From positions 33,029-97,028 of the forward strand of contig JAIXKS010000058.1 of assembly GCA_026928325.1 (NCBI GenBank): a DNA stretch of 64,000 nucleotides, given 5' to 3'. Positions within the stretch are counted from its first letter, which is position 1, and every line of letters starts with the position of its first letter. Both the position numbers and the translations under genes were made by a program. Positions 1 to 64,000 of this stretch are shown one piece after another. The DNA is from Chitinophagales bacterium. Lineage in GTDB: Bacteria; Bacteroidota; Bacteroidia; Chitinophagales; Saprospiraceae. The notes under the pieces were generated by a model, which was not told where the DNA came from, did not search any database, and worked only from the letters and a program-made list of their open reading frames with translations.

Positions 1-1
1 G

Positions 2-196
2 GCCGGTATGATTACCGGAGGAATTACGGTATTAGCATGGATATATTTTGATCATCCGTTCAAAGATTGGTATGAATTAATACCGGGTTTTATACTTTCG
101 TGTCTCGTGCACATCATCGTATCAAAGATGACTTATCGGCCGGATCCCGATATCGACCAAGCATTTAATACCATGGAAACATTATTAAAATCATAA
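2..196 (+). CDS. Sodium/proline-type symporter, C-terminal fragment (cut by window edge)
   Basis: Only the last 64 residues are visible; the reading frame is open at the window start. The fragment begins AGMITGGITVLAW and contains a membrane segment around YELIPGFILSCLVHIIVSKM, followed by a short hydrophilic tail with an acidic PDPDID stretch. This pattern of an AGMITGG turn, a final transmembrane helix and a charged tail is typical of the C-terminus of PutP-like sodium:solute symporters (SSF family), which import proline or related solutes with sodium. The call rests on recognition of this short tail, so the substrate cannot be stated. Confidence 0.6.
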   Translation, partial: AGMITGGITVLAWIYFDHPFKDWYELIPGFILSCLVHIIVSKMTYRPDPDIDQAFNTMETLLKS

Positions 197-232
197 ATGC
201 GCCTATCAGACTTAGGTTCTTTCATCAACAAA

Positions 233-277
233 AACAGCACTTTATCTTCAACTATTCAATTTAGATAAAGCGCTGTT
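233..277. terminator. Hairpin between convergent genes, possible bidirectional terminator
   Basis: AACAGCACTTTATCT (233-247) pairs with AGATAAAGCGCTGTT (263-277) with one mismatch across a 15-nt loop. It lies in the 162-bp gap between the convergent symporter and SDR genes, where a shared terminator is expected. The T-runs are weak, so the role is inferred from position. Confidence 0.45.
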
Positions 278-358
278 ATAAAAATTTATACGAAAGTGAT
301 AATCAAATTCATCTAACCTTTCTATGAAGACAGAACCACTTTCATTTTCAATAAAAAC

Positions 359-1162
359 CTACTGTTTTAGCATTTGAGTCAAAACACCACCATCGACCAA
401 TATATCCGTTCCCGTAATAAAGGCGGCAGCATCACTCACTAAAAATTGAACCGTTGCTGCTATATCTTCCGGCTTACCATAACGACCGGCCGGCGTCATC
501 ATTAGCATTTGATTCATCTGCTCCGGATGTTCAGCTATCGCTTTTTCTGCCATAGGCGTCAAAATAACTCCTGGAGATAACGACAAGATACGAGCGCCTT
601 TTTTACCAAATTTCATCGCATGATGCTTCGCTATTAAGTGAACACCACGTTTAGCAAAGTTATACATGTTGTCCGAATTATTTTCTAAAAATGGCTCGAT
701 AATAGACCATGCATTTTCATCTTGTGGATTCAATAGCGCACCGTCATAGGCAGGATTGGGTGGAATCACATGACCCATAATAGAAGCGATCAAAATCAAA
801 ACCGAATTTTCAACAGCAATCTCATAAAATGCCTGAACCAACATGTCTGTAGCCAATAAGTCGATATCAAAAACGCGCTTAGGATTCTGAACCGTACCAC
901 TAACTCCTGCTGTGTGCACTAATCCTTTAAATATACCTTGTTTTTGGGTAAATTCAACTAAAGCATCAATCGAAGCTTTATTGGTAATATCACAAACAAA
1001 CCCAACAGCATCTAAACCGGCATTTTTCATTTTTAAAACGGTCTCATCTAAGGCCTCTTGCGCATAATCTGTGACGACCAATTTATAATCTTTTAAAGAA
1101 TAGGCAGTTACCGAACCAATACCTCCGGCACCACCGGTAATTACAATTACATTTTTATCCAT
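359..1162 (-). CDS. SDR family NAD(P)-dependent oxidoreductase
   Basis: A 267-residue classical short-chain dehydrogenase/reductase. The N-terminus has the dinucleotide-binding motif TGGAGGIG (about residues 9-16), an acidic residue at the end of beta-2 (VVTDY, suggesting NAD preference), a catalytic serine in LILIASIMG (about 126) and the catalytic pair in YNFAKRG (Tyr/Lys about 167-171). The C-terminal GTDILVDGG is the usual SDR ending. The insert between the catalytic Ser and Tyr is longer than in minimal SDRs, as in some hydroxysteroid-dehydrogenase-like members; the substrate is unknown. It is transcribed alone, convergent with the symporter. Confidence 0.85.
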   Translation of the reverse strand: MDKNVIVITGGAGGIGSVTAYSLKDYKLVVTDYAQEALDETVLKMKNAGLDAVGFVCDITNKASIDALVEFTQKQGIFKGLVHTAGVSGTVQNPKRVFDIDLLATDMLVQAFYEIAVENSVLILIASIMGHVIPPNPAYDGALLNPQDENAWSIIEPFLENNSDNMYNFAKRGVHLIAKHHAMKFGKKGARILSLSPGVILTPMAEKAIAEHPEQMNQMLMMTPAGRYGKPEDIAATVQFLVSDAAAFITGTDILVDGGVLTQMLKQ

Positions 1163-1223
1163 AAAATTATTTTTTAAATGTTTTCAACTCTATAAAAATA
1201 AAATGCAAAATTATGTCAAAATA

Positions 1224-1343
1224 TTACGAAGGAGGCTGATTAGCGTCATTTAGGATATTGATATCGATTGGAGTCACAAATCTACGATAGCCTTCTGGAT
1301 AAAATTCGCTTTGGAAAACCGGATAAAAAGAACATACACCTTT
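1224..1343 (-). pseudogene. Possible C-terminal remnant of an unidentified gene
   Basis: On the minus strand an open frame without a start reads about 39 residues, including SEFYPEGYRRFVTPIDINIL, and ends with a stop at 1224-1226. The residue composition looks protein-like. A stop closes the frame upstream at 1344-1346 and the MITE copy begins 45 bp further up. I read it as the tail of a gene lost during MITE insertion or rearrangement; I do not recognise the family and chance is possible. Confidence 0.25.
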
Positions 1344-1387
1344 TTAAGTAGGCATTCTTAACGATGTCGGATGATACAAACCTTTGG

Positions 1388-1537
1388 CTAGTGCTCTGTC
1401 TATAAAAAGACTTAAATTATAATGGAAGTTCTTTTTTAAAAGATCAAGGCAAAAAACGCAGGCATAGTGGTAGCTATGGTGCGTATTTTTAACGATGAGA
1501 TTTGAAAAAAGAACGGCATTTCATTAAGATTTTTTTG
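1388..1537 (-). mobile_element. MITE copy 1 (reverse orientation, far end decayed)
   Basis: Starts with CTAGTGCTCTGTC, followed by the A-rich TATAAAAAGACTTAAATTA stretch and the internal palindrome CATAGTGGTAGCTATG, in reverse orientation to most other copies. The distal end runs into TTTTTTTGTTGTCAACAAAA instead of GGACAGAGCACTAG, so one terminal repeat is lost. The rest of the 1163-1876 gap holds only the possible gene remnant and a promoter-like box. Confidence 0.8.
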
Positions 1538-1749
1538 TTGTCAACAAAAGGATCAATCGAATCAGAGAAGATAGAAAAAACAACATTGCACGATAACTAA
1601 GGTTTCGTGGCGGACGAAGTGTAAGCTATAAAACAGCTGAATCTAAACTAACAGTCTATATAAACATCGTATTAGCAATAGGTCGGAAGCGCTGATTCGT
1701 ATTTTGTATATTGGTAAGATATAAAAAATTAACATAGGGATTTATTTCG

Positions 1750-1757
1750 TATATTTG
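1750..1757 (+). promoter_or_regulatory. Bacteroidota -7 box upstream of hsdM
   Basis: TATATTTG matches the TAnnTTTG consensus of the Bacteroidota primary sigma factor. No good TTTG -33 element is seen at the usual 19-23 bp upstream. A start near 1764 would leave a leader of about 110 nt before hsdM. Confidence 0.4.
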
Positions 1758-1876
1758 CGTGTTAGCACGTAATGTAAAAAGGTCAACGACATATCAACAG
1801 TACATTGGGATAGTTTGCTGTCAACGCTCTGAACGAATTAATTAAATTTGAATAATGAATAACTGAAATAACACAA

Positions 1877-3562
1877 ATGGCGAAATCAAAGAAAGAAATC
1901 AAAGAAAAGCCCATTGAAGTTACCCTTTGGGAAGCTGCCAATAAACTAAGAGGAAGCGTAGAGCCTGCCGAATATAAACATGTTGTATTGGGACTCATTT
2001 TCCTAAAATTTGCCAGCGATAAATTTGAGGAACACCGAGCCAAACTCATAGCCGATGGCAAAGAAAAATACATTGAAATGCCAGAGTTCTACAATATGAA
2101 CAATGTGTTCTTTTTGGAAGAAACAAGCCGTTGGAGTTTCCTCATAAAAAAATCGAAACAAAACGACATTGCCCTGCTCATAGATACTGCCCTACACACC
2201 ATCGAGAAAAATAACAAAGCACTGAAAGGTGCTTTGCCCGACAATTACTTTTCTCGTTTGGGTTTGGATGTTACCAAATTAGCTTCTTTACTCGATACCA
2301 TCAATGATATTGACACCACCAAAGATCCCAAGCAAGATGTAGTAGGTAAGGTGTATGAATATTTTCTATCGAAATTTGCATTGGCAGAAGGAAAAGGCAA
2401 AGGAGAGTTTTACACACCCAAAAGTATCGTCAACCTCATTGCCGAAATGATAGAACCCTACAAAGGCATTATCTACGACCCTGCTTGCGGTTCGGGTGGA
2501 ATGTTTGTGCAATCCATCAAATTTATTGAAGCCCATCACGGCAACAAAAAAGAAATTTCCATTTACGGACAAGAATACACCAACACCACTTACAAATTAG
2601 CAAAGATGAATTTGGCCATTAGAGGCATTAGTGGAAACTTGGGCGAAAAAGCTGCCGATACCTTTGCAGACGACCAACACAAAGATTTAAAAGCCGATTA
2701 TATAATGGCAAATCCTCCTTTTAACCAAAAAGATTGGCGTGCCGAAAACGAACTCACAGACGACCCTCGCTGGCGAGGCTACAATGTACCACCTAAAAGC
2801 AATGCCAACTATGCTTGGATTTTGAACATGGTGAGTAAACTTTCCGAAAACGGAGTAGCAGGTTTTATCTTGGCGAATGGTGCATTGAGTGGCGGTGGCG
2901 AAGAATATAAAATACGCAGAAAGTTGATTGAAAATAATTTGGTAGAAGCGATTTTGGTATTGCCACGCAACTTGTTTTACACCACCGACATCAGCGTTAC
3001 TCTTTGGATTGTAAACAAAAACAAGAAAGCACAGAGCAAAAAAGTAGGAGAAGAAATCCGCAATTATCGGGACCGTGAAAAAGAAATCCTCTTTATGGAT
3101 TTACGCCAAATGGGCGAACCGTTTGAGAAAAAATACACACAATTTTCGGATGCTGATATTCAAAAAGTAGTCGGCACTTATCATCAATGGCAGACTTCTG
3201 GGTATGCTCCTGGGTATGATGAAGCTCCTGCTTCATCAAGTAAAACTCCAGCTTCATCAGATATAGGTAAAGCTGGAGCTTTACTCAACCCAGCTTTACT
3301 CAACCCAGATCTACTCAACCCAGCTTACCAAGACATTCCAGAATATTGCTATTCCGCTTCCTTTGATGAAGTAGCTAAGAAGGATTTTTCATTAGTACCG
3401 AGTAAATACATTGAGTTTGTAAACCGAGATGAGAATATTGATTTTGATGAAAAGATGAAAGCTCTGCAAAGTGAATTTGCCGAACTATTAAAAGCCGAAG
3501 CAAAATCAACAACTGAATTACTAACTGTTTTTAAAGATTTGGGCTATGAAATCAAACTATAA
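1877..3562 (+). CDS. hsdM: Type I restriction-modification system, DNA methyltransferase subunit HsdM
   Basis: A 561-residue N6-adenine methyltransferase subunit of a type I R-M complex. The N-terminal helical domain (about 10-150, including LWEAANKLRGSVEPAEYK) is followed by the SAM-binding motif DPACGSGGMF at 201-210 and the catalytic motif NPPF at 279-282. The C-terminal SASFDEVAKKDFSLVPSKYI is typical of HsdM. Residues 440-483 are an in-frame low-complexity insert (Ser/Pro/Ala-rich, then LLNPA-type pentapeptide repeats) that family members lack and that is encoded by a palindromic DNA repeat. The stop overlaps the hsdS start by 17 nt, so the two are probably translationally coupled. Confidence 0.95.
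   Translation: MAKSKKEIKEKPIEVTLWEAANKLRGSVEPAEYKHVVLGLIFLKFASDKFEEHRAKLIADGKEKYIEMPEFYNMNNVFFLEETSRWSFLIKKSKQNDIALLIDTALHTIEKNNKALKGALPDNYFSRLGLDVTKLASLLDTINDIDTTKDPKQDVVGKVYEYFLSKFALAEGKGKGEFYTPKSIVNLIAEMIEPYKGIIYDPACGSGGMFVQSIKFIEAHHGNKKEISIYGQEYTNTTYKLAKMNLAIRGISGNLGEKAADTFADDQHKDLKADYIMANPPFNQKDWRAENELTDDPRWRGYNVPPKSNANYAWILNMVSKLSENGVAGFILANGALSGGGEEYKIRRKLIENNLVEAILVLPRNLFYTTDISVTLWIVNKNKKAQSKKVGEEIRNYRDREKEILFMDLRQMGEPFEKKYTQFSDADIQKVVGTYHQWQTSGYAPGYDEAPASSSKTPASSDIGKAGALLNPALLNPDLLNPAYQDIPEYCYSASFDEVAKKDFSLVPSKYIEFVNRDENIDFDEKMKALQSEFAELLKAEAKSTTELLTVFKDLGYEIKL
3198..3323. repeat. REP-like palindromic repeat cluster inserted in frame in hsdM
   Basis: In order: two copies of CTGGGTATG (3198-3206, 3210-3218); a perfect hairpin of GATGAAGC (3218-3225) and GCTTCATC (3230-3237) with loop TCCT; a long stem of GTAAAACTCCAGCTT (3240-3254) with AAGCTGGAGCTTTAC (3270-3284), one mismatch; and three TACTCAACCCAG copies at a 15-bp period (3282, 3297, 3312). 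CTGGGT on the left and ACCCAG on the right are complementary, so the block is symmetrical. The same architecture occurs in hsdR at 5652-5746. Confidence 0.85.
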
Positions 3563-4691
3563 ACGATTAGGCGATTATATTCAAAAAGTGGATATCCGAA
3601 ACAGAGACTTGGAGGATTTGCCATTGATGGGTTTGAGTATTACCAAAGAATTTATTTCTTCTATTGCTAATACTATAGGAACGGATATGTCAACTTATCG
3701 AGTTATTGAAAGAAATCAATTTGCTTATGGACCAGTAACTTCAAGAAATGGCGATAAAATTACCATCGCTTTATTTTACGATTTTGATAAAGCATTAATT
3801 TCACAAGCTTATACACCTTTTGAAGTAACAGACCTCAATAAAATAGACCCTGAATATTTGATGATGTGGTTTCGCAGACCAGAGTTTGACCGTTATGCAA
3901 GATTTAAAAGTCATGGAAGCGCGAGAGAGATTTTTGATTGGGATGAAATGTGTAATGTTGAACTCCCTATCCCATCCATCGAAAAGCAAAGAGCCATCGT
4001 AGCCGAATACAACACCATCCAAAACCGAATAGACCTCAATAACCAACTGATACAGAAATTAGAAGAAACCGCACAGACGATTTATAGGGAGTGGTTTGTG
4101 GATGGAATTGATAAGGAGAATTTGCCGGAGGGGTGGGAAATAAGAGCTTTTACAAGTGCTGTGAAATTTAGTGGAGGTGGAACACCTGATACAACAAATG
4201 AATTATATTGGAATGGCCAATATCCCTTTTTTACACCGGCAGATATTTCTGATAGTTACTATTGCATAGAAACAGAAAAAACTGTTTCAGAACTAGGGTT
4301 GAAAAATAGCAGCACAAAATTGTATCCTAAGAATACAGTTTTTGTTACAGCAAGAGGAACAGTTGGGGCGATTGCTTTAGCCGGTAGTGATATGACAATG
4401 AACCAAAGTTGTTATGCAATTAGTGGTCAATATCTTTTCTTTACTCATCAACTCACTATAGAAACAATTAAGAAATTGAAAAATGAAGCAGTTGGTGCTG
4501 TATTCGCAGCATTAGTTACGAAAGATTTTGATTCACAGAATGTAATTTATCCTACTGAAAAGTTACAAGCAGCATTTGATACAAAAGTTTCTGTGATTTA
4601 TGAATTGATTTTAGTAAAATCAAAAGAAAACCAAAAATTGGAAGAATTGAAAGGGTTACTTCTTTCTAAATTAGCAACAATAGAAAATTAA
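3546..4691 (+). CDS. hsdS: Type I restriction-modification system, specificity subunit HsdS
   Basis: A 381-residue specificity subunit that would determine the split DNA target recognised by the HsdM/HsdR complex. It shows the usual two half-repeats: the first target-recognition domain ends in a conserved helix (PIPSIEKQRAIVAEYNTI, then LNNQLIQKLEETAQTIYREWFVD), and the second starts LPEGWEIRAF and ends with a helix containing ENQKLEELKGLLLSKLA. Family members are often 380-450 residues, so the length is normal. The start lies inside the end of hsdM. A 249-bp gap holding a decayed transposase separates it from hsdR. Confidence 0.92.
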   Translation: MKSNYKRLGDYIQKVDIRNRDLEDLPLMGLSITKEFISSIANTIGTDMSTYRVIERNQFAYGPVTSRNGDKITIALFYDFDKALISQAYTPFEVTDLNKIDPEYLMMWFRRPEFDRYARFKSHGSAREIFDWDEMCNVELPIPSIEKQRAIVAEYNTIQNRIDLNNQLIQKLEETAQTIYREWFVDGIDKENLPEGWEIRAFTSAVKFSGGGTPDTTNELYWNGQYPFFTPADISDSYYCIETEKTVSELGLKNSSTKLYPKNTVFVTARGTVGAIALAGSDMTMNQSCYAISGQYLFFTHQLTIETIKKLKNEAVGAVFAALVTKDFDSQNVIYPTEKLQAAFDTKVSVIYELILVKSKENQKLEELKGLLLSKLATIEN

Positions 4692-4716
4692 AAAAATTAA
4701 AAAATACAACCCAAAT

Positions 4717-4925
4717 ATGCATCACCGCAGGTCCATCCGATTAAAAGGATATGATTATTCGCAAGCAGAATTGTATTTTATTACGATTTGTTGTCAGTAT
4801 AGGGCGTGTTTGTTTGGTAAAATTGTTGATGGGAAAATGATATGCAACGATGCAATGAACAATCGTATCCAACCATTTCACAATACATGATTGACAATCC
4901 TGCAAAATGGATGAAAGATGAATGA
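4717..4925 (+). pseudogene. Decayed RAYT (REP-associated tyrosine transposase) remnant between hsdS and hsdR
   Basis: From ATG 4717 the frame reads HRRSIRLKGYDYSQAELYF then ITICCQYRACLFG, the typical N-terminus of a RAYT subgroup common in Bacteroidota, before it stops. The sequence from about 4874 to 4925 reads ISQYMIDNPAKWMKDE and stop in a shifted frame, which is the typical C-terminus of the same family. The catalytic middle, including the HxH motif, is deleted. The fragment belongs to a different RAYT subgroup from the one inside hsdR. It fills most of the hsdS-hsdR gap. Confidence 0.8.
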
Positions 4926-4940
4926 TAAATTTAATATAAT

Positions 4941-7900
4941 ATGAAATTCACCGAGGCACAATTAGAAAAAGCATTTGCTGAACTTTTGGCACAAGAAAAC
5001 TATCCGCACTCTTGGGGTGAAACCTTGGTGCGTGCGACTGATGATGTGCTGATAGAAGACGACTTAAAACGCTTTTTGATCAAACAATACCAAGCTGAAA
5101 ACTTGACAGAAACAGAAGCAAAGTCCATCATTTTGCAACTGAAAAGTTTGCCTGCATCGGATTTATACGAAAGCAACAAAAAGTTTATCAAATTACTTTC
5201 GGACGGATTTATTCTCAAAAGAGAAGACCGCAACCAAAAAGATATTTACATCAACCTGATAGATTTTTCAGGCTTGGAAAGGCATCGGATTGATAAAGAA
5301 AATTTACCTTTCATTTCTGCTGAAGCTGAAGTGAAATACGATACTTCTACAACCCACAGGGACAACAACATTTATCGTTTTGTAACTCAACTTGAAATCA
5401 CTGGCAACGAAAAACGCATACCGGACGGCATGATCTACATCAATGGTTTGCCCTTGGTAGTTTTTGAATTTAAAAGTGCCATTCGGGAGGAAGCTACTAT
5501 ACACGATGCTTTTGTACAGCTGACTGTTCGCTACAAACGAGATATTCCACAACTATTTGTATATAACGCTTTTTGTGTCATCAGCGATGGTGTAAATAAC
5601 AAAGCCGGTTCATTCTTTGCTCCGTATGATTTTTTCTACGCTTGGCGACGTCTGGGTGAGAGGAAGTCGCTGGGTGAGAGGAAGCTCCAGCTTCATTCTC
5701 TTAGCGACAAGCTGGAGCTTGCCGAAACCCAGCTTGTCGAAACCCAGAGAGAAGCCCAAGGGATAAACTCAATGTTTACACTGATTCACGGAATGCTCAA
5801 TCAACAAATCTTACGGGATATTATTCGCAACTTCATCTACATTCCTGACAATAGCAAGAAAGAAGAAAAAATAGTATGTCGCTATCCACAGTATTACGCA
5901 GCACGTGCTTTGTATGAAAACATTCAAAAAGCCCAAAAACCCGAAGGTGATGGAAAAGGCGGTACTTATTTTGGTGCTACCGGTTGCGGAAAAAGTTTCA
6001 CTATGCTATACCTGACAAGGCTATTGATGAAAAGCGAATACTTTGAAAGCCCGACTATTGTTTTGATTACCGATAGAACAGACTTAGACGACCAACTCTC
6101 TTCGCAATTCATCAATGCAAAAGGATTTATCGGTGATAACACTGTAGAAAGTGTAGAAAGTCGTGCCGATTTGAGAACCAAACTTCAAGGCAGACAAAGC
6201 GGTGGTGTTTTCTTAACGACGATACACAAATTTACAGAAGATACCCAGCTATTGACAGAACGCAACAATGTCATTTGCATTTCAGACGAAGCGCACAGAA
6301 GTCAGACAAATCTCGACCTAAAAGTAAAAATAACCGAAACTGGTGTGAAGAAAACTTTTGGTTTTGCCAAATACCTTCACGACTCTTTACCCAATGCAAC
6401 TTATGTAGGTTTTACCGGAACACCCATAGATGCTACCCTTGATGTATTCGGAAAAGTGGTAGATGCATATACCATGACAGAATCGGTAAGAGATGAGATC
6501 ACAGTTAGAATCGTTTATGAAGGACGAGCTGCAAAGGTAGCTTTGAATAATAGTGAATTAGAAAAAATAGAACGTTACTATGAAGAGGTTGCCGAGTTGG
6601 GATCAAATGAATATCAGATCGACAAAAGCAAACAGGAAACGGCAAATATGTATGCCATTCTTGGTGATCCTGACCGTTTGAAAGCCATTGCAGAAGATTT
6701 TGTTCAGCATTATGAAAACAGAATTTCAGAAGGAGCCACCGTAAAAGGCAAAGCAATGTTCGTGAGCAGCAGCCGTGAAATAGCTTATGAATTATACAAA
6801 AACATCATTTCATACCTAGCCACTCGAACCTCCAGCTTCGAGCAAAAAGAAAACTCCCACCATATCGACACCACCAACTACGCTCAATATTTCACTAAGA
6901 GTTTTGGATACCCCGAAGAATGGCATCGTAGAGATTTGCCGCATAGAAATAAAGAAAATTTGATTCAGTCTATTACATTTCGACTTGCTGACAGTTTACC
7001 ACAAAGTGTATTAAAGGATATTGAAGCAGAAATCAAGAAATTTTCTAGTGAGAAACGGGATATTGAAAAAAGGAAAAAATATGAATATTGGCTTGATAAA
7101 GGCTTAGGTTGTTGTGCATTAGCTAAAAGAGAAGTCGCCCAAGTTGTTCAAGATGCATTATTCCATCATAATGGAGACAAATATGATTTACTAGCTTGGA
7201 GCATTATGCCAAATCATGTACATGTTTTAATAAAAACAAAATCAGACTTACCTCGTATAATACAATCTTGGAAATCATTTACAGGAAAATGGGCATTAAA
7301 GAACAATAAAAAATTGAATTTAGGAATAGATGATGATGCCAAAGAATTTTGGATGCCTGAATATTGGGATAGATTTATAAGAGATGAAGACCATTTTAAT
7401 AATGCGATTAGATATATTTTAAATAATCCGGTAAAAGCAAAATTGCCTGAGTCCCATATTGCATATTTATATCGAGGCATGATACAAGAACTACAAGGAG
7501 GGACCCAACAAAAGCTACAACCCACGCAGGTAAGGATGGTTATGACAAGAAGCAAAGACGACCCTAAAGAACTTTGGGATATGTTAGGTACTTCAGAAGA
7601 TCGCAAAGAACTTGATCGACAGTTTAAAAATGAAAAATCCAATTTCAAAATCGCCATTGTCGTAGATATGTGGTTGACCGGCTTTGATGTTCCATTTTTG
7701 GATAGCATTTATATAGACAAACCGATCCAACAACACAACCTCATTCAGACCATTTCAAGAGTAAACCGAAAGTTTGAAGGAAAAAACAAAGGTTTGGTAG
7801 TGGATTACATTGGCATCAAAAAGCAAATGAACTTGGCTCTTGCTAAATACAACAAAGGCGATGAAGATAACTTTGAAGATATCGAACAGTCTTTAGTAGT

Positions 7901-8873
7901 GGTAAAAGACCACTTGGATTTATTGGCTAAGCTGATGCACTCCTTTGATAATACAAAGTATTTCAACGGTACCACTATTGAGCAACTCAACACACTGAAT
8001 TTTGCAGCAGAATATGTACAACAGACTAAGGATCTTGAAACCCGTTTTATGGGTTTAGTAAAGCGACTAAAAGCCGCTTATGATATCTGTACAGGAAGCG
8101 AAAAATTGACGCAGGAAGAGAGAGATTACACCCATTTTTATATGGCAGTTCGTTCCATCATTTTCAAACTGACCAAAGGCAATGCACCCGATACAGCTCA
8201 GATGAATGCGAAAGTTCGGGAAATGATCAAAGATGCCTTGCAAAGTGACGGTGTAGAAGAAATCTTCAAACTTGGTGAAAAAGGTGAAAGCGAACAAGAC
8301 ATTTTTGATGAAGATTATTTAGCTAAAATTGAAAAAATTAAATTACCTAACACAAAAATTAAACTACTACAACAACTATTAGCAAAAGTAATCGGTGAAA
8401 TCAAAAAAGTTAACAAAGTAAAAGGCATTGACTTCACTAAGAAAATGCAAGATATTGTAGAACGCTATAACAACCGTGATGTCAACGATATTCTGAGAAG
8501 CGAGGTGTATGAAGATATGGCAGCAGCTTTGACCAACTTGATTTGGGATGTTCATAAAGAATTTAAAGCTGGTGACGAATTAGGAATTAACTTCGAAGAA
8601 AAGGCATTTTACGACATATTGAAAGATCTGTGTAAAAAATACGATTTTAGCTATCCTGACGACAAACTCATAGATTTATCCAAAGCAGTAAAGGTCATCG
8701 TGGATAGTCAAGCAAAATTTCCGGATTGGAACAAACGAGATGATATCAAATCAGCATTAAAAGTGGAGTTGATTTTGATTTTAGATGAGTTTGGTTATCC
8801 TCCAGTAGAACGAGATGAAGTGTATGTTGAGATTTTTGAACAAGCCGAAAACTTTAAAAAAAATAGATTATGA
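4941..8873 (+). CDS. hsdR: Type I restriction endonuclease subunit HsdR with an embedded RAYT transposase domain
   Basis: A 1310-residue HsdR, the ATP-dependent translocase/nuclease of type I R-M. Visible in order: PD-(D/E)xK nuclease (D162, E176-F-K178), SF2 Walker A GATGCGKS (345-352), DEAH box (449-452), motif III YVGFTGTPI, motif IV KAMFVSSSREIAYELYKNI (ending about 624), then MVMTRSKDDPKELW (866 on), the conserved block FDVPFLDSIYIDKPIQQHNL, and a helical C-terminal domain. Two in-frame inserts interrupt it: a palindrome-encoded stretch near 237-270 and a whole RAYT domain at about 627-863. Without them the length would be close to 1040, normal for HsdR. No stop or frameshift occurs, so a single chain is predicted; whether it is active is unknown. 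Confidence 0.93.
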   Translation: MKFTEAQLEKAFAELLAQENYPHSWGETLVRATDDVLIEDDLKRFLIKQYQAENLTETEAKSIILQLKSLPASDLYESNKKFIKLLSDGFILKREDRNQKDIYINLIDFSGLERHRIDKENLPFISAEAEVKYDTSTTHRDNNIYRFVTQLEITGNEKRIPDGMIYINGLPLVVFEFKSAIREEATIHDAFVQLTVRYKRDIPQLFVYNAFCVISDGVNNKAGSFFAPYDFFYAWRRLGERKSLGERKLQLHSLSDKLELAETQLVETQREAQGINSMFTLIHGMLNQQILRDIIRNFIYIPDNSKKEEKIVCRYPQYYAARALYENIQKAQKPEGDGKGGTYFGATGCGKSFTMLYLTRLLMKSEYFESPTIVLITDRTDLDDQLSSQFINAKGFIGDNTVESVESRADLRTKLQGRQSGGVFLTTIHKFTEDTQLLTERNNVICISDEAHRSQTNLDLKVKITETGVKKTFGFAKYLHDSLPNATYVGFTGTPIDATLDVFGKVVDAYTMTESVRDEITVRIVYEGRAAKVALNNSELEKIERYYEEVAELGSNEYQIDKSKQETANMYAILGDPDRLKAIAEDFVQHYENRISEGATVKGKAMFVSSSREIAYELYKNIISYLATRTSSFEQKENSHHIDTTNYAQYFTKSFGYPEEWHRRDLPHRNKENLIQSITFRLADSLPQSVLKDIEAEIKKFSSEKRDIEKRKKYEYWLDKGLGCCALAKREVAQVVQDALFHHNGDKYDLLAWSIMPNHVHVLIKTKSDLPRIIQSWKSFTGKWALKNNKKLNLGIDDDAKEFWMPEYWDRFIRDEDHFNNAIRYILNNPVKAKLPESHIAYLYRGMIQELQGGTQQKLQPTQVRMVMTRSKDDPKELWDMLGTSEDRKELDRQFKNEKSNFKIAIVVDMWLTGFDVPFLDSIYIDKPIQQHNLIQTISRVNRKFEGKNKGLVVDYIGIKKQMNLALAKYNKGDEDNFEDIEQSLVVVKDHLDLLAKLMHSFDNTKYFNGTTIEQLNTLNFAAEYVQQTKDLETRFMGLVKRLKAAYDICTGSEKLTQEERDYTHFYMAVRSIIFKLTKGNAPDTAQMNAKVREMIKDALQSDGVEEIFKLGEKGESEQDIFDEDYLAKIEKIKLPNTKIKLLQQLLAKVIGEIKKVNKVKGIDFTKKMQDIVERYNNRDVNDILRSEVYEDMAAALTNLIWDVHKEFKAGDELGINFEEKAFYDILKDLCKKYDFSYPDDKLIDLSKAVKVIVDSQAKFPDWNKRDDIKSALKVELILILDEFGYPPVERDEVYVEIFEQAENFKKNRL
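5652..5746. repeat. REP-like palindromic repeat cluster inserted in frame in hsdR
   Basis: Two 15-bp direct copies of CTGGGTGAGAGGAAG (5652-5666, 5670-5684), then the stem AAGCTCCAGCTT (5682-5693) and AAGCTGGAGCTT (5709-5720), then two near-copies of GCTTGCCGAAACCCA (5717-5731, 5732-5746). Left CTGGGT is complementary to right ACCCAG. The core stem is the same as that in hsdM. It encodes about 34 extra residues between YAWRR and GINSMFTLIHGML, where HsdR proteins normally have a short linker. Confidence 0.85.
6819..7529 (+). mobile_element. RAYT (Y1/IS200-like) transposase domain embedded in frame in hsdR
   Basis: HsdR residues 627-863 (711 nt, a multiple of three) match a full REP-associated tyrosine transposase. 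EEWHRRDLPH begins at about 659, followed by TFRLADSLPQSVL, the metal-binding HxH motif in MPNHVHVLI (His759, His761), SWKSFTGKWA, YWDRFIRDEDHF, and the likely catalytic tyrosine Tyr825 in RYILNNPVKA. RAYTs are HUH-type single-strand transposases that act on REP hairpins. A hairpin CTCGAA/TTCGAG (6823-6842) at the left edge carries the CTCCAGCTT core also found in the hsdM and hsdR repeats. The domain sits in a loop of the helicase after motif IV, in the same orientation and frame as hsdR. Confidence 0.9.
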
Positions 8874-9124
8874 TTCAACCATCAAAAATGAAACTAAAAA
8901 CGGTTAACCAATCTCTAGATAAAAGATATGGATGGGTAAAACAAGGACTTTATAGAGGAATATTTATGTCTATTGGGATGAACTTATTATTTCCACTGAT
9001 TCTAGGAGAAACATTTACATTACGAAAAGCACTCATTACAACTCCTATTTGGATTATGGTAGGCTTTGTACTTGGCTACATAAATAAATTAAAGGCTGAT
9101 GAAAATAAACATAAAAAAGAATAA
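8870..9124 (+). CDS. Small two-pass membrane protein, last gene of the hsd operon
   Basis: An 84-residue protein of unknown function. Its ATG overlaps the hsdR stop in an ATGA junction, which favours coupled translation and argues that it is real. After a basic N-terminus it has two predicted membrane segments (about GIFMSIGMNLLFPLILG and ALITTPIWIMVGFVLGYI) and a Lys-rich C-terminus. A second ATG at 8888 is a possible alternative start. I do not recognise a family, and any link with restriction is only positional. Confidence 0.65.
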   Translation: MIQPSKMKLKTVNQSLDKRYGWVKQGLYRGIFMSIGMNLLFPLILGETFTLRKALITTPIWIMVGFVLGYINKLKADENKHKKE

Positions 9125-9174
9125 ATCAATTAAAGTACACAACAAACCTTTAATAAAATCCAATCAACCTTATC

Positions 9175-9510
9175 TTACAATTTATCATTATTTCTATGTC
9201 GCATAAAATCTCTATTTGTTTTTTTCTCCATATTCTTAACAATCGCTGCTTCTAGGTCTATACCAGTTTGATTGGCAAGACAAGCCACTACCCAGATTAC
9301 GTCCGCTAATTCATCCGCCAACTTTTCTTTTTGCGCTTCCGGGCTCATAGGTGTTTTAAATGACTGTTCTCCATACATTCTAGCGATGAGCCGCGAAACT
9401 TCACCGACTTCTTCTGTGAGAATAGCCATATTTGTCAATTCAGAAAAATAGCGAATACCGATGGTTTTAATCCACAAATCGATATCTTCTTGTAAAGTTG
9501 CTATATTCAT
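9175..9510 (-). CDS. MazG-like nucleotide pyrophosphohydrolase
   Basis: A 111-residue single-domain all-alpha NTP pyrophosphatase. The MazG metal-binding pattern is clear: EEVGEVSRL (about 33-41) and KLADELADVIWVV (about 83-95), giving the ExxE...ExxD acidic set. Such proteins hydrolyse (d)NTPs to monophosphates and pyrophosphate, commonly for housecleaning. The start shares one base with the stop of dtd (TAATG), so both are read from one transcript with dtd first. Both remove aberrant metabolites, in keeping with housecleaning. Confidence 0.88.
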   Translation of the reverse strand: MNIATLQEDIDLWIKTIGIRYFSELTNMAILTEEVGEVSRLIARMYGEQSFKTPMSPEAQKEKLADELADVIWVVACLANQTGIDLEAAIVKNMEKKTNRDFMRHRNNDKL

Positions 9511-9962
9511 TATTCTTTATTTTTAGTATCTATCATAATCGTAACCGGACCGTCATTGATTAGCACCACCTGCATATCTGCGCCAAAAACACCAGTACGA
9601 ACAGTTCTTCCTGAAGTCTTAGCCAGCGCATCTATAAAATAATTATATAGAGGAATCGCGGTCGGTGGTTTGGCAGCTCGGATATATGAAGGACGATTTC
9701 CTTTTTTCGTACTGGCATGCAAGGTAAACTGGCTTATCACGAGATAATCTCCTTGTATATCCTGTATAGGTAAATTCATTTTATCCTCATCATCATTAAA
9801 AATTCTAAGGCCTGAAATCTTACTGGCCAACCAATCTGCATCTTCTTGTCCATCTGCATCTTCAATGCCCACTAAAATTAATACACCATGATCGATGGCA
9901 GCATGGACTTGACCATCAATATTGACACTAGCCGATTGCACGCGCTGTAATACAACTCTCAT
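9510..9962 (-). CDS. dtd: D-aminoacyl-tRNA deacylase
   Basis: A 150-residue protein of normal DTD length, beginning MRVVLQRVQSASV. It has the two diagnostic motifs of the DTD active site, SQFTLHA (about 97-103) and the Gly-cisPro-containing NDGPVT (about 136-141). DTD hydrolyses D-amino acids (and glycine mischarged on tRNA-Ala) from tRNA, so the protein protects translation fidelity in the cytoplasm. It is the first gene of a two-gene unit with the mazG-like gene. Confidence 0.95.
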   Translation of the reverse strand: MRVVLQRVQSASVNIDGQVHAAIDHGVLILVGIEDADGQEDADWLASKISGLRIFNDDEDKMNLPIQDIQGDYLVISQFTLHASTKKGNRPSYIRAAKPPTAIPLYNYFIDALAKTSGRTVRTGVFGADMQVVLINDGPVTIMIDTKNKE

Positions 9963-10442
9963 AAATTAACTTATAAACATATTAAATAAATAAAATATAT
10001 AGTATTCTAATTATCAATTAACTTCAAAAAAAATTATCCACAGGCAATATGTGTATTTATTTGTAAAGATAAGTGTTTATAACCAAAACAAAATTATACA
10101 TATTATGATTAATTTAATATACACATTTTTAAATATTTTTAATCATAGAATCAACACTCAATTCACAAATAAATTTATGTTCAAATTATCAACCATTATA
10201 ACGTTGATATCGTTTAGATAAATGTTAATTATTTAATTTTCAATATACTAATAAATAAAAACCTGTGGATAAGTTGTATATAAAAAAGCGTTTATATATT
10301 TTAGAAAGGTTATCAACATTTCCACAGATGTAATAATAATTTATAAATTTATTTATATATAAAATTAAATATTATTACAAAAAATTGAAGTTGCCGTTTA
10401 ATGAAATTTTTTTTATTGTAAGTAAATCACTATTTTTGTATC
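9963..10442. other. AT-rich gap with DnaA-box-like sites, candidate replication origin
   Basis: This 480-bp gap between divergent dtd and ctaA has no credible gene and is strongly AT-rich. It holds two perfect DnaA-box consensus 9-mers, TTATCCACA at 10034-10042 and its complement TGTGGATAA at 10264-10272, plus close variants TTATCAACC (10196-10204) and TTATCAACA (10310-10318). Box clusters with AT-rich DNA are the hallmark of bacterial oriC. Two parS-like palindromes 3 kb away add support. No dnaA gene is in the window, so the assignment stays provisional. Confidence 0.5.
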
Positions 10443-11525
10443 ATGATTGAATCAAAAAAATATTCAAATGCTGTTTTGTATTGGCTGTTAATCGGAATTG
10501 TGATGGTATTTCTTCAAGTGGTTATTGGAGGGATTACCAGACTTACAGAATCCGGATTGTCGATTACAAAGTGGAATGTAGTTAGTGGAACCTTGCCTCC
10601 ATTATCTGAAGCTGCTTGGCAGTATGAATTTGATTTGTATAAACAAACGCCTCAATATCGAGAAATCAATGAAGGCATGTCTTTCAGTGATTTCAAATTT
10701 ATTTATTTTTGGGAGTATGTGCACCGCCTTTGGGCACGGTTTATGGGGTTTGTTTTTCTCATTCCATTTGTTTGGTTTTTCATTAAGAAAAAACTGGATA
10801 ATACCCTATTGAAGCATCTCGGTATCGTGGTGTTACTCGCTATTTTAGCAGCTACTTTTGGTTGGATTATGGTAGCTAGTGGATTGATTGAACGGCCATG
10901 GGTCAATGCTTATAAACTGTCCTTACATTTGTTGATTGCTATATCGGTATATTTAGCGTTGGTATGGACGTATTTGCGTGCTAAATATGATCGTTCGGGC
11001 ATAGATAGTACTTCGCTTAGAATTGGTACATTATTTAAAGTTTTTATTGGTATTGTTTTCTTTCAGTTATTTTTAGGTGGTGTTTTGTCAGGTATGCGTG
11101 CTGCAGTAGTTTATCCAACATGGCCGGATATGTATGGAAGTTACTTTCCAAGTGTCATTTTCGATATGAACCAATGGAATGCCGATAATTTTAATAATTA
11201 TGATAAGAATGCATTTATGCCTGCATTGATACATTTTTTACATAGAAATACAGCTTATCTCTTATTGATAGTAGGATATTGGATCAGTTATCGGATGATT
11301 AAACTCGGCGACGGCATTAAAAACGTTAGTTTTAAAACTGTTGGGTATGTGTTGATCAGTATAATTTCTATGCAAGCGTTATTGGGTATTATTACCGTCT
11401 TAAATAGTACAAATCAGATACCTGTTTTATGGGGTGTTTTACATCAAAGTGGTGCTTTATTATTGGTTACCATAGTTTTATATATTTATTTTTTAATAAA
11501 CAAAAAGGGTACATCGACTCAATAA
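10443..11525 (+). CDS. ctaA: Heme A synthase (COX15/CtaA family)
   Basis: A 360-residue polytopic membrane protein that oxidises the C8 methyl group of heme O to give heme A for cytochrome oxidase. Family hallmarks: VVIGGITRLTESGLSI in the first helix and loop, heme-ligand histidines in WEYVHRLWAR, KLSLHLLI, LIHFLHRN and LWGVLHQSG, and about eight membrane segments. The second half repeats the first (GGVLSGMRA mirrors GGITRLTES), as in type-2 and mitochondrial-like members. It is monocistronic or leads the next two genes. A TATTTTTG box (10431-10438) lies right before the start codon, too close to be a certain promoter. Confidence 0.95.
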   Translation: MIESKKYSNAVLYWLLIGIVMVFLQVVIGGITRLTESGLSITKWNVVSGTLPPLSEAAWQYEFDLYKQTPQYREINEGMSFSDFKFIYFWEYVHRLWARFMGFVFLIPFVWFFIKKKLDNTLLKHLGIVVLLAILAATFGWIMVASGLIERPWVNAYKLSLHLLIAISVYLALVWTYLRAKYDRSGIDSTSLRIGTLFKVFIGIVFFQLFLGGVLSGMRAAVVYPTWPDMYGSYFPSVIFDMNQWNADNFNNYDKNAFMPALIHFLHRNTAYLLLIVGYWISYRMIKLGDGIKNVSFKTVGYVLISIISMQALLGIITVLNSTNQIPVLWGVLHQSGALLLVTIVLYIYFLINKKGTSTQ

Positions 11526-11568
11526 TTTTTTTATAGTTTGATATTATTTATTAAAACAAAACAGTAAC

Positions 11569-12390
11569 ATGGTAAATTTTGAAATAAAACAGGAAGATAA
11601 ATTTAAGTATATCGAAACCAGTCCTGGTAAAACGCCTCTTGTTTTACTTCATGGTTTGTTAGGTGCTTTGAGTAATTTTGAAGGGATTATGGAAAATTTC
11701 TCAGACCGATACAATGTTCTTGTGCCCATTCTACCATTGTTTGAGATTTCTCCTCGCAATCTTACTGTACGAGGTTTGATGAAGTATGTAGAAGAGTTTA
11801 TTGAATATAAACAATTGAGTAAGGTGCATATCTTGGGAAATTCATTGGGCGGTCATATTGCCCAATTGTTTGTTTTAGATAATCCGGATAAGGTATTGAG
11901 TATGACTTTAACAGGTAGTAGTGGGTTGTATGAAAATGCTATGGGCAGTACATTTCCAAAACGAGGTAATTACGAATTTATCATGAAGAAAGCTGAAGAT
12001 GTTTTTTATAATCCGGAGGTAGCTACTAAAGAATTAGTAGATGAAGTTTATGCTACCGTTAATAATCTTAAGAAAGCAATTTGTGTCGTGGCTATTGCTA
12101 AATCTGCAGTTCGCCATAATTTAGAGGATAAACTACATGCTATAGAGGTACCTTCATTATTGGTTTGGGGTATTCAAGATTCAGTTACGCCGCTTTGGGT
12201 AGGAGAAAAATTTCATGAATTATTGAAGCATTCGCAACTCGTCAAAATTGATAAATGTGGTCATGCGCCTATGATGGAACTTCCTCATTTATTTAATCAA
12301 GCATTAAATAATTTTTTAAACAACATTGAGGCAGGAACTTTTTTAGCGGATGGTAAGGATACCTATGTTTTGAATTTGGATGCGAATTGA
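11569..12390 (+). CDS. Alpha/beta-fold hydrolase
   Basis: A 273-residue single-domain alpha/beta hydrolase without a signal peptide. It has the oxyanion-hole motif LLHGLLGALSNF (about 26-37), the nucleophile elbow GNSLGG (Ser about 94), an acidic residue in WGIQDSVTPLWVG, and the catalytic histidine in CGHAPMMELP (about 245). The substrate cannot be inferred; esters, lactones or C-C bonds are all possible. It lies 43 bp after ctaA and 27 bp before the DUF4256 gene in the same direction, so a loose operon is plausible. Confidence 0.85.
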   Translation: MVNFEIKQEDKFKYIETSPGKTPLVLLHGLLGALSNFEGIMENFSDRYNVLVPILPLFEISPRNLTVRGLMKYVEEFIEYKQLSKVHILGNSLGGHIAQLFVLDNPDKVLSMTLTGSSGLYENAMGSTFPKRGNYEFIMKKAEDVFYNPEVATKELVDEVYATVNNLKKAICVVAIAKSAVRHNLEDKLHAIEVPSLLVWGIQDSVTPLWVGEKFHELLKHSQLVKIDKCGHAPMMELPHLFNQALNNFLNNIEAGTFLADGKDTYVLNLDAN

Positions 12391-12417
12391 TGCCTTTTAT
12401 AGTATAGACTTTTCTGT

Positions 12418-12975
12418 ATGGCTACATATAAGGTAACTGATATTCCTAATGATTTTATCGATATACTTTATGATCGATTTAAAAATGCTGCTATTGAGCT
12501 CGATGGTTTTAATTGGGATGAAGTAAAAGATCGCTTAAAAAATAGTGTTGTTGGTTTAAGTACTTTATATAAAATGGAATTATCTGGAGGAGAACCCTGT
12601 CTCGTCGATCAGGATAATACAGATGGAAAGTTAATTTTTATAGATAGTGCTAAAGAAAGCCCTATAGGCAGAAGAAGCTACTGTTATGATCGTGCCGCTT
12701 TAAATGCACGTAAGACAAATAAACCCAATGATAGTGCAATGGATGTCGCCCATGAAATTGGTATTCAACTTTTGACTGAATCAGAGTATAGAAGGTATCA
12801 TCCTTTATTTTTATTTGATGCAAAGACATCTAGCTGGATTTGGACTCCTGATGATGTTAGAAATCTAGGTGGAGCCTTATTCTGTGATTATAGATTTGGT
12901 AAAGTTTTCACTTATCACAATGGTGCTGAATCGTACTATAGTGGCAGAGGATTTAGAGGAATAGTGAGGATATAA
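12418..12975 (+). CDS. DUF4256 family protein
   Basis: A 185-residue cytoplasmic protein of the DUF4256 family, whose function is unknown. Conserved family stretches are present: SGGEPCLVD, ESPIGRRSYCYDR, TESEYRRY, FDAKTSSWIWTP, GGALFCDYRFG and VFTYHNGAESYY. The full length is normal for the family. It follows the alpha/beta hydrolase by 27 bp in the same direction. No catalytic chemistry can be assigned. Confidence 0.85.
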   Translation: MATYKVTDIPNDFIDILYDRFKNAAIELDGFNWDEVKDRLKNSVVGLSTLYKMELSGGEPCLVDQDNTDGKLIFIDSAKESPIGRRSYCYDRAALNARKTNKPNDSAMDVAHEIGIQLLTESEYRRYHPLFLFDAKTSSWIWTPDDVRNLGGALFCDYRFGKVFTYHNGAESYYSGRGFRGIVRI

Positions 12976-13262
12976 AGTGGATATTTAAGTATTAGACGGA
13001 AGGGGAAAAAGCTCCCCATCCAGTGCTAATTTATTTATCATTACAAATGTATATTATTTTTTTGTGTTTTTGGCATTATTTAACTAGTGATTTATAACTT
13101 TAATATGGTTTTGTCGCATGCTTTACATTTCATGTGTTGATGACATTCTAATGACTTATGCTTTATTATTATTTTTTGGTTGACAGAGCATTTGATTGAT
13201 GTAGCAAATTTTAAAATTACAGCATCTTATTTCATCAATATTCTTAGTAATATTTTATAAAA

Positions 13263-13278
13263 GGTTCCACGTGGAACA
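13263..13278. promoter_or_regulatory. parS-like site 1
   Basis: GGTTCCACGTGGAACA contains a perfect 14-bp palindrome (13264-13277) and differs by one base from the parS form TGTTCCACGTGGAACA bound by ParB/Spo0J proteins. It lies in the 372-bp gap between DUF4256 and uvrA. The remainder of that gap is AT-rich; near 12998-13021 there is a 9-bp stem with one mismatch but no T-run. Confidence 0.7.
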
Positions 13279-13321
13279 ATTATTAATGTTACACTCTAAT
13301 TTTAAAAACGGATTCAATTTA

Positions 13322-13337
13322 TGTTTCACGTGAAACA
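13322..13337. promoter_or_regulatory. parS-like site 2
   Basis: TGTTTCACGTGAAACA is an exact 16-bp palindrome and matches the widely conserved bacterial parS consensus; the symmetry extends to 18 bp (13321-13338). Its centre is 59 bp from that of site 1, and it ends 10 bp before the uvrA stop. ParB binds such sites near the origin for chromosome segregation. Confidence 0.85.
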
Positions 13338-13347
13338 TTACCAGCTA

Positions 13348-16179
13348 TTAAATATATCTCGCTGTATGCGAATTTTTAACCTGCTTTAATCCTTCCGGTT
13401 TCCCTTCATATAATAGTTGACCTCCGCTTTTTCCACCTTCTGGTCCTAAGTCTATAACCCAATCTGCTGCTTGAATCACACTCGTATTATGTTCGACAAT
13501 TAAAATGCTGTGGCCATTTTCTACTAAAGCATTAAAGGCTTCCATCAATTTATTGATGTCATGAAAATGAAGCCCTGTCGTAGGTTCGTCAAATATGAAA
13601 AATATTTTTTTGGATTGATATTCTTTGACTAAGTACGATGCCAACTTAACACGTTGTGCTTCTCCACCTGATAGTGTACTCGAAGCTTGACCTAATTTGA
13701 TATATCCCAATCCGACATCAAACAAGGGTTGTATTTTGTTGATGATGGTTTTTTGTTTTTTAAAAAATTCTAAAGCTTCTTCTATACTCATTTCTAGCAC
13801 ATCGTAAATATTCTTGTCTTGATAAGTAATTTCTAGTACTTCATTTTTAAATTTTTTACCATTACAAACCTCACAAGGTATATTCACATCTGCCAAGAAT
13901 TGCATCTCTATGGTAATATTACCTTCACCTTTGCAAGTGTCACATCGACCTCCATCTACATTAAATGAAAAATGTTTGGGTTCTAATCCCTTGATTTTTG
14001 CTGATGTTTGACTTGCAAATAATTTTCTGATTTCATCATAAGCTTTGACATAAGTTACCGGATTAGACCTAGAGGTCTTCCCTAGTGGATGCTGATTAAT
14101 CATTTCCACTTCCTTGATTTGTCGATAGTCGCCAGCGATTTCACCTAAATTGGTGATGGAACTATCTTGACTGCCGTCTATGATTGATTTTAATAACGGA
14201 TATAGCGTATGTTGTACTAAGCTGGTTTTACCCGAACCAGAAACTCCCGAGACTACGGTTATGGCATGCAGTGGTATAGTGACATCGATATCTTTTAAAT
14301 TGTGTTGTCTTGCGCCTTTGATATATATTCTATCGACGAGCTTTCTTTTGTGTTGTGGAATTGTGATTTGCTTTCTTCCTGTTATGTAATCAGCTGTGAT
14401 ACCATGATTCTCACCTTGAATAAAATCTTGGTATTTTCCGGCGAAAACCAGATCTCCTCCGTGAATGCCAGCCATGGGACCGATATCTATAATGTAGTCT
14501 GCATGTCGAATGACGGTATCTTCATGCTCGATAACAATCACTGTATTGCCTTGGTTGCGTAGATTTTTGAGTACGCCTACCAATTTTTCTGTATCTCGCG
14601 GATGTAATCCTACACTCGGTTCATCTAATATATATAAGGAATTCGTGAGATTACTCCCTAACGTACGTGTAAGATTGATACGTTGGGTTTCGCCACCGCT
14701 CAGTGTGCTAGCTATTCGATCCATCGTCAGATATTCTAGGCCTATATCCACCATCGTTTGAAGCCTGTTTTTTATCTCTGTAAGGATGCGCTCTGCAATG
14801 GTAGCATCATGTTTATCTAAAACTAAGTTCGTAAAAAAGTCAAGCAATTCATTAACCGGCAATTGAGTTAAAGTACCGATATCATAGCCTCCTACTTTTA
14901 TGTATAGCGCTTCTTTACGCAATCGACTACCTTTGCAAAGATCGCAGGTTGTCTTACCGCGATACCTGGATATCATCACCCGATTTTGTATCTTATAGGA
15001 TTCTTGTTCTAACATGCCAAAGTAGGTGTGGATACCATCAAACCAGGCATTCCCATTCCATAAGATGGCCTGTTGATCTTCTGTTAAATCCTTGTAGGGT
15101 TTATGGATAGGAAGATTGCTTTTTTCGGCATATTTGATGACTTCTGCATTCCATAATTTTCCTTTTTCGCCTCTCCAGCAGGCTATGACTTCCTCATAGA
15201 TGCTGAGATTTTCATTAGGAATAACAAGATGTGGATCAATACCGATAATTTTTCCATATCCTTCACATTTAGGACAAGCACCATGAGGATTATTAAAATT
15301 AAAGAGATGTGGCACAGGTGACATAAATTCAATACCGTCTGCTTCAAATCTATTGTTGAAATACATCACATGACCATCAAAAGTATCGATATAGCAAGCG
15401 CCTTCAGATTCTGCAAATGCAAGTAAAACAGAATCCGCAACCCGTTTTTTATTTTCTTCATCTTCATTGACAACAAATCGGTCAATTATAATTTTAAAGT
15501 CATAGGGTGATTGTTGAACCGAAATCTCTTTGTCGATGCTTTCATCTTCTGCTAAGTCCTGAATATTGAGCATCTCGCCATTGCGGATAACGCGGGTATA
15601 TCCCTTTTGCATCAATAAATCGAGCTCTTGCGCTATGGTTCTGTCATGCTTGCGCTGTAATGGAATCAATAGCTGAACTTTATTCCCTATTGGCAATCCA
15701 AATATATAATCTACAACATCGCTGACCTGATGCTTTTTGACCAATTGACCGGTAATCGGCGAATATGTTTTTCCGATGCGGGCGTATAAAAGTCTGAGCA
15801 AATCATAGATTTCTGTCATCGACCCAACAGTAGAACGCGCATTAGAATTGCTCACTTTTTGTTCTATTGCTATGGCTGGACTGATGCCTTTGATAAAATC
15901 TACTTCCGGCTTTTTCATTCTATCCAAAAATTGGCGAGCATAGGACGAGAGACTCTCTACGTACCTCCGTTGACCTTCTGCATATAAAGTGTCTATAATC
16001 AGAGAGGATTTTCCTGATCCAGATAGTCCTGTGACAACAACTAATTTATTTTTTGGAATAAATAACTCAATATTCCGCAGATTATTAGAGCGTGCTCCCT
16101 TGATATGGATATATTTTCTGAGTTGTTTTTTGTCCTCCTGACCTTCAATTTTTGTGATATCAGATGTATTAGATTTCAA
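13348..16179 (-). CDS. uvrA: Excinuclease ABC subunit UvrA
   Basis: A 943-residue UvrA, the damage-recognising ATPase of nucleotide excision repair that loads UvrB on DNA. It has two ABC modules: Walker A VVVTGLSGSGKSS (about 49-61) with signature LSGGETQRINL, and Walker A VVSGVSGSGKTS with signature LSGGEAQRVKL. CxxC zinc motifs are visible at CPKCEGYG, CDLCKGSR and CDTCKGEG...CEVCNGKKF. Length and domain order are normal. It is transcribed towards the parS-like sites, convergent with DUF4256 and divergent from fhs. Confidence 0.97.
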   Translation of the reverse strand: MKSNTSDITKIEGQEDKKQLRKYIHIKGARSNNLRNIELFIPKNKLVVVTGLSGSGKSSLIIDTLYAEGQRRYVESLSSYARQFLDRMKKPEVDFIKGISPAIAIEQKVSNSNARSTVGSMTEIYDLLRLLYARIGKTYSPITGQLVKKHQVSDVVDYIFGLPIGNKVQLLIPLQRKHDRTIAQELDLLMQKGYTRVIRNGEMLNIQDLAEDESIDKEISVQQSPYDFKIIIDRFVVNEDEENKKRVADSVLLAFAESEGACYIDTFDGHVMYFNNRFEADGIEFMSPVPHLFNFNNPHGACPKCEGYGKIIGIDPHLVIPNENLSIYEEVIACWRGEKGKLWNAEVIKYAEKSNLPIHKPYKDLTEDQQAILWNGNAWFDGIHTYFGMLEQESYKIQNRVMISRYRGKTTCDLCKGSRLRKEALYIKVGGYDIGTLTQLPVNELLDFFTNLVLDKHDATIAERILTEIKNRLQTMVDIGLEYLTMDRIASTLSGGETQRINLTRTLGSNLTNSLYILDEPSVGLHPRDTEKLVGVLKNLRNQGNTVIVIEHEDTVIRHADYIIDIGPMAGIHGGDLVFAGKYQDFIQGENHGITADYITGRKQITIPQHKRKLVDRIYIKGARQHNLKDIDVTIPLHAITVVSGVSGSGKTSLVQHTLYPLLKSIIDGSQDSSITNLGEIAGDYRQIKEVEMINQHPLGKTSRSNPVTYVKAYDEIRKLFASQTSAKIKGLEPKHFSFNVDGGRCDTCKGEGNITIEMQFLADVNIPCEVCNGKKFKNEVLEITYQDKNIYDVLEMSIEEALEFFKKQKTIINKIQPLFDVGLGYIKLGQASSTLSGGEAQRVKLASYLVKEYQSKKIFFIFDEPTTGLHFHDINKLMEAFNALVENGHSILIVEHNTSVIQAADWVIDLGPEGGKSGGQLLYEGKPEGLKQVKNSHTARYI

Positions 16180-16436
16180 TTGATATTTTTTTTAATAAAT
16201 TATAATCATGGATGATTGACGGTAATTATGAAATTATAAAAAATATATACAATTTTTTTAAGTATGAATTTTTAAATAACAAGATGTACCGGATTAATAT
16301 ACAATGATAATTTATATGGAATTGTTGTAATTCTATTCAGTAAAATAAGCTAAATAAGGGATATGATAAATATTATATAGTTATATTATAATGAAATCAT
16401 TATTTTTTGGATATTTGCGAACTAAATTCTTAATAT

Positions 16437-18110
16437 ATGGCAACTTTTCCAAGCGACATTGAAATTGCTCAACAGGCAAAAATAAGACACATTAGAGAAA
16501 TAGCTTCTCGACTAGGTGTTCAAGAAGATGATCTCGAATACTATGGCAAGTACAAAGCTAAATTACCGCTCCATTTAAAACAAGATCAACCTAAGGGAAA
16601 ATTGATTCTTGTTTCGGCACTATCTCCGACCAAATACGGTGAAGGTAAAACAACCATGTCTATCGGTTTGGTAGATGGTTTGAATTATAACGGTCACAAT
16701 ACAGTAGCTGTACTTAGGGAGCCTTCATTAGGTCCTATTTTTGGTGTAAAAGGCGGTGCTGCCGGCGGAGGATATGCACAAGTTATTCCGATGGAAGATA
16801 TCAACTTGCATTTTACAGGTGATTTTTCTGCCATCGAGAAAGCAAATAACTTGCTTGCTGCAATGATTGATAATAATATTCAGAATAAAAAATATAGCCT
16901 CAATATCGACCCTCGTACCGTAGCTTGGAAACGCGTTATGGATATGAACGACCGTGCCCTGCGCCAGATTATTATTGGTCTTGGTGGTAAGAGTAACGGT
17001 ATCATCCGTGAAGACGGCTTTAATATTACAGCGGCATCTGAGATTATGGCGATCTTATGCTTGGCTAATGATATTGAGGATTTGAAGCGTCGGATTGGTA
17101 ATATCTATGTAGGTATGACCTATGATGGCAATCCTATATTTGCTCGGGATCTGAAGGCGGTAGGTGCGATGACTACTTTGCTTAAAGATGCGATCAAACC
17201 AAATTTGGTACAAACTTTGGAAGGAAATCCGGCTATTTTACATGGTGGTCCTTTTGCTAGTATTGCTCAGGGTACCAACTCTGTGATAGCTACGAAGATG
17301 GGATTGAGTTTGGCAGATTATGTGGTTACAGAAGCTGGTTTCGGTGCTGATTTAGGTGCTGAAAAATTTATGCATATCAAATGTGTTCAAGCCGGATTAA
17401 AACCAGATGGTGCCATGGTTGTGGCTACGATTCGTGCTTTAAAACACCATGGAGGCGCAGACAAAGACAATTTAGCAGCACCCAATCCGGAAGCGGTGAG
17501 AAAGGGATTTGAAAACCTAGAAAAACATATTGAGAATGTTCAGAAATTTGGTATCAATCCTGTTGTCGCTATCAATGCCTTCCCAACTGATACGGAAGAA
17601 GAAAACGATATCGTCAAAGAATTATGTGCTGCCATGGGCGTAAAAGCCGTAGTGAGCCGAGCTTTTGTCGAAGGTGGAAAAGGCGCTTCTGATTTGGCAA
17701 AAGCCGTTGTTGAGAGTATTGAAGCTGGTACCAATACTTTCCATCCTCTTTATAAGCTTAGCGATTCGATAGAAGCAAAAATTCATACGATTGCGACAGA
17801 GATATATGGTGCTGATGGCGTAGAATATACCTCAAAAGCAAAAACACAGTTGAAGCAAATCGACAAACTAGGTTTTAATGAATTTCCGGTTTGTATGGTT
17901 AAAACACCGGTATCCTTGTCTGATGATGATAAGAAAATAGGTCGTCCTCGTGGTTTTAACATCACTGTTCGCGAATTTGAATATTCTGCTGGTGCCGGTT
18001 TTGTTATTCCGCTCTTGGGTGATGTCATGCGTATGCCGGGATTACCTCCTATACCTAGTGCAGAGCATATCGATATAACGAATGATGGAAAGATAAGTGG
18101 CTTATTTTAA
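16437..18110 (+). CDS. fhs: Formate--tetrahydrofolate ligase
   Basis: A 557-residue enzyme that makes 10-formyl-tetrahydrofolate from formate, THF and ATP in one-carbon metabolism. The ATP-binding P-loop TKYGEGKTTMSIGL is at about 64-77, followed by the family block REPSLGPIFGVKGGAAGGGY and the formate/folate-binding region MEDINLHFTGDF. The C-terminal PGLPPIPSAEHIDI is also conserved. The length is normal. It is preceded by a 257-bp AT-rich gap with only a weak GATATTTG box near the start, and followed by a strong terminator. Confidence 0.97.
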   Translation: MATFPSDIEIAQQAKIRHIREIASRLGVQEDDLEYYGKYKAKLPLHLKQDQPKGKLILVSALSPTKYGEGKTTMSIGLVDGLNYNGHNTVAVLREPSLGPIFGVKGGAAGGGYAQVIPMEDINLHFTGDFSAIEKANNLLAAMIDNNIQNKKYSLNIDPRTVAWKRVMDMNDRALRQIIIGLGGKSNGIIREDGFNITAASEIMAILCLANDIEDLKRRIGNIYVGMTYDGNPIFARDLKAVGAMTTLLKDAIKPNLVQTLEGNPAILHGGPFASIAQGTNSVIATKMGLSLADYVVTEAGFGADLGAEKFMHIKCVQAGLKPDGAMVVATIRALKHHGGADKDNLAAPNPEAVRKGFENLEKHIENVQKFGINPVVAINAFPTDTEEENDIVKELCAAMGVKAVVSRAFVEGGKGASDLAKAVVESIEAGTNTFHPLYKLSDSIEAKIHTIATEIYGADGVEYTSKAKTQLKQIDKLGFNEFPVCMVKTPVSLSDDDKKIGRPRGFNITVREFEYSAGAGFVIPLLGDVMRMPGLPPIPSAEHIDITNDGKISGLF

Positions 18111-18135
18111 AAGCAAGGCAATCCATCAATAATTC

Positions 18136-18170
18136 AAAAAGTCTCTTTCTTAAGGAAAGGGACTTTTTTT
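18136..18170 (+). terminator. Rho-independent terminator of fhs
   Basis: AAAAAGTCTCTTTC (18136-18149) pairs with GAAAGGGACTTTTT (from 18155) across a 5-nt TTAAG loop, and the stem runs into a T-run. It lies 25 bp after the fhs stop. Confidence 0.85.
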
Positions 18171-18343
18171 ATGCTGATACTCAGAATACATATTTGAAGA
18201 ATCATTTTTGGGTGGATTCACATATGAAAATATCAACTTAGTCTATGATTTTGCGCAATATTAAACTCGAATTTAGGTCTATTTGAATGTCTTATTGAAT
18301 TATAGCTTTTTTTTGACACTCCTCGCTAAATATACTACATAAG

Positions 18344-18509
18344 CTAGTGCTCTGTCCACAAAAAAATCTTAATGAAATGTTGTTCTATTTTCAAATCTCA
18401 TCGTTAAAAATACGCGTCATAGTTACCACTATGCCTGCGTTTTTATGCCTTGACCCTTAAAAAAAAATAACTTTCATTATAATTTAAGCCTTTTTATACA
18501 CAGAGTATT
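18344..18509 (+). mobile_element. MITE copy 2
   Basis: A full-length copy starting CTAGTGCTCTGTCCACAAAA with the internal palindrome CATAGTTACCACTATG. The right end has diverged to ACACAGAGTATTG instead of AGACAGAGCACTAG. It lies in the gap between fhs and the B12 operon; the rest of 18171-18553 shows nothing recognisable, and no cobalamin riboswitch (GCCACTG B12 box) is seen. Confidence 0.85.
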
Positions 18510-18553
18510 GGGTTAAAGTAGGCAGATGTCTATATCAGAAAATAAAAAATGAT

Positions 18554-18561
18554 TAGCTTTG
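18554..18561 (+). promoter_or_regulatory. -7 box of the B12 salvage operon
   Basis: TAGCTTTG fits TAnnTTTG and lies 25 bp before the ATG at 18586, leaving a short leader. It overlaps the earlier in-frame ATG at 18559, which is why the later start is preferred. It sits in the loop of a 7-bp inverted repeat AATGATT/AATCATT (18548-18573). No clear -33 TTTG is present. Confidence 0.45.
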
Positions 18562-18585
18562 CAGCGAATCATTGCAGAATCACAA

Positions 18586-19155
18586 ATGGAAAATCAAAAA
18601 ATAAATTTACACTTCGGAGTTTTGGCTACCTTAATTGTATTAGCAGCTTTCAGCCGAGTCATTCCACACATGGCCAATTTTTCACCTCTTGGCGCAATTG
18701 GTCTTTTTGGTGCTGCTCACTTTACAAAAAGATGGCAAGCGTTTTTAGTACCGATAGCAGCCACCTGGTTGAGCGATTTGTTTATTAATAATGTCATTTA
18801 TGCTCAATACTATCCTTCATTTACTTGGTTTTATCAAGGATTTTATTGGCAATATGGCAGCTATCTTTTGATTACTTTAGCCGGAATTTTTATTTTCAAA
18901 AAGGTAAATACAAAAAGCGTTTTTACAGGAGCCTTGGCATCATCAACCATCTTCTTTCTGGTTTCTAACTTTGGAGTTTGGGCAAGCGGAACAATGTATC
19001 CCATGAATTTAGGAGGACTGACGACTTGTTTTGCGGCAGGAATTCCATTTTTGAAAGGTACAATGTTGGGTGATTTATTTTATTCCTGTGTTTTATTTGG
19101 CACTTTTGCATTAGCACAGAAACAATTTCCTATTTTGCAATTAAAAAACGCTTAA
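18586..19155 (+). CDS. DUF6580 family membrane protein, putative cobalamin-uptake S component
   Basis: A 189-residue protein from the chosen start MENQKINLHF, with about five membrane segments and the loop FSPLGAIGLFGAAHF characteristic of DUF6580. The fold resembles the S components of ECF vitamin transporters, and members often lie beside B12 genes in Bacteroidota. Here it heads a run of same-direction genes for a BtuF-like binding protein and cobalamin assembly enzymes. I infer a role in corrinoid uptake across the inner membrane; the sequence itself shows only a small hydrophobic carrier-like protein. A longer start at 18559 is possible. Confidence 0.75.
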   Translation: MENQKINLHFGVLATLIVLAAFSRVIPHMANFSPLGAIGLFGAAHFTKRWQAFLVPIAATWLSDLFINNVIYAQYYPSFTWFYQGFYWQYGSYLLITLAGIFIFKKVNTKSVFTGALASSTIFFLVSNFGVWASGTMYPMNLGGLTTCFAAGIPFLKGTMLGDLFYSCVLFGTFALAQKQFPILQLKNA

Positions 19156-19257
19156 AAGCAAAGTAAAATATCTCGTGACATATATGAAAGTGTATGCGTT
19201 TCTATACTCTTATGTCCAAATCTGATAGGTAGTTTATATAAAAATGATAGGGATTTT

Positions 19258-19443
19258 TTGAGCGAGCATAATAAGAGAGGCGATGTTAGAAAGTCAACTA
19301 CCAAAAGGGATTTGGTAGGGGGAGAAGACTATTACATCAACGAACAAGGGCAATGGGTATTCACAGAATTGTATCACTTGAAGCGTGGTCATTGCTGCAA
19401 AAATGGTTGTAAGCATTGTCCATACGGATACCAAAAATCCTGA
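19258..19443 (+). CDS. DUF5522 cysteine-rich small protein
   Basis: A 61-residue protein whose second half matches DUF5522: GGEDYYINEQGQWVFTELYH followed by LKRGHCCKNGCKHCPYG. The Cys/His cluster (CC...C..C) looks like a metal site. No in-frame ATG precedes the conserved part, so a TTG at 19258 is taken as the start; an error upstream cannot be excluded. Its TGA stop shares one base with the ATG of the BtuF-like gene, which indicates coupling. The function is unknown; it is a frequent neighbour of B12 salvage genes. Confidence 0.75.
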   Translation: MSEHNKRGDVRKSTTKRDLVGGEDYYINEQGQWVFTELYHLKRGHCCKNGCKHCPYGYQKS

Positions 19444-20264
19444 TGAGCATGAACGAAGATTTTTTTCCCAAACGCATAGTTTGCTTAACGGAGGAAACTA
19501 CCGAAACCCTTTATTTACTGGGTGAACAAGAAAGAATAGTGGGAATTTCAGGATTTACGCTTCGCCCGCCACAAGCAAGAAAAGAAAAACCCAAAGTATC
19601 CGCATTTACCTCCGCAAATATTGAAAAAATCATAGCATTAAATCCCGATTTAGTTATCGGATTTTCTGATATTCAAGCCGAAATAGCCAAGGCATTAATA
19701 GCCCATGGCATCACTGTTTGGGTCAACAATCATCGTAGTGTAGAGGAAATATACAAGATGATTATTCAGTTAGGTAGTATCGTTGGAAAAAGCAATGAAG
19801 CAATCATTTTAGTGCATCAATTCCGTGCAAATATCGATAAATTATGTAGCGACAATCAAATTAAATCCGTAAAACCTAAAATTTATTTTGAAGAATGGTT
19901 CGACCCGCTAATTACCGGTATTCGATGGGTAAGTGATTTAATAGAAATGGCGGGAGGTATAGATATTTACAGCGAACGAAAAAGTGCTTCTTTGGCAAAA
20001 GATAGAATAATTGCAGATAACTACGAAGTTGTGGAACGAAATCCTGACATTATTATCGCTTCGTGGTGCGGTAAAAAGTTTAAAAAGGAGCGATTAGTTG
20101 CCCGTAAAAATTGGGACTTGATAAACGCAGTAAAAAATGATTTCATTTTTGAAATAAAATCCGAAATCATTTTACAACCGGGACCTGCAGCCATCAGTGA
20201 AGGCATTGAACAAATATCCAAGATTATTGCGCAATGGCATCATTTTCATGAAACAAAAATATAG
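19443..20264 (+). CDS. BtuF-like cobalamin-binding protein
   Basis: A 273-residue periplasmic-binding-protein fold (class III) starting MSMNEDFFPKRIVCLTEETTETL. The substrate-binding pattern of BtuF-type proteins is visible: RIVCLTEETTETLYLLGE, IALNPDLVIGF, GSIVGKSNEA and WVSDLIEMAGGIDIY. There is no signal peptide in this start or the longer one at 19416, so it may act in the cytoplasm or have lost export. The start is set by the TGATG overlap with DUF5522. The surrounding genes point to corrinoid binding; siderophore or heme binding cannot be ruled out from the fold alone. Confidence 0.82.
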   Translation: MSMNEDFFPKRIVCLTEETTETLYLLGEQERIVGISGFTLRPPQARKEKPKVSAFTSANIEKIIALNPDLVIGFSDIQAEIAKALIAHGITVWVNNHRSVEEIYKMIIQLGSIVGKSNEAIILVHQFRANIDKLCSDNQIKSVKPKIYFEEWFDPLITGIRWVSDLIEMAGGIDIYSERKSASLAKDRIIADNYEVVERNPDIIIASWCGKKFKKERLVARKNWDLINAVKNDFIFEIKSEIILQPGPAAISEGIEQISKIIAQWHHFHETKI

Positions 20265-20470
20265 CATTTATTTTGGTTAGCCTCATATTCAACCATAATC
20301 CTATTGCGATAAGCTATTTTATGGTTCGACAAATCATTAAAATGCAGGATGAATGATGAAAATATAAGCACAAAAGCCTTACTTTTGTAAAGCAATGGCT
20401 TAGTTGCATGAAAAACAAGGATTTAATCATTAATACGTAAATAGCTTGCAGAACAAGCAAAAGATAAGTC

Positions 20471-21169
20471 ATGTCAAAACACAAAACATATTTCAACTGG
20501 AGCAGCGGAAAGGATTGTGCTTTGGCCTTACATTACTTGTTGCAGGACAAAAATTACAGCGTGGAATATCTGCTCACGACGATCCATGCATCTCATAAGC
20601 GTATAAGTATGCATGGCATAAGATACGAATTATTGCAAAAGCAGGCAAAAGCTATCGGCATCCCGAGCGGAACCATTGAATTGCCTGAACAACCCACCAA
20701 TGTCGAATACGAAGCACGCATGAGTCAGGCAGTCGGCCAACTCAAAGCAAAGGGTTTCGAATATGCAGCTTTTGGCGATATTTTGCTGGAAGATATAAAA
20801 AAGTATAGGGAACAGCAATTGCAAATTTTAGATATCAAAACAGTTTTTCCGCTATGGCGTAGAGATACAAAACAATTGATCAATGAATTTATAGATTTGG
20901 GATTTAAAGCCATAGTGGTTTGTGTAAATGCCGCCTTGCTTGATCGCTCATTTGTCGGGAGAATAATTGACAAAGCATGGATCAACGATTTACCTGCTGG
21001 GATAGATCCTTGTGGTGAGAACGGTGAATTTCACACTTTTTGTTTTGATGCTCCCTATTTTAATAATTCGGTTTCATTTTCAATAGGCGAAACAGTTTTT
21101 AAAGCGTATAATGATGAATCTAAAAGCGGATTTTGGTTTTGTGACTTGATACCTAAAGAAGATGAGTAA
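20471..21169 (+). CDS. DUF71/COG2102 ATP-pyrophosphatase, B12-linked type
   Basis: A 232-residue adenine nucleotide alpha-hydrolase-like protein. The PP-loop WSSGKDCALAL is at about 10-20, and the C-terminal half has the family block AAFGDILLEDIKKYREQQL and the conserved GENGEFHTF (about 187-195). Eukaryotic and archaeal relatives make diphthamide (Dph6), but bacteria lack that modification. Published comparative genomics of DUF71 predicted a subgroup involved in B12 salvage, which fits this operon. The reaction, presumably amidation or nucleotide transfer on a corrinoid intermediate, is inferred. It overlaps the next gene by 8 nt. Confidence 0.85.
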   Translation: MSKHKTYFNWSSGKDCALALHYLLQDKNYSVEYLLTTIHASHKRISMHGIRYELLQKQAKAIGIPSGTIELPEQPTNVEYEARMSQAVGQLKAKGFEYAAFGDILLEDIKKYREQQLQILDIKTVFPLWRRDTKQLINEFIDLGFKAIVVCVNAALLDRSFVGRIIDKAWINDLPAGIDPCGENGEFHTFCFDAPYFNNSVSFSIGETVFKAYNDESKSGFWFCDLIPKEDE

Positions 21170-22391
21170 ACATGAAGAAAAATATTGCCCTCGTTGTAAT
21201 GCCATCTTTGAATGCAAGGTGGATACAATCCACGAGTGTCCATGCTCAACAATCCAACTCACGGTGGAAGAACGTAATTACATAGGCCAAAAATTGGATG
21301 ATTGTCTTTGTGCATCGTGCATGAAAGCACTAAAAACGGAATACCATAACAATAATCTTAAAAAACATCAGGACGAAACTTTGGATAAAAAGATTCAACA
21401 TAAAATAGATTTCAAAACAAAACCGATCGGTTCATTGGGCATTTTAGAGCGATTGGCAAAACAAATCTGTAGGGTGCAAAACACCTTAAATCCCGTTTTA
21501 AATCGACCTTCCATCCTTGTTTTTGCTGCTGACCATGGCATTGCACAAAGTGGAGTAAGTGCCTACCCTACCGATGTTACGGCTCAAATGGTATTGAATT
21601 TTATAAACGGCGGTGCAGCTATCAATGTATTTAGTAAACAACACCATCTTGAATTGAAAATCATAGATGCAGGTGTTAACCACGATTTTCAGAAAAATGA
21701 AAACCTCATTGATGCAAAGATTGCCAAAGGCACGCAAAATTTCCTGTACGCAAATGCAATGACGGAGACACAATTAAATCAATGTTTTGAAAAGGCCAAA
21801 AGTATCATTGATACCATGGCCGATAAAGGATGTAACGTCATCGGATTTGGTGAAATGGGCATTGGCAATACTTCTGCCGCAGCTATGCTGATGAGTGCGT
21901 TATGCAATTTTCCTTTAGAACAGTGCGCTGGAAAAGGCACAAGATTGAATGAGGAGCAATTTCAAAACAAAATTAAAATCTTAAAACAGGCACAACAAAA
22001 TCATGCAGCGCCCAAGGATGTTTACGAGGCATTGACTTTCTTTGGTGGGTTTGAAATCGCACAGATTTGTGGTGCGATGTTACGGAGTTTTGAAAAAAAT
22101 ATGTTGATTTTGGTGGATGGGTTTATTGCAACAGCAGCTTATTTGTGTGCATTCAACATTCAACCCGACATCAAAAAGCTGGCTATTTTCTGCCACCAAA
22201 GCGATGAACAAGGCCACCAAAAGCTGCTGGAATATTTACAGGCAAAACCCTTGTTGAATTTGAATCTGAGATTAGGCGAAGGAACAGGCTGTGCGCTGGC
22301 GTTCCCTCTGATTCAAAGTGCTGTGAATTTTATGAACGAAATGGCAAGTTTCGATAGTGCAGGAGTCAGCAATAAATCAACGGAAATATGA
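21162..22391 (+). CDS. cobT: CWC cysteine-rich domain fused to nicotinate-nucleotide--dimethylbenzimidazole phosphoribosyltransferase (CobT)
   Basis: A 409-residue fusion. Residues 1-60 form a cysteine-rich CWC domain (KYCPRCNAIFECK, HECPCSTIQLT, DCLCASCMKAL), normally a separate small protein. From about 75 on it is CobT: KTKPIGSLGILERLA, VFAADHGIAQSGVSAYP, FINGGAAINVF, GFGEMGIGNTSAAA, and the catalytic glutamate in LRLGEGTGCALAFP. CobT makes alpha-ribazole phosphate, the lower-ligand nucleotide of cobalamin, from nicotinate mononucleotide and DMB. Its start overlaps the DUF71 gene, and its stop overlaps cobS (ATGA). The frame is continuous through the linker. Confidence 0.93.
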   Translation: MSKHEEKYCPRCNAIFECKVDTIHECPCSTIQLTVEERNYIGQKLDDCLCASCMKALKTEYHNNNLKKHQDETLDKKIQHKIDFKTKPIGSLGILERLAKQICRVQNTLNPVLNRPSILVFAADHGIAQSGVSAYPTDVTAQMVLNFINGGAAINVFSKQHHLELKIIDAGVNHDFQKNENLIDAKIAKGTQNFLYANAMTETQLNQCFEKAKSIIDTMADKGCNVIGFGEMGIGNTSAAAMLMSALCNFPLEQCAGKGTRLNEEQFQNKIKILKQAQQNHAAPKDVYEALTFFGGFEIAQICGAMLRSFEKNMLILVDGFIATAAYLCAFNIQPDIKKLAIFCHQSDEQGHQKLLEYLQAKPLLNLNLRLGEGTGCALAFPLIQSAVNFMNEMASFDSAGVSNKSTEI

Positions 22392-23158
22392 AAAAAGAAT
22401 TAAAAGTATTTTTTACAGCCTTATTATTTTATACCCGTATTCCATGTCCTTCGTGGGCAGACCATTCGCAGGAAAACTTAAACAAAGCCACAAGGTATTT
22501 CCCGTTTATTGGTTGGATAGTAGGCACAGGAGCCGCTGTTGTATTTGGGTTAAGCAGTCTGATTTTTCCGGTTTCAATTAGTGTCGTTTTGGCGATGATT
22601 ACCGGCGTTTTGATGACGGGAGCTTTTCATGAAGATGGTTTTGCCGATACTTGCGACGGCTTTGGCGGTGGCTGGACTAAAGAAAAAATACTGGACATAA
22701 TGAAAGACAGTCGTTCGGGTGCTTATGGCGTAATCGGCTCAATACTTTTGTTATTATTAAAATTTTCTACACTTGTCGAACTTGGGAAATCAGACATTTG
22801 GTTTTGTATTTCAACCATCATTTTAGCAAATACATTGAGTCGTTTTGCGGCTGTATTCGTTACTTTCACAGAAAAATACGTTCGGGAAGATGAATTGAGC
22901 AAGGCTAAACCCATCGCCAAAAAGCTAAGCACCTCTGATTTTATTATATCTTCTTTGTGGCTCATTCCTGCATTTCTTCTTTTTAAAAATCCGATGTATC
23001 TACTTGTATTGATACCTGTGTTTTTGATGACAATTTACCTCAAAAGATATTTTAAAAAATGGATTGGTGGCTATACCGGCGATTGTCTCGGTGCTACACA
23101 GCAAATCAATGAAGTGGTCATATTATTAAGTTGTTTGGCATTATGGAAATTTATTTAA
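22388..23158 (+). CDS. cobS: Adenosylcobinamide-GDP ribazoletransferase CobS
   Basis: A 256-residue integral membrane protein that joins adenosylcobinamide-GDP to alpha-ribazole (phosphate) in the last assembly steps of cobalamin. Family motifs: FFTALLFYTRIP at the start, the acidic catalytic stretch GAFHEDGFADTCDGFGG (about 78-94), and MKDSRSGAYGVIG. Six to seven membrane helices are apparent. It overlaps cobT by 4 nt and cobC by 16 nt. Confidence 0.95.
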   Translation: MKKELKVFFTALLFYTRIPCPSWADHSQENLNKATRYFPFIGWIVGTGAAVVFGLSSLIFPVSISVVLAMITGVLMTGAFHEDGFADTCDGFGGGWTKEKILDIMKDSRSGAYGVIGSILLLLLKFSTLVELGKSDIWFCISTIILANTLSRFAAVFVTFTEKYVREDELSKAKPIAKKLSTSDFIISSLWLIPAFLLFKNPMYLLVLIPVFLMTIYLKRYFKKWIGGYTGDCLGATQQINEVVILLSCLALWKFI

Positions 23159-23706
23159 TCAGACATACCACACCAATTGTCGATAAAGGCATCTGTTACG
23201 GACAAACCGATTTGGATATTCACCCTATCCAATTTGAAGAAGAATTAACCCATATTCAATCCAAATTGCCTGAAGATATAACGCACTTTTACAGTAGTCC
23301 ATTAAAAAGATGCGTAACTTTAACTCAGCGGTTGACTACCGATTTTGAAACCCATAAACGCTTGATGGAGCTGAACTTCGGCGCATGGGAAAACAAAAAA
23401 TGGGACGAAATAAACAAAACAGAACTCAATCAATGGATGGCCGATTTTGTAAACATCCATCCACCTCAAGGAGAAAATTATATCACATTATACAAAAGAA
23501 CCCTAAACTTTTTAGAATCACTTTTACAGACTTCACATAAGCATGTAGCCATAGTGACCCACGCTGGTAACATTAGAAGCATCCTTAGCTATATATTGGG
23601 TTTACCTTTAGAAAATTCATTTCGCATTCATCTGGATTATGGTGCAGTGGTGCATATTCAACTTGAAGTTGACCCAAGCTTGTGTAAATTGGTTTCAATA
23701 CAGTGA
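23143..23706 (+). CDS. cobC: Alpha-ribazole phosphatase CobC (histidine phosphatase family)
   Basis: A 187-residue protein from ATG 23143, which lies within the end of cobS and places the phosphohistidine motif directly at the N-terminus (MEIYLIRHTTP). Other family positions are YSSPLKRC, the acidic ELNFGAWENKKW and the second histidine in VTHAGNIRSIL. It dephosphorylates alpha-ribazole or adenosylcobalamin phosphate. Its place behind cobS favours CobC over the glycolytic mutases with the same fold. The operon ends here; cobU/cobP, which would make the GDP-activated substrate for CobS, is not seen. Confidence 0.88.
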   Translation: MEIYLIRHTTPIVDKGICYGQTDLDIHPIQFEEELTHIQSKLPEDITHFYSSPLKRCVTLTQRLTTDFETHKRLMELNFGAWENKKWDEINKTELNQWMADFVNIHPPQGENYITLYKRTLNFLESLLQTSHKHVAIVTHAGNIRSILSYILGLPLENSFRIHLDYGAVVHIQLEVDPSLCKLVSIQ

Positions 23707-23733
23707 TTGATGCCAATTTTCAATTGTTGTATC

Positions 23734-23780
23734 CTAGTGCTCTGTCTATAAAAATACTCCTTTTGTTGATAGAGCCCTAG
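23734..23780. mobile_element. MITE remnant reduced to its two ends (47 bp)
   Basis: Begins CTAGTGCTCTGTCTATAAAA and ends GATAGAGCCCTAG, so both terminal repeats survive with almost no interior. It lies 28 bp after cobC between convergent genes and could still form a hairpin. Confidence 0.7.
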
Positions 23781-23823
23781 CTAATCTCTAATTTAGATAA
23801 AGCTCTACTTTTCGCCAGTGGAT

Positions 23824-24660
23824 CTATTTTTGAATGAGTTCATATCGCAATCCTGAATAACTTTTTAATACTGCTTTGGCACTTCCTACGGATAGCGGAG
23901 ACTCGATCAGGAGCGGTAGTTTATTTTCATCATTAGAGACATAGATGTGCATCAGATTACCTTCTTTAAAGACATTGCCCGCCACGAGGTCCGGTATTAC
24001 TCGGATGACATCATAGGTACCAAGTTCTTTAATCTTGAAATTGTCTATTTTTTTGTCGTATTTGACGCTGATGGGATATTTCGTTTCATCAAATAATATC
24101 TGCGTAGGTATTCTATCACCAACCTTATGCTTTTTAATATTGGTATTTCTCAAAAAGTACAAAACAGAGAGTAAATCATGAGAGCACTTATCGAAAGGTA
24201 TCGTTTTATTTATGGCTGTTTCACGCGATTTGCCGTTAAAACTTACGGCATATTTTTGATCTTGATTAAAAACGATGCTATCAAATTTTCTATAATTGCC
24301 TTCTTCAACGATTCGGACGAAATGCCGAGGATACATGGTTTTTTTATCGATTTCACTATGAAAATAATCCCTTACTCTAAAGAAAGAATCATAAGCTTTA
24401 TACGTTTTGCCAACGACCGTAATTTCAAAAGTTTCTTTATTTTCCTTGATATTAAATTCGGCTTCACCTGCTGGAATCCATACAAATTTCCAATTGTAGT
24501 AAGCTTTATAAACGATTCGTTCACCACCTTTGATGGCTGTATTGACAATGCTGCATTCGCTTTCATTCGGCTTAAAAGAAAACGGAGAAGCACTAATCAG
24601 GAGCAAAGCTGTTACAAGGATGGTGCATCCAATAAAAAAGGTAATAAATAATTTTTTCAT
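23824..24660 (-). CDS. DUF3108 family exported protein
   Basis: A 278-residue protein with an N-terminal signal segment (KKLFITFFIGCTILVTALLLI). The rest is beta-rich and matches DUF3108: GERIVYKAYYNWKFVWIPAGEAEF, the region around YDSFFRVRDYFHSEID, and FDKCSHDLLSVLYFLRN. It is probably periplasmic or outer-membrane associated; the family has no defined activity. It follows thymidine kinase by 27 bp in the same direction, though a functional tie is not evident. Confidence 0.85.
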   Translation of the reverse strand: MKKLFITFFIGCTILVTALLLISASPFSFKPNESECSIVNTAIKGGERIVYKAYYNWKFVWIPAGEAEFNIKENKETFEITVVGKTYKAYDSFFRVRDYFHSEIDKKTMYPRHFVRIVEEGNYRKFDSIVFNQDQKYAVSFNGKSRETAINKTIPFDKCSHDLLSVLYFLRNTNIKKHKVGDRIPTQILFDETKYPISVKYDKKIDNFKIKELGTYDVIRVIPDLVAGNVFKEGNLMHIYVSNDENKLPLLIESPLSVGSAKAVLKSYSGLRYELIQK

Positions 24661-24687
24661 TTTTTGTTTTAGCCTATTAATCGGTAT

Positions 24688-25278
24688 TTAGTGAACAGGA
24701 AAATCTAAAATATTGCCCATTTCATAACATATTCTACACCTTGGCTCGTATTTGTCTTTTTCTCCGAGTACGACCGTATCCTGCTCCATACTCAATCGGT
24801 AGGAATGTGTGGCCAAATTGCCACAATGAGGACAGATAGCATGTACTTTGGTGATATATTCAGATACCGCCAAAAGGTGTGGAATCGGACCAAATGGCCT
24901 TCCTTTGAAATCCATATCTAGACCGGCGACGATGATTCTTATACCTCGTAGGGCCAGTTTTTGGCAAACTTCCGGTAATCGATCATCAAAAAATTGTGCC
25001 TCGTCTATACCTATAACATTAATATCTTGCACAAAATTCAATATATCGACACTTTTACCTATTGGAATAGAGTCAATTTCATTTTCGTCATGCGATACGA
25101 CCTTGATATCATCGTAGCGAGTATCTTGTGCAGGCTTAAAAATCTGAACTCTTTGATTTGCAAATTTGGCTCTCTTTAGCCTTCGTATCAATTCTTCTGT
25201 TTTACCTGAAAACATAGAGCCACAAATGACTTCAATCCAACCACTACGCTGACTTCTAAAGCCTGGTTCAAGAAACAT
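24688..25278 (-). CDS. tdk: Thymidine kinase
   Basis: A 196-residue type II thymidine kinase that phosphorylates salvaged thymidine. The P-loop [12 protein letters not shown] is at about 20-31, the Walker B motif is [11 protein letters not shown], and the lasso region carries zinc-binding cysteines in CPHCG (about 149-153) and CRIC near the C-terminus. The nucleoside-binding [19 protein letters not shown] region is also typical. The N-terminus has a roughly 15-residue extension before IEVICGSM, common in Bacteroidota homologues. Confidence 0.96.
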
Positions 25279-25458
25279 AATTCATAAATTTTCACAAAAT
25301 AAACCATTTTTATCAAGATTGACATCAAAATTACACTACAACTTGTTTAAAATTCGTTTTATGCTAAATTATCATAGGAGGAATTATCATTATCTAAGTT
25401 TGGTATAATTTTTGCTCATATTAAATATTAAAATAATATATAAATTCGCTAATTTAAC

Positions 25459-26220
25459 ATGGATATTGTAAATTTTAATAAGAAACTCAACAAAATTGCT
25501 GTGCTAACTGGTTCATTAGAAGGTAGTTCTTTTTCACCATTGGAACGAGACCTTTTGCTTACCTATATTCGGGATTTGTACGATATAGCGCTAGGAGATG
25601 AGCCTATCGTTGCCAAAAAACCTGAAAAGCGAGTTGTCACTGCGGAGATTCAAACTCCGGTAGCTTCTGAAGTTACTATGAGTATAAATAAAGCAGAGAT
25701 CGTTGAGCCGATCCGTACATCGGCTGCACCAATGCCGGAAATAAATATTGAGAAACCGCAAGTAGCAGCATCGATACCTGAAGTGAAAATAGAACAAAAA
25801 CCGGCTGTTGTCAACCCACCGGCCGTGACAGTCGTAGAACAACCGGCTAAGGCGATACCATTGGTAGAAAAAATCAAAGTAGCAGCTACAGAAGAAAATT
25901 TAAGCCAAGACCAATTACTAGAAAAACTGTTTAGTGAAGGTCAAGTTCAAGATTTGTCGGATAAACTCGGGCTATCACCGGTTCAGGATTTGACCAAATC
26001 CATGAGCATCAATGAAAGAATCTTTAATCAACACGAATTATTTGCTAATAATTCGGAGCATTTCAATGAAGTATTATCCAAATTGAATGGATTGTCGTCT
26101 TTTGAGGAAGCGAAACAATATCTTATTAATTCGGTTATACCTCAATATGGATGGACTCAAGATAACAAAATCAATAAAGCGTCCACATTTATTAAATTAG
26201 TAAAGAGAAAATATCTTTAA
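25459..26220 (+). CDS. Uncharacterised Bacteroidota protein with Pro/Val-rich linker
   Basis: A 253-residue protein of unknown function. A short N-terminal helical part (1-52) is followed by a low-complexity linker rich in Pro, Val, Ala and Glu (about 53-145). The C-terminal helical domain has DLTKSMSINERIFNQHELF and FNEVLSKLNGLSSFEEAKQYL, a pattern I have seen in many uncharacterised Bacteroidota proteins. No signal peptide or membrane segment is present. It lies 15 bp before the rhomboid gene and is probably co-transcribed with it. Confidence 0.75.
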   Translation: MDIVNFNKKLNKIAVLTGSLEGSSFSPLERDLLLTYIRDLYDIALGDEPIVAKKPEKRVVTAEIQTPVASEVTMSINKAEIVEPIRTSAAPMPEINIEKPQVAASIPEVKIEQKPAVVNPPAVTVVEQPAKAIPLVEKIKVAATEENLSQDQLLEKLFSEGQVQDLSDKLGLSPVQDLTKSMSINERIFNQHELFANNSEHFNEVLSKLNGLSSFEEAKQYLINSVIPQYGWTQDNKINKASTFIKLVKRKYL

Positions 26221-26235
26221 ATAAAATTGTAGGTA

Positions 26236-26982
26236 ATGGGTAAAGATTTTAAGCAATTTATATATAAAATCCGTTACCCATTACTATTATTAATCCTACT
26301 TTGGATCATCACGCCATTAAATCTATTTTTTGATTTAGGGCTTACTAAATTCGGTATATTTCCTCGTGTACCGGTTTATTTATTATCCGTTTTTACCGGT
26401 CCGCTTATTCATGGATCCATCGGCCATTTAGCCTCCAATTCATTGCCAATTTTAGTATTGACATCTATCTTGGTTATATTTTATCCCAAAGTGGCTTTAA
26501 AAGTATTTGTAAGTATTACGATTGGTACTGGCTTGATGGTATGGACGTGGGCACGGCCATCTTATCACGTCGGTATAAGTGGCGTCATATACGGTTTGAT
26601 AGCATTTATTTTTTGGATCGGTATATTTCGTAAAAATATGAAGACGATTGTATTGTCTCTAATCGTTTTGATTATGTATGCCGGAAGTGTAGAAAGTATC
26701 TTTCCTAATGTTGAAGAAAATATATCTTGGGAAAGCCATCTTTTTGGAGGCATCTTTGGGATATTGGTAGCATTTGCTTTTCGCAATACGATAGAGGAAG
26801 ATGAAAAAGTCTATAATAAACCACCTTCTTGGGCGAATGAACAAGAAATTAAGCAATATTTTTTACCTCGAGATGCTTTTGAAAAGACTAAAATGCAACG
26901 GTATTATGAGTATTTAGAAGCACAGCGTTTGAAGCAAATGGAAGCCATGCAATCAAATTATAATGAAAGAAATAACCAATAA
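26236..26982 (+). CDS. Rhomboid family intramembrane serine protease
   Basis: A 248-residue protein with about six membrane segments. The rhomboid catalytic dyad is visible: serine in HVGISGVIYG (GxSG, Ser about 114) and histidine in SWESHLFGGIFG (His about 169). An early PLIHGSIGHLASNSLP resembles the rhomboid HxxxxHxxxN motif. It would cleave substrates within the inner membrane; the substrate is unknown. A cytoplasmic C-terminal tail of about 60 charged residues follows the last helix. Confidence 0.88.
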   Translation: MGKDFKQFIYKIRYPLLLLILLWIITPLNLFFDLGLTKFGIFPRVPVYLLSVFTGPLIHGSIGHLASNSLPILVLTSILVIFYPKVALKVFVSITIGTGLMVWTWARPSYHVGISGVIYGLIAFIFWIGIFRKNMKTIVLSLIVLIMYAGSVESIFPNVEENISWESHLFGGIFGILVAFAFRNTIEEDEKVYNKPPSWANEQEIKQYFLPRDAFEKTKMQRYYEYLEAQRLKQMEAMQSNYNERNNQ

Positions 26983-26997
26983 TTATTATTTTTCTTC

Positions 26998-27005
26998 TAT
27001 ATTTG
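26998..27005 (+). promoter_or_regulatory. -7 box upstream of the cation/proton antiporter
   Basis: TATATTTG matches TAnnTTTG, 29 bp before the start codon. No -33 TTTG is seen at the proper spacing. Confidence 0.45.
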
Positions 27006-27034
27006 CCATTCTTCCAGCATCAAACTAAGGACAT

Positions 27035-29176
27035 ATGAACGAGTTTTTTCAGCATCTGACAAGAGAATTTCAAACACCTTTAGAAAATCCGGTATTAATT
27101 TTTTCATTAATACTAACGATTATTCTTTTGTCTCCAATCTTATTGAAACGGCTGAATATACCCGGGATTATCGGATTGATTATTTCCGGTGTCGTCATTG
27201 GCCCAAAGGGATTTAATATCCTTGCTAATAACTCAGCGGTAGATTTATTTTCAACGATTGGTTTGCTCTACATCATGTTTATTGCCGGATTGGAACTTGA
27301 TTTAGTAGAATTCAAATCCAATAAGAATAAGAGTATTTTGTTTGGGTTTCTTACTTTTATCTTTCCGCTTGGGATAGGCTTTCCGGTCGTGTACTATCTT
27401 TTAGGATATGATTTTAATGCAGCTTTTCTTACGGCAAGTATGTTTGCTACGCACACGCTTGTTGCCTACCCAATTGTCAGCAGGTTTGGGATTTCAAAAA
27501 ACCTTGCGGTAGCCGTTACAGTAGGAGGTACGATTCTGACTGATACCGGAGTTTTGATTATCCTAGCGGTGATTATGAAAAATGCTGAAGGTAGTCTAAA
27601 CATGGAATTTTGGTATCGGTTGATTATATCGTTGGCTATATTTTCAGCGATTATGTTTTTTATTGTTCCACGTATCGCCAAGTGGTTTTTTAGCAAGTTG
27701 GAAAGTGAAAAACACGCTCATTATATTTTCGTTCTTTCAGTCGTATTTTTCGCTTCATTTTTGGCAGAGGTTGCGGGGGTAGAAAAGATAATTGGCGCCT
27801 TCGTTGCCGGATTGGCTTTAAACAAATTGATTCCTCATTCGTCAGCTTTGATGAATAGAATCGAATTTATCGGTAATGCTCTGTTTATACCATTCTTTCT
27901 GATTTCGGTAGGGATGATTGTCGATGTTTCCGTATTATTAACGGGAAATACAGCCTTAATCGTCGCAGGTACGCTGACCGTTGTTTCCTTATTTGGAAAA
28001 TGGATTGCAGCGTATATCACGCGGTTGGTATTTAAATTTACTAAGGATCAAGAGTTGCTTATCTTCGGATTGAGTAGTTCCCATGCTGCTGCTACATTGG
28101 CAGTAATCTTGGTAGGACATAATGCTGGGATTTTAGATGACAATATTCTTAATGGAACCATTATCTTAATATTAATCACTTGTGTAGTAGCTTCGTTTGC
28201 AACCGAAAAAGCCGCTAAAAATATGATTTTAAGTGGAGAAAGCGATCAAATTGACATGGATAGTATCCAGTTAAATAATAGTGAGCACATCCTATTGCCG
28301 GTGGCTAACGTGGAACAAATCGATAAAAACTTGGAATTGGCCATGTTAATCAAGGATAAAAAAGCGGCTAATCCGATTTCTATCCTCAATATTATTCCGA
28401 ATGATTTGGAAGCTGAAAAGAATCTGATTAAAGCCAAAATGAAACTTGAAGAATATGTAAAGCAAGGGTCGGCAGCAGAAACAAAGATTAATATTATTAC
28501 TACGATTGACCACAATGTCATGAGTGGAATTTCGAGGACAGCTAGAGAGATCTTATCCGATATCATCATCATAGGATGGCCCAAGGAACTTGGATTTATT
28601 CAAAAAATCATGGGAGAAAAAATGGATATCCTATTGGCCAATGCAGATAAAACCATTTTGATAGGCAACTCTGCCAAAAATATTATTGCGCATAAGCGAA
28701 TCATTTTATTTGTACCGCCTTTTGCAGAATTAGAAAAAGGATTCAACCTATGGCTTTCCAAAACAGCTAAATTAGTTACAGAATTGAGCGCACAGATGGT
28801 AGTCTATGGCAATAAAAAAAGCATTGAAGCTATCCAATCCTATTATTCCGAAAATCAAGGCGTTTCTAACAATACATACATCGAGTTTGATTCATGGGAA
28901 GACATTTTAGTTCTTTCGAGAGATATAAAAAATGACGATATCTTAGTATTTGTCACTGCCCGAAAGGGTACGCTTTCTTACCAATCTATATTGGAGTCCA
29001 TACCTAATAAAATGGAAAAATATTTCCAACAAAATAGCAAAATCATCATTTATCCTAAACAACAAGATAGCATAGGTTCGAATGAAGATTATGAAGATTT
29101 GGCCGCAGGACCTCTTGCTAAGGGTATCGAAACCATAGGTAAAGGTATTGAAACCATTTTAAAGGGTGTAAGATAA
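27035..29176 (+). CDS. CPA2-type cation/proton antiporter with cytoplasmic USP-like domain
   Basis: A 713-residue protein. The N-terminal about 400 residues form a Na+/H+ exchanger domain with some 12 membrane helices (LLKRLNIPGIIGLIISGVVI, FIAGLELDL, FATHTLVAYPIVSRFGI, and the GTILTDTGVLIILAV region). The C-terminal about 300 residues are soluble, with two alpha/beta segments resembling universal stress protein repeats (HILLPVANVEQIDKNLELAM; ILFVPPFAELEKGF). This architecture is common in Bacteroidota antiporters, which move Na+ or K+ against H+. The ion is not decided by the sequence. Confidence 0.88.
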   Translation: MNEFFQHLTREFQTPLENPVLIFSLILTIILLSPILLKRLNIPGIIGLIISGVVIGPKGFNILANNSAVDLFSTIGLLYIMFIAGLELDLVEFKSNKNKSILFGFLTFIFPLGIGFPVVYYLLGYDFNAAFLTASMFATHTLVAYPIVSRFGISKNLAVAVTVGGTILTDTGVLIILAVIMKNAEGSLNMEFWYRLIISLAIFSAIMFFIVPRIAKWFFSKLESEKHAHYIFVLSVVFFASFLAEVAGVEKIIGAFVAGLALNKLIPHSSALMNRIEFIGNALFIPFFLISVGMIVDVSVLLTGNTALIVAGTLTVVSLFGKWIAAYITRLVFKFTKDQELLIFGLSSSHAAATLAVILVGHNAGILDDNILNGTIILILITCVVASFATEKAAKNMILSGESDQIDMDSIQLNNSEHILLPVANVEQIDKNLELAMLIKDKKAANPISILNIIPNDLEAEKNLIKAKMKLEEYVKQGSAAETKINIITTIDHNVMSGISRTAREILSDIIIIGWPKELGFIQKIMGEKMDILLANADKTILIGNSAKNIIAHKRIILFVPPFAELEKGFNLWLSKTAKLVTELSAQMVVYGNKKSIEAIQSYYSENQGVSNNTYIEFDSWEDILVLSRDIKNDDILVFVTARKGTLSYQSILESIPNKMEKYFQQNSKIIIYPKQQDSIGSNEDYEDLAAGPLAKGIETIGKGIETILKGVR

Positions 29177-29205
29177 ACGGTATGCCGTTTTGCACGAAGC
29201 TTGGT

Positions 29206-29246
29206 TTTTCGTTGCAAATAAATTTTACAACGCCATTAGTGTTATT
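29206..29246 (+). repeat. 41-bp direct repeat, copy 1
   Basis: Starts TTTTCGTTGCAAATAAATTT and ends CGCCATTAGTGTTATT; identical to the copy at 29593-29633. It holds an imperfect palindrome, CGTTG...CAACG with an AAA/TTT inner stem. It begins 30 bp after the antiporter stop. Confidence 0.85.
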
Positions 29247-29329
29247 TGGGTGATGTTAGTGATATGTTCGACCCAGTCAGGGTCGCACCAACTAAGCATA
29301 GTTTAACAAGCATAAGTTAGTGAAAAGGA

Positions 29330-29441
29330 AGCATACCTCTGGTATGCTAAACCATACGGTAGTCTTGCTTTTACCGAGCGAAAATCCCTACGGGATATTT
29401 TTATTTATAAAAACGCTAAAAAAACATTCCGCTAGGAATGT
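29330..29441. repeat. Array of four short hairpins in noncoding DNA
   Basis: Four small stem-loops, each closing with CC-N3/4-GG: AGCATACC-TCT-GGTATGCT (29330-29348, 8-bp stem), ACC-ATAC-GGT (29351-29360), ATCCC-TAC-GGGAT (29384-29396) and ACATTCC-GCTA-GGAATGT (29424-29441). The open frame across this stretch (29320-29592) has no protein-like features. Similar hairpin blocks are dispersed in other Bacteroidota genomes, to my recollection. Confidence 0.6.
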
Positions 29442-29592
29442 ATCTCTCGATAACAGCAGCAATAGTAAAAATGGACCTGCATGCCTTTGGATATGCATCC
29501 ATAAGCTACTAATAAAGTTGTATCTAAATCTAAACAAATTAGGAGCTAACTTCGTATCATTACCGTATTTTATCGTAGAAGTTGGTTATTGA

Positions 29593-29633
29593 TTTTCGTT
29601 GCAAATAAATTTTACAACGCCATTAGTGTTATT
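29593..29633 (+). repeat. 41-bp direct repeat, copy 2
   Basis: Identical over 41 bp to copy 1, 387 bp downstream. It is followed by about 114 bp of unassigned sequence up to copy 3. Confidence 0.85.
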
Positions 29634-29747
29634 AAGAATGGAGCACAGATACTTCGATAGAACTCAGTGCGAGTGACACAGATTGAGTAGATAATCGCAG
29701 ATAGAAATCCGTGTAATTGTTGTATTTTGTCAAATACTACTAACTTA

Positions 29748-29780
29748 TTTTCGTTGCAAATAATTTTACAACGCCATTAG
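29748..29780 (+). repeat. Direct repeat, copy 3 (shortened)
   Basis: Matches the first 33 bp of copies 1 and 2 with one base deleted in the A/T centre (AAATAATTTT), then diverges after CGCCATTAG. It ends 11 bp before a strong terminator. Confidence 0.8.
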
Positions 29781-29790
29781 ACTGCTCAAA

Positions 29791-29827
29791 AAAAAGCAGA
29801 AAGTACGATGTACCTTCTGCTTTTTTT
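29791..29827. terminator. Bidirectional Rho-independent terminator
   Basis: AAAAAGCAGAAAGTAC (29791-29806) pairs with GTACCTTCTGCTTTTT (from 29810) with a 3-nt loop and one mismatch, flanked by A- and T-runs. It sits between the antiporter region and the convergent TonB receptor. Confidence 0.85.
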
Positions 29828-29877
29828 ATAGGATGGATATGGTTTTACGCGATTATCATCCTAATTTCCATAGGAAA

Positions 29878-32460
29878 TTATAGTGTAAACCTCAATCCTG
29901 CATAAATATTGACACCCATGATAGGACCCCAAATTAATGAGCTATCAAAATTAGATCCAAAGGGCGCATCTGCACTCAATATCGGGTTGTCTTGTTTGAA
30001 ATTGAATATATTTTCACCACCGACATAAAGGTCAAATTTATGGTTCCAAGATTTAGTTATTTGAACATTGCTTAAATAGAAAGGCTTAGAAGCATCACTC
30101 AATTGGAATGCAGGATCATTATCTTGAGTATTCGGAATTCTCGTTTTGCTCAACCAGTTTACGGTGTAATCTAACATCCAACCCTTTCCGGCATTAATGC
30201 CCAAATTAGCAAAGGCACGATGCGGAGAAGAGAGTGGCTTTTGGAGTAAGGCTTCACCATACGTAGTCTGAACATCATTATATCTATAAGCTATTCTTAA
30301 GTTCATCCAGTCAGTAACGTCCATGTCTGCTTGCAATTGTAAACTATTGGAATAAGACTTGCCTTGAAGATTATAAAAGACAACAGAACGCGCACTTCTA
30401 TCTAAATCTACGACGATTTGATTTTCAAATTGAATTCTGTTAAAATCAGCGGCTATCACCAAAGAACGATCTGCAATCGATATTTCTTTAGTTGCACTTA
30501 CGCCCACATTCCAAGCTACTTCAGCATCCAATCCATAGGGTGTTTTAGTGGCATCATTGCCTTCAATAATCATGGCTCGATTGCTGGCAAAAAAGCCGAT
30601 ATTCTCTGCAAAGATGCTAGCTGTTCGCTGTCCTCTTCCTGCTGCAATTCTAAAAACAGTGGTTTCATTGGGTGCAAATCTTATGTTGGCTCTTGGTGTG
30701 AAGAAAAGACCAAAATTATTGTGATAATCGGCACGAGCGCCAATCAATACAGTCACTTTTTCAGAACCTTTGTAGGTATATTCCCCAAATACTCCTGGAA
30801 CCCATTCATTGCGCTTGAAAACTGTGGTTTCGACCAATTCATCATAATTATCATATTGGAAACTAGATCCTGTACGGATTTGATGATCGGTATTGTCAAT
30901 AATCGTTTGGTAAATCAAATTAAAATACAAAGACTTTTGAGTTGCATCATATCTTCTTACACCAAATTGAGACTTTTGGTCGTGGTAGGTTCCGGAGAAC
31001 TGTAATCCTAGACTTTTATATGGTGCATCTAGACTTACAAATCCTCTTTTTGCCCATAATTCAGCACGTTGAATGGTCATATCGGCACCCCAAGTTTGGT
31101 CGCGTAAAGATTTTACAGGATCAAATTCATTTTGTCCACTGATATTATCCATATAGGTCATTTTAATACCTACCACCGCTTCTTTACCGCTGCTATTAGA
31201 AAAGTTCCAACGATTGATAAATCCAAACTGTTTTCCCAATGGAGAATCCAGAAAGCCATCGCCATTATCATCTGTTCGTAGATTTCTCATGGAAGCATGT
31301 AAGAGAGAAGCTGTGCTCCATTCTTCATTGACGCTTTGTCTTGAGAAAGTATTCATTTCATATCTTCCGGATTGGTTGCCATAAGCATTCATAAAAAGTT
31401 GATCCCTATGCGTAGGTTTACGCAATTCAACATTGATCTGTCCGGTAAGGCTTTCAAAACCATTGACTACCGAACCTGCACCCATATTTAATTGCATGCT
31501 CTCGACCCATGGCCCAGGTATAAATGTCAATCCATGTAAGGCCGCCAATCCACGGACAGCCGGCATATTTTCCGTTGTCAATTGAATATAAGGTCCGGCA
31601 AGCCCAAGCATTTCTATTTTTCTAATGCCGGTAACGGCATCTGTAGAAACGGCATCAATAGCAGGTGTTGTATCAAAACTTTCAGCTAGATTGCAGCATG
31701 CAGCCTTCAGTAGTTCCTTACTCGAAATCTGATAAACCTTGACCGGTTCAAGATAAGAAATTTCTGTGCTTTTACGCTTATGCGTTACGGTGACTTCATT
31801 TAATACATTAGGTGTCGAAATGGTAATGGAAATATTTCCGGCTTTTTCGATCAATACCGTATCCGGACTATAACCTACATACGAAATAATGAGGTAATCT
31901 TTACTTTTTCTTAATGTCGTTTCGAACTTTCCATCGTAATCAGTAACAGTACCTGTTTTATCATGTAACCAATTTACACTAGCGCCAATAAGTGGAAGTA
32001 ATTCTCCTTTGTCGCTTCTTTCATATACCGTACCTATCAGTTTATTAGAAGCGGGTTTGGCGACTGTCGGAGTTTTAGAATGGGCACTATGGTCGTGATC
32101 ATGATCGTGTTCTGTTTCTTCGATACCATTTTCTCGGTAAAAACAACATTCGTGTAGCGAACCGTAAGCTTCTTCGGGAGCTATTTGACCGTCAGCATCA
32201 TGACCCACGGCTAGTAGCGCATCCACCAATTTTTGTCTTACAAAGGAGGGTTTTGTTTTGACGGTCAGAGATTGATGGTCGATATCATAAGTTGCTTCGG
32301 ATACGCCGGTTACATTTTTGGCGGCTGTTTCAATCCTCGTTTTACACATTCCGCAAGAGCCGCTTACTGGAATCTTAACCATATTTTGCGCAGATAATTG
32401 GTCAGTAGAGACAAACAATCCACACAGGATAATCAAAAAATAATTTATATAAGTATTCAT
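29878..32460 (-). CDS. TonB-dependent outer-membrane receptor with N-terminal heavy-metal-associated domain
   Basis: An 860-residue receptor. Order: signal peptide (1-24), an HMA copper-chaperone-like domain with GSCGMCKTRIE (CxxC about 36-39), a His-rich segment HDHDHDHSAH (about 119-128), a carboxypeptidase-regulatory-like domain, a plug domain (AESFDTTPAIDAVSTDAVTG, then MLGLAGPYIQLTTENMP), and a C-terminal beta-barrel ending in an aromatic-type strand (YAGLRFTL). The metal-binding modules and the Cys/His-rich gene upstream suggest uptake or handling of copper or another soft metal. The upstream gene lies 188 bp away in the same direction. Confidence 0.9.
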   Translation of the reverse strand: MNTYINYFLIILCGLFVSTDQLSAQNMVKIPVSGSCGMCKTRIETAAKNVTGVSEATYDIDHQSLTVKTKPSFVRQKLVDALLAVGHDADGQIAPEEAYGSLHECCFYRENGIEETEHDHDHDHSAHSKTPTVAKPASNKLIGTVYERSDKGELLPLIGASVNWLHDKTGTVTDYDGKFETTLRKSKDYLIISYVGYSPDTVLIEKAGNISITISTPNVLNEVTVTHKRKSTEISYLEPVKVYQISSKELLKAACCNLAESFDTTPAIDAVSTDAVTGIRKIEMLGLAGPYIQLTTENMPAVRGLAALHGLTFIPGPWVESMQLNMGAGSVVNGFESLTGQINVELRKPTHRDQLFMNAYGNQSGRYEMNTFSRQSVNEEWSTASLLHASMRNLRTDDNGDGFLDSPLGKQFGFINRWNFSNSSGKEAVVGIKMTYMDNISGQNEFDPVKSLRDQTWGADMTIQRAELWAKRGFVSLDAPYKSLGLQFSGTYHDQKSQFGVRRYDATQKSLYFNLIYQTIIDNTDHQIRTGSSFQYDNYDELVETTVFKRNEWVPGVFGEYTYKGSEKVTVLIGARADYHNNFGLFFTPRANIRFAPNETTVFRIAAGRGQRTASIFAENIGFFASNRAMIIEGNDATKTPYGLDAEVAWNVGVSATKEISIADRSLVIAADFNRIQFENQIVVDLDRSARSVVFYNLQGKSYSNSLQLQADMDVTDWMNLRIAYRYNDVQTTYGEALLQKPLSSPHRAFANLGINAGKGWMLDYTVNWLSKTRIPNTQDNDPAFQLSDASKPFYLSNVQITKSWNHKFDLYVGGENIFNFKQDNPILSADAPFGSNFDSSLIWGPIMGVNIYAGLRFTL

Positions 32461-32648
32461 TTTAAAAATTGTTTAAATGTTTTGAACATGAATTCAAGCC
32501 ATCTATTGATATAAATAACACCAACAGATGTATGATTGTACAATCAAATTGTCAATACACAGTTCAACGATGGATTCATATTTTGACATGTAATTACATG
32601 TATCTCATTTTATTGAAACAAGATGATATCCAAGTTGAGATCAAACAT

Positions 32649-33038
32649 TTAAACTCTCGGAGGGTGCGTCAATTGAGGATAAAAATCATAAGAATGGATA
32701 GCAACCAACTTGTTAATTTCTGTATCTAAGTGGATAATTAGTGGCTTTATCTCGATATTTACACGAGAATCCGTCAAAAAAACCTTAGCACAAGAGATAC
32801 ATTTACAAAAGTCACCATTGCAGTGATGATGCTCTTCATTCTCATTATCATCATCATGTTGGTTTTGGATTTTTGAGGCGCAGCAATGATTCTGCTGGTC
32901 GCATTTGACTTCTTGTTGCTGTGATGCTTGTTGTTCTGTAGCCATCGAAATATCTTCCGAGTCATGGATACAAATTTCCATAGACTGGTAGAAAATCATA
33001 ACAGATAATATTAAAGCAATAACTCGCATCATCTTCAT
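32649..33038 (-). CDS. Cys/His-rich small exported protein, DUF6660-like
   Basis: About 129 residues. An N-terminal hydrophobic segment (MMRVIALILSVMIFYQSMEIC) suggests export. The middle is rich in Glu, Asp, His and Cys (KCDQQNHCCASK, DDDNENEEHHHCNGDFCKCI), a probable metal-binding stretch, resembling the DUF6660 proteins often found next to metal-linked TonB receptors. The start is uncertain: ATGs at 33038, 33032 and 33029 are all possible, because a -7 box TAACTTTG (minus strand, 33048-33055) lies just upstream and excludes the ATG at 33080. It probably acts with the HMA-TonB receptor. Confidence 0.7.
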   Translation of the reverse strand: MKMMRVIALILSVMIFYQSMEICIHDSEDISMATEQQASQQQEVKCDQQNHCCASKIQNQHDDDNENEEHHHCNGDFCKCISCAKVFLTDSRVNIEIKPLIIHLDTEINKLVAIHSYDFYPQLTHPPRV

Positions 33039-33047
33039 TAAGTGGTG

Positions 33048-33055
33048 CAAAGTTA
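33048..33055 (-). promoter_or_regulatory. -7 box of the metal-related gene pair
   Basis: On the minus strand TAACTTTG fits TAnnTTTG, with a weak TTTT at about 18 bp upstream instead of TTTG. It decides against the more distal start of the Cys/His-rich gene. Confidence 0.45.
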
Positions 33056-33269
33056 CACAAACAAAAAGTAGCGAAAACACTATAAAGGCAAATTTAACGA
33101 AATAATATCATTATTTTTGGCCAAGTTGAACCCGAGACAATCAACAAAATACTGAAAATATGCAATAAATACATTATAATAACAATGTATATGAAGAAAA
33201 AATGGGTCTATTAGAGATGTATGGTTCTTTTGAAGCAATAGAATCTTCTATGTTCGTTTTTAAGATTTA

Positions 33270-33509
33270 TTAGCAAATTAATAGGATGTTGTCGTATGAA
33301 AACGAAGGTTTAAATGAAAGCGTAAAAAGTCCTTTCGAAATAGAAGAAATAATTTGTTTCTCTTTCAGATTATGGATTATCCACCTGAAAGTAGTTTCTT
33401 GTAACTCTGGTTTAAATACTAGGTAGAAGGCATAAAGTTCTTGTCTAGAAAAGGAAATCCTATTTCCAAATTGTTCTTGAAGTTGTTTTATAATAATGTT
33501 GTTTGCCAC
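33270..33509 (-). pseudogene. Truncated DUF6577 gene (N-terminal remnant)
   Basis: 79 residues matching the N-terminal winged-helix part of DUF6577 proteins: SFSRQELYAFYLVFKPELQE, then TTFRWIIHNLKEKQIISSIS and KGLFTLSFKP. Full-length members, which I recall as about 200 residues and sometimes part of toxin-antitoxin-like pairs, continue beyond this point, but here the frame ends a dozen residues later in unrelated sequence. A promoter-like TATCTTTG with TTTG 23 bp upstream precedes the start on the minus strand, so the promoter is intact. A truncated MITE lies about 90 bp upstream of the start. Confidence 0.7.
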
Positions 33510-33600
33510 CTTAATTTTACCTTACAGTGCAAAGATAATAAAAATTCAAACAAAAGACAGCAAATTTTAACTAGTGGCAAATGTTTGAATTAAAAATAGA

Positions 33601-33660
33601 CTAGTGCTCCGTCAACAAAAAGATCTTAATAAAATGTCGTTCTTTTTTCAAATCTCATTT
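33601..33660 (+). mobile_element. MITE fragment (left part only)
   Basis: Starts CTAGTGCTCCGTCAACAAAA and follows the consensus to CAAATCTCAT, after which it diverges. The interior palindrome and right end are missing. Confidence 0.75.
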
Positions 33661-33730
33661 AAAATCTTTAAATTTGACTTTAAAATAAACTGTAGATTTG
33701 CTTCCTTATCCTATTTCCTTGTTTATTGTT

Positions 33731-33738
33731 TATCTTTG
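33731..33738 (+). promoter_or_regulatory. -7 box of hflX
   Basis: TATCTTTG fits TAnnTTTG, 25 bp before the hflX start. The nearest TTTG (33697-33700) is 30 bp upstream, farther than usual. Confidence 0.5.
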
Positions 33739-33763
33739 TGATTCGATCATAATCTAATAGTAT

Positions 33764-34978
33764 ATGTCTGACGCTTGGAACGTAGGAAGAGAAGAAAAAA
33801 AAGGTATTAAAAGAACAGAGGAACATTGTATCCTTATCGGTATCATCTCACAAGATGAGAGCGAGGCCATCGTTATGGAACATCTCGACGAGTTGGAATT
33901 TCTCGCTACCACGGCAGGCGCTGTAACGAAAAAAGTTTTTGTTCAGAAGCTGCCACATCCACATGTCAAATCCTTTGTGGGATCGGGAAAATTGGATGAA
34001 ATCAAAGATTATATTACAAGAAATGAAGAGATTTCTTTAGCTATTTTTGATGATGACCTGACGGGAAAGCAAAATAGCTACCTCGAAGAGTACCTCAAAG
34101 TCAAAATAGTCGATAGGAGTACGTTGATTCTCGATATTTTTGCAGAAAGAGCGCAAACTGCTCAAGCAAAAACACAAGTTGAATTGGCGCAAATGCAGTA
34201 TTTACTCCCGAGATTGCGTGGGCTATGGACGCACCTAGAAAGGCAACGAGGTGGTATCGGTATGCGCGGTCCCGGCGAGCAAGAAATTGAAACTGACCGA
34301 CGAATCATACGGGATAAAATATCCATCTTGAAAAAAAGATTGGAAAAGATAGAGCAACAAACTCAAACCCAGCGCAAAAATCGAGGCGAATTAATCCGGG
34401 TTGCGCTCGTAGGATATACCAACGTTGGAAAATCGACATTGATGAATCTATTGAGTAAGTCGGAAGTATTTGCCGAAAATAAACTCTTCGCAACGCTTGA
34501 TACTACCGTACGAAAAGTAGTATGGGATGCTATGCCGTTTTTATTATCGGATACGGTCGGGTTTATTCGCAAATTACCGCATCACCTAATCGAGAGTTTT
34601 AAATCAACACTCGATGAAGTGCGTGAGAGCGATATTTTGGTTCATGTCATCGATGTATCGCATCCACAATATGAAGACCAGATACAGACGGTACAAAACA
34701 CGCTTAGTGAACTCGGCGCTGCTGATAAAACGACTTTGATGGTTTTTAATAAAATGGATTTGTATGCTCAAAAATATTTTGATGACTATCTGGACAGTCA
34801 GACCAAATCCGATATTATAGCGGATATTAGCGCTAAGTTTACCAATATGTATCACTGTCCAAATGTGATGATATCTGCTGCCGAAAGGGAAAATATCGAC
34901 GAACTAAGGCAAGTACTAACAGCGTTGATTTCAAATGAATATACCGTTAGATATCCTTATCAGGTTAAATCTTGGTAA
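33764..34978 (+). CDS. hflX: GTPase HflX
   Basis: A 404-residue HflX, a ribosome-associated GTPase that helps split or rescue stalled ribosomes. The N-terminal HflX domain (GAVTKKVFVQKLPHPHVKSF, then VGSGKLDEIKDYI) is followed by the conserved glycine-rich linker RGGIGMRGPGEQEIETDRR, a coiled region, and a G domain: G1 GYTNVGKST (about 217-225), G2 around FATLDTTVR, G3 DTVGFI, and G4 NKMD. Length and order are normal. xseA follows 18 bp later, so a shared transcript is likely. Confidence 0.96.
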   Translation: MSDAWNVGREEKKGIKRTEEHCILIGIISQDESEAIVMEHLDELEFLATTAGAVTKKVFVQKLPHPHVKSFVGSGKLDEIKDYITRNEEISLAIFDDDLTGKQNSYLEEYLKVKIVDRSTLILDIFAERAQTAQAKTQVELAQMQYLLPRLRGLWTHLERQRGGIGMRGPGEQEIETDRRIIRDKISILKKRLEKIEQQTQTQRKNRGELIRVALVGYTNVGKSTLMNLLSKSEVFAENKLFATLDTTVRKVVWDAMPFLLSDTVGFIRKLPHHLIESFKSTLDEVRESDILVHVIDVSHPQYEDQIQTVQNTLSELGAADKTTLMVFNKMDLYAQKYFDDYLDSQTKSDIIADISAKFTNMYHCPNVMISAAERENIDELRQVLTALISNEYTVRYPYQVKSW

Positions 34979-34996
34979 TCACATAAAAATCCATGC

Positions 34997-36232
34997 ATGA
35001 TGCGGCAATCCTATTCCCTATATGAACTTAATGAGTATATCCGACGGGTTATTTCCCTGAATTTTTCGGAACCTATATGGGTAAATTGTGAGATTTCGCA
35101 AGTCAAACAAGTTAAAGGCAATGTTTATCTCGATCTGGTATATCATGACGAAAAATCTGGTGAAATCACGGCTCAGATAAGCGCCAACATCTGGTATAAG
35201 TCCTTTTTGTTTTTAAAAAACAAGCTTGGAGAACTGTTGCCCTCCATTCTAAAAGAAGGGATTCATGTGTTGTTGAAAGTGCAGGTTGAATTTAATGAAA
35301 GGTATGGTTTAAAACTCAGCATCGAAGACATAGATCCCGCTTATACCATCGGCCAAATGGAGTTGACGCGTCAGAAAATCCTCCAGCAATTGACCAATGA
35401 AGGCTGGATAGATAAAAATAAGGCACATTTCATGCCGGACGTCATCCAAAAGATAGCCATCATATCTTCCTCTCAAGCCGCAGGTTACATAGATTTTACG
35501 AAGCATTTGCAAAGCAATGTTTATGGGTATAAATTTCAAACGACCCTATATGAGGCTGCCATGCAAGGGATGAATACCGAAAAGGAAGTTTGTAATGCCT
35601 TGAGAGCGATTGACTCGGCTAGCGTATCCTACGATATAATTCTCATTATCCGTGGTGGAGGTTCTAAATTGGATTTATCTTGGTTTGATAATTATAATAT
35701 CGGTGTAGAAATCGCCAAAAGTAAAATACCTGTCATCACCGGAATAGGTCACGAAATCGATGAAACCGTAGCCGATATTGTAGCCAATCTAAGTCTAAAA
35801 ACGCCTACGGCAGTTGCGGATTTTATAATCCGACAAAATGAAGACTTTGAAGGAAAAATCATTGGGTTGACGCAATCCATTTTGCAATCTAGCCAGAGGA
35901 TTATCAAACATGAAGAAATCCTACTCCACAAAACGATACAAATTCTCGCCTTATTACCGAGCGAAATAGTTCGAAAACACCATTTACAAATTGATTTTCT
36001 CTTTAATCAATGTTTTTTGGCTGGAAAGCAAAAGATACAGCGACATAAAAATCAATTGGCCTTCAACGAACAGCAAATCCAACTGATGAATCCCAACAAT
36101 ATCCTAAAAAAGGGATATGCTATCGTTCGCCAAAATGAGCATGTCATTTCAAAATCCGAGTATCAATCAGGCATTGCCACCCAGATATCGTTTCATGATG
36201 GAGTCATCGAGATACCACCATCTAAAAAGTAG
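34997..36232 (+). CDS. xseA: Exodeoxyribonuclease VII large subunit
   Basis: A 411-residue XseA, the catalytic subunit of the single-strand exonuclease ExoVII. An N-terminal OB fold (EPIWVNCEISQVKQVKGNVY) is followed by the catalytic domain with IAIISSSQAAGYIDF, LIIRGGGSKLDLSWFDN and PVITGIGHEIDETVADIVA, and a C-terminal helical region. The protein starts with two methionines; either could be used. xseB lies 37 bp downstream. Confidence 0.95.
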   Translation: MMRQSYSLYELNEYIRRVISLNFSEPIWVNCEISQVKQVKGNVYLDLVYHDEKSGEITAQISANIWYKSFLFLKNKLGELLPSILKEGIHVLLKVQVEFNERYGLKLSIEDIDPAYTIGQMELTRQKILQQLTNEGWIDKNKAHFMPDVIQKIAIISSSQAAGYIDFTKHLQSNVYGYKFQTTLYEAAMQGMNTEKEVCNALRAIDSASVSYDIILIIRGGGSKLDLSWFDNYNIGVEIAKSKIPVITGIGHEIDETVADIVANLSLKTPTAVADFIIRQNEDFEGKIIGLTQSILQSSQRIIKHEEILLHKTIQILALLPSEIVRKHHLQIDFLFNQCFLAGKQKIQRHKNQLAFNEQQIQLMNPNNILKKGYAIVRQNEHVISKSEYQSGIATQISFHDGVIEIPPSKK

Positions 36233-36269
36233 AATATTTGAAATCATACCCTAAAATTAAGATATACGC

Positions 36270-36467
36270 ATGAGCAAAAAATTAACCTACGATAGTGCCT
36301 ATACTGAATTGAATAAGTTGCTGAATGAATTACAATCTGAAGAAATCGGATTGGATGATTTAAGCAAGAAACTCAAGCGGGCGATAGAATTATCTGAGTT
36401 TTGTAAAAGTCAACTCAGAAGCATTGAAGAAGATATAGAAAAGATCAACGACTCCATGGGTCAATAA
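36270..36467 (+). CDS. xseB: Exodeoxyribonuclease VII small subunit
   Basis: A 65-residue XseB with the usual pattern: LTYDSAYTELNKLLNELQSE, then GLDDLSKKLKRAIELSEFC. It binds the coiled region of XseA. Its length and position right after xseA are typical. A 6-bp hairpin TAAAGG/CCTTTA followed by TTTT (36499-36519) lies before the convergent GMC gene and may end transcription. Confidence 0.92.
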   Translation: MSKKLTYDSAYTELNKLLNELQSEEIGLDDLSKKLKRAIELSEFCKSQLRSIEEDIEKINDSMGQ

Positions 36468-36512
36468 TGTATAGACTTTACCTTGATTGAGTGAAAAGTA
36501 AAGGCTCACCCT

Positions 36513-38084
36513 TTATTTTGATAGATCTAAGGACGGAATTTTAGACATGGCTCGCTCCGAAATCGCTGTTATGCTGAGGCTGGGATTAACACCAGGATTG
36601 GCAGAAATCATGCTTCCGTCACAGACATACATATTGGTATAGTTGAATACTTGATTGTCTTTATCGATAACACCCGTGTGTACATCTTTTCCCATACAGG
36701 CACCACCGAGGATGTGGGCTGTTGCTGGAATACCAAGAACGGCCTCTGTACTCAAAACCATCGCTTTGCCATGGATAATTTTTTCTACTTCTCGCGCCAA
36801 ATATTGAGCCTTAGGATTAAAAGCCGTTGGCGGTGGTCCGGAATCTTGTTTTGTATTGTTAAAGCCCAACCGATTTCTAACCAAACGCAAGGTTCCATCA
36901 ATACTTTCCATATATAACAAAATCAAGGTCCGTTTGCTCCAATCATCGATAAAAAACACACGTAAATAATCTATCGGATGGAGGATAAATTCTTTACCTA
37001 TTTGGAAGAGCCTTGTCACCCAAGATTTGCCACTGACCATTGGGGCCATTAATAGTCTAAAGAAGCCTGAACCTTGAGAATATTTTACTGGCTCAAGGTT
37101 GGTATGCTCATCTATTTTTACGAGAGATCCGATGGCTATCCCTTTGGAAAAATCTTTATTTTTGTCAAAAGTCGTCACACCGATCAAGCTTTCAGAATTT
37201 GTTCTAACACCAGAGCCGACCAAGTCCGAAAGGTGCGGCAGCGAGGTTGCTTTTAATTGGTTTAACAAGGGTATGGTACCGGTTACGCCACCTGAGAAAA
37301 TGACGCCTTTAGTTCGAATTTTTGTTCGTTTTTTAAACCATCCAAAGGTGGATTGAATGACGACATCGTATCCATCATTTCCATCCTGACTTAGTGGTAA
37401 GACATCTATGACTTCTCTTTCTGCGATGATTTCGGCACCGTGCAATTGTGCTAGATAGAGATAGTTTTTGTCGAGTGTATTTTTTGCATTATATCGACAT
37501 CCGAGCATACAACCGCCACATTGATTGCATCCTGTACGACTTGGTCCTTGTCCTTCAAAATAGGGATCTTCTACCGAAACGTCGGGTTTTCCAAAATAAA
37601 CGGATACATTGGGCTTTTCAAAGGGTGTGTGCGTGACTTCTTCCGCCAGTGTTTTCATGGCTGTATCGCTGAGACTCATATAAGGATGCCGGCTGGCACC
37701 AAGCATTTTTAGAGCGGTTTCGTAGAATGGTTTAAGTTCATGCTCCCAATCTGCGAGATCACGCCAAGGGCCAGTTTGGTAAAATCCTTTATCTGGCATA
37801 GGTAAGGTGTTGGCATAAACGAGGGATCCACCTCCAACGCCGACGCCACTTAATGCTACGACATGTCGATAAAAAGTCATTTTAAATAGACCCTTCATGC
37901 CAAGATTAGGCATCCAAAGCCATTTTTTTAAATTCCAATTGGATTTAGGAAAATCTTCCGGTTGGCGAAACCATTTTCCTTTTTCTATAACTAAAACCTT
38001 ATACCCTTTTTCTGATAATCGCAAGGCTGACACAGCGCCGCCAAAGCCGCTTCCGATAATGATATAATCATACGCCTCTTGCAT
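36513..38084 (-). CDS. GMC-type FAD-dependent oxidoreductase
   Basis: A 523-residue protein with the N-terminal FAD-binding motif IIGSGFGGAVSALRLSEKGY (about 8-27), GVGVGGGSLVYANTL near 79, and the C-terminal GMC block with HILGGACMG and NPGVNPSLSITAISER. It also has a cysteine cluster GCNQCGGCMLGCRYNAK (about 188-204), which is seen in a cholesterol-oxidase-like GMC subgroup. It probably oxidises a sterol or other alcohol; the substrate is unknown. No signal peptide is evident. It is monocistronic, convergent with xseB. Confidence 0.85.
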   Translation of the reverse strand: MQEAYDYIIIGSGFGGAVSALRLSEKGYKVLVIEKGKWFRQPEDFPKSNWNLKKWLWMPNLGMKGLFKMTFYRHVVALSGVGVGGGSLVYANTLPMPDKGFYQTGPWRDLADWEHELKPFYETALKMLGASRHPYMSLSDTAMKTLAEEVTHTPFEKPNVSVYFGKPDVSVEDPYFEGQGPSRTGCNQCGGCMLGCRYNAKNTLDKNYLYLAQLHGAEIIAEREVIDVLPLSQDGNDGYDVVIQSTFGWFKKRTKIRTKGVIFSGGVTGTIPLLNQLKATSLPHLSDLVGSGVRTNSESLIGVTTFDKNKDFSKGIAIGSLVKIDEHTNLEPVKYSQGSGFFRLLMAPMVSGKSWVTRLFQIGKEFILHPIDYLRVFFIDDWSKRTLILLYMESIDGTLRLVRNRLGFNNTKQDSGPPPTAFNPKAQYLAREVEKIIHGKAMVLSTEAVLGIPATAHILGGACMGKDVHTGVIDKDNQVFNYTNMYVCDGSMISANPGVNPSLSITAISERAMSKIPSLDLSK

Positions 38085-38129
38085 CTTTTGATGGTTATTT
38101 TCAACAAATTTATAATAATTAATATAACT

Positions 38130-38294
38130 CTAGTGCTCTGTCCACAAAAAAATCTTAATGAAATGTCGTTCTTTTTCCCAATCTCATCGTTAAAAATACT
38201 CGCCATAGTTACCACTATGTCTGCGTTTTTTGCCTTGATCTTTAAAAAAATAACTTCCATTATAATTTAAGTCTTTTTATAGACAGCGCACTAG
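38130..38294 (+). mobile_element. MITE copy, first of a tandem pair
   Basis: Complete: CTAGTGCTCTGTCCACAAAA to AGACAGCGCACTAG, with CATAGTTACCACTATG inside. It shares its terminal CTAG (38291-38294) with the next copy and appears identical to it throughout. Confidence 0.9.
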
Positions 38295-38452
38295 TGCTCT
38301 GTCCACAAAAAAATCTTAATGAAATGTCGTTCTTTTTCCCAATCTCATCGTTAAAAATACTCGCCATAGTTACCACTATGTCTGCGTTTTTTGCCTTGAT
38401 CTTTAAAAAAATAACTTCCATTATAATTTAAGTCTTTTTATAGACAGCGCAC
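38291..38452 (+). mobile_element. MITE copy, second of a tandem pair
   Basis: Identical to the preceding copy, including the AGACAGCGCAC variant near the right end, and lacking only the last TAG. It is followed directly by GTGCTCTATCTATAAA (38453-38468), a fragment of another terminal repeat, so the locus has seen at least three copies. Confidence 0.88.
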
Positions 38453-38464
38453 GTGCTCTATCTA

Positions 38465-38494
38465 TAAACCCACCTTTTTCAAAAATCGGGTTTA
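38465..38494. terminator. Hairpin downstream of the DUF6150 gene
   Basis: TAAACCC (38465-38471) pairs with GGGTTTA (38488-38494). A T-run follows on the plus strand only, so its use as a terminator for the minus-strand DUF6150 gene is uncertain. Confidence 0.4.
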
Positions 38495-38537
38495 TTTTTT
38501 GAATTACATCTTCTAAGGGTTCAAGTACGCTGTTGCG

Positions 38538-38870
38538 TTAGTATAGTAAATGTTGTTTTTGTTTGTTTTTCCAACCAGCCTCGCTTTTATAATCGCTAAA
38601 ATAGACCATTAATTCAGCTTCACTTTTATAATTTGTGAAATAGATTTTCTTTTTGGCTTCGCTTTTATAAGCTGTAAAATACCAAATGCCCTCATTACTG
38701 GAGACTTCACTCTTATATTTGGTCTTGTACACGATTATGTCGGCTTCACTTTTGTATGTTGTCACATACACTTTGACATCGGCCTCACTTTTGTAATCGG
38801 AGGTATAAATGATTTGTCCTTGCATAGAGATCGTTGTAAAACATAAAACAAATAATATCAGATTTTTCAT
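38538..38870 (-). CDS. DUF6150 exported protein with YKSEA repeats
   Basis: A 110-residue protein with a signal peptide (MKNLILFVLCFTTISMQGQ). The mature part is six tandem repeats of about 13 residues built on (Y)xxxYKSEAxxxV/I, for example YTSDYKSEADVKV and YFTNYKSEAELMV, with one longer repeat (YKTKYKSEVSSNEGIW). This is the DUF6150 family pattern. The function is unknown; regular short repeats with alternating aromatic positions suggest an extended beta structure in the periplasm. Confidence 0.85.
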   Translation of the reverse strand: MKNLILFVLCFTTISMQGQIIYTSDYKSEADVKVYVTTYKSEADIIVYKTKYKSEVSSNEGIWYFTAYKSEAKKKIYFTNYKSEAELMVYFSDYKSEAGWKNKQKQHLLY

Positions 38871-39026
38871 GCTATTTCGAATTTATAAAAAATAACGGTT
38901 ATCGTCCATCAACTATAAAAATTTTGGCTATTATTTCCACGCAAAATGATTGCTATAGAAAGTAACGTATTTTATATGGATATAAGTTCAAAATGAAACA
39001 CTATATCGATGAGGGCTCTATGGATT

Positions 39027-39695
39027 TTACATAAATTCTTTAACTTCCACGTAGTTGCGGTATTGGATGACAAGACCTTCGTTTTCTAGTTTTTTCATCA
39101 ATCTAGAAATAACCACTCTCGAAGAATTGAGATCCGTTGCTATCTGGAAATGTGTGATATTAAGTCGGGACATTTTTGTAACCATAACTTTATCTCTTAG
39201 GTATTTATACAGCCGTTCTTCCATGTTGTTGAAAGCGAGATTGTCGATAGCATCAAATAATTCATTCAATCGGACATTGTAACTATCGAGCACATAACTA
39301 CGCCATGATGCATAGTTTACAATCCACGCTTCCATTTTTTCGTTAGGAATAAAAAGGATTTCTGCTTCTGTCTCTGCTATAGCCTTGATGATACTTTTGC
39401 TAGGTTTTGTACAGCAAGTCATAGAAACTGCACACGTATCGCCAACTTCAAGGTAGTACAATAATAATTCGCGACCTTCTTCATCTTCTCGCATGACTTT
39501 GACCGAGCCGGAAACGACTAAAGGAATCATTGATATTTTTTCTCCGATATCTAAAATGAGGTCATCTTCTTTGAAGACTCTAAGTGTACTGCTTTTGCAT
39601 ATTTCATTGATCAAGGCTTCTTCAAAGAGATATTGAAATCGCTCATGCAACTTACTATAGCAAGTTATATCAAACGGTATGGTGGATATTTTCAT
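39027..39695 (-). CDS. Crp/Fnr family transcriptional regulator
   Basis: A 222-residue regulator. The N-terminal cyclic-nucleotide-binding fold (about 20-140, with ISMIPLVVSGSVKVMREDEE and LYYLEVGDTCAVSMTCC) is followed by a winged helix containing the recognition helix NSSRVVISRLMKKLENEGLV (about 188-207). No FNR-type cysteine set is apparent, although CC occurs in SMTCCTK. The ligand is unknown. It is 42 bp downstream of the ABC exporter in the same direction and could be co-transcribed. Confidence 0.88.
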   Translation of the reverse strand: MKISTIPFDITCYSKLHERFQYLFEEALINEICKSSTLRVFKEDDLILDIGEKISMIPLVVSGSVKVMREDEEGRELLLYYLEVGDTCAVSMTCCTKPSKSIIKAIAETEAEILFIPNEKMEAWIVNYASWRSYVLDSYNVRLNELFDAIDNLAFNNMEERLYKYLRDKVMVTKMSRLNITHFQIATDLNSSRVVISRLMKKLENEGLVIQYRNYVEVKEFM

Positions 39696-39737
39696 TAGAA
39701 AAGGCTATTATTAGAGTGTCAAAGATAAAAAAACTTT

Positions 39738-41492
39738 TTAGTTTACAGAATTTGAAAACTGCATATCATATAATTTTCGATAATGTCCATGTTCGCGTTC
39801 GATGAGATCATGGTGACTACCTCTTTCGATGATGCGACCTTTAGATAAAACAAGGATTTGATCAGCGTGTTGAATAGTTGATAATCTATGGGCTACGATG
39901 ATAGATGTCCGTTTATCAATCAATTTTTCTACAGCGTATTGTATCAAAGCTTCGCTTTCAGAGTCGATAGAAGAAGTGGCTTCGTCCAAAATCAAGATAT
40001 CGGGATTAAAGACCAAAGCTCTGACGAAGGATATCATCTGTCGTTGGCCTACGGATAAGTTATTACCGCGTTCATCTACGATAAATCTGTATTGTCCCGG
40101 TAAAGCTTGAATAAAATCATGGGCTCCGATTTGTTTTGCGGCTTCTATGACTCTTTCTTCAGAAATATATTCATCTCGTAGCGTGATGTTCTCCAGAATG
40201 CTCCCTTGAAATAAAAATACATCTTGTAAGACTACAGAAATGCGTTTTCGCAAAGCAAACAAATCATAGGTTTTGATCTCGTGATCGTCAATGTAGATAT
40301 TGCCTTTTTGGATATCATAAAATCGGCTCAATATATTGATAATCGAAGACTTTCCGGAACCGGTACTTCCAACGATAGCCAAGGTTTCTCCGGGTTGAAT
40401 CTCCAAATTGATGTCCTGCAAAACAAAGTTTTCTTCGTCATATGCAAAGTGAACATTTTCAAAAACGATTTTTCCGTTGAGTTTATCGGGTTTAAGCGTG
40501 CCATCATTGGGAATAAACTGATCGCTATCGAGGATTTTGAATACGCGCTCGGCGGCTACAAGACCCATTTGTAGCGTATTAAATTTATCGGCCATAAATC
40601 GTATAGGACGAAACATCAGATTCAAATACAAAGGAAAGGCAACTAGCGCACCAAAAGACACTTTATCTTGTAAAAACCCTTGAGCACCCAACCAAATCAT
40701 CAGTGCCAATGAAATTGCGGAGATCAATTCGACTACCGGAAAAAAAATAGAATAATACAGGACAGAATCTAAGTTGGCTCGTGTATATAGCTTATTGATG
40801 TCCTTAAACTTATTGAGTTCTTGTGCTTCTGCATTAAAAACCTGGACAATCTTCATTCCGGTAATGCGTTCTTGCAAAAAAGCATTCATAGAAGCTATTT
40901 GTACACGAACTTTTTGATAGGAAACCTTTACTTTTTCTTTAAAAATATACACGGTCAACAGCAAAAAGGGCATCGTAATCAAAACGATTAGCGTGAGTCT
41001 CCAACTCGTATAAAACATCAATCCCAATACGGCAATCAAGGTCAAGAAGTCTGCAATGATAGTTATGATACCTTGTGCAAAAACATCGTTGATTGCCTCG
41101 ATATCATTGACCGTTCTGGTTGTTGAAGTTCCTATAGGTGTTTGATCAAAGTACCTTAATTTTAAATTTGTAATTTGGTTATAAACCTTAATTCGCAGGT
41201 CTTTGACGACGGATTGTCCCAACTTAGCAGTAAGGTAGATGAAGTAGTATTTTAGGATAACGCTTATGATCAAGATGGCCACAAATAGTAACGCCATTGG
41301 TATCAACCCACCTTTATTTCCACCGACGATGTTGTCGTCCACCATGTGTTGCACAATAAAAGGTTGGAAAATGGAAAACGGTGTAACGATGATGGCTAGA
41401 ACAATAGACTTGATAAATAATGACTTATAAGGTTTGGTCATACCCAATACCCGACGCAATAATGCTCCGTCTGTAATAATGTCTTTACTCAT
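39738..41492 (-). CDS. ABC exporter, fused permease and ATPase
   Basis: A 584-residue type IV (MsbA-like) half-transporter. The N-terminal about 320 residues hold six membrane helices; the ATPase domain has Walker A AIVGSTGSGKSS (about 376-387), the signature LSVGQRQMISF (Val instead of the usual Gly in LSGGQ), Walker B DILILDEATSSID and an H-loop in IIVAHRLSTI. It works as a homo- or heterodimer in the inner membrane; the substrate, possibly a lipid or drug, is not defined. Confidence 0.92.
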   Translation of the reverse strand: MSKDIITDGALLRRVLGMTKPYKSLFIKSIVLAIIVTPFSIFQPFIVQHMVDDNIVGGNKGGLIPMALLFVAILIISVILKYYFIYLTAKLGQSVVKDLRIKVYNQITNLKLRYFDQTPIGTSTTRTVNDIEAINDVFAQGIITIIADFLTLIAVLGLMFYTSWRLTLIVLITMPFLLLTVYIFKEKVKVSYQKVRVQIASMNAFLQERITGMKIVQVFNAEAQELNKFKDINKLYTRANLDSVLYYSIFFPVVELISAISLALMIWLGAQGFLQDKVSFGALVAFPLYLNLMFRPIRFMADKFNTLQMGLVAAERVFKILDSDQFIPNDGTLKPDKLNGKIVFENVHFAYDEENFVLQDINLEIQPGETLAIVGSTGSGKSSIINILSRFYDIQKGNIYIDDHEIKTYDLFALRKRISVVLQDVFLFQGSILENITLRDEYISEERVIEAAKQIGAHDFIQALPGQYRFIVDERGNNLSVGQRQMISFVRALVFNPDILILDEATSSIDSESEALIQYAVEKLIDKRTSIIVAHRLSTIQHADQILVLSKGRIIERGSHHDLIEREHGHYRKLYDMQFSNSVN

Positions 41493-41554
41493 GAAAGTGA
41501 TCTAAATAAAACAAACGCTTGTAGTTTGTGCTTTGTTCTATCTTTTGGTTGTTT

Positions 41555-42646
41555 TTATGTAAATGCAGTATCGCCATCACCGGCATGGAGCGGTATCTCA
41601 AAATGTCCTATTTCTTCCCAAAATGTGCAACCAATCATATAATTTCTTGACATAGCCTTAGAAAAGGATTTGATTTTGTTATGTTTCAGGATATACTCAA
41701 TAATCTCGGCATCATATAATGTCATCGTTTTTACCTTAAATTCTTGAATCAGCCATTGAAGGGCAAGAACGACATTTTGGGCTGCAGCATCGTGATATAT
41801 TACCGGCATTTTGAGGTGCCCATCTCTGATAGTTATCAAAAAGAAGGCGATTATTTCACCATTTTTATCGCAGATGGTATAGCTTTTACAAACAAATTGT
41901 TGGGCGACAGAGGAGAAATAATATCTAGAAGATTCAACTGTTGGGCTACTTTCTGTAATCCATGGGTATTCCGACATCCATCGGATTATTTCAACATTTT
42001 GGCGAAAGCCTACAACTTTCATTTTTTGCTCGATAAAAAGCGTCAAAACCGGGTTAAAATCGGTAACTTCGGTCAATTCGATTATCGGTTGTGCGCAACG
42101 TTTGGTCATTTGAAGTACAGCATTGACGGCCCAATCGCTAAGCTTTAGAAGTGGTAGTAATTGTTGAAAAATACGCTTTTTGGGTGGTAAAATACGGGAA
42201 AGATCCGCTTGAATATACCATCTTCTGCCCTGAAGTTCTGGTAAAATATCGAATAATCCGGATTTTTGGTACAAGTTGCCCGCCGGGCCTGTATATTCTG
42301 TAAGTATAATCCGATTATTCCACGCTAAAAAACAAGATGCGAGCAATTTTTTTGCAATGCTTTTTCCGCGTTGTTCCGGATCTATCCACAGGCAACTCAT
42401 CCAAGCAAAGTGATATTGCAAGCCATTAGCAAGGAATAAATCATCTGGCAAGGCTCCAAGATATCCAACCATTTGATTGCCTTCAAATGCTAGAAACAAA
42501 AGGATGTCTTCCGATTTAGCCCTTGGATTATGGATATGAGAAACGGCTCGATGCTTCGCAATAGCCACGTGGGTCGATTGGTGATATTCCGGATCATCAA
42601 TATAAGCTTGCAACGCATTTTTATTCAATTGTCGGATCTCAATCAT
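41555..42646 (-). CDS. GNAT-family acetyltransferase domain protein
   Basis: A 363-residue protein. The N-terminal half has a GNAT acetyl-CoA-binding core: YHFAWMSCLWIDPEQRGKSI, then AKKLLASCFLAW (about 78-110). The C-terminal half has no clear motif and could be a second, degenerate GNAT fold. The start overlaps the end of the upstream polysaccharide deacetylase gene by 4 nt, so the two are coupled. The pairing with a carbohydrate esterase suggests a role in modifying a cell-surface sugar, which is inference. Confidence 0.75.
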   Translation of the reverse strand: MIEIRQLNKNALQAYIDDPEYHQSTHVAIAKHRAVSHIHNPRAKSEDILLFLAFEGNQMVGYLGALPDDLFLANGLQYHFAWMSCLWIDPEQRGKSIAKKLLASCFLAWNNRIILTEYTGPAGNLYQKSGLFDILPELQGRRWYIQADLSRILPPKKRIFQQLLPLLKLSDWAVNAVLQMTKRCAQPIIELTEVTDFNPVLTLFIEQKMKVVGFRQNVEIIRWMSEYPWITESSPTVESSRYYFSSVAQQFVCKSYTICDKNGEIIAFFLITIRDGHLKMPVIYHDAAAQNVVLALQWLIQEFKVKTMTLYDAEIIEYILKHNKIKSFSKAMSRNYMIGCTFWEEIGHFEIPLHAGDGDTAFT

Positions 42647-43575
42647 TCTCTTGCGATGGTATTTTTATGGAATAAATACTTAATCATATAATATGCCGAT
42701 TGTTTGGCTATAATTGCAGCAGCACTACTATTGCCGACTTCCATTGGAATTCGGTGGATAATATTGGGTTCGGGATCGTTTTTCATGCCAGCTGTTCCAA
42801 ATATTACATCTGCAAAAATGCTTTTAAAGAAAGAAGCCTTAACACCATAATCTGTAAAAGGAAAGGCGAAAAGCAACGCATCTTTTTGGACATTTGCTTT
42901 AATGTATTCCAAAGATTGCTGCGTTTGACTCAATTGTGCTTCAAAAGATATATCGTTATACCGAGGATGATCCATGCTATGAGCACCGATATAGAAGCCA
43001 TCGTTATGGAGTTTTTGAATTTGAGATAACGACATATAGGGTTGTACTCGAAGCAAGTATTCCTTAAAAGATATTTCCATCACCTTGGCCACCTCGTCTA
43101 AAAGATGGCGTTCTGCATATCGAATCGATTCTAAAGCATTTTGATGCTGTTGGCTTTGGAGTAGGGTAGTCAATCGGTTGGATTGATTGGTAGAAAGACG
43201 ATTTAGATTTTCTATCAGAATGCTCGCCTTAAATCGAAAAAATAGATCAGCATTTTCTACAAAACTTGGGTTGATAAAAAAAGCAGCCGGGATTCCGTAA
43301 GATGTGAGCATGGGAGCAACAATATCGTAAATTTCCCGCAATCCATCGTCAAAACTTAGAAAAAATCCTGGTTTTTGGCGTTGTTTACCATGGTTAAGAT
43401 ATTGGAGCAAATCCGACAAATCCATGGGTTCGTAATGCCTCAAAAGGTATTCAAGATCTTTTTTAAAGGTTTGAATCTTACGAACAGGATAAAGATGACG
43501 AACATGAATCGGGACATCGTCCTCAATTAAGTGATAAAATGGAAATACGGTATTATGTACTAAGTTGATGTTCAT
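42643..43575 (-). CDS. Polysaccharide deacetylase family protein (CE4/NodB fold)
   Basis: A 310-residue protein. The catalytic motif appears as LSFDDGLREIY (about 73-83; TFDDG in most members) and the metal-binding motif HSxxH as GAHSMDHPRYN (about 199-209). A later GLVH-like motif is not obvious, and FPFTDYGV occupies the usual RxPY region. There is no signal peptide, so action on an intracellular or lipid-linked sugar is possible. It is the first gene of a pair with the GNAT gene. Confidence 0.85.
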   Translation of the reverse strand: MNINLVHNTVFPFYHLIEDDVPIHVRHLYPVRKIQTFKKDLEYLLRHYEPMDLSDLLQYLNHGKQRQKPGFFLSFDDGLREIYDIVAPMLTSYGIPAAFFINPSFVENADLFFRFKASILIENLNRLSTNQSNRLTTLLQSQQHQNALESIRYAERHLLDEVAKVMEISFKEYLLRVQPYMSLSQIQKLHNDGFYIGAHSMDHPRYNDISFEAQLSQTQQSLEYIKANVQKDALLFAFPFTDYGVKASFFKSIFADVIFGTAGMKNDPEPNIIHRIPMEVGNSSAAAIIAKQSAYYMIKYLFHKNTIARE

Positions 43576-43646
43576 CTATCCGTTTACAGAAGGATTACAA
43601 GAGTATTAAACAACAAAGATAAAATAAAATTGATACAGTCCATAGG

Positions 43647-43835
43647 GAAATTTCTGATGAACACTTAATGAGAAGACACGGAAGATTATGAAAAGAACTA
43701 AATGTAAAAATACCTTTTGATGCTATTTTGAAGTGGTACGAATTGAAATCAGAAAAATTTAAAATAAAAGACTTAAATTTGAACCAAAATTTATTCAATA
43801 TTCATCAACAACTTCATAAATATTGGGACGATTAG
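43647..43835 (+). pseudogene. Decayed small gene fragment with an internal stop
   Basis: On the plus strand a frame reads EISDEHLMRRHGRL, a TGA stop at 43689-43691, then KELNVKIPFDAILKWYELK and continues to KIKDLNLNQNLFNIHQQLHKYWDD and a TAG stop. The reading is protein-like on both sides of the stop, so this looks like a recently inactivated gene or its C-terminal part. I do not recognise the family. It ends 20 bp before the next gene. Confidence 0.4.
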
Positions 43836-43855
43836 ACTTTATATAACATAATAAA

Positions 43856-44410
43856 ATGGGGATGATTTTAATTTATGGTTTGATTTTTTTGCTAATGTTT
43901 TTAAGCATTGGAATTGGACTGTTTATTTATTCAAAAAAGAAAAAATCAAAAATTGGACTGACAATTTCAGTGATTATGATTACAGTAGTAGCCCTTGCAT
44001 TATTGACAAACACCATTGACGAATTTACAATCTCCTCAGAAGACATTATTAGCGACTTAAAACTTATTGATATTGAATTAAAAAACGACTTTAAAATCAT
44101 TAATAATAAAGTAACAGGAATGCCTGAAAGAATACAAGAAACGGAAATTAAAATTTCCCCAAACGATAAAGATAGAATAATAAATGAAATTATAAACGCA
44201 TCAAATTTTAAATCATTTGCAAATGAAGAGGCGTTGACTAACGATGCTGACTCCGAACAATTCGAGATAACAGGCAAGATATTTAACTTTAAATATCCTG
44301 AATTTTATTCAAGAGAAACATATACGAAAATTGATAACTTGCCAACAATATTTTTGATCACCATTTATGACAACAGCAATATAATTAAATATCAAAAAAT
44401 TGAAGGCTAA
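43856..44410 (+). CDS. Hypothetical two-pass membrane protein
   Basis: A 184-residue protein of unknown function. Two membrane segments (about 4-24 and 34-50) separated by a lysine-rich turn (SKKKKSK) precede a soluble C-terminal domain of about 130 residues rich in Asn, Ile and Asp. The codon composition is very AT-rich compared with neighbours, suggesting recent acquisition. The gap 44411-44941 after it holds no recognisable gene. Confidence 0.6.
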   Translation: MGMILIYGLIFLLMFLSIGIGLFIYSKKKKSKIGLTISVIMITVVALALLTNTIDEFTISSEDIISDLKLIDIELKNDFKIINNKVTGMPERIQETEIKISPNDKDRIINEIINASNFKSFANEEALTNDADSEQFEITGKIFNFKYPEFYSRETYTKIDNLPTIFLITIYDNSNIIKYQKIEG

Positions 44411-44941
44411 AAAACCGTAAGGTTAATAAGGTATTGCTAAAAGCGCAAGAAAACGGCATCAATTGTGTCTTTCGGTAAAATATAAAAACTGTCGCAAAGC
44501 ATTTTGTCTCAGCTATCGTCCATAAAGCATAATGTCAATAGTGAAATCCAATAGGATGTCAAAAACGCAAATTGGAATACTTTTTTTGATTTTAACCGAT
44601 ATTATGGGGAAATAATAAGGAAATCGTGATTTTTTTGGGTCATAGACAACTTGATATTGAAATTACGATTATATTTGGAACAGAACAAGTGATCATACGG
44701 GTCATTAGCGTAAAAAATCCGATTTTTATAATGTAGAATGTTACCAAAAATCACAACCAATCCTATTGCCAAGAGTATCCCAACCTTGGTAATAATCCGA
44801 GTTTTAACCTATTATTGATCAACTTGATTATTTTTATTTAAAATTTTTAGTCCACGATGGCTTAATCCTTTTAGGTTTTCATCAATAAACGGGCATATAA
44901 GACGAGGAAAGAAGTTTTTTTAATAAAAAAATCTTTAAAAA

Positions 44942-44972
44942 TTTGCAGATAAATAAAAACGGCATATCTTTG
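44942..44972 (+). promoter_or_regulatory. Bacteroidota promoter of tRNA-Val
   Basis: TTTG (44942-44945) and TATCTTTG (44965-44972) with a 19-bp spacer are an exact match to the TTTG-N19-TAnnTTTG consensus. Transcription would start near 44980, about 60 nt before the tRNA. Confidence 0.85.
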
Positions 44973-45038
44973 CGTCGCTTTTAACGAATAGCATTTTAAA
45001 ATATAACCTTTGAGGCGGTTGAAGTCCTCGAAAAATAA

Positions 45039-45113
45039 GGGAGATTAGCTCAGTTGGTTCAGAGCACCTGCCTTACAAGCAGGGGGTCACTGGTTCGAGT
45101 CCAGTATCTCCCA
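45039..45113 (+). tRNA. tRNA-Val (anticodon TAC)
   Basis: A complete cloverleaf: acceptor GGGAGAT/ATCTCCC, D arm GCTC...GAGC, anticodon stem CCTGC/GCAGG with loop CTTACAA (anticodon TAC at positions 34-36), variable GGGTC, and T arm ACTGG-TTCGAGT-CCAGT. The discriminator base A is present and CCA is not encoded (CACA follows). Promoter and terminator flank it closely, so it is a single-gene unit. Confidence 0.97.
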
Positions 45114-45125
45114 CATCCTTGAAAA

Positions 45126-45160
45126 GAAGCTGTCTCAAAAAAGGCAGCTTCTTTTTTTTT
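45126..45160 (+). terminator. Rho-independent terminator of tRNA-Val
   Basis: GAAGCTG (45126-45132) pairs with CAGCTTC (45145-45151), followed by nine T residues. Confidence 0.92.
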
Positions 45161-45191
45161 ATCATATATGCTATAAAATTATCTCCATACC

Positions 45192-46130
45192 ATGGCCAAA
45201 ACGGGAATAAAAGTTGCTGCACCGGCTACGATTACCAATATTGCAGGTGGGTTAACAACGTTGGGATTGGCGCTTGAATCTCCAGCAGATGAATTAATCA
45301 TTAAGGAAGGAAACCAACCCGGGTTGGTAATCACTGAAATACAAGGCGCATCCGGTAAACTATCAAAAGTTCCTGAAAAAAATCCGGCAGGAATCGCCGC
45401 CAATCGTTTGCTCGCTCATCTTGGACAATTGGATCGACCCTTATCCATCGAAATACATAAAAAAATACCCATGACAGCAGGCATGGGCTCATCAGCCGGT
45501 TTGGCAGCGTGTGGTGTTTTTGCCGTACAAGAGTATTTGCGCGCTGGTTTGAGTAAACAAGAACTCCTGCCTTTTGCGCTAGAAGGATTAAAATGTACAG
45601 ACAATGATTCTTTAGTTGCCAATCTTATCCCTTCGCTTTTAGGAGGCATGACTTTAAAAACAGAGGATGACATTGCAGCCTATAAAAAACTCTACATTCC
45701 TGCAGGATTATCTATTGCATTGATTCGTCCTCATATTCTTCTTCCCAAACAAAATGATTTTCAGTCGATTTTGAGTATGAATATTCAAGTTGAAGCAAGT
45801 TTGCAACACGCAGAACAGTTGGCAGCCTTTGTTGCTTCTATGTACACGTCTGATATGGTGTTGATGACACAGACCCTACAAAAGACGAAGGTTCATCCTA
45901 AAATCAGTGAAAATATACCCTATTTTGATGTTATGCAAGAAAAGGCTATACAATTGGGTGCTGCAGGATTTGGTGTTGCGGGTGTTGGTCCGTCTATGTA
46001 TGCGTTATGTACCGATTCGGGAGCTGCTCATGATGTCATTGAAGCAGCAAAAACGCTATTTGCCTCCCAAAAAGTAGATGTTTCAACGTACTTTTCCAAG
46101 ATTAATCACGAAGGTGCTATTGCCTTTTAG
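45192..46130 (+). CDS. thrB: Homoserine kinase
   Basis: A 312-residue GHMP-family kinase of the ThrB type, which phosphorylates homoserine in threonine synthesis. The ATP-binding motif PMTAGMGSSAGLAA is at about 94-107; the N-terminal ATITNIAGGLTTLGLAL aligns with the NxxxGFDxLG region of ThrB, although the usual GFD is replaced by GLT. The C-terminal AAGFGVAGVGPSMYAL is the third GHMP motif. No thrA or thrC is adjacent here. The replaced GFD leaves some doubt between ThrB and another GHMP kinase. Confidence 0.82.
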   Translation: MAKTGIKVAAPATITNIAGGLTTLGLALESPADELIIKEGNQPGLVITEIQGASGKLSKVPEKNPAGIAANRLLAHLGQLDRPLSIEIHKKIPMTAGMGSSAGLAACGVFAVQEYLRAGLSKQELLPFALEGLKCTDNDSLVANLIPSLLGGMTLKTEDDIAAYKKLYIPAGLSIALIRPHILLPKQNDFQSILSMNIQVEASLQHAEQLAAFVASMYTSDMVLMTQTLQKTKVHPKISENIPYFDVMQEKAIQLGAAGFGVAGVGPSMYALCTDSGAAHDVIEAAKTLFASQKVDVSTYFSKINHEGAIAF

Positions 46131-46270
46131 ATGATTATTAGATTTTCAAAAGGCCTTTTGCTCATCATAGATACTAAAGGTGTATTATTTTTTATAATCA
46201 GTAGTTTATCCAGGTTTATCGGGAATTGTTAGCGGAATATAAAAAGTAATAATGCTTATAGAACTAAAAT

Positions 46271-46303
46271 AGCTCGTGTTTTTGAATCATCAAAACACGA
46301 GCT
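46271..46303. terminator. Bidirectional terminator after thrB
   Basis: AGCTCGTGTTTT (46271-46282) pairs perfectly with AAAACACGAGCT (46292-46303) across a 9-nt loop, followed by an AT-rich stretch. Confidence 0.75.
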
Positions 46304-46372
46304 ATTTATATTTTAACGTAGATTATGTATGATATGAACAGCGTATAAACTCACCACTCACAAAAACAAAAA

Positions 46373-46537
46373 CTAGTGCTCCGTCCACAAAAATATCTTC
46401 ATGAAATGTTGTTCTTTTTTCAAATCTCATCGTTAAAAATACTCGCCATAGTTACGACTATGTCTGCGTTTTTTGCCTTGATCTTTAAAAAAACAACTTC
46501 CATTATTATTAAAATCTTTTTATAGACAGAGCACTAG
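46373..46537 (+). mobile_element. MITE copy, complete, abutting the osmC-like stop codon
   Basis: Runs from CTAGTGCTCCGTCCACAAAA to AGACAGAGCACTAG with the interior palindrome slightly altered (CATAGTTACGACTATG). It ends 4 bp before the stop codon of the minus-strand OsmC-family gene. Confidence 0.9.
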
Positions 46538-46541
46538 ATAT

Positions 46542-46979
46542 TTAAGCTGTAGTTATCGTTATTGGATCTAGCGTGACTTTAGCTCGGATAGAGTTAGAAA
46601 TCAGGCACACACTTTCAGATTTTAGTAGGATGCGTTCTGCTTTTTCACGGTCTGCTTCGTTGACAATAACTAGATTGGGTTTGAGGATAACTTCCGTCAT
46701 TAGAAACTTGCCATCTACTTTATCAAGCTTGCCGGCACTTTCACAAGTGAACGCAGTAAATTCTAATTTTGAATTTTCGGCGATCGCCAAAAATGTTGTC
46801 ATAAAGCAACTATTGACAGCGGCAGTAAATAAATGCTCTGGTGACCAAACACCTTCAACACCTTTCGGAAAAGGTGGCGGCGTAGCTACATCGACAGCAT
46901 CCAACAATTCTGGAGAGGTCATTTCGCCGATTCGGTCATTGACCCATCTCAAATTTACGTTATAAAAATGTTCATCCAT
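46542..46979 (-). CDS. OsmC family peroxiredoxin-like protein
   Basis: A 145-residue OsmC/Ohr-fold protein. The two redox cysteines are visible: one in AAVNSCFMTTFLAIAE (about 57) and one in SVCLISNSI (about 128). Such proteins reduce organic hydroperoxides or handle sulfane sulfur. It is the last gene of a three-gene minus-strand unit with a DUF2892 membrane protein and a rhodanese; together these suggest sulfur or thiol redox work. Its stop is next to a MITE. Confidence 0.87.
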   Translation of the reverse strand: MDEHFYNVNLRWVNDRIGEMTSPELLDAVDVATPPPFPKGVEGVWSPEHLFTAAVNSCFMTTFLAIAENSKLEFTAFTCESAGKLDKVDGKFLMTEVILKPNLVIVNEADREKAERILLKSESVCLISNSIRAKVTLDPITITTA

Positions 46980-46980
46980 G

Positions 46981-47223
46981 TTATTTGGGTTTTATGATTT
47001 CATAATCCGGATCTTCAGATTGAATGTCGGTTTTAGAATAGGGACGTGGTGCACATCCATTTACGCCGCATCCTGTATTGGTTAATGCTTGAAAAATGAA
47101 GAATGCGGCGAGAAAACCTAAAACAGATTCTCCGCCTACAATGGCAACATACATGAAGTAACCGCCTATTATTAGGCGCAGCCACCGCATAAAATCCCAG
47201 TTTGCAAATATTATATCTCTCAT
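46981..47223 (-). CDS. DUF2892 (YgaP-like) small membrane protein
   Basis: 80 residues from the ATG at 47223, which shares one base with the rhodanese stop (TAATG). Two membrane segments (about MRWLRLIIGGYFMYVAI and GFLAAFFIFQALTNTG) are followed by CGVNGC and a hydrophilic tail. In E. coli YgaP the same membrane part is fused to a rhodanese; here the two are separate, coupled genes. The longer frame starting at 47292 lies inside the rhodanese gene and is not favoured. Confidence 0.82.
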   Translation of the reverse strand: MRDIIFANWDFMRWLRLIIGGYFMYVAIVGGESVLGFLAAFFIFQALTNTGCGVNGCAPRPYSKTDIQSEDPDYEIIKPK

Positions 47224-47522
47224 TATTCTTGTACTTCTTCTATCAACGATTGGTAATAATTGACAGTCGTCCACGGACCAGCATTGACACAATTAATACC
47301 TTTGGCTTTTAAAAACTCCGTAGCCATACCACTTCTATTACCAGAAACACAACATAATAATAAAGGTTGCTCCATGGCCTCTAACTGTTCTACTCGATAA
47401 GGCACTTCATCCAAGGGAATATTAACAGATCCCGATACATGACCGCCGATAAACTCTCCATAAGTACGAACATCTACGATTGTTCCTTTTTTCTCTTTTA
47501 TTAATTGCTCTACATTCATCAT
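47223..47522 (-). CDS. Single-domain rhodanese
   Basis: About 100 residues starting MMNVEQLIKEKKGTIVDVRT. The active-site loop CVSGNRSG carries the catalytic cysteine; VDVRTYGEFIGGHVSGSVNI is the conserved first half. It would transfer sulfane sulfur in the cytoplasm, near the membrane given the next gene. The ATG at 47522 or 47519 is preferred to 47552, since the extra N-terminal residues are not part of the fold. The gap up to the helicase gene holds nothing recognised. Confidence 0.9.
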   Translation of the reverse strand: MMNVEQLIKEKKGTIVDVRTYGEFIGGHVSGSVNIPLDEVPYRVEQLEAMEQPLLLCCVSGNRSGMATEFLKAKGINCVNAGPWTTVNYYQSLIEEVQE

Positions 47523-47658
47523 TTTAAAAAATTTATACAAAAATAGGTGCACTTTAGTAAATGATCGGATACTTTTGTTACATAGAGTTAGGCATCTCTT
47601 GAGAAGGGCGCTTCAAGTCGATGGTTTCTGCTTTATTTTTGCTTATTCAAAAAGTATG

Positions 47659-50600
47659 TTAATGCTGTATGCCAATAGGTACGCAATAGTCTAAAAGCTG
47701 TCCATAGGTTTCGTTTTTGCGAAGGATGTCCTCGTTTCCAATTAAAATGATTTGCTCTCTAGCACGGGTCAAGGCAACATTGAGTTTGCGATCAATACCT
47801 TCTTGAGACAAAGAAACAACGGTCGCTAACTGACTTAACTTATTGATGCAAAAGGATAAGATGATAATGTCTCTAGCTCCGCCTTGATAGCGCTCTACGG
47901 TATCAATGGTTATTTGACTGGAAATTTCGACTGGTAAGCGTTCTAGACATTTGCGTATCAGCGCGATTTGTGCTCTGTACGGTGTAATAATCCCGATAGA
48001 TTGACTATTAATCTCCTTATGATTGAGTTGATACAAAGAAAACAATTGTTCGATAATGATTATACACTGTTCAGCTTCCGCAAGATTTGTTTTCCAATTG
48101 ATGGTACTGTCTGCGGGTGTATTAATATAAATTTTTCTATTTGCTAGCCATGCTGTCTTGGCTTCTGTTTTTGGATATAATATGGGAGCAGAGAGCCGAG
48201 ATAGTCCTGGTAATAATTTTAATTGCTGATCATAAAAGTGCGTATTGACAAATTCCATCAATTCCTGATGCATTCTTCCTTGCTCGTTAATGATACTATA
48301 CGCTTGGGTCCAGCCTTGGTTGATACATTGTAAATACATGCGTTCGAAAAGGGACGATCTTGCATCTGTAATACCTATTGCTTGAAGGGTTTCGCTTTTT
48401 ATACGGCTATCTAAGCTTGATTGCGCAACAACGGCAGGCAATTGTTTGTGATCGCCAATGAGTATAAACCTACGAAAAGATGCTAGTAGGCCACACAACA
48501 TCGGTTCTAATATTTGGGAAGCTTCGTCGATGATGACCGTATCAAACTGTTTCAGTCTAAATAATTCTGGTTTGTTGACAATGCTACTTACGGTTGATAT
48601 AAAGATGCGTTTTTCTTGGAGGAGATCCAATATTTCTTGCCTAGAATGAACGTTTTGAATGACTTGTTCTAGGAGGTTATCCCGATACGATGATCCTGCG
48701 GCAGTACGACTGCCCAACCTAAGGAAATGGGATTTGTAAGAGGTATCAATACTGAGCACGGCATCACAGATTTCATCAACAGCTCGGTTGGTATAGGCGA
48801 GTAGTAGGATATTTTCGTCGGTATGTTGATGTAGGTATTTGACAAGGTTTTTGAGCATGATGCTGGTTTTACCTGTACCAGGAGGACCCCAAAGAAGAAA
48901 GTAATCTTGTGCGGTCAATACTTTTTCGAGTGTAGCTTTTTGAATTTGCGTCATCGTATCATCCACTTCAATTTCGATGCTGGATTTGCTAAAAGTGGGT
49001 GCTCGTTGCCCTAATATAAGTTGGCGATAAGTTTCGTCAGCTGCCGCCCAAGTAAATAGATTTTTATACATGGAATTGAATCCGGAATCTAGGGTATCTT
49101 GCTCAATATTCCATTTTGTCTCGGTCGTGAAGATTTCTTGATTGTTTTGCTTGCTTCTGAGGCGGATTATAATCGTGTCAGCGGTAAGTTCCGTAATCGT
49201 GCATTTGAAAATTTGATTTTTTAGCACAGCACGATAGTGGTTGTCTATGGACGGATATAATACGCCGATATCTCCAACCCTGAAGTTAACAAGGCCGATA
49301 CCTTTTTCTGATCTTGCAAAAGTTATGTAGGCATCATCTTGATGGGATTGATTATCGATGATTTTGAGATCGGACAATAATGCGAAGCGATCTTTTTTTT
49401 CTTCTTCAGTTTCGAGCCATAAAGCACTATGACCGTTTGATTTTTCAATGCCGTGTTCTCCTGTTTTCGCTAGCCCATGTTCACGAGCTATAAAGGCAGT
49501 CATATTGCTAAAATAAGCTTTTTCTACGGTAGATAACGTATAATATATATTGTGAAAATTTATTATATCAGTAAGAGCATAGCCAGTTTGTTTTTCGAAA
49601 TTTTCGGGTTTGATATATCGCAAGACTGCATCATCTGTATCTACTGTTCGAAGTTTTTCTTCTATGGCTATCAAATCATTGCGCAATTTCATGGCTTCGT
49701 ATTGTTGTTGCCGTACAGGTGGCGCATAGCGTAGCGTTTTTTCTTCCTCTTTAGAATATAGGATATAGTTGAAGGATTTTGTTTTGGTATGAAAGGTCGA
49801 TTTTATCATCAAATCATACATGAGTGTTTGGATGTAGTGGTTAGAATTAATCCCATAGGCATTGGGTTTGAAGGTCTTTCCACTTTTTAGTTCGATGATA
49901 TCGAATGCCGGTATTTTTTCGGCTTTTTGGTGTAAAAGGTCTAATCGGCCTTGAATGCCATAATCCCGAGAATAAAAGGAAGGTTCAAGAAAAATCCGAT
50001 TTGGGTCTATGCCCATTTGTTTAAAATCTAGTACGATTGCTTTTCTGAGATTGGCAAACTGGGCTTGTAAGGTTTGGAGCACATTGCGTACCTTTTCATC
50101 ATCTAAAATAGCAAATCCCATGGGATTAAATCTAAAAAGTTTAGGTATCAGTGCCTTAAAGGTAGTCTCTGGATTGGTACTGAGTTCATCTAAGATAAAG
50201 TTGACGAGGTTTCCAACCATTAAGGGTATCGTGGCTTCACTCGGTTTAAACTTATTGATGAGATAATGAAAGGGTTCGGCTATTTGTGTTTTAAAACATT
50301 CCGAGATACTGGTAACATCTAGCAAATGATCCGGCTTGATTACTAGTGCTGTTGGCAGATAATGATTATCAAGTGTAATATTGGTATCAATAAAATTGAC
50401 GTGAATCGGTAGAGTAAAGGTCTTGATTAAGGAAAGCACATTGGGATTGAAGAGTTCATTTCGGTCATGAATATCATAGATGGCTATTTTTTCTTTTTCG
50501 GGTTCGTCTTCGTCAAAAAATAGCAATTGCTTTTGCTCTTCATTTACCTCAAAAATGACGGCTTCTATCACCGGCTTAAAGTCTTGATATTGTTCTTTTT

Positions 50601-50997
50601 CCTTGTAAAACACAGAAAGAATCTCCTCAGAAGGTTGGAGGTAATCAGAATCTACCGTGATGCCAAAGACGACTTTCATCAGCATGCAACAGATATAGCG
50701 GCCGAGGGCTTCGTATATGGCTTCGGTATCCGGTCGAATGATGCCTCGTTCGTGGGCCTTTCGAAAAGTATGTGTTAAATACAGGGTCTCTTGCTTGAGT
50801 TTGTATTTTGTACCGGCATAAGCAAGACGGGAAAACAGCGTTGTAAAATTGAGCTTATCTTCCTCTGTAGCCAATTCCAGAAGGGTGCTCATGTGGATAA
50901 AATAAGCTTTGTTTTTATGATAGCTACTAATATCCGCACTCTGGATGAGTCGTTTCAATTCATCTCTTAATTCGCTAATCTGCTCATTTCTTTCCAT
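47659..50997 (-). CDS. Dna2-like nuclease-helicase (SF1B)
   Basis: A 1112-residue protein. A RecB/Cas4-type nuclease module is visible near 340-400 (GIQGRLDLLH, then FDIIELKSGK, giving D...ExK, with a later YIQTLMYDL motif). The C-terminal half is an Upf1/Dna2-like helicase: Walker A LLWGPPGTGKTS, Walker B VIIDEASQILEP, ERYQGGARDIIILSF and LNVALTRAREQIILIG. This order matches Dna2-type enzymes that process flaps and DNA ends. The cysteine set of an Fe-S cluster, present in many Dna2 nucleases, is not evident. It lies next to two SSB genes and a broken mrr. Confidence 0.85.
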   Translation of the reverse strand: MERNEQISELRDELKRLIQSADISSYHKNKAYFIHMSTLLELATEEDKLNFTTLFSRLAYAGTKYKLKQETLYLTHTFRKAHERGIIRPDTEAIYEALGRYICCMLMKVVFGITVDSDYLQPSEEILSVFYKEKEQYQDFKPVIEAVIFEVNEEQKQLLFFDEDEPEKEKIAIYDIHDRNELFNPNVLSLIKTFTLPIHVNFIDTNITLDNHYLPTALVIKPDHLLDVTSISECFKTQIAEPFHYLINKFKPSEATIPLMVGNLVNFILDELSTNPETTFKALIPKLFRFNPMGFAILDDEKVRNVLQTLQAQFANLRKAIVLDFKQMGIDPNRIFLEPSFYSRDYGIQGRLDLLHQKAEKIPAFDIIELKSGKTFKPNAYGINSNHYIQTLMYDLMIKSTFHTKTKSFNYILYSKEEEKTLRYAPPVRQQQYEAMKLRNDLIAIEEKLRTVDTDDAVLRYIKPENFEKQTGYALTDIINFHNIYYTLSTVEKAYFSNMTAFIAREHGLAKTGEHGIEKSNGHSALWLETEEEKKDRFALLSDLKIIDNQSHQDDAYITFARSEKGIGLVNFRVGDIGVLYPSIDNHYRAVLKNQIFKCTITELTADTIIIRLRSKQNNQEIFTTETKWNIEQDTLDSGFNSMYKNLFTWAAADETYRQLILGQRAPTFSKSSIEIEVDDTMTQIQKATLEKVLTAQDYFLLWGPPGTGKTSIMLKNLVKYLHQHTDENILLLAYTNRAVDEICDAVLSIDTSYKSHFLRLGSRTAAGSSYRDNLLEQVIQNVHSRQEILDLLQEKRIFISTVSSIVNKPELFRLKQFDTVIIDEASQILEPMLCGLLASFRRFILIGDHKQLPAVVAQSSLDSRIKSETLQAIGITDARSSLFERMYLQCINQGWTQAYSIINEQGRMHQELMEFVNTHFYDQQLKLLPGLSRLSAPILYPKTEAKTAWLANRKIYINTPADSTINWKTNLAEAEQCIIIIEQLFSLYQLNHKEINSQSIGIITPYRAQIALIRKCLERLPVEISSQITIDTVERYQGGARDIIILSFCINKLSQLATVVSLSQEGIDRKLNVALTRAREQIILIGNEDILRKNETYGQLLDYCVPIGIQH

Positions 50998-51122
50998 ACG
51001 TGCCAGTTGTTATTGATGCGGATAAAGGTGTAAAGATATTAAAAGCAAAAGATTTAACTCGGATCATGCATTTGATTCGTTATAGATTTTGAAATCCATC
51101 ATTCAGTAATGGACAGATATAT

Positions 51123-51152
51123 AAAAAAGTCGGACATTTGCCCGACTTTTTT
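51123..51152. terminator. Bidirectional terminator downstream of the ssb genes
   Basis: AAAAAAGTCGG (51123-51133) pairs perfectly with CCGACTTTTTT (51142-51152), loop of 8 nt. Confidence 0.85.
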
Positions 51153-51158
51153 AGGAGA

Positions 51159-51231
51159 CTAGTGCTCTGTCTATAAAAAACTTAAATAATAACGGCATTT
51201 CATTAAGATTTTTTTGTGGACAGAGCACTAG
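51159..51231 (-). mobile_element. MITE deletion derivative (73 bp, both ends intact)
   Basis: CTAGTGCTCTGTCTATAAAA at the left and GTGGACAGAGCACTAG at the right, with about 90 bp of the interior missing, including the central palindrome. It lies 4 bp after the stop of the first ssb gene. Confidence 0.88.
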
Positions 51232-51235
51232 ACTA

Positions 51236-51577
51236 TTATGCTTGCTTCCCGAGTTTATAGAATTCGTTGACGATCACTTCGGTAACGTATCGAGTATTAC
51301 CGTCTTTATCTTCGTAAGAGCGGTTGCTAAGTTTTCCTTGGATGGCAACCTCGTTACCTTTGACGAGGCTTTGAGACATCAGTTCGGCTGTTTTGCCCCA
51401 AGCGATGAGGTTATGCCACTCTGTTTGCTGAATTTTTTCACCTTTATTGTTGGTATAATAATCATTGGTTGCGATGGTGATAGTTGCTTTTACGGTACCG
51501 GAATCAAATGTTGTCAATGCGACATCTTTACCAAGATTTCCAATAAGCTGTACTGAGTTTTTAATTGTGCTTGCCAT
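51236..51577 (-). CDS. ssb: Single-stranded DNA-binding protein, copy 1 (no acidic tail)
   Basis: A 113-residue SSB consisting of the OB fold only: NSVQLIGNLGKDVALTTF, TIATNDYYTNNKGEKIQQTE, WHNLIAWGKTAELMSQSL, and KGNEVAIQGKLSNRSY. The chain stops at KLGKQA, so the flexible linker and acidic DDDIPF-type tail that recruit partner proteins in most bacterial SSBs are missing. It follows copy 2 by 60 bp. It may be an accessory SSB rather than the housekeeping one. Confidence 0.93.
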   Translation of the reverse strand: MASTIKNSVQLIGNLGKDVALTTFDSGTVKATITIATNDYYTNNKGEKIQQTEWHNLIAWGKTAELMSQSLVKGNEVAIQGKLSNRSYEDKDGNTRYVTEVIVNEFYKLGKQA

Positions 51578-51637
51578 AATATTAATTTTTTTTAGAATTT
51601 GAATAAATAAGTAATTAAATGATAAATAAAAAAGGAT

Positions 51638-52006
51638 TTAAAACGGTACAGCTTCTGCCGTATTTTTAGTGATTTTTGCAATCTTGTAAAATTCGTTGAC
51701 GATAATCTCTGTAATGTACTTTGTCGTACCAGACGCATCTACATAAGTTCTATTGGAAAGTCTGCCATAAATCGCGACTTCGGTACCTTTGCTAACACAA
51801 GATGCGAGATCTTCGGCGATTTTACCCCACGCTATAATCTTGTGCCAGTCGGTTTGTTTTACTTTTTCACCTTTACTGTTCTTGTAATAGTTGTTGGTTG
51901 CTACGATGGTCGTTGCTTTTTGATTGCCATTATCAAATGACATGAGTGTGACGTCACTACCTAGGTGACCTACAAGTTGAACTGAATTTTTTACATTGTG
52001 TAACAT
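51638..52006 (-). CDS. Single-stranded DNA-binding protein, copy 2 (short tail)
   Basis: 122 residues from the ATG at 52006, chosen because the OB fold starts directly at MLHNVKNSVQLVGHLG; the longer frame up to 52123 adds an unrelated Cys/His-rich N-terminus. It is a paralogue of copy 1 (NSVQLVGHLGSDVTLMSF, VATNNYYKNSKGEKVKQTDW). It ends EAVPF, keeping a terminal Pro-Phe but no acidic run. An inverted repeat GTGATAAT/ATTATCAC (52028-52060) lies upstream of the start. The gap 52007-52596 has no other recognisable gene. Confidence 0.9.
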   Translation of the reverse strand: MLHNVKNSVQLVGHLGSDVTLMSFDNGNQKATTIVATNNYYKNSKGEKVKQTDWHKIIAWGKIAEDLASCVSKGTEVAIYGRLSNRTYVDASGTTKYITEIIVNEFYKIAKITKNTAEAVPF

Positions 52007-52596
52007 GATAATTAAAAATTTGTGTCCGTGATAATCGTATGTATGTTTTGTAATTATCACCGACGGATGAAACAAATTTTGATCTTGTGATCGGTTGACG
52101 ATGCAAAGATGGAGGCAGCGCAATTCACTATCCGTATTTTAAACGTGTGGATACGTTTGTAATCGTATCTAATCGTGTACAAATGATTAATTATTTTATA
52201 AATGACTTATATTCAGCATTTTATAATTTTCATGTTTTAACCAAAATTTTCAATAAAATTTCACTTTTTTATTTTTTGCAATTTTTTTTGAATGAAGTTA
52301 CATATATGGAGTGGGCTAATTATTGAGCAGAAATGGGCTTTTAAGGGAGTTTTAAGCATGGTGCAAATCGCTTGGCGTGGGTAAACACAAATATATTTGA
52401 TGATTTTTTACTTATTTTCATAAATCATAGGTGATATTCATCGTACGAACGTATTTTTTTTGATTGGAAATGAGATGACTGGTTTCATAAAATCACTCTT
52501 TTAATGCTGTTTTTCATTCAAAAAACAAGACTTTAAACTATCACAACTATTCTAAATGGAAGAAGATTTCATCCATTATATAAAATGAAGTGTTTT

Positions 52597-53485
52597 TTAT
52601 TCTTCGTTAAAAAAATCTTCGTCAATTTGTTTAATTTCGTAGGTAGTCTTTATTTGAATACCGACATTAAATTCATGCATTAAAGAGACTAATTTTTTCC
52701 CATCAATACAAATAATTTTATGATGCGCAGAACGTACTTTTTCGATTGCTTTTCCATCAAATTCGGATGTTGTAACAAAAACGCCTTTATTCGTGTCTCC
52801 ACTCATAGCCCCAATAAAATTTCTGATGTCTTTTTCTCTAACTTTTCCTTCATTAAATCGTTTTGCTTGTATGTAAATTTTATCTAGCCCAAGTTTATCT
52901 TCATTTATAATTCCGTCAATTCCACCGTCGTTTGATTTTGATGTTTCAACGAAATCTCCATAGCCCATTTTCTTAAGAAGTTTCAGAACGACTTTTTCAA
53001 AAAAATAGGGATCTATACTTTTTAGTTTTTGTAAAAGTTCATTCTTAACATCACTATCAATTCTATTAAACCCTTCATCTATTAAATCTTGAGGAGAAGA
53101 AATTTCATCTAAAGATTTTTTATCTGAAGAAATATGGCTTGATTGACTTTCTTCACTATAAAAGTTAAATAAGGATTTTTCATTCTCTAAATCTCTTACC
53201 GATAAGGAGGTTGAATGGTTTTTTCCTTTGTCTGTTAATTGAACATGTCCCCGTTCAGGAAAAAAAACATAACCGCCCTTTTTTTAAATAGGATTTACCC
53301 CATGCTATTCTGTTATCAATGAGTAATTCTCCTGACTTTGTTTTTTGTCTAAGTTGCTCGTCACTTAGACCGGAATAGAATTTTGCCTTAACCTCTTCAA
53401 TAAGCTCCCTTGTTTTATAAACTTTGCCATTTTTAAGAATTTCTAGAATAGGAATAAAAGTTTCATTAAATTTAGGAATTTCCAT
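52597..53485 (-). pseudogene. mrr: Mrr-type restriction endonuclease gene split by a one-base frameshift
   Basis: Two minus-strand frames together give a normal Mrr of about 295 residues. The first (53485 down to about 53280) holds the Mrr N-terminal winged helix, ending RIAWGKSYLKKG. The second continues GGYVFFPERGHVQLTDKGKN, a variable linker, DPYFFEKVVLKLLKKMGYGDF and the PD-(D/E)xK-like catalytic part (NDGGIDGIINEDKLGLD, YIQAKRF, then FVTTSEF). The break is at an A7 run (T7 on the plus strand, 53279-53285); six As would restore the frame. Mrr cleaves modified DNA. Slippage, true inactivation or a sequencing error are all possible. Confidence 0.88.
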
Positions 53486-53724
53486 TTATGCAATATTATT
53501 TATTCATTGCAAATATACTCTTTTTCTAACATTGATTATCAAAAGGGCTTTTGTAAGTTTTATAAATTTCACCACAATGAGCATTTTTCAAACTCTAATC
53601 CTTAAATCCACTTACGCACTTGTAATCTTGGGTTTTGAAATTTCTTTGACGGAGTTGTTTTTGTGGAAAAACCTTGGATTGCTTTGTGTTGCGCTATTAC
53701 GAGACATTTGCATTAATCTAACAA

Positions 53725-53761
53725 AAAAGAGGCAACGCCAAAGATTGATGTTGCCTCTTTT
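53725..53761. terminator. Bidirectional terminator after the aldo/keto reductase gene
   Basis: AAAAGAGGCAAC (53725-53736) pairs perfectly with GTTGCCTCTTTT (53750-53761). It lies 22 bp past the reductase stop and would also insulate the mrr region; the rest of 53486-53724 shows nothing. Confidence 0.85.
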
Positions 53762-53783
53762 GGGATATTTTTAAAATGCTTTT

Positions 53784-54656
53784 TTAAGACAAATCTTGTC
53801 CTGTGATGTGCATGTACATTTCAAACCACTGTTCATTGCTCAGGATTGTTTCGCCGAGATCTACCGCTTCTTTGTACTTATCTGCCTTCGAGTGGTTGAT
53901 AACGGGTCTTATGCCTGCCGGATGATGGAAAAGAAACAACATTGCCATTTCAGAGATCGTCCAGCCATTCTCGGACGCATAGTCGTTGAATTTTTTCTCG
54001 CGGGCTCTTCCAGCTTTTGTATTGGTAAAGATCATTTTCCCTCCGATTGGCGACCACGACATTGGCGTGATGCCATTTGCAATACAGGTATCAATCGTAC
54101 CATCCAACAAAGGATCTAAATTTGTAATTGAGAGTTCTGCTTGATGGGACGTGATGGGATAAAACTTGGTCATGGCTCGAATCTGATCTGGAGAAAAATT
54201 GACAACGCCAAATTCTTTGACTTTTCCGGCTTCTTTTAGCACGTGAAAAGCCTCTGCCATTTCTTCATAATTCATAATCGGGCTTGGTCGATTTATCATT
54301 AAAACATCTATCGAATCGGTATTCAAATTGGTTAAGGATTGATCTACGGATTCTAATATATGTCTTTTAGAAGTGTTGTAATGCGAAATTTTGAATCCTG
54401 GCTTTTCAGCACAAGGTTTTATAATACCACATTTAGTTATTAGTTGGATTTGGTCTCTCGATATGCCGCTAAGGATAACAGCGTCTCCAAATTCTCTTTC
54501 TGTAGTATAGTTTCCATAGACATCGGCAAGATCAAAGGTCGTAACACCCGACTCGACACACGCTTCTATTAAAGAAGCCATTTTTGACGTGGATAGCTTT
54601 GCTCCCCAACTTCCCCATCTGATAACACCCGCTACTACTTTTGAAAAATTACTCAT
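53784..54656 (-). CDS. Aldo/keto reductase (YdhF-like) with Asn in place of the catalytic His
   Basis: A 290-residue TIM-barrel reductase. Catalytic Asp42 and Tyr47 are in FDLADVYG and Lys75 in LITKCGI. The usual fourth residue, His in LLIHRPDP, is Asn122 here (LMINRPSP). NADPH-binding positions near the C-terminus (GIRPVINHSKADKYKEA) look conserved. Loss of the His may shift activity or substrate, as in some AKR subfamilies with replaced His. It is the last gene in a minus-strand run beginning at 58572. Confidence 0.9.
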   Translation of the reverse strand: MSNFSKVVAGVIRWGSWGAKLSTSKMASLIEACVESGVTTFDLADVYGNYTTEREFGDAVILSGISRDQIQLITKCGIIKPCAEKPGFKISHYNTSKRHILESVDQSLTNLNTDSIDVLMINRPSPIMNYEEMAEAFHVLKEAGKVKEFGVVNFSPDQIRAMTKFYPITSHQAELSITNLDPLLDGTIDTCIANGITPMSWSPIGGKMIFTNTKAGRAREKKFNDYASENGWTISEMAMLFLFHHPAGIRPVINHSKADKYKEAVDLGETILSNEQWFEMYMHITGQDLS

Positions 54657-54686
54657 GGTCTTAATGGTTGATTTAATAATTTTGAA

Positions 54687-55718
54687 TTAATTGTTATTTA
54701 ATAAATTTAATGCATCCTGCACCTTTTTATCTTGATTATTGAGATTAGAGGCGGATGTATAATCTTTTAGGGCGGCTTCTTTGCGTCCTAGCTTTTCATT
54801 GGCGACTCCTCGATAATAAAATCCTAGGTAATTGGTCGGATTCATACCAACCATCAAATTAAACTGCTCATAAGCACGATCTAAAGAATCCATTTCGAGA
54901 TAGAGGATGCCCGAATTTAAGTAGGCATCTATATAACTCTTGTCATCTACGATTATGGATCTGTATATTTCTATGGCTCCTGGTATATCTTTGTGATTTT
55001 GAAGATAATAAGCCTTTGCGTGTCTGGCTTGCATGGATTGCGGATTACTCAAGACGGCACTTTCGTAATATTGTAGCGCCATTCCATCATTTTTGTTTTC
55101 ATGCAGTTCTCCTAGATATATCCAAGCATCGGTGAGTTTGCTATCTAACTCGACTGCCGTTTGAAAGGAGTTAATAGCCCGTGTTATATCATGTAAGGCT
55201 ATAAAATTCATACCCAACATAAAGTATGCCTCTGCATTTTGTGGGTCGAGTCTGATGATTTCATTGATTGAAAAAATAGACCCGTCATATTCCTCCATGA
55301 TATATTTGAATTCGGCCATTTTTAACAACGTAGGAATCCGTTCAGGATATAACCGCAAGGCTTCATCTAGCGCACCTTCTGCTTCTTGTGCATGTCCATA
55401 GTTCAAAAAAGCATCGGACATCAAGTGATAATAATCTGGATTTAGAGAGTCTATGCGAACGGCAAACTTTAAATCTGCGAGCGCATAGTCATATTTTTCT
55501 TGCTCATAATAGAGTTTTGCTCGCTGAAAGTATAGCGTGGCGTCATTTTGATTTTTTTCAATTTCGGCCGTTAGCTGGTCAATGGCGGGATCTCCGCTGG
55601 ATGGCGTGGACGTAGTTTTGTCCGACTTACAAGACGCAATCGACAAAACCAGCATCAAGCATATCGTTGCTGATTTCCAAAACATTTTTTTATTTGTACG
55701 TAAGGTATCGACCATCAA
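54687..55718 (-). CDS. TPR-repeat lipoprotein
   Basis: A 343-residue protein with a lipoprotein signal (WKSATICLMLVLSIASCKSD; lipobox Cys about 30). The rest is mainly tetratricopeptide repeats, about eight units such as AIDQLTAEIEKNQNDATLYF, AYFMLGMNFIALHDITRAIN and GFYYRGVANEKLGRKEAALK. TPRs mediate protein-protein contacts, so it is probably an envelope scaffold. It lies 22 bp after the DUF5723 gene and may serve the same system. Confidence 0.88.
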   Translation of the reverse strand: MMVDTLRTNKKMFWKSATICLMLVLSIASCKSDKTTSTPSSGDPAIDQLTAEIEKNQNDATLYFQRAKLYYEQEKYDYALADLKFAVRIDSLNPDYYHLMSDAFLNYGHAQEAEGALDEALRLYPERIPTLLKMAEFKYIMEEYDGSIFSINEIIRLDPQNAEAYFMLGMNFIALHDITRAINSFQTAVELDSKLTDAWIYLGELHENKNDGMALQYYESAVLSNPQSMQARHAKAYYLQNHKDIPGAIEIYRSIIVDDKSYIDAYLNSGILYLEMDSLDRAYEQFNLMVGMNPTNYLGFYYRGVANEKLGRKEAALKDYTSASNLNNQDKKVQDALNLLNNN

Positions 55719-55740
55719 TTGTAAATCTTCTTTATTTTTA

Positions 55741-57036
55741 TTAAAATCTAATCGTTAAACCTGCTGTTACTCTAGCATTTTTAGCACGTTCGTACGAGAA
55801 TACACGAATGATATTATCTGCGGCAACATATAGCTGTAAGGGTTTAAGTTTTATCCCGCCATATAGTCCCACGCTGCTAAAATCATTTTTATGTATAGTA
55901 TATAACAAACCTAAGTCCAAAAAGGATATTCTTTTATACGCTGCCAGGGATAATTGATGCCAATCTTTACCATATCTTCGGTGCATTTGGTACAATGCTT
56001 CAAAAGACCAAGTATCCATGACATACGAACCACCAATCAACAATCGTCGATTGAGTTGTGTTTTAAAGGCTTCAGTAGAAGATGTTACATCGATGAGGTC
56101 CAACAGCGTATCTTTGACACTAAGCGTACTATCCTCGATAAAATTAATGATATCTACACCTTCGAAGGTAAAAGAACCCTTACTTTCGTATTTGCGAGGT
56201 GAAAAATCCCAAGTGATACTTCCTACATCCAAGAGGCTCGCAGAGAGTGAAAGTTGATCGGTAGCTTGATAATGTGCTCCAAGATCGAAGGCAAAACCAC
56301 GATTATTGTAAAAGAAATTATCAAAGGTAAATCCAGAATAATCTACAGTAACATCGTCTAAAGCCTGATACTTAAATAGGCTGCTTGAGCGAATCAAATA
56401 TTCATTATTGAATTGTAATTGATAATACTCATCTAGGGTTGTAAACTGCATGGTTGAGGATTCGGTATAGAGCGCCGATGTTCCGTATAAGAGCTTAGCC
56501 TTTCCGCCCAAGGTCAAAGCGCCAAATTGCTTCTGAAGACCTAGGTAGAGTTCGTTGTACGCTAAGACGTCCACGGATGGACCAATATCTAGTGTTTTGC
56601 CGATAAAAGGCGCATTTCCGTAGGCTAGCAATTGTATTAAATCTGTATTATAACCGATGTTGGCTGAAGATCGGAATCCATGCCCTGCCATGATGGCAAA
56701 GCTCCCTAATTTTAAAGCGGCATCGATGGTTCGAATATCGTTATCAACATAGATATCATACTTTCCACGTTTAAAATTTTCGATTTTCTTTAAATCTATA
56801 TATCGGTTGCCTTCTGAATTTTTACTGGTTAAATCTTGAATGGCAACGCCGTCGGTATTTAGACCTACATTAACAGAAGCAATACTGATGTTGATGGTTT
56901 TTTCTAAAGGAATAGCCGGATTTACCCAAGTTGCAGGCATATAGCCTCGTAGATGGTAATAGGGTGTATTTTGTGCAAATCCTGACAATACAGCCATTAT
57001 TAAAATCATATTCAACAATGTCCACTTCTTAGCCAT
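55741..57036 (-). CDS. DUF5723 family outer-membrane protein
   Basis: A 431-residue protein with a signal peptide (LLNMILIMAVLSGFAQ). The mature chain is beta-rich with alternating aromatic strands (FAIMAGHGFRSSANIGYNTD, FDLGAHYQATDQLSLSASL, LGLLYTIHKNDFSSVGLYGG) and ends in VTAGLTIRF, typical of barrel proteins. This matches DUF5723, a Bacteroidota family related to PorP/type IX-associated barrels in layout. It starts 3 bp after the upstream lipoprotein gene, so both are co-expressed. Confidence 0.82.
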   Translation of the reverse strand: MAKKWTLLNMILIMAVLSGFAQNTPYYHLRGYMPATWVNPAIPLEKTINISIASVNVGLNTDGVAIQDLTSKNSEGNRYIDLKKIENFKRGKYDIYVDNDIRTIDAALKLGSFAIMAGHGFRSSANIGYNTDLIQLLAYGNAPFIGKTLDIGPSVDVLAYNELYLGLQKQFGALTLGGKAKLLYGTSALYTESSTMQFTTLDEYYQLQFNNEYLIRSSSLFKYQALDDVTVDYSGFTFDNFFYNNRGFAFDLGAHYQATDQLSLSASLLDVGSITWDFSPRKYESKGSFTFEGVDIINFIEDSTLSVKDTLLDLIDVTSSTEAFKTQLNRRLLIGGSYVMDTWSFEALYQMHRRYGKDWHQLSLAAYKRISFLDLGLLYTIHKNDFSSVGLYGGIKLKPLQLYVAADNIIRVFSYERAKNARVTAGLTIRF

Positions 57037-57039
57037 ATC

Positions 57040-58572
57040 TTATTCTTTTACAATTTTCAACTTTGCGCCCATTTTTACGCCAAGTCCATATCGGTCATGA
57101 ATCCACAAAGATCGCAATTGGTCACTGTCTGTTGTATTAATATACCCGGAAAGCGCCATTTTAGTCGCCTTCTTTACGTTTTCGTATCTATTTTTATCAA
57201 AGGACAAATACAAAATCTTTTCTGTAGCCGCTGTCGTCTGTTGGTTGGCTCCCAGTGGTGCAGCTGCTATATCGATACCTTCTCCCTCAAATAAAACGTC
57301 AATCAGGTTATTGTTTTCGTCCAAAAAATGTACTTGTGCCCGGATATTTGCCGGAAAATCATTGCTCAATATCGTTTTTAACTCGGCTTCTGTTACATTG
57401 CTCACGTCTGGCAAATCTAACGATATCGTATCGGCTACGACCAATTGATTTACGGAACCATGGAGAGGAATTTCTGCAGCCACACGAACGACAAAATAAC
57501 TTTGATCGGTTATAAACCCGATGGTTGTTGTGTCTCTATTGACATTGATTAGCGCAGAAATATCATAACTGACCGTTTTTGTCTTTTCGTTAAAAATCTC
57601 GCGAATATTGGAATTGTCTCTATTGAAATCGAAATACGTCGTTTTGACCTTTCCTACTTCATGAAGGCCGGGATATAAAAATTCAATACCGGTATCGACA
57701 AAAGGGCTTTGAAGTTGGACAGTATTGCCCGAAATAGAAGTCAATTCTAGTTTGTTGACTCGAGAATGTACCGGCAATCCAAAAGCATTTTCAACGCTTA
57801 GGGTTATTTTAGGATTTTCAAAGTCAAAAGTTCCACTTTTCCAAACATCAAATAGGTTGATGTCAATAAAGTTGCCATCAATCGGAAATTCGTGATACCC
57901 GAGATATCCTTCGAGATAGGCAAATTTGATTAAATCATAATTCATGAAGGCATTTTCAAGCTTAACTTTTTTTCCGCTAGCGGTGGTAGCCTGATAGTGA
58001 AAAGTCATGATATTCCTATAGGTTATCATTGTCCAACCATCGACTGAAATATCTTCAGTTTGATGAGATACGGGCGTTACATTATTGTATTTGATTAAAA
58101 AATTTCGAGTAAAAACCACACCATCTTTAGAAAGTTCTGGGATAGTCATCGAGACATAGACATCTTCGGTTTCATGGTGTCGAAACGAAAAGTTGATTTT
58201 TGTATCTTTGAATATGGCTTTACTAATATTGGACTTGGTAAGGGGTAAAATTTCGACTTTAGATATGGTATCTGTTATGGGAAGCGGTGCCACGCCAGGA
58301 TATGGAGGAAAGATGGCTGCCGAATTTTTGCGCAAGACTTCTCCATTATAAGCAACGGTTGCACGTCCTTCTTCGTCAAATTTTATAGAGGTATTGCCTT
58401 TAACCAAGTCGGAAAGTCTAAAAAGATTTACCTTGGTATTTACAAGGGGAACAGCTATTTCATACTCATAATCACTAACATCCCATTGCTCCAGGCTGCT
58501 TGTATCTAAACACCCTGCCAATAGCATCACTATCGCCGGTAAAATAGCTTTTTTCAGGTTTTGTATTCTCAT
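57040..58572 (-). CDS. Large uncharacterised lipoprotein
   Basis: A 510-residue protein with a lipoprotein signal (KAILPAIVMLLAGCLD, Cys about 21). The mature chain is beta-rich, without repeats I can name; it contains YEIAVPLVNTKVNLFRLSDL near the N-terminus and several hydrophobic strands. It is the first gene of the four-gene minus-strand run (lipoprotein, DUF5723 barrel, TPR lipoprotein, aldo/keto reductase). I infer an outer-membrane complex of the first three. The upstream gap 58573-58951 has no recognised feature; the open frame in it looks accidental. Confidence 0.72.
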   Translation of the reverse strand: MRIQNLKKAILPAIVMLLAGCLDTSSLEQWDVSDYEYEIAVPLVNTKVNLFRLSDLVKGNTSIKFDEEGRATVAYNGEVLRKNSAAIFPPYPGVAPLPITDTISKVEILPLTKSNISKAIFKDTKINFSFRHHETEDVYVSMTIPELSKDGVVFTRNFLIKYNNVTPVSHQTEDISVDGWTMITYRNIMTFHYQATTASGKKVKLENAFMNYDLIKFAYLEGYLGYHEFPIDGNFIDINLFDVWKSGTFDFENPKITLSVENAFGLPVHSRVNKLELTSISGNTVQLQSPFVDTGIEFLYPGLHEVGKVKTTYFDFNRDNSNIREIFNEKTKTVSYDISALINVNRDTTTIGFITDQSYFVVRVAAEIPLHGSVNQLVVADTISLDLPDVSNVTEAELKTILSNDFPANIRAQVHFLDENNNLIDVLFEGEGIDIAAAPLGANQQTTAATEKILYLSFDKNRYENVKKATKMALSGYINTTDSDQLRSLWIHDRYGLGVKMGAKLKIVKE

Positions 58573-58951
58573 GTATCCAGAAGTTTTTGATGATAAAAAC
58601 CTGTAAATTCATCACAATGATATTACAATTTATAAACTAAGGGAAATATATTGTTAAATTATTTTTTATAACTTTAAATTTTAACAAATTCTTAAAACCA
58701 TGATTGATGGTATAAATTGATTCTTTTTTGTTGTTTTGGTTTCGTTCTCGATATCCCATTTGGAAATAATTTATATTTCTTCCCTTCGTTAAATTGATTA
58801 TTTTTGTCCCGTATTTGAAAATTAGTATCTTTTGTGGATATACTTCCTTTGACCATTTAAAGAGATGCATTGGATGATATTCTAAATCTCAACTGAAAAT
58901 CTGAATAGTATCCAACTGAGCATCAGGATTTAGATAAGGTTTAGGCAATTT

Positions 58952-60016
58952 GTGATTCTTATAAAATATGCAATACTTATGATAAATTATTTAAAATCTG
59001 TGTTACAAGGCTTAGTAACCCATTCCTTTGTTAATCAAGCGGATAGTAGTGATATCGTGTTGGCTACCACGATGACTGATATCTCTGATCACGAATTGTA
59101 CGATACATTGACAACGTATTTTTTGAGTCACTTTAAGGATCCAGAATTTTTTAGCTTTACCCATGCTTCAGGAGATATAGCTTACAATCCCGTGTATAAT
59201 TATGTCAAAGAAATTTTTGAAACACCAGAGGAACTATATGCCTTGTCGGTTAAGATAGCGCGCCATCTTTATGAAAAATCAAAACATCCCAATATTAAGG
59301 CAGGAGAATTGCATATTGCCTATTTTACGGATATCTTGATCGATGATGAAATGGTTGATGCCATTACGATTATCAAATCTGAAAGCAAAGAAACATTTCT
59401 ACATATAGATGATCAAATGACTTTAAAAAGTGAAAATGGAATCAATATTGGTAAGCTGGATAAAGGTTGTATCATTTTCAATACTCGGGAAGAATCGGGC
59501 TATAAAATATGCAATATTGACCACAGCAATCGCTTTAATGAAGCTAAATACTGGCGAGAAGAGTTTTTGATGTTGGCATCTATCAGCAATGATTACACAC
59601 AAACGAAGGAATATATCCAAGCAACCAAGGCCTTTGTTAAAGAACGCTTGCCCAAAGCCTTTGATACCGATAATATCGATGAGGCAGCCATGATGCAGCG
59701 CTCATTTGAGTATTTTAAAAATAACGAATCTTTTGATAATCATGAGTACGAAATTAAGGTTTTTAAGGATGAACATGTCATTGAAGCCTTTCAAGATTAT
59801 AAAAGCGAATATGAAAACCTCAAACAAACGACCTTAGGAGAACAGTTTGATATCTCGGATTATGCTGTAAAAAAGCAATCTCGCATATTTAAAAGTGTCA
59901 TCAAGTTGGATAAAAATTTTCACATTTATGTACATGGCGACAAGGATAAAATCGGAAAAGGTGAAGATGAATCCGGACGAAAGTACTACATTTTGTATTA
60001 TGATACCGAAAGCTAA
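58952..60016 (+). CDS. Nucleoid-associated protein, NdpA/YejK family
   Basis: A 354-residue protein matching the 37-kDa nucleoid-associated (NA37) family. Conserved parts: HLYEKSKHPNIKAGELHIAY, FNTREESGYKICNIDHSNRF, AKYWREEFLMLASISNDYTQ, and the C-terminal RIFKSVIKLDKNFHIYVHGD. E. coli YejK binds nucleoid DNA; a precise role is unknown. The first ATG may be replaced by the one at 58979 (MINYLKSVLQG), which starts at the conserved region. Confidence 0.82.
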   Translation: MILIKYAILMINYLKSVLQGLVTHSFVNQADSSDIVLATTMTDISDHELYDTLTTYFLSHFKDPEFFSFTHASGDIAYNPVYNYVKEIFETPEELYALSVKIARHLYEKSKHPNIKAGELHIAYFTDILIDDEMVDAITIIKSESKETFLHIDDQMTLKSENGINIGKLDKGCIIFNTREESGYKICNIDHSNRFNEAKYWREEFLMLASISNDYTQTKEYIQATKAFVKERLPKAFDTDNIDEAAMMQRSFEYFKNNESFDNHEYEIKVFKDEHVIEAFQDYKSEYENLKQTTLGEQFDISDYAVKKQSRIFKSVIKLDKNFHIYVHGDKDKIGKGEDESGRKYYILYYDTES

Positions 60017-60160
60017 AGCCGATTGCATTTGCAACAAATCCACATATTTTACCGTTTGTTTAGGATTCAGGGTATCAAGATGGTATTCATGGCTGTACAA
60101 TATGCAAGCAAGCGCCATCTCTCAATCTGAAAAATAAACCCTTAAACTTTTCGTAGCCAT

Positions 60161-61267
60161 TTGAAGATTAAAACGCCCATTTCACATCAACACGAACCAC
60201 CGCAGCATGATGAAACTTCAGCGTTGAAGTATCTAAAGGCTTCGAGGATTATCTGGCCGATGGTCATAGGTATCAGCGTGGTTATCTGGATCATATCCCG
60301 GCAATTGGATTTAGATGCGATCCGTGGTTTTGATTTGAATATCTATACCTTCTTTTGGATTTCTATGGCGATGATGATGTACGTATTGCGTCATTTATTC
60401 TATTCTTGGCGGCTTCGAATCATTACAGATTATGCTTTTTCTTGGCTTAAAGCCATCCAATTGATTGTCATTTGGGAGTTTTCTACGGCCGTTTCGCCTA
60501 CTAGTGTTGGTGGTGCTGGCGTGGCGATTTATCTGTTGTCTAAGGAGAAATTATCGGGGGCAAAGACGATATCGGTAGTGTTGTATTCGATGGTCATTGA
60601 TACGATCTTTTTTGTGTCGGCATTAATCTTTTTAGCGCTGACGATAGGTCCGATAATGGTGCGTCCAGGGATGTTATCATTTAGTGATATAGACGGATAT
60701 GGGGTTACTTTTTTAACGGTACTCTTTTTTATGGTTACTTATGGAAGTATCTTTTTCTATGGTCTTTTCATTAATCCTCGAGCGATCAAAAGGATATTAA
60801 TTATTCTCAGTCGCATTCGCTTTTTGGGACGTTTTAGAAAATCCTTACGCACGACGGCTTATGATGTGATGACGACTTCTGCTGAGATTAAAAAGAAACC
60901 CTTCAAATTTCATATTTCGGCTTTTTTATGTACCATGGGTGCGTGGACAGTTCGGTTTTTGGCGATTAACTGTTTGATTATGGCGTTTGTGCCGGAAGTT
61001 CACCGTACTTTGGCAGATCAGGCGACGATATTTGCCAGAGGAATGGCGATGCATACCATAGAGGCGTTTAGTCCAACTCCAGGTGCAGCCGGAGTCATCG
61101 AATTGCTCTTTGGCGGTTTTTTTAGCGATTATATCCCTATGGGTATGGCGGTGATTATCGTCGTTTTATGGCGATTGATGGGTTATTATAGCTATTTATT
61201 TGCCGGTGTTATGGTGATACCGGTATGGTTAAAGCAAATATCAAAACAAAAAAAGGAACACGAATAA
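60161..61267 (+). CDS. Lysylphosphatidylglycerol synthase-type transmembrane protein
   Basis: A 368-residue polytopic membrane protein of the LPG_synthase_TM / UPF0104 family. The family pattern is visible in IVIWEFSTAVSPTSVGGAGV and HTIEAFSPTPGAAGVIELLF, plus about seven to eight helices. The catalytic transferase domain of MprF is absent, so this is the flippase-like membrane part alone. It probably handles a lipid in the inner membrane; the substrate is unknown. A roughly 145-bp gap separates it from the NdpA-like gene. Confidence 0.85.
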   Translation: MKIKTPISHQHEPPQHDETSALKYLKASRIIWPMVIGISVVIWIISRQLDLDAIRGFDLNIYTFFWISMAMMMYVLRHLFYSWRLRIITDYAFSWLKAIQLIVIWEFSTAVSPTSVGGAGVAIYLLSKEKLSGAKTISVVLYSMVIDTIFFVSALIFLALTIGPIMVRPGMLSFSDIDGYGVTFLTVLFFMVTYGSIFFYGLFINPRAIKRILIILSRIRFLGRFRKSLRTTAYDVMTTSAEIKKKPFKFHISAFLCTMGAWTVRFLAINCLIMAFVPEVHRTLADQATIFARGMAMHTIEAFSPTPGAAGVIELLFGGFFSDYIPMGMAVIIVVLWRLMGYYSYLFAGVMVIPVWLKQISKQKKEHE

Positions 61268-61326
61268 TGTTCCTTTTCAATCACTAAAACCACCTTATAA
61301 ATTTAATAAAATTCCTATTGCGATCG

Positions 61327-61490
61327 TAGTGCTCCTTTAATATAAAGAAATTAATAAAATGTCGTTCTTTTTTCAAATCTCATCGTTAAAAATACTCGTC
61401 ATAGTTACCACTATGCCTATGTTTTTTGCCTTGATCTTTAAAAAAATCACTTCCATTATAATTTAAGTCTTTTTATAGACAGAGCACTAG
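61327..61490 (+). mobile_element. MITE copy, first of a tandem pair (left end degraded)
   Basis: The left end reads GTAGTGCTCCTTTAATATAA, a decayed form of the terminal repeat; the right end is intact (AGACAGAGCACTAG). The last CTAG (61487-61490) is shared with the next copy. The interior carries CATAGTTACCACTATG. Confidence 0.87.
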
Positions 61491-61651
61491 TGCCCTGTCC
61501 ACAAAAAGATCTTAATGAAATGTCGTTCTTTTTTCAAATCTCATCGTTAAAAATACTCGTCATAGTTACCACTATGCCTATGTTTTTTGCCTTGATCTTT
61601 AAAAAAATCACTTCCATTATAATTTAAGTCTTTTTATAGACAGAGCACTAG
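61487..61651 (+). mobile_element. MITE copy, second of a tandem pair, providing a stop codon
   Basis: Starts CTAGTGCCCTGTCCACAAAA and ends AGACAGAGCACTAG. The last CTAG (61648-61651) overlaps the stop codon TAG of the minus-strand acyl-CoA dehydrogenase gene at 61648-61650. Confidence 0.9.
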
Positions 61652-63459
61652 AATGGGTATCGCTTATTTTCAAGGACATAAGCGGCAATCTTACGTCTGT
61701 TTTCTTTTACATTTTGTAAAGGATATTTGGTAAACTTCCTGATTCCAGACAAGAAAGCCGGTTGTATTTCCGGAGCGATAAAGGAAGCAATGGCATCCGT
61801 TCCGTATTTTAGAATATTGGAAGCAGTGTCATGGAGATAGGTTCTCAATACTGCGTCGTATAACTCAATCGGTTTTTGAGGATAATTTTCGGCTACCTTC
61901 ATAACACGCATGAGCGCACCTTCAGCATTGAATATATCCATAATGATATCAGAAAGATTCATCAATATCTCTTGTTCTTCTTTTAGATCGAGTTTGCCGC
62001 TCATTGCCTCTTGTGCTGCTGTACCAAGAATCATGATAAGCACTTTTTTGAAATTGTCCACGATTTGCTGTTCGCCGGCATAAGGACCGGAATATGTGAC
62101 ATCAGGAACAACGCCGTTCATCAATTCGTTTTGAACAGCCATACCCGGAGTTAAAAGGTCAAGTTCGCCCTTCATTGCCAATTTTAGAATTGTACTCAGG
62201 ATGACCATTCTATTGATTTCATTGGTACCCTCAAAGATTCTGTTAATTCGTGAATCTCGGTAAGCTCTGGCGATATGTCCTTCTTCAGAATATCCCATAC
62301 CTCCGAAGATTTGTACCGTTTCATCTACGACATAATCCAATGTCTCCGATCCAATGACCTTTATAATCGAACATTCCAAGGCGTATTCCTTAGCACCTTC
62401 AAGTTTGGATTGCGCAAATTCCATTCCACTAGCCTTGTATTGCTCTTCTGCTTGTTGGATCAATTGTGCAGATCTATAAACTGCTGTTTCGGCAACAAAA
62501 CTACGGATTGCCTGCTCGGCAAGTTTGTATTTTATAGCACCGAAAGAAGCTATCGGTTGTTGAAATTGTTCGCGTTCTGTGGCATAAACAGCAGATGTTT
62601 CCACTAATTTTTTAAATCCCCCTAAGCAAGATGCACCTAGCTTAAATCTTCCAATATTCAAGACGTTAAATGCGATGAGGTGACCTTTTCCAACTTCACC
62701 CAATAGGTTTTCAACTGGAACTTGAACGTTTTCCATGTATATCTGACGCGTTGAAGATCCTTTGATACCTAATTTTTTCTCTTCAGCTCCTAATGTAAAT
62801 CCCGGCATTCCTTTTTCTAAGATAAACCCGGTAAATCCCGACTTACCATCCGGTAGATGCTTGCCTGTGACCTGTGCAAATACCGTAAAAACATCAGCAA
62901 ATCCCGCATTGGTTATCCACATCTTTTGTCCGTTGAGTATGTAGTGAGTACCGGCTTCATTGAGTTCAGCCGTAGATTTGGCTGCCAAAGCATCCGAACC
63001 GCTAGAAGGCTCAGTAAGACAGTAACTCGCTTTTAGTTCGCCAGTAATCATTTTTGGAAGGTACTTTTCCTTCTGTGCTTCCGTACCATAATACAGGATA
63101 GGCAACATCCCGATACCGGTTTGTGCATTGTAGGTTACAGTAAATGAACCGGAAGGACCGATTTCGTCGCCGATTAGCGTATTCGTGATAAAATCCAAGT
63201 CACCACCACCCAAAGATTCGGGCATATGCGTACCCAGAAAACCAAGCTCAGCAAATTTTTCAAGGATTGACGGAATGAGGCCTTCTTCTAATTTTTCTAT
63301 TCTATCGGTAAAAGGCACAACCTCCTGCTCGACAAAGGAGCGAACAGTATCGCGAATCATCAATTGCTCTTCATTAAAATCTTCAGGAATAAATAAATCC
63401 CGATGATCACTAGACTTAACAAGGAATTCTCCACCTTTTAAAAACGTATTGGCTGCCAT
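61648..63459 (-). CDS. Acyl-CoA dehydrogenase (long, VLCAD-like)
   Basis: A 603-residue acyl-CoA dehydrogenase, longer than the 380-residue short forms because of a C-terminal extension of about 170 residues, as in ACAD9/VLCAD-type members. Visible: FAD-binding YCLTEPSSGSDALAAKSTAE and MWITNAGFADVFTVFAQV, the RQIYMENVQVPVENLLGEVG block, and the ADH signature QIFGGMGYSEEGHIARAYRD with RINRIFEGTNEINRMVI. It introduces the first double bond in fatty acid beta-oxidation. The stop codon comes from the end of a MITE, so the natural C-terminus after KRYPF may have been altered. Confidence 0.93.
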   Translation of the reverse strand: MAANTFLKGGEFLVKSSDHRDLFIPEDFNEEQLMIRDTVRSFVEQEVVPFTDRIEKLEEGLIPSILEKFAELGFLGTHMPESLGGGDLDFITNTLIGDEIGPSGSFTVTYNAQTGIGMLPILYYGTEAQKEKYLPKMITGELKASYCLTEPSSGSDALAAKSTAELNEAGTHYILNGQKMWITNAGFADVFTVFAQVTGKHLPDGKSGFTGFILEKGMPGFTLGAEEKKLGIKGSSTRQIYMENVQVPVENLLGEVGKGHLIAFNVLNIGRFKLGASCLGGFKKLVETSAVYATEREQFQQPIASFGAIKYKLAEQAIRSFVAETAVYRSAQLIQQAEEQYKASGMEFAQSKLEGAKEYALECSIIKVIGSETLDYVVDETVQIFGGMGYSEEGHIARAYRDSRINRIFEGTNEINRMVILSTILKLAMKGELDLLTPGMAVQNELMNGVVPDVTYSGPYAGEQQIVDNFKKVLIMILGTAAQEAMSGKLDLKEEQEILMNLSDIIMDIFNAEGALMRVMKVAENYPQKPIELYDAVLRTYLHDTASNILKYGTDAIASFIAPEIQPAFLSGIRKFTKYPLQNVKENRRKIAAYVLENKRYPF

Positions 63460-63857
63460 AATATACTATATTTATAAAATTTAACTCAAAGTTAAATTAT
63501 TTATTTTACAAACAACAAGTAATTGATGAAAAAAATTGAAATTTACAGTAATTTTAACGATTTATATCAAAAAAATAATGAACTCGTAGTTAAATATTGC
63601 TCAAAAGATGAATCATTGACATACTTGGCGTAAAGCCGTTTCTATAAAAATATATCTGAAGACCTTTTGGATTTATCATCTCAAATATTTTCTCTACGGT
63701 CAACGATTTTAACATTTAAGTTTCGAAACTTAGTCTTGTTTGAGACCAATAATAATACATTTATAATTATCTATCATCCATATTGTATTGTATCTTATAC
63801 TTATATTTGATGTAATACTACAAGTAATTTATCTTTATAAATAACCCGTAGCACGAC
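63460..63857. other. AT-rich intergenic stretch without recognised features
   Basis: About 400 bp between the acyl-CoA dehydrogenase start and the last MITE. I see no convincing gene, RNA or terminator here; a promoter for the dehydrogenase gene is expected on the minus strand but no clear box is present. Confidence 0.5.
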
Positions 63858-64000
63858 CTAGTGCTCCGTCAAAATAAAGAAATTAATAAAATGTTGTTCT
63901 TTTTTCAAATCTCATTGTTAAAAATACTCGTCATAGTTACCACTATGCCTGCGTTTTTCGCCTTGATCTTTAAAAAAATAACTTCCATTATAATTTAAGT
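63858..64000 (+). mobile_element. MITE copy, cut by the window end
   Basis: Starts CTAGTGCTCCGTCAAAATAA and continues through CATAGTTACCACTATG to ATAATTTAAGT at the window edge, where about 22 bp of the element remain outside. Confidence 0.88.

Follow-up and report, generated by a model that had tools for sequence, protein, structure and literature searches.

What is a complete transposase doing, in frame, within the motor subunit of a restriction enzyme? The question is raised by a type I restriction locus in a 64,000-nt stretch of DNA from a Chitinophagales bacterium of the Saprospiraceae, the whole of which is referred to here as the window. To our knowledge the REP-associated tyrosine transposases (RAYTs) are conserved, usually single genes that confer no clear benefit. 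The hsdR-RAYT fusion gene (4941..8873, forward strand; assigned by its frame and by Pfam/NCBIfam matches) is one open frame of 1310 amino acids, and the original prediction of a continuous HsdR with an in-frame RAYT is thus borne out. Here we define the inserted unit, trace its occurrence and history, and weigh the possible reasons for its persistence.

A REPtron in the second RecA domain of HsdR

The fused HsdR has the architecture of a type I restriction motor subunit. Pfam matches comprise the HSDR_N nuclease (residues 3-228), the SF2 motor with SWI2_SNF2 (317-551), a T1R_D3-like domain and the C-terminal T1RH-like_C (972-1307), and the motor motifs are found at residues 345 (Walker A), 449 (DEAHR), 913 (TGFD) and 939 (SRVNR). 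Its partners hsdM (1877..3562, forward strand; N6_Mtase and HsdM_N) and hsdS (3546..4691, forward strand; Methylase_S), both assigned by open reading frame and Pfam, lie directly upstream and are intact in the window. EcoR124I-like HsdR proteins (2w00 and related entries) share the nuclease N-domain, the two RecA domains, the C-terminal domain and the motor motifs, but differ in having a RecA2 loop of ~30 residues where the fusion carries an insert of 238 codons.

The borders of this insert follow from alignment with an unfused homologue (L063) from a genome (G011) of the same family, whose matching HsdR pieces are 70, 82 and 80% identical to the fused protein. Homology ends at 'YKNII' and restarts at 'IKLIATRGQDD', which places the insert at codons 626-863 in phase 0 (6816..7529, forward strand), between helicase motifs IV and V. 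This confirms the site proposed originally, between motif IV and the MVMTRSKDDP block; the earlier extent of 711 nt (6819..7529) was right in being in frame and a multiple of three, but missed the first codon of what is, with its ends, a 714-nt element. The native loop of ~30 residues (RPEW...KPIER), a type of loop carried by the unfused HsdRs compared, is absent from the fusion, and because these residues were replaced by the unit the event was not a pure insertion.

The core of the insert (6900..7476, forward strand) is a Y1/HUH tyrosine transposase domain according to profile, sequence and fold matches. Y1_Tnp (PF01797) matches residues 746-828 with 29.3 bits against a cut-off of 23, while the NCBIfam model REP_Tyr_transpos (NF047646) matches residues 731-844 (E 2e-20) with 73.0 bits, and the insert taken alone with 76.4 bits, both under the curated cut-off of 80, which some embedded kin pass (for example L177 at 86.8 bits). 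The HUH motif H759-V-H761 (7215..7223, forward strand) and Tyr825 (7413..7415, forward strand; catalytic by homology), which stands in a Y-x-x-x-N-P context typical of RAYT/TnpAREP proteins, lie where they had been predicted. Both histidines and the tyrosine are invariant in 75/75 aligned RAYTs, embedded and stand-alone, in an alignment that is biased to good copies, as it consists of the window and 74/96 relatives picked by score and leaves out 22/96 (the lowest-scoring, plus L044). An AF2 model of the domain (pLDDT 81.8) has the fold of a Y1 REP transposase; its best Foldseek match, and the sole one below 0.001, is 4er8, a complex of the E. coli RAYT with a REP hairpin (E 2e-5, TM 0.39/0.54), which is also the top structure by sequence profile. 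A model of motor and insert together, built from 14 near-identical rows, was too poor to be used and was discarded (pLDDT 47.2, pTM 0.32).

The original prediction overlooked the REP ends of the RAYT as well as the in-frame REP pairs in hsdM and hsdR described below. In fused relatives, inverted REP hairpins stand at both borders of the insert and are translated in frame: the 5' end is CTGGG followed by a hairpin, read as LGxRSSSFE and variants, and the 3' end a hairpin followed by CCCAG, read as KQELHP[TS]Q and variants. In the window the 5' hairpin (6816..6842, forward strand; translated LATRTSSFE) has a decayed tag, CTAGC against CTGGG in most relatives, and the inverted 3' REP (7490..7529, reverse strand; translated ...KLQPTQ) is largely decayed, though intact in several relatives. 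Several fused relatives and a stand-alone copy (L052) thus show the arrangement REP-RAYT-REP, a REPtron, clearly; in the window it is recognisable but decayed. The insert resembles known REPtrons in its Y1 domain with HUH and Tyr and in the inverted REP hairpins at both ends. Known RAYTs, however, are described as separate genes where PMC3733652, PMC6006769 and PMC8266576 deal with them, whereas here the entire REPtron lies in frame within HsdR and, as detailed below, within other proteins, as one of their internal domains.

The gap between hsdS and hsdR holds a remnant resembling a second RAYT of another class (4717..4925, forward strand; recognised by eye only), apparently deleted, reading MHHRRSIRLKGYDYSQAELYFITIC... 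and then ...NPAKW in a different frame. At the same gap the fused locus L038 has a 357-codon frame (2011-3081) with the terminus ISEYIINNPAKWAEDKF.

Recurrence and history of the fusion

Used as a query against 84,980 species genomes, the insert retrieved 25 loci. The fusion recurs at an identical site in 16 of them (L038-L049, L051, L053-L055), making 17 with the window; its carriers belong to Bacteroidales, Cyclobacteriaceae, Prolixibacteraceae, Marinilabiliaceae, Akkermansiaceae and Rubritalea, and so to both Bacteroidota and Verrucomicrobiota; a 'recent event' therefore fails as a description of the fusion as such. A single intact frame is present in 14/17 fused loci including the window, the exceptions being a stop inside the RAYT (L044), a gene split over two frames (L051) and one cut by a contig end (L054). 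The remaining 9/25 loci do not have this fusion. Among them is the intergenic stand-alone copy from a member of the Saprospiraceae (L052), which belongs to the same RAYT clade as the HsdR inserts and has ends identical in type (CTGGG at 5983, CCCAG at 6705-6709), and we regard it as the strongest indication that the insert in HsdR is a discrete mobile unit.

A search for HsdRs with and without the insert in other genomes found both, and the unfused ones compared carry the native type of loop. No other fused HsdR was among the matches listed for 60 relatives of the window genome, nor was one among those listed for 395 Bacteroidota genomes. A plasmid search gave one match with 30% identity over 73% of the query, and the viral contigs searched gave no match. 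Two further relatives may be mentioned: a planctomycete RAYT whose frame spans 400 codons or more (L059), and a related RAYT in a 328-codon frame directly downstream of an hsdS-like end (L109, G434), with tagged REPs also within the RAYT frame and HsdR- and methylase-like frames close by.

In a tree of the HsdR flanks (17 fused, 13 unfused; L098, with no usable HsdR, and the far L106-L108 having been excluded), fused and unfused proteins interleave, with five changes of which at least three are forced. Two unfused proteins, L063 and L093, are placed within a starred, mostly fused Bacteroidota group. Constraining the fused rows to one clade is rejected by the AU test (p 6e-33; 15 vs 10 rows, after further exclusion of L051, L054, L097, L101 and L104), and a single vertical origin together with HsdR was rejected accordingly. 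The inserts themselves form one clade (99*) in the RAYT tree, from which L141 had been excluded, with two or three stand-alone copies nested inside. Since the flanks reject one clade and the inserts form one, either hsdR alleles must have been exchanged or the unit re-inserted: all in all, one RAYT lineage would have entered hsdR long ago and later passed between its alleles or inserted anew. Insert and flank identities are correlated (rho 0.85 over 136 pairs). In one mosaic pair (L043/L044) a tract of 96-100% identity comprises the insert and ~335 nt of 3' flank, the other flanks being mostly 88-98% identical. Exact homing was considered for this pair and rejected, as the near-identical tract passes the insert, mainly on one side, and ordinary recombination fits as well.

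The selective regime was assessed as dN/dS by simple counting, and with many dS values above 1 the figures are rough. For the insert, dN/dS is 0.038-0.115 in 10/16 pairs and 0.458 in one (dS 0.01), five pairs being saturated and not estimable; for the 5' motor part it is 0.008-0.090 in 13/16 pairs, three being not estimable. The insert is thus low in dN/dS and in most pairs less constrained than its flanks, evolving faster. The motor motifs are invariant across 14 aligned fused proteins, and the HsdR flanks of the fused alleles are, on these comparisons, under strong purifying selection.

REP hairpins in the hsd locus

Apart from its own ends, the embedded RAYT is accompanied by further REPs. 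One inverted pair (REPIN/BIME-like) lies in frame inside hsdR (5656..5755, with exact pattern matches at 5670-5692 on the forward and 5710-5732 on the reverse strand) and a second in frame inside hsdM (3210..3293, with matches at 3210-3232 forward and 3271-3293 reverse). A REP at apparently the same hsdM site occurs in Marinilabilia (L254, core at 14672). These translated palindromes, in frame in hsdM and hsdR under selection, are akin to Rickettsia palindromic elements. The only Rfam match in the window between 1800 and 9000 was sub-threshold, a microRNA model on the hsdM pair, and was taken as chance.

The tagged pattern CTGGGN{3,9}AGCTCCNGCT has four matches in the window and none in 100 shuffles, which, the pattern being derived from these loci, shows only that they are not background. 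Scanned through 8 of the 17 fused genomes it gave 32 matches, against none in two unfused genomes and one for a reversed control pattern. All 32 fall within the hsd locus and each is inside an open frame, be it hsdR, hsdM, a partial copy of hsdR or one frame without a name, and all 15 in the 4.2-Mb Rubritalea genome lie within 10 kb; because the pattern came from hsd-fusion loci, diverged REPs elsewhere would be missed. The partial hsdR copy in Rubritalea (L253, 5901-6422) has the same in-frame REP pair as its full hsdR, in the corresponding position. A core-only pattern, AAGCTCCNGCTT, matched 46 times across 10 genomes. Of these matches 17 lie in hsd loci; the other 29 resemble background, since the reversed control gives 22. 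The REPs are translated in at least two different phases; no fixed REP peptide is therefore conserved, and a role of the peptides as a conserved linker was ruled out. The confinement to the hsd locus could also mean that there is no transposition in the present hosts.

In-frame RAYTs in other host proteins

That HsdR is not the only host was first seen while tallying the RAYTs of fused genomes, which turned up a second HsdR subfamily (L132) and MetH (L141). In a census of Verrucomicrobiota, with at most 8 candidates scored per genome, RAYTs were found in 116 of 387 genomes, and among the 150 matches listed at least 50 have the RAYT in a frame of 438 or more codons. Among 49 long-frame loci examined, nine have the RAYT at the frame end, and the other 40 were scanned for host domains: 35 show a host family at E<=1e-8 and five do not show any. 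In 24/40 one host model is matched in two or more stretches, as it is in L176, there perhaps on one side only. The hosts include LeuRS (4), MetH (3), PriA (3), IspG (2), a RarA fusion (2), PglX (2) and hsdR (2), followed by ValRS, XseA, CarB, HypF, NspC and MvaD. That the host continues on both sides was checked from coordinates in LeuRS and IspG, and by eye in the remainder. The RAYT-bearing LeuRS is the only LeuRS over the cut-off in 4/4 genomes, and the RAYT-bearing IspG the only IspG in 2/2.

The RAYT is enclosed within the frame by exact inverted repeats, 14 nt or longer, in 27/40 loci and in none of the shuffles; several of these repeats are GTAG-type REPs. In one genome (G596) MvaD and PriA carry sister RAYTs (95*), the pattern that a jump from one gene to the other would produce. 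In-frame REP peptides accompany the RAYTs in a set of Verrucomicrobiota hosts comprising LeuRS, ValRS, MetH, IspG, PriA, XseA, CarB and MvaD (L177, L183, L186, L194, L195, L175, L180, L204, and further L202, L214, L212, L218, L221, L210, L205, L215), and several insertions in these hosts share their site across genomes.

Bacteroidota carry such RAYTs in 73 of 395 genomes, with 10/97 rows in frames of at least 468 codons, including the window. The other nine comprise three in HsdR at a second site, of which L285 has the clean order HSDR_N, RAYT, SWI2_SNF2, two in DUF1156 proteins, one each with Eco57I, N6_N4_Mtase and RecG domains, and L280, which has no Pfam host and by eye resembles L282. Restriction and defence proteins are recurrent hosts (L280-L287, L132, L173, L192, L200, L209, L174, L182, L193), namely the second HsdR subfamily (L132, L173, L192, L283-L285), DUF1156 and N6_N4 methylases, Eco57I-type, PglX and DrmD-like proteins. 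For stand-alone kin the link to restriction loci is weak, with an HsdR- or methylase-like motif in 4/21 neighbourhoods.

What maintains an embedded transposase?

The structure and borders of the unit, its conservation and the selection on it, the REPs bound to the hsd locus and the recurrence in essential single genes are matters of observation. The account that we consider probable, albeit with real room for doubt, is that a REPtron persists unspliced and in frame as a tolerated internal domain of HsdR and other working proteins, which are often transferred horizontally. A mobile REPtron, a RAYT gene between two inverted REP hairpins, would have lodged in a RecA2 loop of HsdR, where REP ends and RAYT would be translated as an internal domain without splicing. 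HsdR presumably stays functional enough to remain under purifying selection, and since the fused HsdR is so kept, the element would be a tolerated, protein-resident passenger; of the three options originally offered, the tolerated passenger in a surface loop is the best supported. REPtrons may insert into coding sequence as single-stranded units, through ssDNA transposition by the embedded RAYT, and would survive only where frame and host fold allow, which REP palindromes free of stops in several frames would make possible. The frame would then be kept by selection on the host, and the catalytic residues by selection on the RAYT, be it for mobility of the unit or for action on REP pairs in trans. 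The embedded RAYT would also have seeded REP pairs, in frame, into its own hsd operon, and its wider kin may act likewise in genes ranging from restriction and defence enzymes to LeuRS. Spread would rely mainly on hsdR alleles being transferred horizontally and exchanged by homology, restriction genes, which are often exchanged, being good vehicles that may benefit their rider. All enzymatic steps in this scheme are extrapolated from the RAYT family, as treated in the relevant parts of PMC8266576.

Some features sit uneasily with a clean passenger insertion, in that ~30 native residues were replaced and that, as read from the sequences, one RAYT carries a stop (L044) and another fusion is split between frames (L051). 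Moreover, because both REP ends are decayed in the window while the RAYT is intact, mobility of the window's own unit, itself doubtful, cannot be what preserves the RAYT there; its upkeep would need action in trans on REP pairs or a benefit to the host, and a purely neutral passenger should not retain its catalytic residues across two phyla.

Such a benefit is the essence of domestication, in which the HUH domain would serve the restriction enzyme by nicking or binding hairpins or ssDNA during translocation, by guiding restriction, or by rearranging hsd via the in-frame REPs. The conservation of all catalytic residues and the low dN/dS of the insert even where, as in the window, the REP ends have decayed speak for it, as do the confinement of REPs to the hsd locus and the recurrence of restriction and defence hosts (the second HsdR subfamily, PglX, Eco57I-type and DUF1156 methylases). 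However, some close HsdRs lack the insert and are interspersed with fused ones in the tree, the same RAYTs reside in LeuRS, MetH, IspG and CarB without an obvious shared job, the insert usually evolves faster than its flanks, and one fused allele is broken within the RAYT; we regard domestication as unlikely, if worth keeping in mind. Less probable still is a more ambitious variant, in which the fused protein would be one machine whose HsdR motor feeds DNA to the built-in HUH transposase, with REP movement in cis confined to the hsd operon and diversifying or marking it, and in which RAYTs would have evolved to live unspliced within proteins, essential ones and those of restriction, that shelter them and carry them along in horizontal spread.

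The opposite notion, that the fusion kills restriction and marks a decaying allele, can point to the stop in L044 and the split frame of L051, but faces 14/17 intact frames, the low dN/dS of the flanks, invariant motor motifs and the intact hsdM and hsdS of the window. It was one of the options first entertained, but given flanks under strong purifying selection and the motor motifs of 14 fused proteins it is unsupported for the family, and we hold it to be quite improbable.

Inteins with homing endonucleases are likewise nuclease-bearing mobile elements that lie in frame within conserved, often essential proteins. The insert resembles them in this respect, but lacks a splicing domain, stays in the protein, and has an HUH/Tyr enzyme instead of LAGLIDADG or HNH. 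Removal in the manner of an intein or intron, restoring a normal HsdR, would account for placement in essential single-copy proteins, and the portion of PMC4853749 concerned with IStrons provides a precedent for introns partnered by IS605-type transposases. Yet no Hint/splicing domain is among the Pfam matches of the fused HsdR at E<=0.001, no Rfam intron family was found in the window between 1800 and 9000 up to E 1 or in six further loci at the gathering threshold, and the frame is open over both junctions in 14/17 loci, which removal would not demand. Residues of the native loop are lacking at either edge of the insert, so that removal would not restore the native HsdR, and there is very little chance that this explanation holds. 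An assembly chimera or chance read-through, for which one might cite the metagenome-assembled origin of several loci, has practically no likelihood, because 16/25 loci show the same fusion with identical junctions in independent records, named strains included (Aquiflexum lacus, Prolixibacter bellariivorans, Marinilabilia salmonicolor, Rubritalea profundi).

A probable protein-resident way of life for RAYTs

In-frame REPs as such are already in print. The parts of PMC3733652 devoted to them describe intragenic in-frame REPs and Rickettsia palindromic elements in genes whose function is known, with Opitutus terrae (Verrucomicrobia) among the examples, as short and non-autonomous, adding 20-30 residues for most dimers and up to 82 in clusters, and PMC6006769, in its relevant passages, notes REPs within tnpAREP genes without loss of frame. 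The unit described here shares with them the insertion of palindromes in frame into genes, but while those elements carry palindromes only, the present unit brings its transposase into the host frame as well. Searches of the open full-text literature, which mostly leaves subscription papers and preprints outside its scope, brought up no paper describing a complete RAYT within HsdR or a different host protein, and the arrangement is apparently new, as originally suspected. A reason for caution is that length filters and annotation pipelines may drop such proteins: in the classification of PMC6006769, unexpectedly long TnpAY1 proteins were taken as gene fusions or annotation errors and left aside.

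Pairs of fused and unfused HsdRs that are ~80-90% identical, and a LeuRS with a transposase in its body, offer natural test cases. Restriction genes as vehicles provide a plausible route for the movement of RAYTs between genomes. The in-frame RAYTs in HsdR and in essential proteins suggest mobile genes that reside permanently inside working enzymes, and a RAYT class that stays in frame and unspliced within its host proteins, hairpin ends included, would occupy a place somewhere between a transposon, an intein and a protein domain.
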